Shown here piece after piece: positions 1 to 39,648 of a stretch of 39,648 bases of DNA. This DNA comes from Chloroflexota bacterium. Its GTDB lineage: Bacteria > Chloroflexota > Limnocylindria > Limnocylindrales > CSP1-4. The DNA is taken from NCBI GenBank assembly GCA_003171255.1, contig PMYK01000052.1:49566-89213 (forward strand). Direction: 5' to 3'. The notes under the pieces were generated by a model. It saw only the letters and a program-made list of their open reading frames with translations. It did no database searches and had not been told where the DNA came from. Made by a program: the position numbers and the translations under genes. Positions within the stretch are counted from its first letter, which is position 1; every line of letters starts with the position of its first letter.

Positions 1-512
1 GCCAGGCCCGTCTTGAGCCGGGCCTTGGCCGTGTTCTCCGTGACGCCCAGGGCGTCCGCCGTTTCGCGCACGGAGAGTCCGATCATGTGGTGGAGGACGA
101 CGGCCGCCCGAATCGGCCGGGACAGCCGTCCCAACGCTTCGTCGAGCTCGATCGACTCCGACGTCTCCGGGCCGCCGACCGGCAGCTCGTGGATCTCGGG
201 GTCGAAGCTGAGCGTTCGCCGCAGCCGGCGGACGACCCTCAACGCCTCGCGCGTCTGGACGGTCAGGAGCCAGGCCCGGATCGCCAGCGGCTCTCTGATG
301 GTCGAACCGGCGCGGAGCGCCCGCTCGAAGGTCGTCTGGACCAGGTCCTCGGCTTCGATTTCGTTGCGGGTGATCGCCCGAGCCGCCGCCAGGAGAAGCG
401 GCCCGTGGCTGTGAAGGGTGGCCGCCCAGTCCGGAGCCGTCGCTTGTGCGGCGGTGGCCCGAACCGGGTCGCCTGTTTCGTGCCTGTCGAGCGTTGCCGT
501 GATGTCCCTCAC
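1..512 (-). CDS. Sigma-70 family (ECF-type) RNA polymerase sigma factor, 3' end outside window
   Basis: The reverse strand reads open from a GTG at 512 to the window edge, about 170 residues, so the C-terminus is missing. A region-2-like stretch carries EAEDLVQTTFERAL, followed by AIRAWLLTVQTREALRVVRR. The region 4 helix-turn-helix is clear near the edge: LGRLSRPIRAAVVLHHMIGL, then SVRETADALGVTENTAKARL. This is the usual layout of a small extracytoplasmic-function sigma factor that directs RNA polymerase to a stress or envelope regulon. No Shine-Dalgarno is visible, so the start is uncertain. It lies 43 bp downstream of the Nudix gene on the same strand. A cognate anti-sigma factor may lie to the left of the window. 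The family call is firm; the regulon is unknown. Confidence 0.85.
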   Translation of the reverse strand, partial: MRDITATLDRHETGDPVRATAAQATAPDWAATLHSHGPLLLAAARAITRNEIEAEDLVQTTFERALRAGSTIREPLAIRAWLLTVQTREALRVVRRLRRTLSFDPEIHELPVGGPETSESIELDEALGRLSRPIRAAVVLHHMIGLSVRETADALGVTENTAKARLKTGL

Positions 513-555
513 ATCAACTAAGAGGCTCGGGCGGGCCCAAACGGGTATTTCGCGC

Positions 556-1080
556 TCAAGTCTTCGCTCTGTGGCCCTCGAAAGTCAGCTCGAACCAGAT
601 CGCCCGCTCCGGGTCCAGCAAGTTCTCGACGATCCGCCGGATCGACTCGCGGTAGGCCGGCCAGATGGCAAGCTGCAGCGCCCCGTCGGGCGTGACCCAG
701 CGCAGCATGTCGTGCTCGTGCGAAATCACCGGCTCCGCTCCCGCGCGAAGACGCACCCCGAACACAGCGGCACTCACGATCGCCTCGACGGTCGGCTCGT
801 GGAACTGGTTGACCTGATCGAGATCGTAGAAGCCCTCGATCTGATCCCGCCCAAAGCCGGTCTCCTCGCGAAGCTCACGCAGCGCTCCCTCCGCGACCGT
901 CTCACCCGGCTCCAGCGAGCCCGAGACGCATTGCCACAGACCCGGCAGAACGTGCTTGGTCGGCGCGCGGCGCAGCATCAGGATCTCGATCGAGGCGGAG
1001 TCGCCGTCCCCTGCGGCGGCTGAGCGCTCGGCAGGCCGGAACATCCAGACATCGACCAGATCCGGCCGAAACGGGCTCAC
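556..1080 (-). CDS. Nudix hydrolase
   Basis: This 174-residue protein starts at a GTG preceded by GAGGGTGA. It carries a complete Nudix box (Gx5Ex7REUxEExGU): GSLEPGE, then seven residues, then RELREETGF. Both metal-binding glutamates are present. Proteins of this family cleave nucleoside diphosphates linked to another group, such as dNTPs, sugar nucleotides or capped nucleotides. The flanking sequence (LPGLWQCVSGS before, FYDLDQVNQFHEP after) is closest in style to dihydroneopterin-triphosphate or dATP pyrophosphohydrolase-like Nudix proteins, but the substrate cannot be read from sequence alone. It lies 25 bp downstream of the c-di-AMP receptor gene on the same strand, so the two may be cotranscribed. 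Confidence 0.88.
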   Translation of the reverse strand: MSPFRPDLVDVWMFRPAERSAAAGDGDSASIEILMLRRAPTKHVLPGLWQCVSGSLEPGETVAEGALRELREETGFGRDQIEGFYDLDQVNQFHEPTVEAIVSAAVFGVRLRAGAEPVISHEHDMLRWVTPDGALQLAIWPAYRESIRRIVENLLDPERAIWFELTFEGHRAKT

Positions 1081-1105
1081 GGTGTCACCCTCGGTCGCGC
1101 CGCGT

Positions 1106-1435
1106 TCAGATGCGCTCGAAGCGGTCGATCGGCAGGACGAAGATCACGGCCCCGCCGACCTCGACCTCTAGCGGGTAGGGCATGAAGAACTCGCCCGGCT
1201 CCATGATCGGTGGGATCGGGCTCACCGTCTGCGTCCTGGCGTGGCAGTTGTCACGGACCAGACCGACCACATCGTCCACCTTGGCTTCGTCCACGCCAAC
1301 GAGAATCGTGGCGTTGGACTGCTTGAGGAACCCCCCGGAGCTGTGCAGCCAGGTGGCCCGGTATTCATGCGCCAGGAGGGCGTCGATCAGGACTCGAGCG
1401 TCCTCGTTGTGGACGACTGCAATCACGAGCTTCAC
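1106..1435 (-). CDS. darA: PII-like cyclic-di-AMP receptor protein (DarA/PstA family)
   Basis: The predicted product is exactly 109 residues, the normal length of the family, if translation starts at the GTG at 1435; the open frame extends further upstream but the extra residues are low-complexity. It begins MKLVIAVVHNEDARVLIDAL and carries the loop TWLHSSGGFLKQSNATILVG. This corresponds to the ligand-loop signature (T-x-x-x-S-T-G-G-F-L-x-x-G-N-T-T) of B. subtilis DarA and S. aureus PstA. Known members are soluble trimers that bind c-di-AMP at subunit interfaces; their downstream partner is unknown. The more variable B-loop follows, with NCHARTQT and PIPPIMEPGE. A TATACT box lies seven bases upstream of the GTG, and there is no Shine-Dalgarno, which suggests a leaderless mRNA. 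Confidence 0.85.
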   Translation of the reverse strand: MKLVIAVVHNEDARVLIDALLAHEYRATWLHSSGGFLKQSNATILVGVDEAKVDDVVGLVRDNCHARTQTVSPIPPIMEPGEFFMPYPLEVEVGGAVIFVLPIDRFERI

Positions 1436-1442
1436 GGCGCCG

Positions 1443-1448
1443 AGTATA
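1443..1448 (-). promoter_or_regulatory. -10-like box (TATACT) directly before the c-di-AMP receptor start
   Basis: On the minus strand TATACT ends seven bases before the GTG start codon. Transcription from such a box would begin at or beside the start codon, giving a leaderless message. The same spacing is seen before several other genes in this window. No good -35 element is visible. Confidence 0.5.
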
Positions 1449-1535
1449 GGCGGACCGGGTCGGCCGGCGACACCCCGGCGCGCCAATCGCGCATCAATCG
1501 AAGACGTGGGGGGTGGCGGTCCTGGGACCTTGCCG

Positions 1536-1541
1536 TACAAT
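1536..1541 (+). promoter_or_regulatory. Putative -10 box of the GAF-GGDEF gene (TACAAT)
   Basis: TACAAT matches the TANNNT pattern and lies 42 bases before the GTG start, leaving a leader of about 35 nt that contains the Shine-Dalgarno. It faces away from the c-di-AMP receptor promoter about 90 bp to the left. No clear -35 hexamer is seen. Confidence 0.35.
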
Positions 1542-1583
1542 CGCTGCCGGGGCAAATCGTGCCGTGTACATGGGGAGGAATTG

Positions 1584-2615
1584 GTGTCGGGCGAACGACC
1601 ACTTCACGAACGAACCGATGGCCAGCTTTTCGCGGCGGCGGCTGCTGCCGTTGCCCGCGGCGACGACCTCGACGAAGCCCTGGCCGAATTGCTCGGGCTG
1701 GCGTCCGAACACCTCGCAGCCACCTCCGGCGCGGTCTATATCGTCGATCCGGACCAGGACGAGCTCGAGCTGGCGGTGACCTTCGGCGTCGACGCCGATA
1801 CGGCCTCGGCAGCGAATTTGGTGGCGGAGGTTTCGACGAGCCACGATCCGCTGGCCAACGTCACTCGCTCTCGGCAGCCGCTGGAGGTGGACGACGCGGC
1901 CCATGTCGCGATCCTGCGCGGCTCAGCCACGGCACTGGTGCTGCCACTCGTCGTGAGGCGCGAGGGAATCGAGATCTCCCTCGGCGTGATGGGCCTGGGT
2001 TTCGCCGGCCCGCTGCCGAAGCGCGAGACCCTGATCGCGGCAGAGCCGCTGGCAGATCTGGCGGCCGTCTCCGTCGAGCGGGCTCTGGCCGTGTCGCTCG
2101 GGTCGGAGCGTGCTGAGTGGTTCGATCGGCTGGCCCACACCGACCCGCTGACCGGCCTGGCCAATCGGCGCACCCTCGACCGCGTGCTCGAGCTCGAGGT
2201 TGCACGGGCGGGCCGGCAGGGCGTGCCGCTCAGTATCGCGATCTTCGAGATCGACGGCTTCGCGGCGATCCAGAAAGCCGGCGGCAACGTGGCCGGCGAC
2301 GACGCCCTTCGCCGAGTGGCCCAGATCCTGGCCGAGTCGGTTCGGCTGATGGACACGGTGGCCCGCTTCAGTAACGATCAGTTCATCCTCGTGGCGCCCG
2401 GCCCCGACGGGCTGATCGTCGCCAAGCGACTGGTCCGCGGCATCGCCGCGCTGCCACCGGCCGATGGCAATACCATCTCCGTTTCGGCCGGGATAGCCTC
2501 GTTCCCCCTCGACGGACGCACGCCCGACGAGCTTCTGGCGATCGCCGACACCGCCATCCGCGCGGCCCGCCAGGCCGGCGGCGACCGCGTGGTGGCGCAG
2601 CCAACCGGCGGCTAA
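1584..2615 (+). CDS. GAF-GGDEF protein with degenerate active site
   Basis: This 343-residue soluble protein starts at GTG, five bases after a strong GGGGAGGAA ribosome-binding site; a longer upstream open frame is not protein-like. Residues about 15-170 form a GAF-like sensor domain and residues about 180-340 a GGDEF domain, with the typical entry HTDPLTGLANRR at 185-196. The GGDEF signature is replaced by SNDQF (263-267). The substrate-binding motif around EIDGFAAIQ lacks the usual FK pair. Diguanylate cyclase activity is therefore doubtful. The allosteric I-site RxxD is intact: RLMD at 254-257, exactly five residues before the signature. A likely role is c-di-GMP sensing, or a regulatory protein responding to a GAF ligand. 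The domain call is firm; inactivity is inferred. Confidence 0.87.
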   Translation: MSGERPLHERTDGQLFAAAAAAVARGDDLDEALAELLGLASEHLAATSGAVYIVDPDQDELELAVTFGVDADTASAANLVAEVSTSHDPLANVTRSRQPLEVDDAAHVAILRGSATALVLPLVVRREGIEISLGVMGLGFAGPLPKRETLIAAEPLADLAAVSVERALAVSLGSERAEWFDRLAHTDPLTGLANRRTLDRVLELEVARAGRQGVPLSIAIFEIDGFAAIQKAGGNVAGDDALRRVAQILAESVRLMDTVARFSNDQFILVAPGPDGLIVAKRLVRGIAALPPADGNTISVSAGIASFPLDGRTPDELLAIADTAIRAARQAGGDRVVAQPTGG

Positions 2616-2671
2616 CCCGCAGCGAGCAGCGCAGGAGCCAACAACGCAATGGGCCGTCCGACCGGCGAGCG

Positions 2672-3502
2672 CTAGAGGGAGATGGTGCCGCTGACTATCG
2701 TCGGCCCACTCGGCTTCGTCACGTTGGAGTTCGGCTCCTTGCAGACCCAGATCCACAGGCTCGGGGAGGTCGGGACGTTGTCGACCTGAAGAACGCCTTC
2801 GCCCGAGTCGCTGACGGTGAATGACCCGACCTTGGATTGGACGCCGTTGTCGGCCGTCAGCCAGACCACATATGCCTCGTCGCCCTTGGTGGGCACCAGA
2901 TTGGTTACCTTGACGATGATGTGGCCGGTGGGCATGAGCACCGCGAGACCACCGGCGTTGCTGCCATCGTGCGAGGTGAGCGCCGCGAGGCGAGTGTCCG
3001 GCTGGCCGATTGCGTAGAGGAGGGTGGAGGTCGTGTCCGAGTCTTGCTTGAACCTGCTCAAATCGCCCTGGAGGACGACCGCATAGCCCGCCAGGACCAC
3101 GACGGCCACGACCGCTGCCACTCGCGTGGCCCAGGTCAAGGCGCGGCGACGGCGTGAGGCCCGGGCCGAAGCGAACGGAAGGACCTCGGTCTGCCAGGTT
3201 GCGGCGACCTGCGAACTGCGAGCAACGGTCGGGATCGCGATCGGTTCGGCGGCGACAGGTCGCCGAGCGGCCAGGTCCGCCTGCGCGGCCGCGATGACCG
3301 ACTCGCGCAGCCAGGCCGGCGGCTCGAGCGGCTCCAGGGTCTCGGCGAGGTACGGCACGACTCCGCCGAGATCTCCGATCTCGGGGTGCAGCTCAGGGCA
3401 GGTGTCCAGGTGATCGCTGACGGAGATCATCTCGTCGATGTCCAGCGCCCCAAGGACGAAGCCCGCGGCAACATCGCGGACGCGATCGCAGGTCATGGCC
3501 AT
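2672..3502 (-). CDS. Anti-sigma factor, RskA-like membrane protein
   Basis: The 276-residue product is coupled to the ECF sigma gene, with the ATG at 3502 one base past the sigma stop codon. The N-terminal anti-sigma domain includes MAMTCDRVRDVAAGFVLGAL and a zinc-type motif DHLDTCPELH, in which the usual HxxxCxxC has Leu in place of the second Cys. A single transmembrane helix, ATRVAAVVAVVVLAGYAVV, follows a basic RRRR stretch. The external C-terminal domain resembles the anti-sigma-K (RskA) fold, including LVPTKGDEAYVVWLTADNG. In this family the cytoplasmic domain holds the sigma factor and regulated proteolysis of the membrane protein releases it. The external signal is not evident. Confidence 0.85.
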   Translation of the reverse strand: MAMTCDRVRDVAAGFVLGALDIDEMISVSDHLDTCPELHPEIGDLGGVVPYLAETLEPLEPPAWLRESVIAAAQADLAARRPVAAEPIAIPTVARSSQVAATWQTEVLPFASARASRRRRALTWATRVAAVVAVVVLAGYAVVLQGDLSRFKQDSDTTSTLLYAIGQPDTRLAALTSHDGSNAGGLAVLMPTGHIIVKVTNLVPTKGDEAYVVWLTADNGVQSKVGSFTVSDSGEGVLQVDNVPTSPSLWIWVCKEPNSNVTKPSGPTIVSGTISL

Positions 3503-3503
3503 G

Positions 3504-4163
3504 TCAGGCCAAACCTTTCTTGCCGTTGGAGGAGGGCACCGCGATGCCAATGGCTCCGTCGTACTGTCCGACGAGCTGCTCTCGCATCGCCCCCAGACCG
3601 AGGCGCATTCGGCTCTTCACCGTGCCGAGAGGAGCACGGGTTCGATCGGAGATCTCGCGCTGGGTCAGGCCGTCGAAGTAGGCGAGCTCGAGGACCTCGC
3701 GCTGGGCCGGCGGCAGGACGGTCAGGGCACGGCGGACCTGCTCTGCGTCGAGACGGCCGGCGACCTCGGGCCAGATGTCGGGCAGGGTGAGCGCGGCCGG
3801 AAGCACTTCTTCTGTCTCGTCTCCCAGCGCAACGCCGGCCCGCTGGCGGCGCATGGCATCGATGGCGCGGTGGCGAACGATCGCCAGCAGCCAGCCCCGA
3901 ACGCTGCCCTTGGCTTCGGCATATCGACCGGCATTGCGCCACAGGCCCAGGAAGGAATCCTGGACGACGTCCTCTGCCAGCCCTGTCTCCGTAGTGATGC
4001 GCAAGGCAAGGGCATACGCCATCGTGTGATAGCGGTCATATAGCGTTTCGAGTCCGCCGATCTCGCCGGCGGCCACTTGACGCATCAGTTCAGCCTCCGA
4101 TTGACCCTCCGACAAGATGTCGGGAGTGACTCCAGGCAGGGACGCTGCTACCGAGTCCCTCAT
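3504..4163 (-). CDS. ECF RNA polymerase sigma factor (SigK-like)
   Basis: This 219-residue protein has both ECF sigma regions. Region 2 spans about residues 38-105 and includes LYDRYHTMAYALALRITT, LAEDVVQDSFLGLWRN and GWLLAIVRHRAIDAMRRQRA. Region 4 spans about 140-195 and includes LPPAQREVLELAYFDGLTQR followed by EISDRTRAPLGTVKSRMRLG. The next gene encodes a membrane anti-sigma factor and starts one base after this stop codon, which matches the sigma-K/RskA pairing and predicts translational coupling. Such pairs are usually autoregulated, but I could not identify a convincing ECF promoter upstream. The start ATG lacks a good Shine-Dalgarno, so it is less certain than the rest. Confidence 0.92.
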   Translation of the reverse strand: MRDSVAASLPGVTPDILSEGQSEAELMRQVAAGEIGGLETLYDRYHTMAYALALRITTETGLAEDVVQDSFLGLWRNAGRYAEAKGSVRGWLLAIVRHRAIDAMRRQRAGVALGDETEEVLPAALTLPDIWPEVAGRLDAEQVRRALTVLPPAQREVLELAYFDGLTQREISDRTRAPLGTVKSRMRLGLGAMREQLVGQYDGAIGIAVPSSNGKKGLA

Positions 4164-4673
4164 TGGTTCATTCGCAGCGAGGGGCGTTCCGGTTCACTGA
4201 AGGCCCGACTCGGGTCCGAACTGTTCCACTGTGTGTTGCACGAAGGCAACCCTTTGTGGTTCTGCAACCCCGACCGGCGGGCAACAGCGATCGATTCGTG
4301 CCGGCGAGGCAGCGGCCACGCCCGAGTCGCGCTCGATCCCGGAGGTCGCTCAAGGATCTCCCCAGGGCCACATCGGCGGCCGTCATCGAGGTGCATTCGC
4401 CGAGTCTAGCCGAGCCGCATCCGAAGGAAGGTGCGTTGGCGAAGGGTTGCAAACGTGGGCGCGGGGGATCCGGCCCTCGAATCAACCACTTCCAACGCGT
4501 TTCGATCTCCTGCGCCGGCTACCGCAGATCGGCCCGGTAGAGCAGCGGGGCCGTAGTACTCCGGGGGCCCAGGTGCCGTGACGTTGATCGGGGTGAGATG
4601 CGCCGGTTGGTCCGTCTATCCTGTCTGGAGGTGCCCCGCGACAACCAGTCGGAGCGAGGCCAGGGAGGTACCG
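4164..4673. other. Intergenic region between divergent genes, no recognised gene
   Basis: About 510 bp separate the ECF sigma gene (leftward) from the secreted protein gene (rightward). Open frames here have arginine- and serine-rich translations typical of out-of-frame GC-rich DNA. I see no tRNA, small RNA family, riboswitch or clear promoter. It must contain the promoters of both flanking genes. Confidence 0.6.
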
Positions 4674-5474
4674 GTGAGCAAGACCGGGAGCGCAACTGCC
4701 TTTGGGGCTGAAGCAGCGCTCTGGATAGCCGGAGCGGCGTTGATCGCGAATGCCGCCGGCATGCAGTTCAATCTCCGGCTACCCGCGATCGGCCTTGGCT
4801 CCCCGGCCGCGAGTCATTCGGCCGCAACCGCGTCGGGCGGCTCGGCCAAGCCATCTGCCGCCGCATCCCCGACGATTTCGCCGATCGTTCAGAAGTACCA
4901 GGCGTTCATTGGCCGGCCCGACCTCCAGCTGGCGGGCACCCTCACGGCCAACGAAAGCGCAACCGTCGGTGAGGCACCTATCGAGATCACCATGACCGGC
5001 ACGATTTCGTACAAGGCCGGTGACGACACAGACAGTCGTACCGTGAGGACCAACGGCATCGTCACTCTTACTGACACCGTCAACATCGGGCCGGATTCGT
5101 ACTCTAGGGTTGACGGTGGCACGTGGACCAAGTCGGCTCGAAAGGCGGCCAGCGTGGCGCTGGAGAATCTCATGTTCTCGCCGACGCTGCAGCTGGTCGA
5201 CCGGGGCGCGGAGGTCAAGAACGGGGCCGAACTGCACCGCATCGAGGTCGTCGACACGGCCGCGTTCAGCAAGGCGATGTTGAAGACGATCGAGGGTGGC
5301 ACGAACGCGCAGTACACGTACACGATCTGGGTGAAGAACGACGGCACGCCCGCCGTCTTCAGGCTCGCAGGTTGGCAGCAGGCGCCGATCAACGGAGTCT
5401 CCACCAGAATCGAGTACACCGAGGAGGACACGATTACGGCCACGTCCGGGGTCACCATCACGGCGCCTATCTGA
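4674..5474 (+). CDS. Secreted or membrane-anchored protein of unknown function
   Basis: The 266-residue product starts at GTG four bases after GGGAGGT. An N-terminal hydrophobic segment, AALWIAGAALIANAAGM, looks like a signal anchor. A Ser/Ala/Pro-rich linker of about 45 residues follows, then a globular domain rich in beta-prone sequence, with LQLAGTLTANESATVG, ITMTGTISYKAGDDT, GPDSYSRVDGGTWTK, and a C-terminal TRIEYTEEDTITATSGVTIT. The pattern (lipid or polymer binding sheet, YSRVDGGTW) resembles LolA/LppX-like or DUF-type lipoproteins of Gram-positive-type bacteria, but I do not recognise the family with confidence. There is no lipobox cysteine. It is convergent with the R3H ATPase gene and has no obvious operon partner. 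Confidence 0.72.
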   Translation: MSKTGSATAFGAEAALWIAGAALIANAAGMQFNLRLPAIGLGSPAASHSAATASGGSAKPSAAASPTISPIVQKYQAFIGRPDLQLAGTLTANESATVGEAPIEITMTGTISYKAGDDTDSRTVRTNGIVTLTDTVNIGPDSYSRVDGGTWTKSARKAASVALENLMFSPTLQLVDRGAEVKNGAELHRIEVVDTAAFSKAMLKTIEGGTNAQYTYTIWVKNDGTPAVFRLAGWQQAPINGVSTRIEYTEEDTITATSGVTITAPI

Positions 5475-5492
5475 GGTCAGGCGCGGCCGAGC

Positions 5493-7850
5493 TCAGGGGT
5501 AGAGGCGAACCCGTCGGTACGGTTCCCGCCCGCGAGAGCGCGAGATCAGGTTGGCCCGCTCGGCCATCTGATGCTGCAGGCGCCGGACGTAGGCATTTTG
5601 CGGCGACAGCTCGACCGGCTCTGCGCCCCGTATGACCATGCCGATCGCCTCCTCGGCTTCGCGTAGGGCGGCCTCGCGAGGATCGACCTCGAGCGAGAAG
5701 ATCGAGGTCAGGCTGGCCTCCATCTGGACGATGGTGTTGCTCTTCAGGACGTAGATCGGCAGGCCACGATCCTCCGCGTCCCGCAGCGCCGTCGTCTTCT
5801 GGCGGTACTCGTTCTTCAGCGTCATCACCACGTCGGCCTCGTCCGGGTCACGGGCGATGATGACCGGCAGCTGGAGCTCCTTGATGGCCTGCTCGAGGCG
5901 CTTGCGGCTGATGCCGTGGGGCAAGACGCGCAGCGTCGGCAGGATCGTCTCGACCTCGCGAATCCGGAGGACCGGGCTGCCGTCGTCACCATCGGTCGAC
6001 GCCCTCAGCCGAACGACATCCGCCAGCGCCTCGTCCTCTTCGCCCAACTCGTCGTCGATGTCCTCACGCTCGACGTCGGAGTCCTCAGCCGAAAGACCGG
6101 CCGCTCGGCGCAGCGGCGTTGGCTGAATCGACGCGCGGTTGACCCTCGCAGGCGACTCGGCCTCGTCGGCGTAGGCTGCTGCCCCGTCGGGCTCGACCGG
6201 AGCGTCGTCGACCTCTTCGGCACGGTAGTCGTTGAGTGCCCGCGTGGCTTGCTTGGTCCAGGATCGCTGCCTCTCGAGCTCACGCAGCTCTCGGGCCCGC
6301 GGCTCCGGCAGCGGCGCCGATCCACGCTCGATTGGGCCTCGGTCGGCTACTTCGTCGAGCCGAAACGGCCCAGCCGCCTCGCCCGCCCACCAGCTCCCGT
6401 CCGAACCACGGCCCGGACCCGAGGCCTGACCCGCGCTTCCGGGCGGAACCGCGAACCGTTCACCGGGGAGCGTATGCCCGCCGGGACCAGCTCCCGGCCG
6501 GCCTTGGCCAGGCGCTCCGGCTCCGCCGCCACCAGTGCTACCGCCCGCTGAGCCGCCACCACCGACATCGCCGCGAGCGCGGCGGGCGCCGTCGCGGACC
6601 TCGCGCGAGCCACGAGCAGGCATCCGCCAGCCTCCGCCGGCGCCGGGGCGGTAGCCGGGTCGCACGGCTCCACGATCGGCATCGGGCCAATCCGACGGGG
6701 CGTGGTACGACCCCGAGCCGCGCCAGCCTGGCTCCGTCCGCCAGCCCGGGCCGGCGCCGACCAGACCGGCGAAGCGGTCACTTCCGAAGCGATCGCTGGT
6801 CATCGCCTCGCGCGGCGACGGCTTGGGTCGCGACTGCGAGCGATGCACTCCGCCGTCGTCGCGCCAGCGCAATTCGGCCGAGATCGGGTCGCCGCGCAAC
6901 ATCGCGTCGACGGTCTCGGCCACGTCGGCGTGGACGGTGACCTTCTCGCGGTCGAGGATCTCGACGATGACGTCGAACGTAGGCGGGGCCTTGCGCTCCA
7001 GGACGCTCTTTTGTGAGCGGCGGCGCCGTGCCTCTTCGTCACCGAGCGTGACCGTGTGAATGCCGCCGATCAGGTCCGTCAGCGTTGGGTTGAGCATCAG
7101 GTTGTCTAGGTTGTTGCCGTGCGCGGTGCCGATCAGCTGCACGCCGCGTTCGGCGATGGTCCGGGCCGCCTGAGCCTCGAGCTCGGTCCCGATCTCGTCG
7201 ATGACGATGACCTCGGGCATGTGGTTCTCGACGGCCTCGATCATCACCTCGTGCTGGAGCGAGGGCGTTCGGACCTGCATCCGCCGCGCTCGACCGATTG
7301 CCGGATGCGGAATGTCGCCGTCGCCCGCGATCTCGTTCGAGGTGTCCACCACGACCACGCGCTTGCCCTGGTCGTCGGCCAGGACGCGAGCGGCCTCGCG
7401 CAGCATCGTGGTCTTGCCGATGCCCGGCCGGCCCATGATCAGGATCGACTTCCCCGATTCGACGAAGTCGTTGATGATGTCGATCGTGCCGTAGACCGCG
7501 CGACCGATGCGGCAGGTCAAGCCCACGATCTTGCCCGTTCGATTGCGGATGGCACTGATCCGGTGCAGCGTCCGTTCGATGCCGGCCCGGTTGTCGTCGC
7601 CGAAAGTCCCGATGTGGTCGACGACGTAGGCGATGTCCGCCTCCGTGATCTCGCGCTCCAAGAGCCTCAACTCGCCGTCGACGAAGCGGGCCTCGGGGCT
7701 GCGGCCGAGGTCCATCACGACCTCGATCAATTGCGCGGGGTCGGTCAGGTCGCGGACCGCCTGCAACACGTCCGGCGGGAGAGAGCTGAGGAGCAAGCCC
7801 AGGTCGTCGGTCAGCTCGCGCCGGTGGGGCGTCGCGCCCGTATCAGTCAC
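5493..7850 (-). CDS. R3H-domain AAA ATPase (Ycf45/SpoIIIAA-like)
   Basis: This is a large protein of about 785 residues. Residues about 100-300 form a P-loop ATPase: Walker A MGRPGIGKTT, Walker B EVIVIDEIGTE, and the family stretch ERGVQLIGTAHGNNLDNLML. This resembles the ATPase domain of SpoIIIAA and chloroplast Ycf45. A Gly/Pro/Arg-rich, presumably disordered linker of about 220 residues follows, then an acidic stretch. The C-terminus holds an R3H-type single-stranded nucleic-acid-binding domain (VRRLQHQMAERANLISRS). The GTG at 7850 is favoured over the ATG at 7865 because AGGAGGAG sits directly before it. It is the last gene of the pdxS-pdxT-acetyltransferase run. The linker makes it longer than most relatives. 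Its function in this lineage is unknown. Confidence 0.86.
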   Translation of the reverse strand: MTDTGATPHRRELTDDLGLLLSSLPPDVLQAVRDLTDPAQLIEVVMDLGRSPEARFVDGELRLLEREITEADIAYVVDHIGTFGDDNRAGIERTLHRISAIRNRTGKIVGLTCRIGRAVYGTIDIINDFVESGKSILIMGRPGIGKTTMLREAARVLADDQGKRVVVVDTSNEIAGDGDIPHPAIGRARRMQVRTPSLQHEVMIEAVENHMPEVIVIDEIGTELEAQAARTIAERGVQLIGTAHGNNLDNLMLNPTLTDLIGGIHTVTLGDEEARRRRSQKSVLERKAPPTFDVIVEILDREKVTVHADVAETVDAMLRGDPISAELRWRDDGGVHRSQSRPKPSPREAMTSDRFGSDRFAGLVGAGPGWRTEPGWRGSGSYHAPSDWPDADRGAVRPGYRPGAGGGWRMPARGSREVRDGARRARGDVGGGGSAGGSTGGGGAGAPGQGRPGAGPGGHTLPGERFAVPPGSAGQASGPGRGSDGSWWAGEAAGPFRLDEVADRGPIERGSAPLPEPRARELRELERQRSWTKQATRALNDYRAEEVDDAPVEPDGAAAYADEAESPARVNRASIQPTPLRRAAGLSAEDSDVEREDIDDELGEEDEALADVVRLRASTDGDDGSPVLRIREVETILPTLRVLPHGISRKRLEQAIKELQLPVIIARDPDEADVVMTLKNEYRQKTTALRDAEDRGLPIYVLKSNTIVQMEASLTSIFSLEVDPREAALREAEEAIGMVIRGAEPVELSPQNAYVRRLQHQMAERANLISRSRGREPYRRVRLYP

Positions 7851-7871
7851 ATCTCCTCCTGCCATGTGCGA

Positions 7872-8903
7872 CTAGCGTACCGCCGGGACGAGGGCGGGTT
7901 CGGTAATGCGAACCACGGCCTCCTTCATGAGCAGAGTCACCGTGTCGAGGCTGACGAAACCGGCGTCCTCGAGCCGGCGATCGATCGGCGATTCGTAGGT
8001 TCGGACCGGCGCCAGGACCCCGTTGTCGGGGCAGCTGCCGCCTCTCCCGATTCGCGCTCCCAGCAAGCCGAGCCCGAAGCTCACCAGCGGAGTCACGTCC
8101 GTCTCGGCCCGGGCCATGACCTTGAGATAGTGGGGCTGCTCTTCGCGGGCTACGCCAAGCTGGAGCAGTGCCTGAAGCTGGCTCGGGCCGTTGTCCAGCG
8201 ACATCTGGACGTAGGACTCCATCTCGGCAAATCGCAGGATGGGGGCGAGGCTGGAGCGCGGCACGCGCGAGTTGGAGCCCTGGCGCTCCCAGTCCGTCAG
8301 GCGGTACGACTCGAGTCGAGCCACCGGCTGGGGCGTCACGGTCGCATACAGACGGGCGAGGGGCAACGCGTCGAGCGGCTGGCATGGCCGTATCCCGGCG
8401 GCCCGCGTCTGGTCGTCCGACCAGGCCGGCGGCAGCGGCTGTTCCGTGCCACGGAAGAGCAGGCGTTCCTGGCCGTAGCGGGCGAAACCGGCCTGCATGA
8501 AAAGCTCGGGGTTGCCCTGGCCATCCGAACAGGCGACGTGGAAGCGGATCGCGCCGCGCTTCGCGCCATCGCGCAGGAGGTGCTGGACGAGACGGAAGCG
8601 AGTGTCGCCGGAGTCGCCCGAACCGATGCCATCGAGTTCCACGATGGTCCACTCGTCGCGCGAGGCGTCGCGCTCAACTCGAAGAAGGCCGGAGATGCGG
8701 CGCTCGTCCTCATAGATGAAGAGCAGGTCGTTCGGCCGAAACGCGCCGAGCGGAAGTCGGAAGAGGCTGAAGACACCGATCCGCGGGCGGCTCACCGGAA
8801 AGCCCAGCGAGCGCGCGTCGACGTGCTCCTGCTGGGAGAGCCGCGAAAGCTCACCCAGGGCGGCGAGATCGGTAAGACGGGCGAGGCGGACCCGGCCGCT
8901 CAC
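7872..8903 (-). CDS. GNAT-like acetyltransferase-fold protein
   Basis: The 343-residue product starts at GTG 8903. This start overlaps the pdxT stop codon as GTGA and follows GGGGGAGG; an upstream start would lie inside pdxT. The N-terminal half has the order of a GNAT domain: VRLARLTDLAALGELSRLSQ, then DLLFIYEDERRISGLLRVER, then ELDGIGSGDSGDTRFRLVQ and a helix with HLLRDGAKRGAIRFHVACSD, and finally ELFMQAGFARYGQERLLFRG. The second half is less conserved and might be a second, degenerate acetyltransferase fold. The acetyl-CoA loop (Q/RxxGxG/A) is not obvious, so enzymatic activity is uncertain. It is translationally coupled to pdxT, but a link to vitamin B6 is not implied by the sequence. Confidence 0.68.
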   Translation of the reverse strand: MSGRVRLARLTDLAALGELSRLSQQEHVDARSLGFPVSRPRIGVFSLFRLPLGAFRPNDLLFIYEDERRISGLLRVERDASRDEWTIVELDGIGSGDSGDTRFRLVQHLLRDGAKRGAIRFHVACSDGQGNPELFMQAGFARYGQERLLFRGTEQPLPPAWSDDQTRAAGIRPCQPLDALPLARLYATVTPQPVARLESYRLTDWERQGSNSRVPRSSLAPILRFAEMESYVQMSLDNGPSQLQALLQLGVAREEQPHYLKVMARAETDVTPLVSFGLGLLGARIGRGGSCPDNGVLAPVRTYESPIDRRLEDAGFVSLDTVTLLMKEAVVRITEPALVPAVR

Positions 8904-9535
8904 CTCGCCTCCCCCGGCGACCACGGCTCGTTCCCGGTTGCGGCCCCCTCATGCGGCTCCGCGTACGCGGCCGCCATCGTGGCCACGAGGCGATGGATGC
9001 GCGTCTCACCGGCGAGTTCCGGATGGAACGAGATGGCGATGACATTGCGCTGCCTCACTGCGACGACACGCTGGTCGGGCAGTCTCGCCAGAACCTCTAC
9101 CCCGGGTCCCACGCGTTCGATTATGGGGGCTCGGATGAATATCGCGTGGACCGGTCGGTCGCCCAGGATGGGCATCGGCAGCTCTGTCTCGAAGGAGTCG
9201 AGCTGGCGCCCGAAGGCGTTCCGCTCGACTGTCACATCGAGCAGCGGGAAGACGGGCTCCTCGCCTCCGGCGATCTCCTTGGCCACGACGATCATTCCGG
9301 CGCAGGTACCCAGTATCGGCGCGCCGGAGAGGGCCAGGGCCATGATTGGCTCGCGCAGGTTCCAGCGGGCCACGAGCTTGCGCATGGTCATGCTCTCGCC
9401 GCCCGGCAGGATCAGGCCGGAGAGGCCTTCGAGATCCTGAGGCAATCGGACCGCGACCGGCTCGACTCCGATCGACCGCAGCGTCTGAATATGCTCGATG
9501 ACGGCGCCGTGAAGCGCCAGTACGCCAATCTTCAC
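8900..9535 (-). CDS. pdxT: Pyridoxal 5'-phosphate synthase glutaminase subunit PdxT
   Basis: PdxT is the glutaminase of the deoxyxylulose-5-phosphate-independent vitamin B6 pathway; it hydrolyses glutamine and channels ammonia to PdxS. The 211-residue product is of family length and starts MKIGVLALHGAVIEHIQTL. The class I-type triad is intact: the nucleophile in GTCAGMIVVAK (Cys78) and His171/Glu173 in SFHPELAGETRIH. The oxyanion region LPGGESMTM is also conserved. It lies 45 bp downstream of pdxS on the same strand and overlaps the next gene by 4 bp, so pdxS-pdxT form an operon. Confidence 0.97.
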   Translation of the reverse strand: MKIGVLALHGAVIEHIQTLRSIGVEPVAVRLPQDLEGLSGLILPGGESMTMRKLVARWNLREPIMALALSGAPILGTCAGMIVVAKEIAGGEEPVFPLLDVTVERNAFGRQLDSFETELPMPILGDRPVHAIFIRAPIIERVGPGVEVLARLPDQRVVAVRQRNVIAISFHPELAGETRIHRLVATMAAAYAEPHEGAATGNEPWSPGEAR

Positions 9536-9580
9536 TTAGGCCCGCGTCCACCGTTTGCGCTTGCGTCCCGCTACGCCGGG

Positions 9581-10468
9581 CTACCAGCCTCGGACAGCCA
9601 GCCGCTCGGCCTCGGGGATCGTGACCGCGGCGATGCCACGCATCGGGCTGCCCAGACCCTTCGAGACCTCGGCGATGATCTTCGGGTTGTCGAAGTGGAG
9701 CGTGGCCTGAACGATCGCCTCGGCCGTCCTGGCAGGGTTCTCGCTCTTGAAGATGCCCGACCCCACGAAAACGCCCTCGGCGCCGAGCTGCATGGCCAGT
9801 GCCGCGTCTGCCGGGATGGCGATGCCGCCGGCGACGAAGTTGACCACCGGCAGCTTGCCCTCCGCCGCAACCTGCTTGACCAGGTCGTACGGAGCGTCCA
9901 TCTCCTTAGCCGCCACGAAGAGCTCGTCCTCTCGCATCGACTGCAGGCGTCGGATCTCCGAGAGCAGCGTCCTGATGTGACGAACCGCCTCGACGATATC
10001 GCCCGTGCCTGCCTCGCCCTTGGTGCGGATCATTGCCGCGCCTTCATTGATCCGGCGGAGCGCCTCACCGAGGTTTCGGCAGCCGCACACGAACGGCACC
10101 TTGAAAAGGTGCTTGTCGATGTGATTGACCTCGTCGGCAGGGGTGAGGACTTCGGACTCGTCGATGTAGTCGACGCCGAGCGCTTCGAGGACCTGCGCCT
10201 CGACGAAGTGGCCGATCCGCGCCTTGGCCATCACCGGGATGCTGACCGCGGCCATGATCCCCTCGATCATCAGTGGATCGCTCATCCGTGCCACGCCGCC
10301 TGCCGCCCGAATGTCGGACGGAACCCGCTCCAGTGCCATGACCGCACAGGCCCCGGCATCCTCGGCAATCTTGGCGTGCTCGGGGGTAACGACGTCCATG
10401 ATGACGCCGCCTTTCAGCATCTGGGCGAGCCCCTTCTTCGTGGCCCAGGTGGAGGTCTCGGCGGTCAT
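9581..10468 (-). CDS. pdxS: Pyridoxal 5'-phosphate synthase subunit PdxS
   Basis: PdxS builds pyridoxal 5'-phosphate from ribose 5-phosphate, glyceraldehyde 3-phosphate and ammonia supplied by PdxT. The 295-residue protein is of normal length and very well conserved. Asp25 ([13 protein letters not shown]), Lys82 ([15 protein letters not shown]) and Lys150 ([16 protein letters not shown]) are the catalytic residues, one position offset from B. subtilis Asp24, Lys81 and Lys149. The phosphate-binding segments [19 protein letters not shown] and [14 protein letters not shown] are intact. It heads the operon, with pdxT 45 bp downstream. A TATAAT box lies about 80 bp upstream of the ATG. Confidence 0.98.
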
Positions 10469-10546
10469 TGGCGCGGTCCATTCCTTAGCTGCGGCGGGGG
10501 TGCGGGGCAGACGCAGATGACGCGAAAGGCACGCGCCCTGATTTCG

Positions 10547-10552
10547 ATTATA
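10547..10552 (-). promoter_or_regulatory. Putative -10 box of the pdxS operon (TATAAT)
   Basis: On the minus strand a perfect TATAAT lies 78 bases upstream of the pdxS ATG, giving a leader of about 70 nt. No good -35 at 16-18 bp spacing is seen, and TCGACA nearby is too close. The call rests on the -10 match and position only. Confidence 0.4.
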
Positions 10553-10576
10553 CCCGTCGAGGTTGTCGACCCCGTC

Positions 10577-10828
10577 TCATGGAGCCATCGGGGCGCTGCG
10601 TGGCCCGGTCGCGCCGGGCCGATCGGACTTGGCCGACCCGTCGGGTGACACCTCGGTAGGGTCCGTCCGGCCGCCGCGCGCCAGGGTCTGAGACGCCACC
10701 ATGATCACGCTGCCTTTCTCAAGGAGAACGATGATCGCGCCCGCGCCACGCCGATTCCTGACGTTCACCATGTCCGCAACGATCGCGGCAACTCTAAGCG
10801 TGGAGTCGGACATCTCCTCGACGGTCAA
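10577..10828 (-). CDS. Possible small protein upstream of pdxS, unknown function
   Basis: An 83-residue frame starting at TTG occupies most of the gap between pdxS and the VanZ-like gene. The first 50 residues are balanced and protein-like (STLRVAAIVADMVNVRNR, GAGAIIVLLEKGSVIMVA). The last 30 are Pro/Gly/Ser-rich and look like read-through. GAGGAG sits next to the in-frame ATG at 10813, too close to act as its ribosome-binding site. I do not recognise a family. It is on the same strand as pdxS and ends 109 bp upstream of it. Real or spurious status is unresolved. Confidence 0.3.
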   Translation of the reverse strand: MTVEEMSDSTLRVAAIVADMVNVRNRRGAGAIIVLLEKGSVIMVASQTLARGGRTDPTEVSPDGSAKSDRPGATGPRSAPMAP

Positions 10829-10989
10829 GGCCGAGTAGCCGCACGCCGGTTGGTCCTTCCGGCGGCCGCGATGTGTCGGAATGTGTACCTGACGGAAACC
10901 GCGCCCTAAGCAACGGCCCCATTCGAGCGCTCCGGCCGCGCTCGTGGCCGTGTCATGCTGGCGCCAAGTACTCGTGGAGGGGCGCTCGA

Positions 10990-11589
10990 ATGCGCATTAC
11001 CGACGGCTATCTCACGATGATCCCGAGTGTCGTCGCGCTTCTGCCGGCGATCCCGATCTACGTCTGGATCCTGCGCCGCGGAGCCGATCAGCGCTGGACG
11101 TTGATGGCTCTGCTGGCAGTCGCGCACCTGTCGCTCTTGGTTGCCCTGACCATCTTTCCGATTCCGATCTCGGGTCAGGATTACTACCGCCACACCCGGG
11201 GCATGAGTGAAGACAACATCGTTCCGTTCGCCACGATCCTCGGGCAACTCGGTCACCCCAGCCTGAGCAACGCCCGCCAGCTTTTCGGCAACGTCGTGGC
11301 CCTGACGCCGCTGGCTGTGTACGGCCCGGGCTTGTGGCCCGCGCTCCACGACTGGCGCCGCTTCGTGATCGTGGCGGTAGCCTTCGGCGCGGGGATAGAG
11401 TTGACGCAGTACGCCGGGTCGCTGCTGGAGGGCTTCACTTACCGCGTCACGGACGTCGACGACGCGATCATGAATGCCTCGGGAGCGGTCGCGGCCTTCT
11501 TCGTCTGGCGCCGCATCGAACCGCTGCCGCTGATCCAGCGCTGGCTCGATCCGGGGCCCGCGGCGACGATCGGGCCGGCTACGCGCTAG
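10990..11589 (+). CDS. VanZ-like membrane protein
   Basis: The 199-residue protein is taken from the ATG at 10990 because GGAGGGG lies about ten bases upstream; an earlier in-frame start gives a non-protein-like N-terminus. Four hydrophobic segments are visible: TMIPSVVALLPAIPIYVWIL, TLMALLAVAHLSLLVALTIF, LFGNVVALTPLAVY and VIVAVAFGAGIELTQY. The VanZ-family hallmarks are NIVPFATI, then NVVALTPLAVYGP, then GAGIELTQYAG and the terminal DVDDAIMNASGAVAAFF. VanZ itself gives low-level teicoplanin resistance, but most family members have unknown envelope-related roles, so resistance should not be assumed here. Confidence 0.86.
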   Translation: MRITDGYLTMIPSVVALLPAIPIYVWILRRGADQRWTLMALLAVAHLSLLVALTIFPIPISGQDYYRHTRGMSEDNIVPFATILGQLGHPSLSNARQLFGNVVALTPLAVYGPGLWPALHDWRRFVIVAVAFGAGIELTQYAGSLLEGFTYRVTDVDDAIMNASGAVAAFFVWRRIEPLPLIQRWLDPGPAATIGPATR

Positions 11590-11592
11590 ATT
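11587..11592 (+). promoter_or_regulatory. -10-like box (TAGATT) before the uracil-DNA glycosylase gene
   Basis: TAGATT overlaps the VanZ-like stop codon and ends seven bases before the ATG of the next gene. No Shine-Dalgarno precedes that ATG. This matches the leaderless pattern seen elsewhere in the window. Confidence 0.35.
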
Positions 11593-11599
11593 GGGCGGC

Positions 11600-12295
11600 A
11601 TGGCTGCCGACCCGTTCACCGAACTCACCGAGCTATCGGGCGAGGTGGTCGCCTGCCGGCGCTGCCCCAGGCTCGTCGAGTGGCGCGAGCGGGCGGCGCA
11701 GGAACCGCCGGCGCGCTTCGCTCTCGAGGAGTACTGGGCCAGGCCGCTGCCTGGCTTCGGCGACGCCCGGGCTCGAGTCCTCGTCGTGGGGCTCGCCCCC
11801 GCCGCCCACGGCGGCAATCGGACCGGTCGGCTGTTCACCGGCGACAGATCGGGCGACTTCCTGTTTGCCTCGCTCCATCGGACGGGGTTCGCCAACCAGC
11901 CCACCTCGATCGCCGTCGATGACAGCCTCTACTTGATGGACCTCTACCTGACCGCGGTCGTGCGCTGCGCCCCGCCCGACAACAAGCCGCTCCCCGAGGA
12001 GCGGGCCAACTGCCTGCCCTACCTGGTGCGGGAGATGCGGCTGCTGGCCGACCTGCGGGTCGTGGTGGCCCTTGGATCGTTCGCCTGGGACGGGGCGATC
12101 CGGGCCATGCGCGAACTGGGCCACCGCACGACGCCCAAACCCGTCTTCGGTCACCTGGCCGAGGATCATGTCGGGCCGCTCGCGCTCCTGGGCTCGTACC
12201 ACCCCAGCCAGCAGAACACGTTCACGGGCCGGCTCACGCCGCCGATGCTCGATGCGGCAATGCTCCGGGCGCGCGAACTGGCCGACCTCGACTGA
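11600..12295 (+). CDS. Family 5 (UDGb-type) uracil-DNA glycosylase
   Basis: The enzyme removes uracil (and often hypoxanthine or other deaminated bases) from DNA to start base-excision repair. The 231-residue protein has motif A as GLAPAAHGGNRTGRLFTGD, the family 5 form without a polar catalytic Asp/Asn at the usual position, and motif B as GSYHPSQQNTFTGRLTP. Four cysteines for a 4Fe-4S cluster are present: Cys19 and Cys22 in ACRRCPRL, one in VVRCAPPDNK and one in ERANCLPYLVRE. Length and motif order are standard. The ATG at 11600 is chosen over the upstream TTG. It follows the VanZ-like gene by 10 bp. Confidence 0.94.
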   Translation: MAADPFTELTELSGEVVACRRCPRLVEWRERAAQEPPARFALEEYWARPLPGFGDARARVLVVGLAPAAHGGNRTGRLFTGDRSGDFLFASLHRTGFANQPTSIAVDDSLYLMDLYLTAVVRCAPPDNKPLPEERANCLPYLVREMRLLADLRVVVALGSFAWDGAIRAMRELGHRTTPKPVFGHLAEDHVGPLALLGSYHPSQQNTFTGRLTPPMLDAAMLRARELADLD

Positions 12296-12358
12296 ACGAC
12301 AAGCCGGCGGCCGAGGTCGACCGGCGAGGCGGCGCAACCTCGACAAGGCCGGCGACCG

Positions 12359-12415
12359 ATGATGCTCGACCCGGCCGACCGGGTCGTCGAACTGCGCGAC
12401 GGGGCTCTCGTCTAG
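12359..12415 (+). pseudogene. Possible remnant of an ABC transporter ATPase C-terminus
   Basis: An in-frame stretch from ATG to TAG reads MMLDPADRVVELRDGALV. This resembles the end of LolD/MacB-type ATPases, where the switch region is followed by (A)DRVVxLRDGxIV and a stop. Just upstream, in another frame, is RNLDKAG, which recalls the D-loop segment GNLDxxxG. Together they could be a collapsed, frameshifted ATPase with the N-terminal 180 residues lost. The fragment is short, so chance similarity is possible. Confidence 0.35.
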
Positions 12416-12620
12416 CCAGTTTCACCGGAACACCGCCGGCACGGCGCCTTTCGAGTTGGCCCGACGGCGTATCTGTCGATCCGAGCCGCGATATTGGTCA
12501 AGACGTAGATCGGGTTCCACTTACGACCACGTCCGGTGGTAATCCGGAGAATTGCCGTTACGCCCGCGAGACGCTGCAGTGAGGTCCGGGCCGGTTCGTT
12601 CTCGCGCCCTCACCGCGCCG

Positions 12621-12626
12621 TAAGAT
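12621..12626 (+). promoter_or_regulatory. -10-like box (TAAGAT) before the orphan response regulator
   Basis: TAAGAT ends exactly six bases before the GTG start codon, and there is no Shine-Dalgarno. This suggests a leaderless message. The -35 region is not convincing. Confidence 0.45.
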
Positions 12627-12632
12627 GGCCCC

Positions 12633-13349
12633 GTGAGCGAAGCCCGACTGCTCCTCGTCGACGACGACCCGGTCCACCTCGAGGCCCTGGCCGAACGCCT
12701 GAGTGCTGATGGCTTCGACGTGACCCGGGCCGCAGGCGGCGCGGAGGCTCTCGAGCGTCTCGATGCGGCCTGGCCGGACCTCGTCATCCTCGATCTGATG
12801 ATGCCCGAGATGGACGGCCAGACCCTGGCCGCGCGGATCAAGAGCCGCGCCGACATCCCGATACTCGTCCTCTCGGCGGTGGCGGCGGCCGACAGCAAGG
12901 CAAACCTGATCGCCCACTTCGCCGAGGACTACGTCACCAAGCCGTATGACTACGGCGAGCTGGTGGCACGCATCCGCCGCGTTCTCCGCCGCCTGCAGGA
13001 CCAGATTCCGGTCGAGGAGCTGGCCCTTGGCGACCTGACGCTCGTGCCGCGCAAGCGCGAGGCAATCATCCGGGGCCGGCACGTCGCGCTCTCCCCGACT
13101 GAATCGCGCTTCCTCGCGACCCTGGCGGCGAGCATGCCAAAGGCCGTTTCGACGGACCAGCTGCTGCGCAAAGTCTGGGCCGATTCGGACGGCGCGGACC
13201 CAGCCTACGTCTGGGTGACCGTGCGCCGGCTCCGCCAGAAGCTCGAATTGGACGCCGACAACCCGCACCACCTGCTCACGGATCCGGCCGGGGGCTACCG
13301 GCTGGCCGCCTGGGAGCTCCGCGGGGGATCGACCCGGCCCAGACCGTAG
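12633..13349 (+). CDS. OmpR/PhoB-family response regulator (orphan)
   Basis: The 238-residue protein has a receiver domain (about 5-115) with acidic pocket LLLVDDDP, phospho-acceptor Asp54 in VILDLMMPEMDG, the switch Ser81 in LVLSAVA, and Lys103 in VTKPYDYGEL. A winged-helix DNA-binding domain follows (about 125-232), ending with VWVTVRRLRQKLELDADNP and GGYRLAAWE. No histidine kinase gene is adjacent. It is closely similar along its full length to the second regulator at 28805-29557, which does have a kinase, so the two are paralogues. The GTG start follows a TAAGAT box by six bases. Its targets are unknown. Confidence 0.93.
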   Translation: MSEARLLLVDDDPVHLEALAERLSADGFDVTRAAGGAEALERLDAAWPDLVILDLMMPEMDGQTLAARIKSRADIPILVLSAVAAADSKANLIAHFAEDYVTKPYDYGELVARIRRVLRRLQDQIPVEELALGDLTLVPRKREAIIRGRHVALSPTESRFLATLAASMPKAVSTDQLLRKVWADSDGADPAYVWVTVRRLRQKLELDADNPHHLLTDPAGGYRLAAWELRGGSTRPRP

Positions 13350-13554
13350 GTCGCGGCGCAACCACTCGATCGGGCAGGCTGGCGGCAGGACATTCCGCGA
13401 CAGTTGGCCAGCAATTCGTACCGACGGCGCTCAGAAGCACCGGTTCGCGGTTCGACAGGCACGACTACCACCCATCCGTTATGGTAGCTGCAAGGAGCGG
13501 CCCGTAGTCTCGTACACCTTGGACCAGGCACCGTCCGAATCCCGGGGAGCCCAG

Positions 13555-14193
13555 ATGAGACTAATCGGACAGCCACTGAGACGCCGCCGCAGCGACTCAC
13601 GCGGTCAGGCGCTCGTTGAGTTCGCCATGGTCATCACCATGTTTATCACCGTGGTTGTGGCCATCATCGAGTTCGCCTTCCTGTTCACTTCCTACGTGTC
13701 CCTCGGTTTCGCGAGTCACGACGCCTCCCAGATGGCCGCCACCTACGGCAACACGATCGGTGCCGACGCCGCGGTCCTCGAGCGCATTGACAATGACATC
13801 AATACTCCGGCCAACCCGACGCAGATCAAGTCGGTGGACATCTTCTGGGTTGACACGACAACCAAAGACGCCAAACCCGTCGCCGGAGCCGAGACCATCT
13901 ACAACTACGACGGCGGCAGCCACAAGTTCACGAAGCCGGACGGGACCGATATCTATCTGCCCTTCGTGCAGGCTTCGAACGGCTACCCTGAGGCGACCCG
14001 TTGCAATGTCAATCAGGCCGTCGGATGCCTGCCGACAGGCGCCATCGCTCACAGTACGGTCGACACCATTGCGGTGAAGATCACCTACCAGTACATCTGG
14101 ATCACGCCGTTTCCAAGACTGGTTCTGAACGGGTCCACCACAGGGCCGTTGATGACGTCGACCAACATGATGCGACTTGAGCCGGTGCTGTGA
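13555..14193 (+). CDS. TadE-like pilus assembly or pseudopilin protein
   Basis: The 212-residue product starts at the ATG at 13555, preceded by GGGGAG. A short basic N-terminus leads into the TadE signature RGQALVEFAMVITMFITVVV, continuing as a hydrophobic helix, AIIEFAFLFTSYVSLGFASH. The remainder is a predicted external domain with a Cys pair (RCNVNQAVGCLP). TadE proteins are minor pseudopilins or assembly factors of Flp/Tad pili, exported through the Tad system. The next gene overlaps the stop codon, and the third gene is TadG-like. No TadA, TadB/C or prepilin peptidase gene is nearby. Function as a surface or adhesion component is inferred. Confidence 0.86.
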   Translation: MRLIGQPLRRRRSDSRGQALVEFAMVITMFITVVVAIIEFAFLFTSYVSLGFASHDASQMAATYGNTIGADAAVLERIDNDINTPANPTQIKSVDIFWVDTTTKDAKPVAGAETIYNYDGGSHKFTKPDGTDIYLPFVQASNGYPEATRCNVNQAVGCLPTGAIAHSTVDTIAVKITYQYIWITPFPRLVLNGSTTGPLMTSTNMMRLEPVL

Positions 14194-14795
14194 TGCGTTT
14201 CTTCAGTCACCGGCGACAGCGCGGTCAAGCCCGGCGACAGCGCGGTCAGGCCCTTGTCGAGTTCACCATGATCGTCCCGATCATCTTGACGCTGGCAATG
14301 TCGATCGCCGAGTTTGGCGTCGCATTCGGCACGAACATGAGCATGATTGAAGCCACCCGGGAAGGGGCCCGGGTCGGCGCCATCCTTGTCGACGGCTCGA
14401 GCAGCCTCGGATGCCCGGGTTACGCCGGCTCTACCAATGTCGACCCGCAGATCATCGCCTCGGTTCAGCGTGTGGTCGAGTCTCCGGGGAGTGGCATCGC
14501 CAAGGACAAGATCGACTACATCCGAATCTATGCCTATTCCAACCCGGGCGTTTACAACGAATGGAGAACGGGCGGCACCGGCCTCCAAAAGATCTGTGGC
14601 GTTTATTTGGACTTCTACCAGTTCAGCAATGCGTGGGATGCGTCGACGCGAGACAACACGCTGCCTGTGGATTCCATCGGGGTGAGCATCCAATACCGCT
14701 ACCAGCTTTTCACGCCGTTGTCCGCGCTTACCGGTATGTTCGGCGTGGGTCAGATAACGATGGTTGACTCAACCGTGATGGCCTTCGAGCCGTGA
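14190..14795 (+). CDS. Second TadE-like protein
   Basis: This 201-residue protein begins at GTG 14190 (or ATG 14193), overlapping the previous stop codon. It has the TadE core RRQRGQALVEFTMIVPII, followed by LTLAMSIAEFGVAFGTNMSM and EATREGARVGAILVDGSS, which are typical of TadE/TadG heads. The RRQRGQA segment is encoded twice by a 21-bp tandem repeat, so the basic N-terminal tail is longer than in the first copy. A Cys pair in the external domain may form a disulphide. It follows the first TadE gene and precedes the TadG-like gene with GTGA overlap, so the three form an operon. Confidence 0.87.
   Translation: MMRFFSHRRQRGQARRQRGQALVEFTMIVPIILTLAMSIAEFGVAFGTNMSMIEATREGARVGAILVDGSSSLGCPGYAGSTNVDPQIIASVQRVVESPGSGIAKDKIDYIRIYAYSNPGVYNEWRTGGTGLQKICGVYLDFYQFSNAWDASTRDNTLPVDSIGVSIQYRYQLFTPLSALTGMFGVGQITMVDSTVMAFEP
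14211..14252 (+). repeat. Tandem 21-bp direct repeat inside the second TadE gene
   Basis: Copy 1 spans 14211-14231 and copy 2 spans 14232-14252; they differ at one of 21 positions. Because 21 is a multiple of three the frame is kept, and each copy encodes RRQRGQA. It looks like a recent slippage duplication. Confidence 0.9.
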
Positions 14796-16516
14796 GGAAC
14801 AACGCCATGCGCTTCTACTCCGGGGCCATCCTTCGAGCCATCATCAATCGGGTTCACAAGCTTGCGGGCGCGGACCCACTCGACGACAAGGCCAGCCTGC
14901 GCACCGAACTCAAACAGGCCGGTCAGATCGTGGTCATTTTCGCCCTGATGTTGACCGTGCTGATCGGTCTCGTGGGCATCGCCATCGACTCGACCTATTC
15001 CTGGCGAGAGTCGCTGCGAGTCCAGCGCGCCGCGGACGCCGGCTCCCTGGCCGGCGTCGTCTACATGCCAGGCAATGACGGGGGCGCGCTAGCCAAGTCC
15101 ACTGCCAAAGCCGAGACGGCCAAGAACGGATACCCAATCGCTGGCACCACCACCATCGACTTCCCTCCGGCGGCCGACCCGCGCGAGTTGGATGTCTCCC
15201 TTACGACGCAGGTTCCCACCTTCTTCGCCCGGATCTTCGGCATCAACAACTTCACCGTGACCCGCTCCAGCAAGGCGATCTATGTCACGCCGGTGCCGAT
15301 GGGCAGCCCGCTCGGGTACTACGGCGTCTACCAGCTCTGCCCGGTGAGCGGCACCTGCATTACGCAGCCTAAGACTCTGGAGACAGGCGGGAATCTGACA
15401 GTCTCGATTAGCTCTCAAGGGTTCTTCGGCGCAATCGAGGGCGAGGGCTCCAACCGGAGTACGGGCGACGCATATGCCACGTATTACAACCCCAATCCGA
15501 CCACAAACAGTCAGTACACGAAGGACGGTTACCGGTACGAGGTCACGGCCGCAACTTCGGGCAAGGTCTATCTCTTTGATCCGGTCTTCTGCCCCACTTC
15601 TACGAAGACGGGGACAGGAAGTGGTGGGCACTCCGGGGCCGGTGACCACTGGCTGGGGACAACCGCAACCGCCGTATCCACCTACTACATCCTGTGGGAC
15701 ACCCACAACACTCCTCTCGCCACAAAGACCTGGACCAACGTCGCCGAACTCGATCAGAACGACCCAGTCCAGGTCGACAAGGGCGGCACCTACGGTGGCA
15801 GTGACTACTCCGACGGGACGGAGCCCAGCAGCCCCGCCGACTGCGCCAACGACCCACACCACAACAAGTGGGTTGCCCTCGGCTCGGTCACCGCTGGCAG
15901 TACGTACTCCCTCCAGGTGACCACTACGAATCCGAACAACCTCACCGCCAACCTGAACCAGAGCTTCGAGAACATGTTCTCGATCGCGGTCTCGGGCGCT
16001 GGCAACACGGTCCACGGAACCGGGTCGATGGTGACCTACGCCAACGTCGACAGCGGATCGTCGGAGTTCTACCTGGCCCAGATCGATCGGACCTCCGGTG
16101 CTGGGAAGACAATCGAGATCGACCTGTTCGACCCGGGCGACGTCGGCGCTGGGGCATGGCTTCAGATCGAGCCTGACGGCTCGCCGGCATGGCAGCCAAC
16201 AAAGTTCAGCTACACCTCAGACGGCAATTCCTCTCCCCCCAACCGCAGCAGCCCCGCCGGCGGCACCACATGCCTCCAGACATATGGGGGCTCAGGGACT
16301 CCGCCATCCGGCTGCGGCGAGACCGCCACCAGCGGCGGCCAGTTCTACCAGAACAGCTGGGTACAGATCTTCATCACTCTGCCGACGACCTATGGCGATG
16401 CCACCCACCCGTTGACTCAGAGCGGCTGGTGGAAGATCAAGTACATCGTGGCACAAGCAAACGACACCACGACCTGGCAGGTTTCCATTCGAGGCAACCC
16501 GGTCCACTTGATCTGA
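14792..16516 (+). CDS. TadG-like pilus assembly protein
   Basis: The 574-residue product starts at GTG 14792, overlapping the TadE stop as GTGA (an in-frame ATG lies at 14807). After a polar N-terminus of about 40 residues comes the Tad-domain head: KQAGQIVVIFALMLTVLIGL, then VGIAIDSTYSWRESLRVQ and RAADAGSLAGVVYMPGND. This Tad-N pattern includes the AADAAALAG-like motif. The rest is a large secreted domain rich in Ser, Thr, Gly and Asn, with several Cys. TadG proteins act in Flp pilus biogenesis or as surface proteins. It ends the operon and is followed by a strong hairpin. Confidence 0.85.
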   Translation: MRNNAMRFYSGAILRAIINRVHKLAGADPLDDKASLRTELKQAGQIVVIFALMLTVLIGLVGIAIDSTYSWRESLRVQRAADAGSLAGVVYMPGNDGGALAKSTAKAETAKNGYPIAGTTTIDFPPAADPRELDVSLTTQVPTFFARIFGINNFTVTRSSKAIYVTPVPMGSPLGYYGVYQLCPVSGTCITQPKTLETGGNLTVSISSQGFFGAIEGEGSNRSTGDAYATYYNPNPTTNSQYTKDGYRYEVTAATSGKVYLFDPVFCPTSTKTGTGSGGHSGAGDHWLGTTATAVSTYYILWDTHNTPLATKTWTNVAELDQNDPVQVDKGGTYGGSDYSDGTEPSSPADCANDPHHNKWVALGSVTAGSTYSLQVTTTNPNNLTANLNQSFENMFSIAVSGAGNTVHGTGSMVTYANVDSGSSEFYLAQIDRTSGAGKTIEIDLFDPGDVGAGAWLQIEPDGSPAWQPTKFSYTSDGNSSPPNRSSPAGGTTCLQTYGGSGTPPSGCGETATSGGQFYQNSWVQIFITLPTTYGDATHPLTQSGWWKIKYIVAQANDTTTWQVSIRGNPVHLI

Positions 16517-16541
16517 GACAGGACCCACGAGCGAGTACCAG

Positions 16542-16565
16542 GAGGCCCCCGGCGACGGGGGCCTC
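16542..16565 (+). terminator. Terminator hairpin after the TadE-TadE-TadG operon
   Basis: A perfect 9-bp GC-rich stem (arms 16542-16550 and 16557-16565) encloses a 6-nt loop, 25 bp after the TadG stop codon. No T-run follows. It lies between the operon and the HNH gene transcribed in the same direction. Confidence 0.7.
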
Positions 16566-16665
16566 TCTCGTGGTCGCGACCGGTGTCCTGCGCAGACCGC
16601 CGGATCCTGCGGCCCGCCAACCCGAGACGACCCGTCGGAACCGAAGAGCCAGGGCCATCCTCTGG

Positions 16666-16671
16666 TAGGAT
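16666..16671 (+). promoter_or_regulatory. Extended -10 box (TGG-TAGGAT) before the HNH nuclease gene
   Basis: TAGGAT is preceded by TGG, the extended -10 pattern TGn, and ends exactly six bases before the ATG. There is no Shine-Dalgarno, so a leaderless transcript is likely. Confidence 0.5.
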
Positions 16672-16677
16672 GCGTCT

Positions 16678-17190
16678 ATGGAGGGCGTGGTCCTGGTCCT
16701 CAATCAGAACTATGAGCCACTTAACGTGTGCAACCTGCCGCGCGCCTTCCGGTTGGTGTTCGGCGCTCGGGCAGAAGTGCTCGAGTACGACCACCAGATG
16801 ATCCGGACGCCGCGGGCAGACTACCGCGCGCCTGCCGTGATCCGGCTCCAGCACCAGATCCGACGGCCCCGGCCACGCGTCAAGCTGACGCGCCGCGAGG
16901 TCTTCATCCGCGATGCCTACACCTGCCAGTACTGCGGCCACCAGACCGGCGACCTCACCCTAGACCACGTCGTGCCCCGGCACCGCGGTGGCGCCCACTC
17001 CTGGGACAACCTGGTCACAGCCTGCAAGTCCTGCAATCACCGCAAGGGGGGCAAGCTCCTCGACGACGCCAAGCTGCGCCTGGCCCGCCGCCCGATCGAG
17101 CCCCGCTGCGACGTCTACTCGCTCTTCACCCCGTACCTGCGGAACGATCGCAACGAGAGCTGGCGCTCGTACCTGTTCCTTGGCCACTGA
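16678..17190 (+). CDS. HNH endonuclease
   Basis: The 170-residue protein has an N-terminal domain typical of a widely conserved HNH family (VVLVLNQNYEPLNVCNLPRA). The HNH centre follows: a zinc pair in TCQYCGHQTGDLTLDH (Cys83, Cys86), the catalytic Asp-His (96-97), Asn111 in SWDNLVTACKSCNHRKGG and its Cys pair (116 and 119), and a downstream His121. Members are small, often single-copy nucleases of unknown physiological role. The CCA-adding enzyme gene starts inside its last codons. The ATG start follows a TAGGAT box. Confidence 0.92.
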   Translation: MEGVVLVLNQNYEPLNVCNLPRAFRLVFGARAEVLEYDHQMIRTPRADYRAPAVIRLQHQIRRPRPRVKLTRREVFIRDAYTCQYCGHQTGDLTLDHVVPRHRGGAHSWDNLVTACKSCNHRKGGKLLDDAKLRLARRPIEPRCDVYSLFTPYLRNDRNESWRSYLFLGH

Positions 17191-18559
17191 GCCTGAGCCC
17201 GGGCCACGGCCGCAGATACCCGCGCCCGTCGCCGAACTGCTCGCCACCCTCTGGCGGGGCGGCCAGGCTGCGTACGTCGTCGGCGGCTGTCTGCGTGACG
17301 CGCTGCTGGAACGAAGGCCGGCCGACTGGGACCTGACGACCGACGCGGCGCCTGAGCGCGTCCAGGCCCTATTCCCACATTCGCTCTACGAGAATCGGTT
17401 CGGGACAGTCGTGGTCCACCACCGCGGAGCCCAGTACGAGATCACTGCCTTCAGGCGGGACGTGTCGTATTCGGACTTCCGCCATCCCGACTCGGTCGAG
17501 TTCGGCGATTCGATCGAGGATGACCTGGCCCGACGCGACTTCACCGTGAACGCGATGGCATGGGGCTCGCGGCCGGGCGAGGAGCCGACCTTCGTAGATC
17601 CGCACCGCGGCCGTGACGACCTGGCCCGAGGTCTCCTACGGGCGGTCGGCGATCCGGATCGGCGGTTCGGTGAGGACGCCCTGCGAATGGTTCGTGCGGT
17701 CAGGCTCGCGGCGACGCTGGGCTTCGAAGTCGAAGCCGAAACCCTGGCCGCGATCGGTCGCAACTCCGGGCTCGCCGCTCACCTTTCGGGCGAACGCATC
17801 TGCGCCGAGCTGCTCAAGCTCCTCGCGGCGGACAGGCCGTCCGTCGGTCTGAGGCTGATGGCCGACTCGGGCCTGCTGGCCGTGATCTCTCCCGACCTGG
17901 GCCGCCAGCCCGGGCTCGGGCAGAACAAGATCGAACGCGAGGACCTGTGGGACCACACCGTCCGCACAGTCGACGCGACGCCGGCCAAGCAGGTGGTCCG
18001 GCTGGCGGCGCTGCTCCATGACATCGGCAAGCCCGACACGCTCGCCGACGGGCATTTCCACGGCCACGAGTCGGTGGGCGCCGGGATGGCGCGCGACTTC
18101 CTGGCCGGCATCCACGCCCCGCGGGCCCTCCAGGAGCGAGTGGCTCACCTCGTCCTCCACCACATGTTCATGTATGAGCCGAACTGGAGCGACGCCGCCG
18201 TCCGGCGCTTCATCCGGAAGGTGGGCCCGGGTTCGATCGACGATCTCCTGGCTCTTCGAGCCGCCGACAACGAGGGCAGCGGCCAGCCCGCCGATGCGGG
18301 CCACCTGACCGAGCTTGAGTCGCGCGTCCGGGGCGAACTTGCGGCGAACCTGGTCCTGGGGCGCAGCCAGCTGGCAATCGACGGGAACGACCTCATCGCG
18401 GAGCTGGGCCTGCCCCGGGGTCGGGTCCTTGGCCGGCTCCTCGACGACCTGACCGACCGAGTCGTGGCCGAGCCCGCTCTCAACGACCGATCGATCCTGC
18501 TGGACCTGGCGCGACAGCTGATATCGGATCGCCCGTTGGTAGAGAATCTCATCTCGTGA
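17180..18559 (+). CDS. cca: CCA tRNA nucleotidyltransferase / poly(A) polymerase family with HD domain
   Basis: The 459-residue protein starts at TTG 17180, overlapping the HNH gene by 11 bp; no in-frame ATG precedes the conserved domain, so the exact start is uncertain. The head domain has AAYVVGGCLRDALLERRPAD followed by WDLTTDAAPE, where the two Asp residues bind metal. It also has RRDFTVNAMAW and RRFGEDALRMVRAVRLAATL, all diagnostic of class II CCA-adding enzymes. A HD domain follows, with LAALLHDIGKPDT. The enzyme adds or repairs the CCA 3' end of tRNAs; poly(A) polymerase activity is the alternative. It is 22 bp upstream of the TPR gene. Confidence 0.92.
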   Translation: MATEPEPGPRPQIPAPVAELLATLWRGGQAAYVVGGCLRDALLERRPADWDLTTDAAPERVQALFPHSLYENRFGTVVVHHRGAQYEITAFRRDVSYSDFRHPDSVEFGDSIEDDLARRDFTVNAMAWGSRPGEEPTFVDPHRGRDDLARGLLRAVGDPDRRFGEDALRMVRAVRLAATLGFEVEAETLAAIGRNSGLAAHLSGERICAELLKLLAADRPSVGLRLMADSGLLAVISPDLGRQPGLGQNKIEREDLWDHTVRTVDATPAKQVVRLAALLHDIGKPDTLADGHFHGHESVGAGMARDFLAGIHAPRALQERVAHLVLHHMFMYEPNWSDAAVRRFIRKVGPGSIDDLLALRAADNEGSGQPADAGHLTELESRVRGELAANLVLGRSQLAIDGNDLIAELGLPRGRVLGRLLDDLTDRVVAEPALNDRSILLDLARQLISDRPLVENLIS

Positions 18560-18581
18560 AGTCGACACGCAGGATGGGCTG

Positions 18582-20312
18582 ATGTTCGAGTTACTGCTCC
18601 AGGCCGACAAGGCGCTCGCCGCAGGTTCGCTCGACCAGGCCGAGAAGACCTACTGGCAGATCATCGAGCTCGACCCGGCGAACGCCATCGCGGTCGCCGG
18701 TCTGGCGCGCGTCTCGATAGAGCGGGGCGACGAACGCCGGGCCCGAACCTTTGCCGACCGCGCCTTGGGCATCGACCCCGAAAGCATCGCCGCGCGGTGG
18801 GTTCTACAGACCCTCGAGAACAAGGCGACGGGGACGGCCGAGCCAGACGTCATGGCGGGGCCGCTGCGCGCGGCTGAGCAACTCGAGGCGTTAAGCAGGC
18901 GGCGCGGAGCCGACAGCGCCGGGACCGAGGAGATAACCAAGTCGTCCGCAAGTCGGCGAGGTGCCGCGAAGGCAAAGGGCCAAGCCTTGGCCACTCCGCC
19001 GGCGGCACCGACCAGGGGGTCGCGAGGCCGGACGAGACCGGACCAGATCGGGCCGCTGCCCTCGGAGCCTCTGCGCGAGCGCCGCCAGGCCGGCAGGCTT
19101 GCCGCTGCCGCCGCTGCCGCCGCTGCCGCCGCCCGCGAGCCCGTCCAGCCGCGCCACGAGCCGCATCACGCCATGCCGATGGGCAGGCGCCTCTTCGAGC
19201 CGGGGCAGCTGAAATCGCCCCCATCCGACGCGTTCTCCGACGCGGAGATGGCGGCCGTGGTCGAGGCGGTCGATGCCCTCGACGACACCGCCCCAACTGC
19301 CACGATCGCTCCGGAAACCGGAGTCGAGGCCGGCGGCCTGGCCGACGTCATGCGCGCGATCGACGCAACGGAAGCCGACGAAACCGTGGCCATTCGAATT
19401 GCATTGGTATCGGGCGCGGCCGTGGTCGAGGCCGCGGAGCTTGAGGCGGCCGAGTTCGCCGGCCATGCGGACCGCGACGTGTTCGACGCGGGGCAATCGG
19501 ACGTGGCTGCCGCGCTCGACGTCGAAGACGCCGCGGGACCACTGCCGCCGCCCGAGGTCGAGCCCGGCGCCGACGCCTTCGCAGCGGACCCCGAGGCGGC
19601 CGCGGCCATCGCAGCCGGGGTCGAGGCTGCGGAAGCGGCAGAAGCGTTCGCGGCCGCGACGGCTCGAGCGGAATCGCTGCCGAGGCCGGAATTCGAGCCC
19701 GAGGCCGATTTCGGCGTCGAGCCCGGCGCCGACGAGTTCGAGGCGGCGGAAGCACAGGCACGGTCCCAGGCCAGAAGGGAGCTCGGTCCGAGGCAGGACG
19801 AGACGACCGGACCGGATTCGGGCGAATTCGAGGCCGCGCCCGCACCCGCCGCGTTCGGGCCGGGCCCGGCACAACCTGCAGAAGCTGCCGACGCGGCCGA
19901 GGCCGAGGCCGCAGCCGCCGCTGAGGCCGTCCGCGAGGTAGCACGCGCGTCCGAGGACGAGCAGCTGGTGCCGGCGGCGCACTCCCGCAGGCCGCACCAG
20001 CACAGCGGCGCAGAGGAACCGTCGGAGCAGGAGGCCGAGGCGCAGGCGCTGCGCGAAGCCATGGCCATCGTTCTCGGGGCGGACGGCGAAGCCGAAGCCG
20101 GCGCCGCCGAGGCGCCGGGCGCGTCGACCGGGGCCGCCGGGAGCCCGACCGGGCCGGCCGATGCCGCTGGACCGGACGACGACACCGTCATTGAGCGCCC
20201 GGACGGGGAGCCGGTCGACAAGGCCGACTCTGAGGCCCCCACAATAGACGACACCAGAGGCGATTCCCCGCGCCGCAAGCGGGGGCTGTTCCGCCGCTTC
20301 AGGAGTGGTTGA
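18582..20312 (+). CDS. TPR protein with long Ala/Glu-rich disordered tail
   Basis: The 576-residue protein begins with two tetratricopeptide-like helices pairs (LLLQADKALAAGSLDQAEKT, then GLARVSIERGDERRARTFAD with RALGIDPES). About 470 residues of Ala, Glu, Asp, Gly and Pro follow, strongly acidic and with stretches such as AAAAAAAAAAREPVQP. The last ten residues are basic (RKRGLFRRFRSG). The tail is probably unstructured, and the codons are GC-rich but in frame without interruptions. Length varies widely between such proteins, so homology search by the tail is unreliable. It ends directly at the epimerase ATG. A role in scaffolding or protein interaction is only inferred from TPR. Confidence 0.8.
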   Translation: MFELLLQADKALAAGSLDQAEKTYWQIIELDPANAIAVAGLARVSIERGDERRARTFADRALGIDPESIAARWVLQTLENKATGTAEPDVMAGPLRAAEQLEALSRRRGADSAGTEEITKSSASRRGAAKAKGQALATPPAAPTRGSRGRTRPDQIGPLPSEPLRERRQAGRLAAAAAAAAAAAREPVQPRHEPHHAMPMGRRLFEPGQLKSPPSDAFSDAEMAAVVEAVDALDDTAPTATIAPETGVEAGGLADVMRAIDATEADETVAIRIALVSGAAVVEAAELEAAEFAGHADRDVFDAGQSDVAAALDVEDAAGPLPPPEVEPGADAFAADPEAAAAIAAGVEAAEAAEAFAAATARAESLPRPEFEPEADFGVEPGADEFEAAEAQARSQARRELGPRQDETTGPDSGEFEAAPAPAAFGPGPAQPAEAADAAEAEAAAAAEAVREVARASEDEQLVPAAHSRRPHQHSGAEEPSEQEAEAQALREAMAIVLGADGEAEAGAAEAPGASTGAAGSPTGPADAAGPDDDTVIERPDGEPVDKADSEAPTIDDTRGDSPRRKRGLFRRFRSG

Positions 20313-21323
20313 ATGCGCATTCTCGTGACCGGCGGAGCCGGCTACGTCGGATCCGTGTCGGTCGAAGCGTTCCTTGAGGCCGGCCACGAGGTCACCGTCC
20401 TTGACGACCTGTCGACCGGTCACCGCGCCGCGGTGCCTGCAGGGGCAGCCCTCGAGGTCGGCAGCTACGCCGAAGCCACGGCCGTGGCCGCCCTGTTGCA
20501 GCGACGCCGGATCGACGCGGTTCTGCATTGCGGAGCGAAGTCACTCGTCGGCGAGTCCATGACCGATCCGGCGATCTACTTCCGCGCCAACGTGGCCGGT
20601 GGCATCGCCCTACTCGACGGCATGCGCGCGGCCGGTGTGAAGCGGATCGTCTTCAGCTCCACGGCCTCCATCTATGGCATGCCCGATAGGACGCCCGTGA
20701 CCGAGTCGGACCCGCTCCGGCCTATCAACGCCTACGGTGAGACGAAGCGGACCGTCGAGGCGGCGATCGCCTGGTACGGCCATGGCTATGGTCTGCGGGG
20801 AGTGATCCTGCGGTACTTCAATGCCGCCGGCGCGAGCGTCGCGAATGGCGAGGAGCATGCGCCCGAGACGCACCTCATCCCAAACATCCTGGCGGCGGTG
20901 GAGCAGGGTCGCGAGGTGACCCTCTTTGGCGAGGACTACCCCACTCCCGACGGGACCTGTGTCCGCGACTACATCCACGTGAAGGACCTGGCCGCGGCGC
21001 ATCTGGCGGCGCTCGAGGCGACGGAGCCGGCCGATCCCCGAACCGGCCCCGCGACCGGCCCGTGCGAGCCGTTGATCTGCAACCTGGGCAGTGGCACGGG
21101 CTTCAGCAACCGCCAGATCGTGGCCGCCGCCGAGGCGGTGGTGGGCCACGCCATCCCCGTGAAGATGGGCCCGCGCCGCGCCGGGGACCCGCCGGTCCTC
21201 GTTGCGAGCGCCGCCACGGCAGCTGCCGTGCTCGGCTGGCAGCCCCGCCACGACACGATCGAGGAGATGATCGGCTCAGCCTGGCAGTGGCGCCTCGCGC
21301 ACCCGGGAGGCTATGCCGAGTAG
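20313..21323 (+). CDS. galE: UDP-glucose 4-epimerase-like NAD-dependent sugar epimerase
   Basis: The 336-residue protein starts one base after the TPR stop codon. It has the NAD-binding motif LVTGGAGYVGSVSVEA (GxxGxxG), the catalytic region FSSTASIYG and YGETK (Tyr141, Lys145), and the substrate segment RYFNAAGAS, all typical of the GalE branch of extended short-chain dehydrogenases. GalE interconverts UDP-glucose and UDP-galactose, here possibly supplying UDP-sugars for polysaccharide or solute synthesis. The ending GYAE and length match. A different sugar specificity cannot be excluded. Confidence 0.9.
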   Translation: MRILVTGGAGYVGSVSVEAFLEAGHEVTVLDDLSTGHRAAVPAGAALEVGSYAEATAVAALLQRRRIDAVLHCGAKSLVGESMTDPAIYFRANVAGGIALLDGMRAAGVKRIVFSSTASIYGMPDRTPVTESDPLRPINAYGETKRTVEAAIAWYGHGYGLRGVILRYFNAAGASVANGEEHAPETHLIPNILAAVEQGREVTLFGEDYPTPDGTCVRDYIHVKDLAAAHLAALEATEPADPRTGPATGPCEPLICNLGSGTGFSNRQIVAAAEAVVGHAIPVKMGPRRAGDPPVLVASAATAAAVLGWQPRHDTIEEMIGSAWQWRLAHPGGYAE

Positions 21324-21331
21324 CCTCGCCA

Positions 21332-21349
21332 CGACCCACTCATGGGTCG
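21332..21349 (+). terminator. Terminator hairpin after galE
   Basis: A perfect 7-bp stem (21332-21338 with 21343-21349) with a CTCA loop lies 9 bp past the galE stop. No T-run follows. Confidence 0.55.
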
Positions 21350-21378
21350 CGACACCGCCCCGGCGGGCTGCCGAGCGG

Positions 21379-21576
21379 CAACTGGACAGACTGTGCCCGA
21401 GGTGGGAATTGGTGAACGGCGGATGGCTTTCCGGCTACTCGGTCCGCCCGAGTTGGAGGATTCCACGCTCAATCGCGGCTTGCCGTGCTCGGCCGTCGCC
21501 CTCTGCGACTCCGTTTGGGGCCTCATCGCCTCCTCGGGGCGGCCTAACTCCCACCTGAGGCAAGTCTGACCAGTTG
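21379..21576. repeat. 198-bp element flanked by ~31-bp inverted repeats (MITE-like)
   Basis: The left arm (21379-21410) and the reverse complement of the right arm (21546-21576) align at 27 of 31 positions with one insertion; both begin CAACTGG and continue with CAGACT and AGGTGGGA. The interior has no coding frame or evident inner symmetry. I see no target-site duplication at the edges. The size and arms suggest a MITE, but a long RNA stem is also possible. Confidence 0.6.
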
Positions 21577-21652
21577 ACCCCACCGGGCAGCGCCACGGAG
21601 GCCGCGGAGTGGGCGGTGCTCCGAGACGTTTCGGAGGCGACCCAACCGGGTC

Positions 21653-21658
21653 TAGAAT
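21653..21658 (+). promoter_or_regulatory. -10-like box (TAGAAT) before the ligase-like gene
   Basis: TAGAAT ends exactly six bases before the ATG, with no Shine-Dalgarno between. A weak -35-like TTCGGA lies 17 bp further upstream. This again suggests leaderless transcription. Confidence 0.5.
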
Positions 21659-21664
21659 CGGGCC

Positions 21665-22354
21665 ATGCCACTCTTCCGACACGCCGCCCCGCCCGCGCCA
21701 CCGGCCGACCCGGCCGATTGGCGGCCCCAGCGTTTCGGTCGAGGCGGCGGCCATTCGATGCGCGATCCGATCATCGAGCCGAGCTGGTCCGGCGTTCGCG
21801 TCCTCGCTCGCGTCAGCGATGGCCACACGGTGTTCAGCGACGAGGAAGGGTTCGACTGCACCGGCGAGTTCGCCGGCGTCGCGGAGGCCGTCGCCGGCGC
21901 GGCGCAGGCCCGCGAGCTTATCTTCGACGGCTTCCTGACGGTCGAGCCGACACAGGTGGTCGCGGGCGTGCCGATGCCCGAGATCGAGGCGCCGAGCAGC
22001 GGCGAGATGATGGCCCAGTTCATCGTCGGTAGCCGCGGCGCTCGGGCGGTCGCGCCCGAACGCCGCCTCGACCCAGACCGTCCGATCGCCTTCGTCGCGG
22101 TCGACCTCCTCGAGATCGACGGCACGCGCCTGCTCGACGTCCCACTGCTCGAGCGCAAACGCCTGCTCGATGGATCGCTCCGCCAGGGCGAGCTGGTTCG
22201 CATAACGCCGTTCGTTCGGCCGCCGATCGACAGCTTCATCGCGACGTGGCGAGGTCTCGGCTTTCGGGCGCTGGTCTACAAGGGCGCCAACAGCCGCTAC
22301 ATCCCGGACGCACCCAACAACGACTGGTCGATCGTCTCGATGCCGAGCCGGTAG
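21665..22354 (+). CDS. ATP-dependent DNA ligase-like protein, catalytic residues lost
   Basis: The 229-residue protein follows the order of an ATP-dependent DNA ligase adenylation domain but lacks the key residues. Motif I (usually KxDGxR) reads SWSGVR at 40-45, so Lys and Asp are Ser. Motif III, usually LDGE, is IFDGFL (Glu is Phe90). The mid-segment AFVAVDLLEIDGTRLLDVPL matches the ligase pattern FxxFDLLxLDG. Motif IV (EGxVxK) is RALVYK, keeping only Lys206, followed by SRYIPDAPNNDW. No OB domain or C-terminal K motif is present. It is probably a pseudoenzyme with a structural or binding role. A distant nucleotidyltransferase other than ligase is the alternative. It is the first gene after the inverted-repeat element. 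Confidence 0.72.
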   Translation: MPLFRHAAPPAPPADPADWRPQRFGRGGGHSMRDPIIEPSWSGVRVLARVSDGHTVFSDEEGFDCTGEFAGVAEAVAGAAQARELIFDGFLTVEPTQVVAGVPMPEIEAPSSGEMMAQFIVGSRGARAVAPERRLDPDRPIAFVAVDLLEIDGTRLLDVPLLERKRLLDGSLRQGELVRITPFVRPPIDSFIATWRGLGFRALVYKGANSRYIPDAPNNDWSIVSMPSR

Positions 22355-22393
22355 CTCGCCGGATCGAACCCTCCCCCGAACCGCCCGGCGTGG

Positions 22394-22399
22394 TACGGT
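22394..22399 (+). promoter_or_regulatory. Extended -10 box (TGG-TACGGT) before the glycosyltransferase gene
   Basis: TACGGT is preceded by TGG and ends seven bases before the ATG at 22407. This supports the ATG over the GTG at 22398, which would overlap the box. No Shine-Dalgarno is visible. Confidence 0.45.
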
Positions 22400-22406
22400 G
22401 CCACCG

Positions 22407-23870
22407 ATGCCTTCCAGCGCGCTGACTCCCGCAATTAAAGATGAGATCGCCAGGCTCGGTAGTGCCGACATCATGGTCGGGATCCCCAGCTTTCGGAACG
22501 CTGCGACGATCGGCCACGTTGTCCGCGCGGCTCAGGCCGGCCTGGTCCAGTACTTCCCGGACCTCCGGCCGGTCCTGGTCAACGCCGATGCCGGCTCCCC
22601 GGACGGCACCCAGCGAATCGTGGTCGAGACCGAGCCGCCCGGCTACGTCGAGCAGATCCTGCTCGTCCACCCGACCAACCGCCTCGACCGAGTCAGCCTG
22701 ACCTACCCGGCAGTCGACGGCGTCTCCGGCAAAGGCGCGGCCTTGCGAACCCTATTCGAGATGGCGGCGGCGCTCGAAGTCGAGGCGCTGGTCGTAGTCG
22801 ATTCGGACCTTCGATCCATCGTCCCGGAGTGGATCGAGCTGCTGGCCGGGCCGATCCTCAAGGGTGGCTACGACTTCGTGACGCCTCTCTATTCCCGGCA
22901 CAAGTACGACGGCACAATTACCAACACCGTCACCTATCCCGTGACGCGGGCGCTGTACGGGCACCGCATCCGCCAGCCGATCGGTGGCGACTTCGGCGTC
23001 AGCGGCGACCTGATCCGCCACTACCTGGCGCAGGAGGACTGGACGCCCGACGTTTCGCGTTTCGGCATCGATATCTGGATGACGACGACGGCGCTGACCG
23101 GCGGCTTCGCGGTCTGCCAGACACGGCTCGGGGCGAAGATCCACGATCCGAAGGATCCTGGCTCGGACCTGGGCCCCATGTTCCGCCAGGTCGTCGGGAC
23201 GCTGATGACGATGGCCCGCGACAACGCCGAGCGCTGGCTGCCTATCACCGGCAGCCACGATGTGCCGGCCTACGGCTTCGAGCGGTACGCGGAGCCGGCG
23301 CCACTCGAGGTCAACACGCTACGCCTGCTATCGCAGTTCCACGAGGGCTCACTGACCCTCGCCGACACCTGGCAGCGAATCATCGCCCCCGACAATTGGG
23401 AGCAGGTCCTGGGCCTCGCGGCCGAGGCCGGAACCCTGGCCGAGGCCGCGGCCCATCGACTGGGGCTGGGCCGCGAATCGGGCGAGGGCACCGCCGGGCG
23501 ACCCATGCCGTCCACGGACGAGCTGTCAGATGCGGTGGCCGGGTTTCACTTCCCCGACGATCTGTGGGCCCGCGTCGTATACGACATCCTCCTTTCGGCG
23601 AGCTTCGGCGAAACGGAGATGGATCGGCTCATGGCCGCGTTCGTGCCCATCTACTTCGGCCGCGTCGGCAGCCTGATCATCGAGGACCGCCGGCTGTCGG
23701 AGGAACAGGCCGAGGAGCACGTCGAGCGGCAGGCCCGTGAATTCGAGCTGCGCAAGCCGTATCTAGTCGAGCGATGGCGCGAGGCCGCCAGTGCCGCGCA
23801 AGCCGCCCAGACGGCGCACGCCGCCGCGCCGACTCCAGACACCGCTCCGGCCGTGGAGCCGCGACGTTGA
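22407..23870 (+). CDS. GT-A glycosyltransferase, mannosylglycerate-synthase-like
   Basis: The 487-residue protein begins with a GT-A fold: DIMVGIPSFRNAATIGHVVR, then VLVNADAGSPDGT, then SGKGAALRTLFEM and VVVDSDLRSIVPEWI, where DSD is the metal/nucleotide-binding motif. A second block, RQPIGGDFGVSGDLIRHYLA followed by FGIDIWMTTTAL, resembles the IEQPLGGELLM and WGIDTLYTF segments I recall from Rhodothermus mannosylglycerate synthase (GT78). Its gene overlaps the GpgS-type gene (TTGA), which also fits a glycerate-sugar pathway. The donor and acceptor are not readable, and a general family 2 glycosyltransferase is the cautious call. The C-terminal tail is Ala-rich. Confidence 0.78.
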   Translation: MPSSALTPAIKDEIARLGSADIMVGIPSFRNAATIGHVVRAAQAGLVQYFPDLRPVLVNADAGSPDGTQRIVVETEPPGYVEQILLVHPTNRLDRVSLTYPAVDGVSGKGAALRTLFEMAAALEVEALVVVDSDLRSIVPEWIELLAGPILKGGYDFVTPLYSRHKYDGTITNTVTYPVTRALYGHRIRQPIGGDFGVSGDLIRHYLAQEDWTPDVSRFGIDIWMTTTALTGGFAVCQTRLGAKIHDPKDPGSDLGPMFRQVVGTLMTMARDNAERWLPITGSHDVPAYGFERYAEPAPLEVNTLRLLSQFHEGSLTLADTWQRIIAPDNWEQVLGLAAEAGTLAEAAAHRLGLGRESGEGTAGRPMPSTDELSDAVAGFHFPDDLWARVVYDILLSASFGETEMDRLMAAFVPIYFGRVGSLIIEDRRLSEEQAEEHVERQAREFELRKPYLVERWREAASAAQAAQTAHAAAPTPDTAPAVEPRR

Positions 23871-25921
23871 CCCACACCCCGCTGCCGTCGCGGATCCTGA
23901 TTCCCGTCGTCAACCCGCTCACCGCCCAGGAGCTCGTCCGGATCGGTGCCTCGCTGATGGACCGCCGGACGGGCGTGCTGACGGTCCTGGGCATCGTCGA
24001 GGTTCCGGAGGGTACGCCGCTGAGCGAGGGCGCGACCCAGGCCCGCCAGGCCCGCCGGCTGCTGCAGCGTGTCCTCGACTACGCCCCCGAAGGCGTGACG
24101 ATCCACCCCATCGTCCGCATCGGGCGGCGCGCCGCCGAGGGCGTGATCGAAGCGGCAACCGAGCTAGATGCCGACCTGATCGTCTTCGGCTGGGGCGGCA
24201 AGCCTCCGACGACTCGGGCCGGAGTACCCACCTCAGTTTTCTCGCCGACCATCGACGAGGTCGCGCGCGACGCGCCGTGCGACATCGCGGTGATCAAGCA
24301 ACGCGGCCCGGCCGAGATTCGGACGGTCCTCGTCCCGATCCGCGGCGGCCCTCACGCCGTGCTGGCCCTGCGCTTCGCCAACGCCCTGGGCCACCGCAAC
24401 GAGGCCAAGGTCCTGGCCCTGCACTTCGTGCCACGCGGCACCTCCGAGGGCATCCGGACGCAGTCGGAGCGGGCCCTGGCGCACTTCATCCGCCAGCACG
24501 CCGACGGTCATGTGGAGCAGGCCGTGCGCGAGGCAGTCAACGTCCGCAACGCCATCCTGCGCGAGGCTGAGAGCGCCGACGTCGTGGTCATGGGCGCCTC
24601 GGCGGCGCCGGCCACCAGCCACGGCGAGACGTTCCTATTCGGGGCGCTGCCGGAAGCGGTGGCCGCTCGCGCCCGCAAGACGGTCATCGTCGTCAAGACG
24701 CGCGAGGCGATCGGCAAGTCCACGTTCGAGAAGCTCGAGGCCCGGGCCGAGACGCTGGCGGCGGCCGAGCGCGCCGGCTACGAGGCGCGATCGATCCCGC
24801 TTCGAGTCGAGCGCTGGTTCGGCGAATCGAACTTCCACCACCGCGAGTTCGGCGACCTCGACCGCCTGGTCGACCTAAAGCGTAAGCAGGGACTGACGGT
24901 CAGCCTGGTCCTGCCGGCACTCAACGAACAGGAGACGATCGGCGTCATCGTCGAACGGGCGCGGCGCGAGCTGATGGAGCGTCATCCGCTGCTCGACGAA
25001 CTGCTCGTCATCGACTCCGACTCGTCGGATCGAACACGCGAGGTCGCCGAGTCCGAAGGCGCCCGAGTCGTGGTCCACCAGAACGTCCTGACCCGCTACG
25101 GCAGCTTCACGGGCAAAGGCGAGGCGCTGTGGAAGAGCCTCTACGAGACGTGCGGCGACATCGTGGTCTGGGCCGACACCGACGTCCGCAACTGGCATCC
25201 GCGGATGGTCTACGGCACCGTTGGGCCGCTCATCGCCGAGGAGCGCATCCAGTACGTCAAGGGCTACTACCGCCGGCCGATCGTCGAGGGCGGGCTGCTC
25301 AAGGAAGGCGGCGGCGGACGGGTCACCGAATTGGTCGCGCGGCCGCTGCTTAACCTCTTCTTCCCGGAGCTCTCCGGGCTGATCCAGCCGCTGTCGGGCG
25401 AGTACGCCGGACGCCGCAGCCTCCTGGAGACGCTGCCCTTCTTCACGGGCTATGCCGTCGAGATCGGGCACCTCATCGACGTCGCCGAGCGATGCGGCCT
25501 CGAAGGGTTGGGCCAGGTGGACCTCGAGCGCCGGGTCCATCGCAACCAGGAGCTCGAGGGCCTGTCGCGGATGAGCTTCGTCATCCTCCAGGCCGTCATG
25601 AAGCGGCTCGAGGAACGGCGCAAAACTCGACTGTTTGCCGAGCTGGGCTCGACGATGAAGCTGCCGAGGTCCGGCCACGGCCGATTGGGTCTGGAGGTAA
25701 TCGAGCTGGCGGACCACGAGCGGCCACCGATGATCAGGATCCCGGAGTACCTCGAGAAGCGGCGCAACGATCCCGGCTCGATCGGCGCGGCTGCGGCGGC
25801 GGCTGCGGCGGCCGCGGCGCGAAATGGCCGTGGCTCGAGTGCGGCGGTCGCCGAGCCGCCTTCTGAGGGAGCGCCGGCTGCGGGAGCGCCGGCTGCGGCC
25901 GCCCCGGAGACCGAGGCGTGA
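23867..25921 (+). CDS. gpgS: Usp-Usp-GpgS fusion: glucosyl-3-phosphoglycerate synthase with tandem universal stress domains
   Basis: The 684-residue protein starts at TTG overlapping the previous stop as TTGA. Residues about 8-145 and 150-278 look like two universal stress protein folds (beginning RILIPVVNPLTAQELVRIGA and RTVLVPIRGGPHAVLALRF; ends DIAVIKQ and TVIVVKTRE). Residues about 340-610 form a GT81 domain: TVSLVLPALNEQETIGVIVE, LLVIDSDSSDRTREVAESEG, the DTD metal motif at 437-439 (VVWADTDVRNW), IQYVKGYYRRP and GYAVEIGHLIDV, matching mycobacterial GpgS. GpgS makes glucosyl-3-phosphoglycerate from UDP-glucose and 3-phosphoglycerate, a precursor of glucosylglycerate or methylglucose lipopolysaccharides. 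The C-terminal tail is Ala/Pro-rich. The stress domains may sense nucleotide or stress status. The fusion is in one uninterrupted frame. Confidence 0.86.
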   Translation: MTHTPLPSRILIPVVNPLTAQELVRIGASLMDRRTGVLTVLGIVEVPEGTPLSEGATQARQARRLLQRVLDYAPEGVTIHPIVRIGRRAAEGVIEAATELDADLIVFGWGGKPPTTRAGVPTSVFSPTIDEVARDAPCDIAVIKQRGPAEIRTVLVPIRGGPHAVLALRFANALGHRNEAKVLALHFVPRGTSEGIRTQSERALAHFIRQHADGHVEQAVREAVNVRNAILREAESADVVVMGASAAPATSHGETFLFGALPEAVAARARKTVIVVKTREAIGKSTFEKLEARAETLAAAERAGYEARSIPLRVERWFGESNFHHREFGDLDRLVDLKRKQGLTVSLVLPALNEQETIGVIVERARRELMERHPLLDELLVIDSDSSDRTREVAESEGARVVVHQNVLTRYGSFTGKGEALWKSLYETCGDIVVWADTDVRNWHPRMVYGTVGPLIAEERIQYVKGYYRRPIVEGGLLKEGGGGRVTELVARPLLNLFFPELSGLIQPLSGEYAGRRSLLETLPFFTGYAVEIGHLIDVAERCGLEGLGQVDLERRVHRNQELEGLSRMSFVILQAVMKRLEERRKTRLFAELGSTMKLPRSGHGRLGLEVIELADHERPPMIRIPEYLEKRRNDPGSIGAAAAAAAAAAARNGRGSSAAVAEPPSEGAPAAGAPAAAAPETEA

Positions 25922-27171
25922 CCGAGCACCGCCAGGATCGGCTGCGCGTCCTGCTGGCCCCGGACTCGTTCAAGGGGTCGCTGTCTTCCGTGGACGTGAC
26001 TCGGGCGCTCGCAGAGGGCTGGGCACGGGCGCGCCCACACGATGAGCTGATCCTCGCCCCGCTCGCCGACGGCGGCGAAGGCACCCTCGCGGCGATCGCC
26101 GAAACGGGCGGCTGGGAGTGGCAGGAGTGCCCCGCCCACGACCCGATGGGCCGGCCGCTCACGGCGCACTGGCTGCTCTCCGCCGACGGGCGCCGCGCGG
26201 CCGTGGAGCTGGCCGAGGCATCGGGGCTGTCGCGATTGCCGGACGGCGAGCCGCGGGCACCGCTCGCGGCCACGACCGAGGGGACGGGCGAGATCCTGCA
26301 GGCGGTTCTCGACGCCGGCGTTCGGCACGTGCTGCTGGGCGTGGGCGGGAGCGCCACGACGGACGGGGGTTCCGGGCTGCTCCACGCCCTTGGCGTTTGG
26401 TATCGCGGCAGCACGGGTGGCCGTCTGCCGGCGCTGCCGGGGCCGATTCCGGACCTGGCGGCAGTGGACCTCGCGGCTCTGGATCCGCGACTCAGCGAGT
26501 TGGAGATGCGCATCGCCTGCGACGTCACGAACCCGCTACTCGGCGAACACGGCGCCGCCGCGACATACGCACCGCAGAAGGGGGCGTGGCCGGAGGACAT
26601 CGAGACGCTCGAGGCCTGGCTGACGCACTATGCCGATCTGCTCGAAGGGGCGGCCGGGACGCGGGCCCGGGAAATCCCCGGCGCCGGCGCCGCGGGCGGG
26701 ACGAGCTTCGGCCTGCTCTGCCTGGGGTCACGGATGCGCCTGTTCGAACTGGTCCCCGGCATCGATGTCGTGATGCAGGAGACAGGCTTCGACGCGCGGC
26801 TGGCCACGGCCGACCTCGTGATCACGGGCGAGGGCCGCATCGACGAGCAGACCGCGTACGGCAAGACAGCCCTCGGAGTAGCCCGCAGGGCGGCCGCTGC
26901 CGACGTCCCGTGTCTGGCCATCGGCGGCGGCGTCACGCCGGAGGGGGCGGCAGCACTGGCCGCGGCCGGGACGCTGTCTGTGCCGGTCCTGGACCAGCCG
27001 ATGTCGCTGGAAGATGCGATGAGCCAGGCGGCGCCACTGGTCGCGGCCGCGGGCGAGCGACTTGCCCGGCTGGTGGAGCTCGGCACGGTCGTCGGGGAGC
27101 GGCGATCGGCCCGCCTGGGCGCGCGCGAGCCCGGTGACCGTGAGGTCGGCGCTCGAGAGGCCGGTCGATGA
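25918..27171 (+). CDS. glxK: Glycerate kinase (GlxK family)
   Basis: The 417-residue protein starts at GTG overlapping the previous stop (GTGA). It begins RVLLAPDSFKGSLSSVDVTR and contains PLADGGEGTLAAI, the phosphate-binding LLGVGGSATTDGGSGLLHAL and the C-terminal ADLVITGEGRIDEQTAYGKT, all diagnostic of bacterial glycerate kinases. The enzyme phosphorylates glycerate to 2- or 3-phosphoglycerate; which product is not readable. Here it may feed 3-phosphoglycerate to the upstream GpgS-type enzyme or recycle glycerate from glucosylglycerate. The last 25 residues are Arg/Gly-rich. It overlaps the next gene by 4 bp. Confidence 0.93.
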   Translation: MTEHRQDRLRVLLAPDSFKGSLSSVDVTRALAEGWARARPHDELILAPLADGGEGTLAAIAETGGWEWQECPAHDPMGRPLTAHWLLSADGRRAAVELAEASGLSRLPDGEPRAPLAATTEGTGEILQAVLDAGVRHVLLGVGGSATTDGGSGLLHALGVWYRGSTGGRLPALPGPIPDLAAVDLAALDPRLSELEMRIACDVTNPLLGEHGAAATYAPQKGAWPEDIETLEAWLTHYADLLEGAAGTRAREIPGAGAAGGTSFGLLCLGSRMRLFELVPGIDVVMQETGFDARLATADLVITGEGRIDEQTAYGKTALGVARRAAAADVPCLAIGGGVTPEGAAALAAAGTLSVPVLDQPMSLEDAMSQAAPLVAAAGERLARLVELGTVVGERRSARLGAREPGDREVGAREAGR

Positions 27172-28067
27172 CGCCGGCCGCCAGGCCCGGCCCCAAGCCC
27201 ACGGCCAATGCCCAGCCCATGGCCAAGGCCCAGCCGAAACCCAAGCCCAAGCCGAAGGCCAGGCCAAAGGCCGATCCCGAGGCGCTGGCCCGCGCCTGGG
27301 CAGTTCGCCTGGACGCCAAGCGCCCGGGCTTGCTCACATTCGTCCTCGACCGCCTGGCCGAAGCGAACGGTCGACCGGTCTGGCAGCCGCGCCTCGACCC
27401 GGTGAGCCAACTGATCCTGACGATCCTCACCGCCAACAGCGCCGACATCAACGCCGAGGTCGCCTTCGGGGCACTCCGGGAAACCTATCCTTCGGCACCC
27501 AGGCCCCCGGATGCCTCGCTCGAACCCCAGACCTGGCCCGGCTGGGGCGGCGTCGGGCTGCCCGACCTGCCACCGCCGGACTGGGCCGTCGTCGAGGCTG
27601 CGCCGATCCCCGAGCTGACCGACGTAATTCGCCCCGGCGGGCTGGCCAATCAGAAGGCGCCGCGCGTACAGGCCGCGCTACGGGCATTGGTCGCCAACGG
27701 CGGCAACCACTCGCTGCAGTTCCTCGCATCGAAGCCGCCGCTGGAAGCGCGCGACTGGTTGTCGGCAATCCCCGGCATCGGCAAGAAGACCGCCTCGGTG
27801 GTGCTCCTATTCAGCTTCGGCACGCCGCTGATGCCGGTCGATCGCCACGTCTTCCGCGTCAGCCAGCGCGTCGGCCTGCTACCGGAGAAGTCCGACCCCG
27901 ACGCCGCCCACGACTACTATCTCGCGATGCTGCGGCCCGAGCAGATGTACGAGGCTCACGTCTCCCTGATCACCCACGGCCGCCGCACCTGCCACGCCCG
28001 CAATCCCGACTGCGAGCATTGCCCCGTAGCCCCGCGCTGCCGCTACTTCGACCCGAACGCGGGGTAG
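27168..28067 (+). CDS. nth: Endonuclease III-like DNA glycosylase
   Basis: The 299-residue protein has an unusual N-terminal tail of about 35 residues rich in Lys, Pro and Ala (KAQPKPKPKPKARPK). The glycosylase core has the helix-hairpin-helix SAIPGIGKKTASVVLLFSFG, with the likely catalytic Lys207, and the Asp of the HhH-GPD motif in MPVDRHVFRVSQR (Asp225). The C-terminal 4Fe-4S cluster motif is complete (CHARNPDCEHCPVAPRC, spacing 6-2-5). Compared with E. coli Nth there is a longer Pro/Trp-rich insert around residues 105-145. The enzyme removes oxidised pyrimidines or related lesions. The start ATG overlaps the kinase stop, so it ends the operon, though its function differs from the others. 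Confidence 0.9.
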   Translation: MTPAARPGPKPTANAQPMAKAQPKPKPKPKARPKADPEALARAWAVRLDAKRPGLLTFVLDRLAEANGRPVWQPRLDPVSQLILTILTANSADINAEVAFGALRETYPSAPRPPDASLEPQTWPGWGGVGLPDLPPPDWAVVEAAPIPELTDVIRPGGLANQKAPRVQAALRALVANGGNHSLQFLASKPPLEARDWLSAIPGIGKKTASVVLLFSFGTPLMPVDRHVFRVSQRVGLLPEKSDPDAAHDYYLAMLRPEQMYEAHVSLITHGRRTCHARNPDCEHCPVAPRCRYFDPNAG

Positions 28068-28248
28068 CGAGGGGCAAATCGAAGGCGCCATCAACGTTGC
28101 GGCCAGACCCGGCCGTTGGCGCTCTTTCGACTCGATCGCCTGGTTGAGCGCCCCGTCGTTTCGCGATCGGGTCGACCCATGCCGTCCCTCAACCTTCGAC
28201 CTGTAGCGGGGCGGCTTAGCCGAGCAACGGCTTCATCAGCGAGCACGG

Positions 28249-28262
28249 AGGCAGGTGGTACC
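28249..28262 (+). promoter_or_regulatory. T-box-like core sequence, doubtful riboswitch
   Basis: The sequence AGGTGGTACCACGC resembles the T-box antiterminator core (GGUGGUACCGCG), and AAGGAGG follows at 28278-28284 within range of a sequestering CCTCC at 28296-28300. No aminoacyl-tRNA synthetase, amino-acid biosynthesis or transport gene lies downstream. Specifier-loop and stem I features were not identified. Chance is a serious possibility. Confidence 0.2.
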
Positions 28263-28676
28263 ACGCGACCCTCGTGCAAGGAGGATCGTTTCCGCCTCCC
28301 GATGGGTCGTTTGTGTCCAGGTTTCTCTACAAGACGGGCGATCGGGCCCCACGAGCCCAACCGATGCTCGACTTCAGATACATGTCCGACCAGTCTCAGC
28401 CCGGCCGATCGGTCGACCGGTCGTTCGTGTACCTGCTCCCGAGCACTTCTGTCCGGGACGAGTGGACTCAGGTCGGGATCGGGTCGAGATTCGCTGTGGG
28501 TGTGCTCGGTTCTGAGCAAAGTCGACCGAGTCCGGAACCAGCCGGGTGCCGACGGTCCGACATGTATCTCTACTCGAGCACCGTCGGACCCAGGAGGCCT
28601 GAGATGGTCGATTCTGTATGCCAACTCGGGCGCAGACGACCGAAGGGTGTGGTGGCTCACGGCCGAGTGGCTCGGC

Positions 28677-28728
28677 GGAGTGGCGCGGCGGAGTGGCGAG
28701 ACGGAGTGGCGAGACGGAGTGGCGCGGC
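28677..28728 (+). repeat. Four tandem 13-bp repeats (GGAGTGGCG + 4 bp)
   Basis: Units lie at 28677-28689, 28690-28702, 28703-28715 and 28716-28728. Each starts GGAGTGGCG; units 1 and 4 end CGGC and units 2 and 3 end AGAC. The block lies directly upstream of the putative promoter of the response regulator gene, so the units might be regulator-binding sites. The repeats are exact apart from this end variation. Confidence 0.85.
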
Positions 28729-28751
28729 CTTTCACGCCGCCGCGCCACTCC
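28716..28751 (+). promoter_or_regulatory. Perfect 13-bp hairpin next to the response regulator promoter
   Basis: The last tandem unit (28716-28728) is matched by its perfect reverse complement at 28739-28751, with a 10-nt loop. The hairpin ends six bases before the TATACT box and covers the -35 position. It could act as an operator or a terminator for upstream transcription. Confidence 0.7.
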
Positions 28752-28756
28752 CCACC

Positions 28757-28762
28757 TATACT
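28757..28762 (+). promoter_or_regulatory. Putative -10 box (TATACT) of the two-component operon
   Basis: TATACT matches the -10 consensus pattern. It would give a leader of about 36 nt with a GGGGGAGG ribosome-binding site. A TTCACG at 28731 is 20 bp upstream, longer than usual. Confidence 0.45.
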
Positions 28763-28804
28763 CGCTGCAACGTCACTGGGCCCTCGGGGGAGGCGAGCTA
28801 CCAA

Positions 28805-29557
28805 ATGAATGAGCACCGGCCGCGGCGAATACTGCTGGTCGACGACGACGCGAGTTTGCTGGTCGTGCTGGCAGAGCAGCTGCACGAAGACGGCTATGAG
28901 GTCGCGACGGCGCGCGACGGCCAGGAGGCGCTGCGACGGCTCGACGCCGGGTGGCCGGACTTGATCCTGCTGGACCTGATGATGCCCAAGGTCGATGGGC
29001 TAGCCCTGGCCCGCCAGATCAAAGCCGAGGCGGACCTGCCGATCATCGTCCTGTCGGCGATCGACACGGCCGACAGCAAGGCCCGGCTGCTCGACGAGGT
29101 GGCCGAGGACTACATCTCGAAGCCGTACCACTACCCAGAGCTTCGAGCCCGCATTCAGCGCGTCCTGCGCCGGCTTGGCGATCGGATCCCGCATCAGTCG
29201 CTGGTGCTCGGGCCCAATCTCATACTCGACCTGCACCGCCGGGCGGCCACGGTGAGCGGCCAGGAAGTCCAGCTGACGCCGACCGAATCGCGGTTGCTCA
29301 TCACCCTGGCCGCGAGCCTGGGCGACATCGTCGCGACTGAGACGCTGCTCTCCCGCGGTTGGACCGATACCGAAGAGGCCGAGCCGTCGTACGTGTGGGT
29401 GTCGATGCGGCGACTGCGGCAGAAGATAGAGGTCGACCCGGACCGGCCCATCCACTTGCTGACCGTTCGGGGCATCGGCTATCGACTCGTCGCCGCCCGC
29501 GCAGAACCGGGCCGCGAAGAACCGGGCCGCGAAGAACCGGGCCGCGCAGGTGGCTGA
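28805..29557 (+). CDS. OmpR/PhoB-family response regulator
   Basis: The 250-residue protein starts at ATG 28805, after GGGGGAGG. The receiver domain has LLVDDD, the phospho-acceptor Asp57 in LILLDLMMPKVDG, the switch Ser in IVLSAIDTADSKA and Lys106 in YISKPYHYPEL. The winged-helix output domain ends with VWVSMRRLRQKIEVDPDRP, then TVRGIGYRLVAA. The C-terminal tail is a threefold EPGRE repeat from a 15-bp DNA repeat. The kinase gene starts inside its last codons, so the pair is translationally coupled. It is paralogous with the regulator at 12633-13349. Targets may include its own promoter, where tandem repeats occur. Confidence 0.94.
   Translation: MNEHRPRRILLVDDDASLLVVLAEQLHEDGYEVATARDGQEALRRLDAGWPDLILLDLMMPKVDGLALARQIKAEADLPIIVLSAIDTADSKARLLDEVAEDYISKPYHYPELRARIQRVLRRLGDRIPHQSLVLGPNLILDLHRRAATVSGQEVQLTPTESRLLITLAASLGDIVATETLLSRGWTDTEEAEPSYVWVSMRRLRQKIEVDPDRPIHLLTVRGIGYRLVAARAEPGREEPGREEPGRAGG
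29504..29548 (+). repeat. Three tandem 15-bp repeats at the end of the response regulator gene
   Basis: Units at 29504-29518, 29519-29533 and 29534-29548 begin GAACCGGGCCGCG; the third differs at the last two bases. They encode EPGRE in the regulator tail and lie next to the kinase start. In-frame slippage is the likely origin. Confidence 0.85.
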
Positions 29558-31007
29558 GCGCCGCCCCGATCCGGACGCGGCGCCATCTCGAACTGCGGCC
29601 GGAACGGGCCTGTCCTTCCGCGTCCTGCTGACGGTCGGCCTCATCGGCGCCTCCGTCCTGCCGCTGGCAGTCTTCGGTGGTGTGGTCATGGTTCTTGGTT
29701 TGGACACCGACGCACGGGTCATGGCCCCGCTGCTCATCGGCGGCGTCGTGCTGGCGGCCCTCTTCGGTCTGCTCGCCGCGGCAGTGGCAGTCGCCAGCGT
29801 GACGGCCCCGTTGCGCCGGATCACGACCGCCGTCGAGCGAGTGGCCGCGGGAGAAACGAGTCCACCAATCTATCTCACCGGCGACGACGAGCTGGCCCGC
29901 CTGGCCGACAGCCACAACCGCATCGCCGCCGAGGCGGGCCGGCGCAACCGCGAGCTTGGGGCGCTGCTCGGGGCGATCGCCGGCTACAACCCGGCCGACG
30001 GCCCAGAGGCACTGGCCTCCCACGCCGAGTCGGACGCTTGCGCCATCTATGGCTTGATCGACTGCCGCCTGCATCTCGTCGACCCGGCCGCCGTGGCGGT
30101 CGAAGAGACGATCCCAGGCGACCCCCGGCCGGTGCGGGCAAACGTGCGCGCCGGCAGCGAGACGCTCGGTGTCCTGTCCGGCCATCTGCCCGCGACGCGC
30201 AGCTGGGAGCGTGCCGACCAGGACCTGCTGGATCTGTTCGCCAGCGAAGTCGGCGTGGCCCTACGCAACGCCGAGCTGTTCGGCCAGATCGACCGCCAGA
30301 ATTCCAGGCTGCTCGAGTTGGACGCGGCCAAGGACGAATTCCTGCGGGGCGTAAGCCACAACCTCCAGACACCGCTCACCAGCATCCGTGCCTACGTCGA
30401 CCAGCTCCGGGCAGGCTCCGACGAGGCCGCTCGCGATCGACGCCTCCAGATCGTGGCCGAGCAGGCCGATCGACTCACCCGGCTTGTTCGCCAGCTGCTG
30501 ACGGTGACCCGGCTCGAAGCCGGCGTGCTGCGGCCCGAGGTTGAGGTCATCGCCATGGCCACGCGCGTCCGCCGCGCCTGGGAGGCGCTCAACGCCGCGG
30601 ACGTTGTCTTCGAGTTGCACGACGAAGCCCCGGGCTGGCTGGCCGTGGCCGATCCCGACCAGCTCGACCAGGTTCTGTGGGCTCTCCTCGACAACGCCGT
30701 GAAGTACGGCGGCCGCGACGGCAAGGTGGAGGTCGCGATCCGGGCCGACGACACGATCGACCGGATCCACGTCACCATCGCCGATCACGGCCCGGGCGTC
30801 TCCGAGGCCGATCGGACCCGCCTGTTCACGCGCTTCACCCGCGGAGCGACACAGGCCAGCGGCGACGGAACCGGCCTGGGCCTATACGTCTCGAGGCAAT
30901 TGCTCCAGAAGATGGGCGGCGAACTGTTGCTCGAGCCTGCCCGCGAGGGGCTGGGCGCCGCCTTCACGCTGTCACTTCCCGGTGAGCCGCCCGGCGACGA
31001 GAGCTGA
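29550..31007 (+). CDS. Sensor histidine kinase with HAMP and GAF-like domains
   Basis: The 485-residue membrane protein starts at GTG, overlapping the response regulator gene by 8 bp. Two transmembrane segments lie at about 24-50 and 58-82 with only a few residues between, so the sensor is not a large external loop. A HAMP region follows (TAPLRRITTAVERVAAGE). A GAF-like domain is suggested at about 135-245. The dimerisation/phosphoacceptor domain has His270 in RGVSHNLQTPLTSIRAY. The ATP-binding domain shows the N box LWALLDNAVKYGG, G1 IADHGPGVSEAD and G2 GTGLGLYVSRQLLQKMGG. Short periplasmic loops with an internal GAF domain point to an intracellular or membrane signal. Confidence 0.92.
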   Translation: MAERRPDPDAAPSRTAAGTGLSFRVLLTVGLIGASVLPLAVFGGVVMVLGLDTDARVMAPLLIGGVVLAALFGLLAAAVAVASVTAPLRRITTAVERVAAGETSPPIYLTGDDELARLADSHNRIAAEAGRRNRELGALLGAIAGYNPADGPEALASHAESDACAIYGLIDCRLHLVDPAAVAVEETIPGDPRPVRANVRAGSETLGVLSGHLPATRSWERADQDLLDLFASEVGVALRNAELFGQIDRQNSRLLELDAAKDEFLRGVSHNLQTPLTSIRAYVDQLRAGSDEAARDRRLQIVAEQADRLTRLVRQLLTVTRLEAGVLRPEVEVIAMATRVRRAWEALNAADVVFELHDEAPGWLAVADPDQLDQVLWALLDNAVKYGGRDGKVEVAIRADDTIDRIHVTIADHGPGVSEADRTRLFTRFTRGATQASGDGTGLGLYVSRQLLQKMGGELLLEPAREGLGAAFTLSLPGEPPGDES

Positions 31008-31244
31008 CACTCGCGTCTGGGCCCTCCCGAGCCCCATATGGCATACTGCAATGTACCTATTGACAGGCACGACCAATGCACTGGCCCGAATGGGTCATTG
31101 GACTGAGCCGCACTCGAGCCCAGAATGGCCGAGCCCCGGAACTCGCCGTTCCGACTGTTCCACAGGTTCAGTTATCGGGCTCCTGTCCGATTACTTCTGC
31201 GGATGCCTGAACAAGCACCTTCTTGAGGTTACGCACCGACTGAC

Positions 31245-32081
31245 ATGGCTGGACGACCAGGGTTCTTCGGAGGATTTCGCGACAGCGAAGCGCCCGAGCG
31301 CGACGTCGAAGGCGGAGTCGGCCCCGACGCACTTGTCGGCGACAGGCCTTTCGCCCGGTTCGGCGACCCCAATGCTCCTCGATCCGACAACGACATCGGC
31401 AACTCGCCCGGCTTCGACCCCGTCTGGGGAACGCTTGGCGCTGCGAGCGCACAGGGCCATGACGACTGGCTGAGCCAAGGGCCCGCAGAAGTGCCCGAGG
31501 GCTTGGCCGTCGACGCGGAGATCTTCGGGAGTGGCTTCCAGATCTCCGGCCAGATCCACACCGGCCAGTTCGACCGCCTGTCGGACTGGATCAACATGCA
31601 GACGGGCTTCATTCAGATTCACGATGCCTGGCACGCCCATCTCGGCCAGATCAAGGCCCCCGATCCCGACCAGCGAAAGGGGACGCTCTGGGTCCGCCTG
31701 AATCAGGTGGTCCTGGTTGCCGAACGGTCGCCCGTCCAGCAGACCCGCCCGGGGGCGCCTGTCGTTCAGAAGGAGCGGCGCAAGGTTTCGATCGTCACGC
31801 CGGGTTACAACCTGCTGGGCAGCATCCACGTCCACGCCTACGGGTCGATGGGCCAGTTCCTCGAGTCGCCCGACACGCTGTTCATGCCCATCACCGACCT
31901 GACGGTACGATGGCTGGACGATCCGGCGATGGCCGCCCGCTTCCCGTTCGCGATGGTCAACCGTGAACAGCTCGTCACCGTGCTCGACGAGTCCCAGCCG
32001 CCGACGGGTGACACGGAGCGCAGACGCGAAGCCGAGCGCGAAGACGACACGCCCCTCGACCGGAGGTTCGGCGCCGCCTGA
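31245..32081 (+). CDS. Conserved protein of unknown function, paralogue of the gene at 33629
   Basis: The 278-residue soluble protein starts at ATG 31245; no good Shine-Dalgarno is visible. The first 85 residues are Asp/Gly/Pro-rich and look disordered. The core has RLSDWINMQTGFIQIHDA, LWVRLNQVVLVAE, then VSIVTPGYNLLGSIHVHAYG and DTLFMPITDLTVRW, ending PFAMVNREQLVTV. The same order of elements occurs in the protein encoded at 33629-34144, so the two share a two-part fold. I do not recognise a named family; no enzymatic motif is evident. The C-terminus is charged. It is convergent with the nitrilase gene. Confidence 0.72.
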   Translation: MAGRPGFFGGFRDSEAPERDVEGGVGPDALVGDRPFARFGDPNAPRSDNDIGNSPGFDPVWGTLGAASAQGHDDWLSQGPAEVPEGLAVDAEIFGSGFQISGQIHTGQFDRLSDWINMQTGFIQIHDAWHAHLGQIKAPDPDQRKGTLWVRLNQVVLVAERSPVQQTRPGAPVVQKERRKVSIVTPGYNLLGSIHVHAYGSMGQFLESPDTLFMPITDLTVRWLDDPAMAARFPFAMVNREQLVTVLDESQPPTGDTERRREAEREDDTPLDRRFGAA

Positions 32082-32089
32082 TCACGGAC

Positions 32090-32905
32090 TCAGCGCGGTG
32101 GTTGTGTCGGCAATTGGCGACGAACCGCAACCACTCGCTCGAGATCGAGGTCCGCGACCACGACGCCTGGCCCGTCCGGCGCCTGGGCGACCACGACTCC
32201 CCACGGGTCGACGACCAAGCTGCGGCCGTGCGTCGGGACTCCGGCCCCGATGCCGCACTGAGCCGGGGCGATGACGTAGGCGCCGTTCTCGATTGCTCGG
32301 GCACGCAGCAGCACTTCCCAGTGGTCGCGGCCCGTGGCTTCGGTGAAGTTGGCGGGCACCGCCAGGACGACAGCCCCGGCCGCCGCGAGCTCGCGAAAGT
32401 GCTCCGGAAACCTCAGGTCGAAGCAGATGCTCAGACCGAGGCGTACGTCCACCTCTTCGGCCATGCCTTCCAGCACGGCGACGACGCTCCGGTCGCCGGG
32501 CGTTATCCGCGCCGACTCCCGGTCCGACGGCCCATCCTCGATGGTCACATCGAACAGGTGACGCTTGCGATAGGTGGCCGAGATCTTGCCGGTCGGGTCG
32601 AGCAGCACGGAGGTGTTGAACGGCCGAAGCGGGTCGGTCGAGCGTTCGGCCACGCTGCCGAGGAGGATCCAAGAGTTGAGGCCGCGGGCCAGGTCGGAGA
32701 ATCGCTCGGTCATGGGGCCAGGTAACTGGGTCGCCGATTCGCGGAATCCCGACAGGGGGCCGCGGTACTGGAACATCTCGGGCAGGGCGATCAGGCCTGG
32801 TTTGCTCTCGCCGGCCCTCTCGACCAGCGCCGCAGCCCTGCCCATGTTGGCGGCCACGTCCTGGTCGGCGGCCAGCTGGACGAGGGCTACTCTGAGTCTG
32901 CTCAC
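32090..32905 (-). CDS. Carbon-nitrogen hydrolase (nitrilase superfamily, Nit1-like)
   Basis: The 271-residue protein starts at GTG 32905, nine bases after AGGAGG; longer upstream frames are not protein-like. The catalytic triad is present: Glu43 in LIALPEMFQYRG, Lys114 in YRKRHLFDV and Cys161 in LGLSICFDLRFPEHFREL. The context of the Cys and the size match the Nit1/Nit2 branch, whose known members hydrolyse deaminated glutathione or omega-amides (repair of metabolic by-products). Other amidases of the superfamily are possible. It is divergent from the HD-domain gene 85 bp away. Confidence 0.93.
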   Translation of the reverse strand: MSRLRVALVQLAADQDVAANMGRAAALVERAGESKPGLIALPEMFQYRGPLSGFRESATQLPGPMTERFSDLARGLNSWILLGSVAERSTDPLRPFNTSVLLDPTGKISATYRKRHLFDVTIEDGPSDRESARITPGDRSVVAVLEGMAEEVDVRLGLSICFDLRFPEHFRELAAAGAVVLAVPANFTEATGRDHWEVLLRARAIENGAYVIAPAQCGIGAGVPTHGRSLVVDPWGVVVAQAPDGPGVVVADLDLERVVAVRRQLPTQPPR

Positions 32906-32966
32906 GCGTGCGCCCCTCCTGTGTGCGGCTTGCCCCCGACGGATATCCGCCCCTGAGGGTCGATGG

Positions 32967-32985
32967 TACTCTGCCTGCAAGGAGG
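32967..32985 (+). promoter_or_regulatory. Extended -10 box and ribosome-binding site of the HD-domain gene
   Basis: TACTCT (32967-32972), preceded by TGG, forms an extended -10. AAGGAGG (32979-32985) follows, five bases before the ATG. The predicted leader is only about 12 nt, with the ribosome-binding site at the transcript's 5' end. Confidence 0.5.
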
Positions 32986-32990
32986 CTTCC

Positions 32991-33557
32991 ATGACGACTC
33001 CGACCCGAGAGGACGCCTGGCAACTCTTGACCGAATGGACGCCCGGTGAGCCGCTACGCAAGCACGGTCTGGCGGTCGAGGCGACGGTCCGCTGGTACGG
33101 CGAGAACCGCTTTGGGATCGTGGAACCGGAGCTCGGAACGTGGTGCGCGGCCGGCCTGCTACACGACTTCGACTACGAGCGCTACCCCGAGACGCATCCA
33201 ATGCGCGGGGCCGATGAGCTGCGGCGCCTCGAGTATCCGGACGAGGTCGTCGAGGCGGTCCTCGGCCATGGCGATCACACCGGCGTGCCGCGAGTCAGCC
33301 TGCTGGCGAGGACCGTATACGCCTGCGACGAGCTGAGCGGCTTCGTCATCGCGGTCGCGTACGTCCGTCCGAACCGAAGCCTCGACGAGGTGGACGCACA
33401 CGCCGTCGTCAAGAAGATGAAGGACAAGGGCTTCGCCCGCCAGGTTCCCCGCGACCAGCTGATCCTGGGCGCCGAGGAATTGGGCGTCCCCTTCGAAGAC
33501 CACGTCTCCAACGTGATCGAAGGGCTGAAGACCGTCCGCGGCGTGTTGGGGCTGTAG
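32991..33557 (+). CDS. HD-domain phosphohydrolase
   Basis: The 188-residue protein starts at ATG 32991, five bases after AAGGAGG. The HD signature is seen in LRKHGLAVEATVRWY, AAGLLHDFDYERYPETHPMR (His-Asp) and VLGHGDHTGV, suggesting metal-bound phosphohydrolase activity. Family members of this size (HDIG-type) act on nucleotides or unknown phosphate esters. The C-terminal part (VKKMKDKGFARQVPRDQL) matches a conserved pattern in small HD proteins. The substrate is unknown. It is divergent from the nitrilase gene and convergent with the gene at 33629. Confidence 0.88.
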   Translation: MTTPTREDAWQLLTEWTPGEPLRKHGLAVEATVRWYGENRFGIVEPELGTWCAAGLLHDFDYERYPETHPMRGADELRRLEYPDEVVEAVLGHGDHTGVPRVSLLARTVYACDELSGFVIAVAYVRPNRSLDEVDAHAVVKKMKDKGFARQVPRDQLILGAEELGVPFEDHVSNVIEGLKTVRGVLGL

Positions 33558-33628
33558 TCGGCGGCGGAGAATCGTAGGGGCTGCTGCGCCGGACATCAGC
33601 CGCCCCTGGCGCAGCGATTCGGGGGCGA

Positions 33629-34144
33629 TCAGGCGCGGTCGGTCAGGACAGGTACACCGGGGAAGGCCAGGGCCTCGTCCTCGTTGGCGCGGACCCAGTC
33701 GAGCATGTCGCGGTTGACGATGAGCGTGCCCACGTCCCGAAGCTGCAGCCCTCCCCGGCTGGCGAAGCCGATCGTCGCGTCGGAGAGTGGGATCATCGGC
33801 CCGCGTGAGTGCAGATGTGGCAGAGGCAGCTGGCCCGGCAGCGAGTGAAGCAGCCCCAGGGCGCTGTAGGGTCCGAGCTGGACCTGCAGGCGGTGGCGAA
33901 TGGTGTGGATCCGCCGCGCTCCGTCGCCCCGCCCGCCTGCCGCCTCGACGGCGTAGAGGATCGAGCGATCGACCTCGCCGTCGCCGAGATTCGTAACCGT
34001 GTCGTCTTCGAAGCTTTCGACGAAGGCCTCGCGCACGATGACCGACTCGGACCGATTCATCATGTCGGTCAGCCGCTCGTCCCCGCACTCGACGTATCCG
34101 ATGAAGCGGCGACCCAGCGCATACCCGATGAACGGGACGAGCAC
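33629..34144 (-). CDS. Conserved protein of unknown function, paralogue of the gene at 31245
   Basis: The 171-residue protein starts at GTG 34144, four bases after a perfect AGGAGG; an overlapping ATG is out of frame. It contains GDERLTDMMNRSESVIVREA, SILYAVEAAGG, then VQLGPYSALGLLHSLPGQLP, GPMIPLSDATIGF and TLIVNRDMLDWV. These align in order with elements of the 31245 protein (RLSDWIN, VVLVAE, TPGYNLLGSIHV, MPITDLTVRW, MVNREQLVTV). No enzyme motif, membrane segment or signal is seen. Function is unknown; a binding or regulatory role is possible. Confidence 0.75.
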   Translation of the reverse strand: MLVPFIGYALGRRFIGYVECGDERLTDMMNRSESVIVREAFVESFEDDTVTNLGDGEVDRSILYAVEAAGGRGDGARRIHTIRHRLQVQLGPYSALGLLHSLPGQLPLPHLHSRGPMIPLSDATIGFASRGGLQLRDVGTLIVNRDMLDWVRANEDEALAFPGVPVLTDRA

Positions 34145-34285
34145 ATAGCCTCCTGAACACAGAACTCGGGCTGGTCGGACCCGGAAGTAAGCGTGTGGGG
34201 AGGTTACCTCGGCCCGATCTGCAAGCCATCCCCCAATAGGTACCGGTGGCGCGTCGACGCACCGGCCGCAGTATCAGAGGCCTCG

Positions 34286-34300
34286 GGGGGTCCTGCCCCC
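34286..34300 (-). terminator. Terminator-like hairpin after the secreted protein gene
   Basis: GGGGG and CCCCC arms (34286-34290 with 34296-34300) with a 5-nt loop lie 15 bp past the stop codon of the minus-strand gene. The stem is short but GC-only, without a T-run. Confidence 0.4.
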
Positions 34301-34315
34301 TGTGTATGGCCCGCC

Positions 34316-35503
34316 TCAGCCGTTGGTCAGGCCGCTGGTGTCCACGACCTCGAAGTCGACGCCGGTCAGATTCTGCAGCTGGTGCATCTCGTCGTCGTTC
34401 CAGCGCGAGTCGGGTGAGCCGCCGATGAACCATGGCGACCCGTTGTCGGCCAGGATCATGCCGTAGCGCTTCAGCGCCGTAAGCACGATCTGGGCGTGGG
34501 GGCCAAAGCTCGAGATGTCGACCGAGGCCTTGAGCCGGACGCGCAGGCCCATCGGAGGGAGGTCGGAACACGGGTCGGCGGTCAGGTGGCGGGCCGGGTA
34601 GATGTAGCCGCACGTGTCGGGCGCGGTGAAACGGATGGCGTGGTCGATCGAGCCGGTGAGGAGTTCGTCGTAGCGGACGAGGCCCGGGAAGATGGGCAGC
34701 CCCGCTGCGTCGGCGCTGGTCCAGCCTGCGGGTCGGAGAGCGTTGGAGCGAAGATCGAACACGGCGCCCGACCCGGCCGACCAGCCAGATCCAGAGCTGA
34801 CGGCGTCGTACAACTCATACAGCTTGCACTGGTTGAGGTCCAGCGAGAGCAGGTGCCTGTCGGAACCAGCCTCGATGCGAGGGCTGGCGGGTATCGGATA
34901 GGGGCCAGCGTCGGACTCGTCCGCGTACTGGAAGGAGACCGTGTAGGTCGGCGTGCTCGAGTTGACGATGTTGAAGGGGATGCCGTCGCCGATGGCATCG
35001 AAGTCGGGGTGCAGGTAGTCGCTCCGGCCAATGGCGCTGACCATCGCATCTGAGTTGGAGGCCACGGGCAGTCCGGATATGTCGCGGTTCCAGACGTTCG
35101 AGGACGGCAAGACATAGCAGGGGCTGCTGGGTGGAGCGGGCGTGGCGACCGGAGCGGGCGTCGCGGGCCGCGGCGTGGCGGTCTTCACAACGGTGGCTCT
35201 CGGCGTTGGCTGCGGCGTGGCAGTCACCGCGGCCGTCGTGAGCATAGATGGGCTCGCGGCCGAGACCGAGGCCGAGGCCGCAGCTATACCAGTGGAGCCT
35301 GTCGACGCGGTGGCACTCGGTGACCAGGGCGAGGATGCAAGCGAGGAGGACGCGCCGCCTACCGAGGGTGATGCGGACCCGGGACTCGCCTGTCCCAGCC
35401 CTACGCCCGAGCCGCCGAACAGAGCGCCCGCAACGATGATGACGGCCAAAATGAGTACGCCAGCCCCGAGGAGTAGGGCTGGCGAACTCCGGAACATACG
35501 CAT
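34316..35503 (-). CDS. Secreted or anchored protein with low-complexity linker, unknown function
   Basis: The 395-residue protein is read from ATG 35503; earlier residues are not protein-like. An N-terminal hydrophobic helix (ALLLGAGVLILAVIIVAGAL) acts as signal anchor. A linker of about 95 residues rich in Ser, Ala, Thr and Pro follows. The C-terminal globular domain begins at SSPCYVLPSSNVWNRDISGL and includes AIGDGIPFNIV, HLLSLDLNQCKLYELYDAVS, GAVFDLRSNALRPAGWTSAD, HAIRFTAPDT and GPHAQIVLTALKRYGMILAD, with four or more Cys. I do not recognise the family; the WNRD and DLRSNALRP segments look like conserved motifs of an extracellular domain. No catalytic triad is assigned. It lies after the sugar ABC operon, separated by a hairpin. 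Confidence 0.78.
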   Translation of the reverse strand: MRMFRSSPALLLGAGVLILAVIIVAGALFGGSGVGLGQASPGSASPSVGGASSSLASSPWSPSATASTGSTGIAAASASVSAASPSMLTTAAVTATPQPTPRATVVKTATPRPATPAPVATPAPPSSPCYVLPSSNVWNRDISGLPVASNSDAMVSAIGRSDYLHPDFDAIGDGIPFNIVNSSTPTYTVSFQYADESDAGPYPIPASPRIEAGSDRHLLSLDLNQCKLYELYDAVSSGSGWSAGSGAVFDLRSNALRPAGWTSADAAGLPIFPGLVRYDELLTGSIDHAIRFTAPDTCGYIYPARHLTADPCSDLPPMGLRVRLKASVDISSFGPHAQIVLTALKRYGMILADNGSPWFIGGSPDSRWNDDEMHQLQNLTGVDFEVVDTSGLTNG

Positions 35504-35551
35504 AACGGGATCGTACGAGCCGCCCCCTGCGGCGGTTGACGCCGAACGTCC

Positions 35552-35597
35552 CTGCGGGCCGATGATTCCGTACGGAGCCCAGATACGCGGCCCGCAG
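35552..35597 (-). terminator. Hairpin between the ABC permease and the secreted protein gene
   Basis: A perfect 10-bp stem (35552-35561 with 35588-35597) encloses a 26-nt loop that itself contains the palindrome TCCGTACGGA. It starts 18 bp past the stop of the second permease. It is a likely terminator of the ABC operon. Confidence 0.55.
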
Positions 35598-35615
35598 AGA
35601 CTCCTTGTGTGTGCG

Positions 35616-36539
35616 TCAGCCCTTGATGGCGCCGCTGAGTGCGCCGCCGCTAAGGAACATGCGCTGGAACATGAGGAACAGCGCAATCGGGAAGAGCGTG
35701 GCTACCGCCAGCGAGGCCAGGAAGAGGTCGAGCTGGATGCCCCTCTCGAGGTCCGGTAGTCGCACGGACAGCGGCTGGACGGCCAGCGACGGCAATACCA
35801 GCTTCGGCCACAGGTAGTCCTTCCACGTTGCGATCACTGCGAAGACCGAGACCACGCCCACGATCGGGCGCGACATCGGCAGCACGATCGACCAGAAGAG
35901 GCGGAAAGGACCGGCCCCATCGACTTGAGCAGCCTCAAAGATCTCACGAGGCAGGTTGTCGAAGAACCGCTTGATGATCACGACGTTGAACGCGCTCGCC
36001 CCGGCCGGCAGCCAGACTGCCCAGAACGTGTCGACGAGCTTGATGTTGACGAGTGGCAGGTCAAGGACCGTCAGGTACAGCGGCACGAGCAGCACGACCG
36101 AGGGCACGAACATGGTGCCGAGGATCATCCCGTACAGGATTCGCGAGCCCCTCGGTCGAAGCACTGAGAGTGCGTAGCCAGCGGAGGTCGCGACGGTGAT
36201 CTGGCAGAGCCACGACCCGATCGCAATCCAGACCGTGTTCATGAAGAAGCGTTCGATGTGGACCTTGGTGAACGTCTGGACGAGGAGGTCCAGGTTGAAG
36301 CCGTTGGGCCACAGGGCCATCGGCTGCCGGAGCGTGTCCTGGGTTGGCGTGACGGCCGCCTTGGCCAGCCACAGGATCGGCCCGAGACCGACGATCAGGA
36401 GCCCGATCAGCGTGACCGCGTGGAGGCTCTGGACGGACCAACGGATCCGACGCTTGTGCCAGTCCGCCAGCGAGATGATGCCGCGCTGGGCTGTCGGCAG
36501 GCTCTTTCGACTGTGCCGGAAGGGCAGTTGCAGCTTCAT
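35616..36539 (-). CDS. Sugar ABC transporter permease, MalG-type
   Basis: The 307-residue membrane protein starts at ATG 36539, overlapping the stop of the upstream permease as ATGA, so the two are coupled. It has six predicted membrane segments, starting with HAVTLIGLLIVGLGPILWL. The cytoplasmic EAA loop, which binds the ATPase, is EIFEAAQVDGAGPFRLFWSI followed by VLPMSRP, as in carbohydrate (CUT1) importers. It forms a heterodimer with the MalF-type permease. No ATPase gene is in the operon. Confidence 0.93.
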   Translation of the reverse strand: MKLQLPFRHSRKSLPTAQRGIISLADWHKRRIRWSVQSLHAVTLIGLLIVGLGPILWLAKAAVTPTQDTLRQPMALWPNGFNLDLLVQTFTKVHIERFFMNTVWIAIGSWLCQITVATSAGYALSVLRPRGSRILYGMILGTMFVPSVVLLVPLYLTVLDLPLVNIKLVDTFWAVWLPAGASAFNVVIIKRFFDNLPREIFEAAQVDGAGPFRLFWSIVLPMSRPIVGVVSVFAVIATWKDYLWPKLVLPSLAVQPLSVRLPDLERGIQLDLFLASLAVATLFPIALFLMFQRMFLSGGALSGAIKG

Positions 36540-37483
36540 GATTCGGTGCTCCACGACCGGGTCAGCCAGAAGTAGACCGCGGTGAATACGCCGAGGAATG
36601 CAGCCAGCATCAGGCTGAGCGCGGCGGCTTCCCCGAAGTGGCCGCCAAGGCTGCTCCCGAACCCGTACTGGTAGATCAGAAGCAGGACGGTCGTAGTCGC
36701 GTTGGCCGGGCCACCCTCGGTGAGCAGGAAGGGCTCCGTGAAGATCTGGGCCGTGGCGATCAGCTGCAGGATCAGCGTGATAAACAGGATCCCGCGCATA
36801 TGCGGCAGGGTCACGTACCGGATCTTCTGCAGGATCGAGGCGCCATCGACCTCGGCCGCGTCGTATAGCTCAGGCGGGACACTGAGCAGCGCCGCGAGGT
36901 AGATGATCACGGTACCGCCGAAGGCCGCCCATGTCGCCTCGACCACCACCGCCGGCATCGCCATCGCGGCGTCGCCGAGCCACTGGATGGGCCCGAGTCC
37001 CACGTTCCCAAGTATCGAGTTGAAGGCGCCGTTCGGGCCGCCCTTGTAGAAGACCTTCCACAGGAGCACGGCCACGACGGGAGGAACGACTACGGGCAGG
37101 TAGGCGAGGGCGCTGTAGAGGCCCTTGAAGCGGCGCGTCTCGCTCATGATGACCGCCAGAGCGAGCGGTATCGGATAGCCGATGATCAGCGCCAGAAGGG
37201 CGAAGTAGATCGTGTTGGCGACTGACTTGCCGAAGAGCGGGTCCGACAGGACGGTGGCAAAGTTGTCCAGCCCCACCCACGTCGGCGGCGAGACCAGGTT
37301 CGTGTGCTGGACGGACATCACGAACGAGCGGACGATCGGGAACCAGGAAAATGTCCCGAAGATCAACAGGAGCGGCAGCAGGAATGCGAAGGTGCTGAGT
37401 CCGTCTCTGCTGACCCAGGTCAGCAGGCCACGGCGCTTGTGCACACCGCTCGCTGCAGTTACCGGCTCAGCTCTGGAGCTCAT
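36536..37483 (-). CDS. Sugar ABC transporter permease, MalF-type
   Basis: This 315-residue membrane protein has a hydrophobic first helix (FAFLLPLLLIFGTFSWFPIV) and the stretch SVANTIYFALLALIIGYPIP typical of CUT1 permeases. The EAA loop reads ELYDAAEVDGASILQKIRYV followed by TLPHMRG. The start ATG lies about 100 bp from the binding-protein stop, across a strong hairpin. Together with the next gene it makes the translocation pore for a sugar or oligosaccharide; the substrate is unknown. Confidence 0.93.
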   Translation of the reverse strand: MSSRAEPVTAASGVHKRRGLLTWVSRDGLSTFAFLLPLLLIFGTFSWFPIVRSFVMSVQHTNLVSPPTWVGLDNFATVLSDPLFGKSVANTIYFALLALIIGYPIPLALAVIMSETRRFKGLYSALAYLPVVVPPVVAVLLWKVFYKGGPNGAFNSILGNVGLGPIQWLGDAAMAMPAVVVEATWAAFGGTVIIYLAALLSVPPELYDAAEVDGASILQKIRYVTLPHMRGILFITLILQLIATAQIFTEPFLLTEGGPANATTTVLLLIYQYGFGSSLGGHFGEAAALSLMLAAFLGVFTAVYFWLTRSWSTES

Positions 37484-37534
37484 GCCTTCTGCGACTGCCT
37501 TTCTAGAGGGGGGTTGAGGTTTGAAAGATGGTTC

Positions 37535-37569
37535 CGGTGGGGGCCCGCGACCATCGGGCCCCCACCGGG
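37535..37569 (-). terminator. Strong hairpin between binding-protein and permease genes
   Basis: A perfect 14-bp GC-rich stem (37535-37548 with 37556-37569) and a 7-nt loop lie 17 bp past the binding-protein stop codon. There is no T-run, so partial termination or mRNA stabilisation, lowering permease relative to binding protein, is likely. Confidence 0.75.
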
Positions 37570-37585
37570 AGTAATGGACTAGGGG

Positions 37586-39037
37586 CTAGGAAGCGGGGGT
37601 GTCGATGATCTTCTGGACCTTGACGTTGGCTGCGTCGAGCAGCGCGTTGATGTCCGCGTTCTTGTCGGTCAGGACCGCCTGAACAACCGGGTCAAGGGTT
37701 GCGTAGAGATCCTGGGTGTTGTAGAGCGGCTCGACGAAGAGCGGCTCAGAGAAGATCTTGCTGGTGAACGGGGCCATCTGGGCCGTGGGGACGTTGATGT
37801 AGTCCTTGATCCAGAGCTGTGACTGATCGTAGGTGGCCTTGTCGAAGACGGGCAGGCTCGGCACGCCGACGGGCTGGTTGTTGGCCTTGAGGGCCTGGGC
37901 GTCAGCCACGGCGCCGTCCTGGGTGATGAGTCTTTCGATGTAGTAGAAGTCGATCCAATCGACCGCCGCGTCACGCTGATCTTCGGTGGTGAGGACGCTG
38001 ACGGCCGCGAGGTTGCCGCCGCCGAGGACGCCCGCGTTGGGGTCAGTGGCGAGCGGGATGATGGTGACCCCGTAGTCTGCGGGCTTGAGGGCGTTGTTCT
38101 GCACCATGGCGGTGTAGAGGTCAGACCCACCCGTGAACATGCCGATCTGGCCGGCGGCGAAGTCGGCGTTGATGGTGCCCCAGTTGTAGTCGAACGTGGC
38201 GCCCATCGAATTGTCGTCCCAGCGCAGGCCGTGGAGGTATGCGAGGGCTGCCTTGGTCTGGGCATTGTTGACCGTGGCGGAGACCTTGCCGGTCTTCGCG
38301 TCGACGGCTTCCATGCGCCCACCCAGAGCGTAGGTCATGTCAGTAATCTGCCAGCCACCGGTGTTCTGCGTGGCCATCGTGGCGAAGCCGGCGACGCCGG
38401 GGATCTTCGTGGCGATGATCTTGGCGTCGGCCTTGACTTCGTCCCACGTCGTCGGTGGCTTGTCAGGATCGAGGCCGGCCTGCGTGAACAGGGTGCGGTT
38501 GTAGGTCAGCGCATTGCCGTACGCGGAATACGGCACGGCAAAGATCTTGCCGTCAGTGTCCTGCCCGTTGACCAACACGTTCGGGTTGAACTTGGTGACG
38601 TACGGAAGGGCGCGGACGCGGGCGTCGATGTTGACGATCTGATGCTGAGCGATCAGACCCTTGCCGTCGGTGAAGGGGATATTGAACACGGTCGGCAGCG
38701 TGCCGCCCGCGAGCTGGGCCGCGAAGGTCGGGGCGGTCCAGTTGTACTCCACGGAGGTGACGGTGATCCACGGGTACTTGGCCGTGAACTGAGAGATCTG
38801 CGAGTTCAGGGCGTCGACCGCTTCCTGAGTAGCGCCCGGGCGCAGCGCGCCGACGGTGATCGTGGTGGCCTTGTGGGTGTCCGCGGCGGCGGCACTTGCG
38901 ACCGGGGTCGCGTTCGGCGCGGTGGTCGGCGTGGTGGCCGGGGCGGTGGTTGCGCTCGAGGATGAGCAAGCACTGACGGCGAACATGGCCAACGCGGCCA
39001 TGGTCAGCGCCTTTGCGCGAATGGGCTTGACTGTCAT
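37586..39037 (-). CDS. Sugar ABC transporter substrate-binding lipoprotein (CUT1-type)
   Basis: The 483-residue protein has a lipoprotein signal: a basic start, the hydrophobic ALTMAALAMFAVSAC and the lipobox Cys, then a Ser/Thr/Ala/Pro-rich linker. The mature domain follows the family 1 pattern with GATQEAVDALNSQISQFTAK, LPTVFNIPFTDGKGLI, KIFAVPYSAYGNALTYNRTL and PDKPPTTWDEVKADAKIIA, and ends with the closing helices. It binds a sugar outside the cell and delivers it to the two permeases downstream. The ATG at 39037 is preferred, though GAGG sits only two bases away; a GTG at 39049 is the alternative. It is the first gene of the operon, and regulation by the adjacent LacI-type protein is inferred. 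Confidence 0.93.
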   Translation of the reverse strand: MTVKPIRAKALTMAALAMFAVSACSSSSATTAPATTPTTAPNATPVASAAAADTHKATTITVGALRPGATQEAVDALNSQISQFTAKYPWITVTSVEYNWTAPTFAAQLAGGTLPTVFNIPFTDGKGLIAQHQIVNIDARVRALPYVTKFNPNVLVNGQDTDGKIFAVPYSAYGNALTYNRTLFTQAGLDPDKPPTTWDEVKADAKIIATKIPGVAGFATMATQNTGGWQITDMTYALGGRMEAVDAKTGKVSATVNNAQTKAALAYLHGLRWDDNSMGATFDYNWGTINADFAAGQIGMFTGGSDLYTAMVQNNALKPADYGVTIIPLATDPNAGVLGGGNLAAVSVLTTEDQRDAAVDWIDFYYIERLITQDGAVADAQALKANNQPVGVPSLPVFDKATYDQSQLWIKDYINVPTAQMAPFTSKIFSEPLFVEPLYNTQDLYATLDPVVQAVLTDKNADINALLDAANVKVQKIIDTPAS

Positions 39038-39098
39038 TTCCTCACTCACTCTAGGTTTGTCGCTCGATTGCCTTGTGATCTGGGCTCTAATTCCCCAA

Positions 39099-39112
39099 TT
39101 GGAGCGCTCTTC
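39099..39112 (-). promoter_or_regulatory. Putative LacI/CebR-type operator
   Basis: TTGGAGCGCTCTTC shares the central GGAGCGCTC with the published CebR operator TGGGAGCGCTCCCA. It lies about 65 bp upstream of the binding-protein start, next to a CCAATTGG palindrome (39095-39102). The neighbouring regulator gene is LacI-type, so control is likely. Confidence 0.5.
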
Positions 39113-39511
39113 TGGGTCGTCACTCCATCCTCAATCTCCTCCCTATCCAGGGCGTCTGGCGGGCTCGGTGTGGTGTGATTGGGCTGTGAAAAGCCAGGCC
39201 GTTGGCGTGGGACGGTTGGCGGCCACGGCTTCAGCCTGTATGGCCAGGCGTGGCCCCCTCGGCGGCTTGTCCCGCCGACATGTCACTGAGAACCCCGTCT
39301 GTCAATTGCACCTGACTCCGGTGGGGCGGCTGGTGAGGGTGCCGGGCATGCTCCCGGTCAGGCCGTCGTCGGAAAAGTACACTACCGGACAATCCCACGC
39401 AAGATCTTGACAGCAATTCCTTCGATCTCTGCCTTCGTATGTGCAACTAGTGAACGGTTCTTGGGAATGTCACGCTTGGCGTCGCAAGAACGGCTCACGC
39501 GGGCGGAATCT

Positions 39512-39543
39512 GTCGGCCCGCCTGAGCGGCCTGTTAGGCCGAC
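39512..39543 (-). terminator. Hairpin after the LacI-type gene
   Basis: Arms 39512-39518 and 39537-39543 pair perfectly over seven bases, and a smaller CGGCCT/AGGCCG hairpin (39527-39541) overlaps. It lies 8 bp past the regulator stop codon. No T-run. Confidence 0.4.
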
Positions 39544-39550
39544 CGGCGTC

Positions 39551-39648
39551 CTAGCGAGAGAAGGCGGGCGGCGCGGTGGAACCGCGAACTACGAGCTCCG
39601 GTTCGAAGAGCAACTCACCTTGCGGCAGGCCGTTCCCTGAGATCTGGG
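39551..39648 (-). CDS. LacI-family transcriptional regulator, C-terminal end only
   Basis: The last 20-plus residues before the TAG read NGLPQGELLFEPELVVRGST followed by APPAFSR. PELVVRxSTxPP is the typical end of LacI/GalR-family regulators. The DNA-binding domain and start codon are outside the window. The gene precedes the sugar ABC operon on the same strand, and a LacI/CebR-like site lies between, so it is the likely local regulator. Confidence 0.8.
   Translation of the reverse strand, partial: QISGNGLPQGELLFEPELVVRGSTAPPAFSR

Follow-up and report, generated by a model that had tools for sequence, protein, structure and literature searches.

A Usp-fused GpgS-type glycosyltransferase beside an MGS-like glycosyltransferase and a glycerate kinase in Chloroflexota: a proposed glucosylglycerate-type compatible-solute operon

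Introduction

What do a glycosyltransferase resembling mannosylglycerate synthase (MGS), a second glycosyltransferase fused to two universal stress protein (Usp) domains and a glycerate kinase make together, and what does the Usp module contribute? These genes adjoin each other in a window of 39,648 nucleotides (the whole stretch of DNA analysed here; positions 49,566 to 89,213 of the forward strand of contig PMYK01000052.1, assembly GCA_003171255.1) from a Chloroflexota bacterium of the class Limnocylindria, whose genome of 2.56 Mb is 91% complete. We propose, with a probability of roughly 0.6, that they form a compatible-solute operon of the glucosylglycerate type, which joins a two-step and a one-step route, contains a Usp-fused GpgS and uses the kinase to tune glycerate. 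On this reading, glucosylglycerate-type solutes are to be expected in numerous uncultured Chloroflexota, and a widespread glycosyltransferase family, that of G1, which is only weakly named in the libraries searched, gains a possible function. The available portion of a 2025 review describes the molecular role of universal stress proteins as still poorly known (PMC12159084). A Usp module covalently fused to an easily assayed enzyme, in an arrangement widespread in the phylum, makes Usp function directly testable in vitro.

Results

A chain of four overlapping genes

The features discussed below are as follows (positions in the window).
20313..21323, + strand: GalE-like UDP-glucose 4-epimerase, upstream of G1 (TIGR01179 346.6 bits, cut-off 262.3)
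22407..23870, + strand: G1, MGS-like glycosyltransferase (between GT78 and GT81), 487 aa
23867..25921, + strand: G2, Usp-Usp-GT81 fusion, 684 aa, TTG start
23891..24298, + strand: Usp domain 1 of G2 (aa 9-144), best PF00582 stretch; model strands 9-144
24320..24706, + strand: Usp domain 2 of G2 (about aa 152-280), second PF00582 stretch; model strands 153-277
24806..25741, + strand: GT81 GpgS domain of G2 (aa 314-625), NF010496 375.6 bits
25918..27171, + strand: G3, glycerate kinase, PF02595/TIGR00045
27168..28067, + strand: G4, endonuclease III-like (Nth-like) DNA glycosylase

The open reading frames of G1, G2 and G3 (the last with 417 aa and a GTG start) were confirmed at these coordinates. 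A reading made from the sequence only had described three genes overlapping by 4 nt; the overlaps are indeed present (TTGA between G1 and G2, GTGA between G2 and G3), and a further junction, ATGA, ties G4 to G3 and extends the chain to four genes. G4 is probably unrelated to the other three in function. G3 is assigned as a glycerate kinase, with 406.5 bits for PF02595 (Pfam) and 366.3 bits for TIGR00045 against a cut-off of 168.45. A scan of the window against Rfam at gathering thresholds gave no match.

Conservation was followed in 60 fusion loci fetched with wide flanks, 20 from the class and 40 from other families, the latter with flanks of about 7 kb where the contig allowed. The order G1-G2-G3 is kept in 12 of the 20 class loci at 45-73% protein identity, which argues for a linkage beyond chance; at L051, one of the 12, a single open reading frame spans G1 and G2. 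G4 follows G3 in 11 of these 12 loci, the twelfth stopping at a contig end. In the remaining eight class loci, from two families (f3 and f4), G1 lies about 3.5 kb upstream of G2 and G3 is missing; a GT4 glycosyltransferase and a 716-aa debranching/MGH1-like enzyme are also encoded there, near G1. The GalE-like gene is present in 10 of the 20 class loci, and its epimerase may possibly, as a weak suggestion, be linked to the supply of the NDP-sugar donor.

The catalytic part of G2 passes the GpgS model

The C-terminal part of G2 (aa 314-625) passes the NCBIfam GpgS model NF010496 with 375.6 bits against a cut-off of 262, and PF00582 matches the whole protein with 79.6 bits in two stretches, so that the Usp-Usp-GpgS fusion recognized by the sequence-only reading stands. 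The catalytic residues K417, D437/D439 (DxD), RVT 485-487 (GGRVT), E532 and H558 are all in place; for the roles of GpgS Lys114, Asp134, Asp136, Thr187, Glu232 and His258 we follow the accessible text of PMC2581804. The full set is kept in 31 of 34 aligned members, while L103, L105 and L106 have lost parts of it. The predicted structure has a mean pLDDT of 84.4 and a pTM of 0.56, and the relative placement of the domains is uncertain because of the latter value. The best structural match is Rubrobacter mannosyl-phosphoglycerate synthase (MpgS, 3kia; 41% identity, TMt 0.92), on account of which mannose is a possible sugar for G2. Position 510, within the PLSGE motif, holds S in 24 of the 34 aligned members, A in nine and C in the remaining one, and is too variable to decide between glucose and mannose.

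G1 resembles MGS in fold

G1 is poorly covered by family profiles: NF010496 (55 bits) and Glycos_transf_2 both stayed below cut-off. Its predicted structure (pLDDT 87.8) found the R. marinus MGS structures 2y4j, 2y4k and 2bo4 as top Foldseek matches (E 1e-12 to 5e-12), over 442-456 alignment columns and thus most of the chain, with TMt 0.70-0.76, 14-16% identity and an rmsd of about 5.4-6.1 A. GpgS structures rank behind MGS and match a shorter part only. The designation as an MGS-like enzyme by the sequence-only reading is thus borne out by the model. By sequence, a profile search with the G1 family reached GpgS at 5e-9 and MGS at 1e-4, and a segment of G1 from the window matched 2bo4 at E 0.0008. 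Another short query gave no match, and a segment of the G1 relative L042 gave five GpgS alignments (E 0.25 to about 1) and none to MGS.

Invariant in 19 of 19 G1 sequences are K109, D132, D134, R164, DGTIT 168-172 and PIGG 191-194, along with D222, K244, H246 and M258. When G1 is aligned with GpgS, its DGTIT lies opposite GGRVT and the preceding loop is about 10 residues shorter. Thr170 of G1 takes the place of GpgS Arg185, leaving G1 without the Arg of GGRVT; we take this arginine to help hold the acceptor phosphate in GpgS. Residue equivalences between G1 and MGS are based on the G1-GpgS alignment, the fold match and the GpgS-MGS correspondences in the accessible text of PMC2581804, according to which GpgS Thr187 equals MGS Thr139 and holds the acceptor carboxylate. 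Because GTIT aligns under GRVT, the threonine for the acceptor carboxylate appears to be kept in G1. Judged by its predicted fold and conserved residues, G1 is probably a single-step glucosyl(mannosyl)glycerate synthase, although its acceptor could be glucosylglycerate instead of glycerate.

At E 1e-40 or better, G1 was found in 59 of 400 Chloroflexota genomes, 47 in the class and 12 outside. This distribution suggests that G1 is a partner at class level, whereas the fusion would be older and more broadly distributed. Among the named matches listed, the closest relatives of G1 are from Chloroflexi metagenome-assembled genomes (MAGs; up to 89% identity), with more distant ones in CSP1-4 and a Candidatus Limnocylindrales MAG. 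A search of plasmid records with G1 gave one match, which is haloarchaeal.

Neighbours of the fusion point to glucosylglycerate

In the 40 fusion loci from other families, a search with G1 gave nothing except the GpgS-like similarity that it shares with G2. A GT4 glycosyltransferase is encoded in 35 of them, a second GT4 in 12 and a GH13 enzyme in 14; His_Phos_1-type genes occur in 11, and MGH1-like hydrolases of 589 aa in six and of the 716-aa type in eight. All of these neighbours are absent from L088, L103 and L106, and L074, L078, L087, L090 and L091 have the GT4 only. One representative per group was scanned against the family libraries. Two of them stayed below cut-off: the second GT4, at 218.6 bits against the 640 required for mannosylglucosylglycerate synthase, and the GH13 enzyme, at 189.4 bits against the 334.4 required for sucrose phosphorylase. 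The hydrolase matched PF22422 with 227 bits. The phosphatase matched PF00300 with 195.8 bits, its best NCBIfam matches were other phosphatases below cut-off, and it is a candidate GpgP at most.

A TETN motif is present in 14 of 15 GH13 sequences beside the fusion. In the sections available to us, PMC7178133 gives (T/S)ETN as a mark of glucosylglycerate phosphorylase and states that genes for this enzyme often lie beside those for glycerate kinase, GpgS or GpgP. We therefore regard the TETN-motif neighbours as the best indication that glucosylglycerate is the product of the fused enzyme, and the glucosylglycerate-type metabolism assumed by the sequence-only reading gains further backing from other Chloroflexota families.

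The same evidence bears on whether the cluster is instead a mannosylglycerate operon, with G2 as an MpgS-type enzyme and G1 as a true MGS using GDP-mannose. The nearest solved structures would fit, since G2 is closest to Rubrobacter MpgS and G1 to Rhodothermus MGS, and so would PIGG of G1 at the place of MGS PLGGE (for the meaning of the motif, see the accessible text of PMC2581804). However, G2 exceeds the GpgS cut-off and carries PLSGE, the TETN-motif genes beside its relatives point to glucosylglycerate as far as the available text on this motif goes, and GpgS of M. hassiacum also has PLGGE, so the glycine is no mark of mannose. We regard a mannosylglycerate operon as quite improbable.

Neighbours of G1 elsewhere

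From at least 574 relatives of G1, 80 loci in named genomes were kept. Of these, 42 were classed as lying outside Chloroflexota, including L182 (Bacterium HR10) and L177 (uncultured bacterium), whose titles give no phylum, and L186, which is labelled Steroidobacteraceae, has the gene order of the window's class and is probably a misplaced Chloroflexota contig. Among the matches listed, 39 of these 42 loci contain a transmembrane gene of the mechanosensitive-channel type (representative: PF05552, 48.3 bits). A GpgS_Meth-type gene is present in 26 and a same-strand MpgP-family phosphatase gene in 24, anywhere in the locus. The MpgP-family representative reached 239 bits with TIGR01486 (cut-off 164.75). 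That of the GpgS_Meth type scored 355 bits with NF040724, below the cut-off of 700, and 59.7 bits with NF010496, by which we regard it as a distant relative of GT81 GpgS. With the GpgS_Meth type outside Chloroflexota and the GT81 fusion here, G1 travels with two kinds of GpgS.

These neighbourhoods could mean that G1 is a second-step enzyme, which would transfer a hexose onto the glucosylglycerate made by G2 (or its phosphate), yielding a diglycosyl-glycerate or the start of a methylglucose-type polysaccharide. Among the matches listed, the relatives outside Chloroflexota often adjoin GpgS- and MpgP-type genes, which would already suffice for glucosylglycerate, and 12 of the 40 loci from other families combine the fusion with the GT4 distantly resembling mannosylglucosylglycerate synthase. 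On the other hand, MGS, the nearest fold of the G1 model, uses free glycerate, and the acceptor loop of G1 is short and devoid of the GGRVT arginine. Moreover, a single-step synthase may well coexist with the two-step enzymes: in Persephonella marina, work by Fernandes from 2007 reportedly found the genes for the synthase Ggs, GpgS and GpgP within a single operon. A second-step role is thus rather unlikely in our judgement, and we keep the single-step synthase as the preferred assignment for G1.

Phosphatase and turnover genes in the source genome

Pfam and NCBIfam scans revealed no phosphatase gene linked to the cluster, and the remark of the sequence-only reading that GpgP is absent is correct for the cluster. 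In the source genome at its 91% completeness, no MPGP-family phosphatase exceeded the cut-off of TIGR01486, two weak stretches falling in one open reading frame. Neither was an MGH1-like hydrolase found there by a search that matched 7 of 14 control genomes, nor a GH13_18 enzyme by a search run without a positive control. The neighbour genes that support glucosylglycerate thus belong to other families. Three histidine phosphatases matched on other contigs, the best-scoring one being 35% identical to the fusion-linked enzyme of a relative; these unlinked proteins are candidates for the GpgP step.

The fusion is common in Chloroflexota

Among 400 Chloroflexota genomes, a count by eye gave about 109 with the fusion from end to end, and 67 of these genomes lie outside the class. 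The count took rows running from residue 60 or earlier to residue 580 or later, one per genome, with stop codons read through, and leaves out matches split over two rows or ended by contig ends; the larger tallies of 145/177 and 324/400 contain weak single-domain rows and are not fusion counts. Within the window's own family, 24 of 25 genomes matched G2 strongly, in some cases with the match split or truncated by a contig end, but none of 16 genomes did in a sister family whose genomes measure about 1 Mb. Named loci led to 13 further genomes, of which 11 do not bear a Chloroflexota label: the fusion was found in the CSP1-4 genome only, an Aerophobetes genome had the glycosyltransferase part alone (312-640), and a full match was missing from a genome with an Anaerolineae label. 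In plasmid records, 70 matched G2, none over 80% of the query, and three actinobacterial matches covered the glycosyltransferase part only, within residues 313-625.

The Usp-GT81 architecture is accordingly common in Chloroflexota and far from universal. The phylum search rejects the idea of a local curiosity and likewise speaks against the sequence-only reading, for which the fusion was no known standard arrangement. As to whether the architecture is already common and annotated, it is common and its catalytic domain is named GpgS by the NCBI model, but no paper describing a Usp-GT81 fusion was found in the literature searched.

The tandem Usp module

The front half of G2 matches the tandem-Usp protein Rv2623 (3cis) at E 1e-13. 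In both Usp domains of the window, the ATP motif G-2x-G-9x-G(S/T) is absent by a pattern search on alignment slices. Among 34 members, the strict motif occurs in 2/34 for Usp1 and 0/34 for Usp2, and a loosened form in 5/34 for Usp1. ATP sensing, one of the inputs suggested by the sequence-only reading, is therefore not supported through the canonical motif. Binding of ATP by the Usp part is nevertheless possible, because the tandem Usp TTHA0350, in which no motif is detectable, still binds ATP according to the available portion of PMC12159084. A similar tandem module (about residues 7-277 of G2) is found in haloarchaeal genes annotated as amino acid permease or as universal stress protein, with 29-34% identity among 22 plasmid-record matches listed.

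It is the fusion itself that leads us to consider regulation of G2, and as a hypothesis a stress input may be coupled to the attached enzyme. The module might be a built-in allosteric controller of GpgS that reads the state of the cell from an adenylate, some other nucleotide or the ionic strength and adjusts the flux to glucosylglycerate accordingly, beside the free-glycerate route of G1 and the glycerate kinase; we offer this as a tentative idea, on which we would not rely. If true, universal stress proteins would gain a directly assayable enzymatic output, conserved across much of the phylum. The Usp domains may instead be passive, serving as a folding or dimerisation tag in an otherwise ordinary operon. 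That the canonical ATP motif is missing from the window domains and from almost every aligned member would suit such a tag. Its persistence as a fused tandem in the genomes counted above argues for more, as do the similar module in the permease-annotated haloarchaeal genes and the precedent of TeaD, a Usp that restrains an osmolyte transporter with mRNA unchanged (PMC2964678, in its accessible part). A purely passive role seems to us possible, if somewhat doubtful.

Discussion

In the compatible-solute operon that we favour, the GT81 domain of G2 would transfer glucose from an NDP-sugar to 3-phosphoglycerate, and the resulting glucosyl-phosphoglycerate would be dephosphorylated by an unlinked phosphatase. 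G1 would transfer a hexose, glucose or mannose, directly to free D-glycerate, a step for which a phosphatase is not needed. G3 may shift glycerate between two pools, the free one, on which G1 would draw, and that of phosphoglycerate, and could thereby balance the two routes and recycle glycerate. The tandem Usp of G2 would act on the attached enzyme as a regulatory and oligomerising domain. The sequences show the domain content, the intact catalytic residues and a conserved gene linkage; substrates, products, the phosphatase, the part played by the kinase and any control by Usp are what we infer.

Several known systems share parts of this arrangement. Mycobacterial GpgS and Rubrobacter MpgS have the GT81 catalytic residues in common with G2 (40-44% identity in structure alignments), to which G2 adds two N-terminal Usp domains. 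The neighbourhoods of glucosylglycerate phosphorylase, as given in the available sections of PMC7178133, place GpgS near glycerate kinase or phosphatase genes, as GpgS and the kinase are placed here, whereas the source genome gave no match to the phosphorylase in the search run without a positive control. For the Usp module, the closest parallels are the haloarchaeal permease-annotated genes with their similar tandem domains, among the matches listed, and TeaD, which in the accessible text acts on osmolyte accumulation; in contrast to such transporter fusions and to TeaD, the partner in G2 is a glycosyltransferase, and a transporter part is lacking. Rhodothermus marinus MGS (GT78) offers the closest predicted fold to G1 over most of the chain, yet identity is low and the G1 family profile scores better with GT81 GpgS. 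The Ggs operon of Persephonella marina, as it is reported to be arranged, is similar in layout to the loci of G1 relatives in Nitrospira, Gallionella and others among the matches listed. The comparison is one of gene layout; the GpgS described here belongs to a different type and carries Usp domains, and a glycerate kinase stands in the place of the phosphatase.

Distribution of the gene cluster

Matches to G2, the Usp-Usp-GT81 fusion, were found in none of the 16 genomes of sister family f2, which are about 1 Mb in size, and G1, the MGS-like glycosyltransferase, was likewise without a match in the five f2 genomes searched. This double absence fits a loss, in small genomes, of synthesis of the proposed glucosylglycerate-type solute. 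The gene order of the window class, G1-G2-glycerate kinase-Nth (endonuclease III-like), recurs on a contig labelled Steroidobacteraceae (L186), which is likely mis-binned or, alternatively, represents a transfer. In three relatives of the fusion the glycosyltransferase (GT) part has lost motif residues:

L103: 7001-8779, GT part without GGRVTEL motif
L105: 5895-7682, GT part without GGRVTEL motif and second DxD Asp
L106: 6001-7881, GT part without GGRVTEL motif and second DxD Asp

These proteins are possibly inactive paralogues that have been retained as regulators.

Neighbouring genes

Further genes in the window comprise:

21665-22354, small protein resembling an ATP-dependent DNA ligase adenylation domain (Pfam match below cut-off)
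5493-7865, -, protein of 790 aa combining a SpoIIIAA-like ATPase domain with PF25516 (labelled PTPase) and an R3H domain
35616-39049, -, two ABC permease genes adjoining a 487-aa ORF

The small ligase-like protein has a counterpart in 8 of the 20 wide-flank loci of the class. The 487-aa ORF (37586-39049, -), which gave no match in the Pfam search, perhaps encodes a substrate-binding protein.

Outside the window, two genes accompany the glycosyltransferases:

L149: 7715-8416, mechanosensitive-channel transmembrane gene (234 aa), with relatives at other G1-relative loci
L093: 5718-6968, GT4 enzyme, representative of the GT4 cluster

Among the matches listed, the former lies near the G1 relative at 39 of 42 non-Chloroflexota loci, and its product may serve as a release channel for the solute. 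The GT4 gene is present in 43 of the 60 wide-flank fusion loci, its median position being directly upstream of the Usp-GT81 gene; against the mannosylglucosylglycerate synthase model, the L093 enzyme scored 80.6 bits, below the cut-off of 640.
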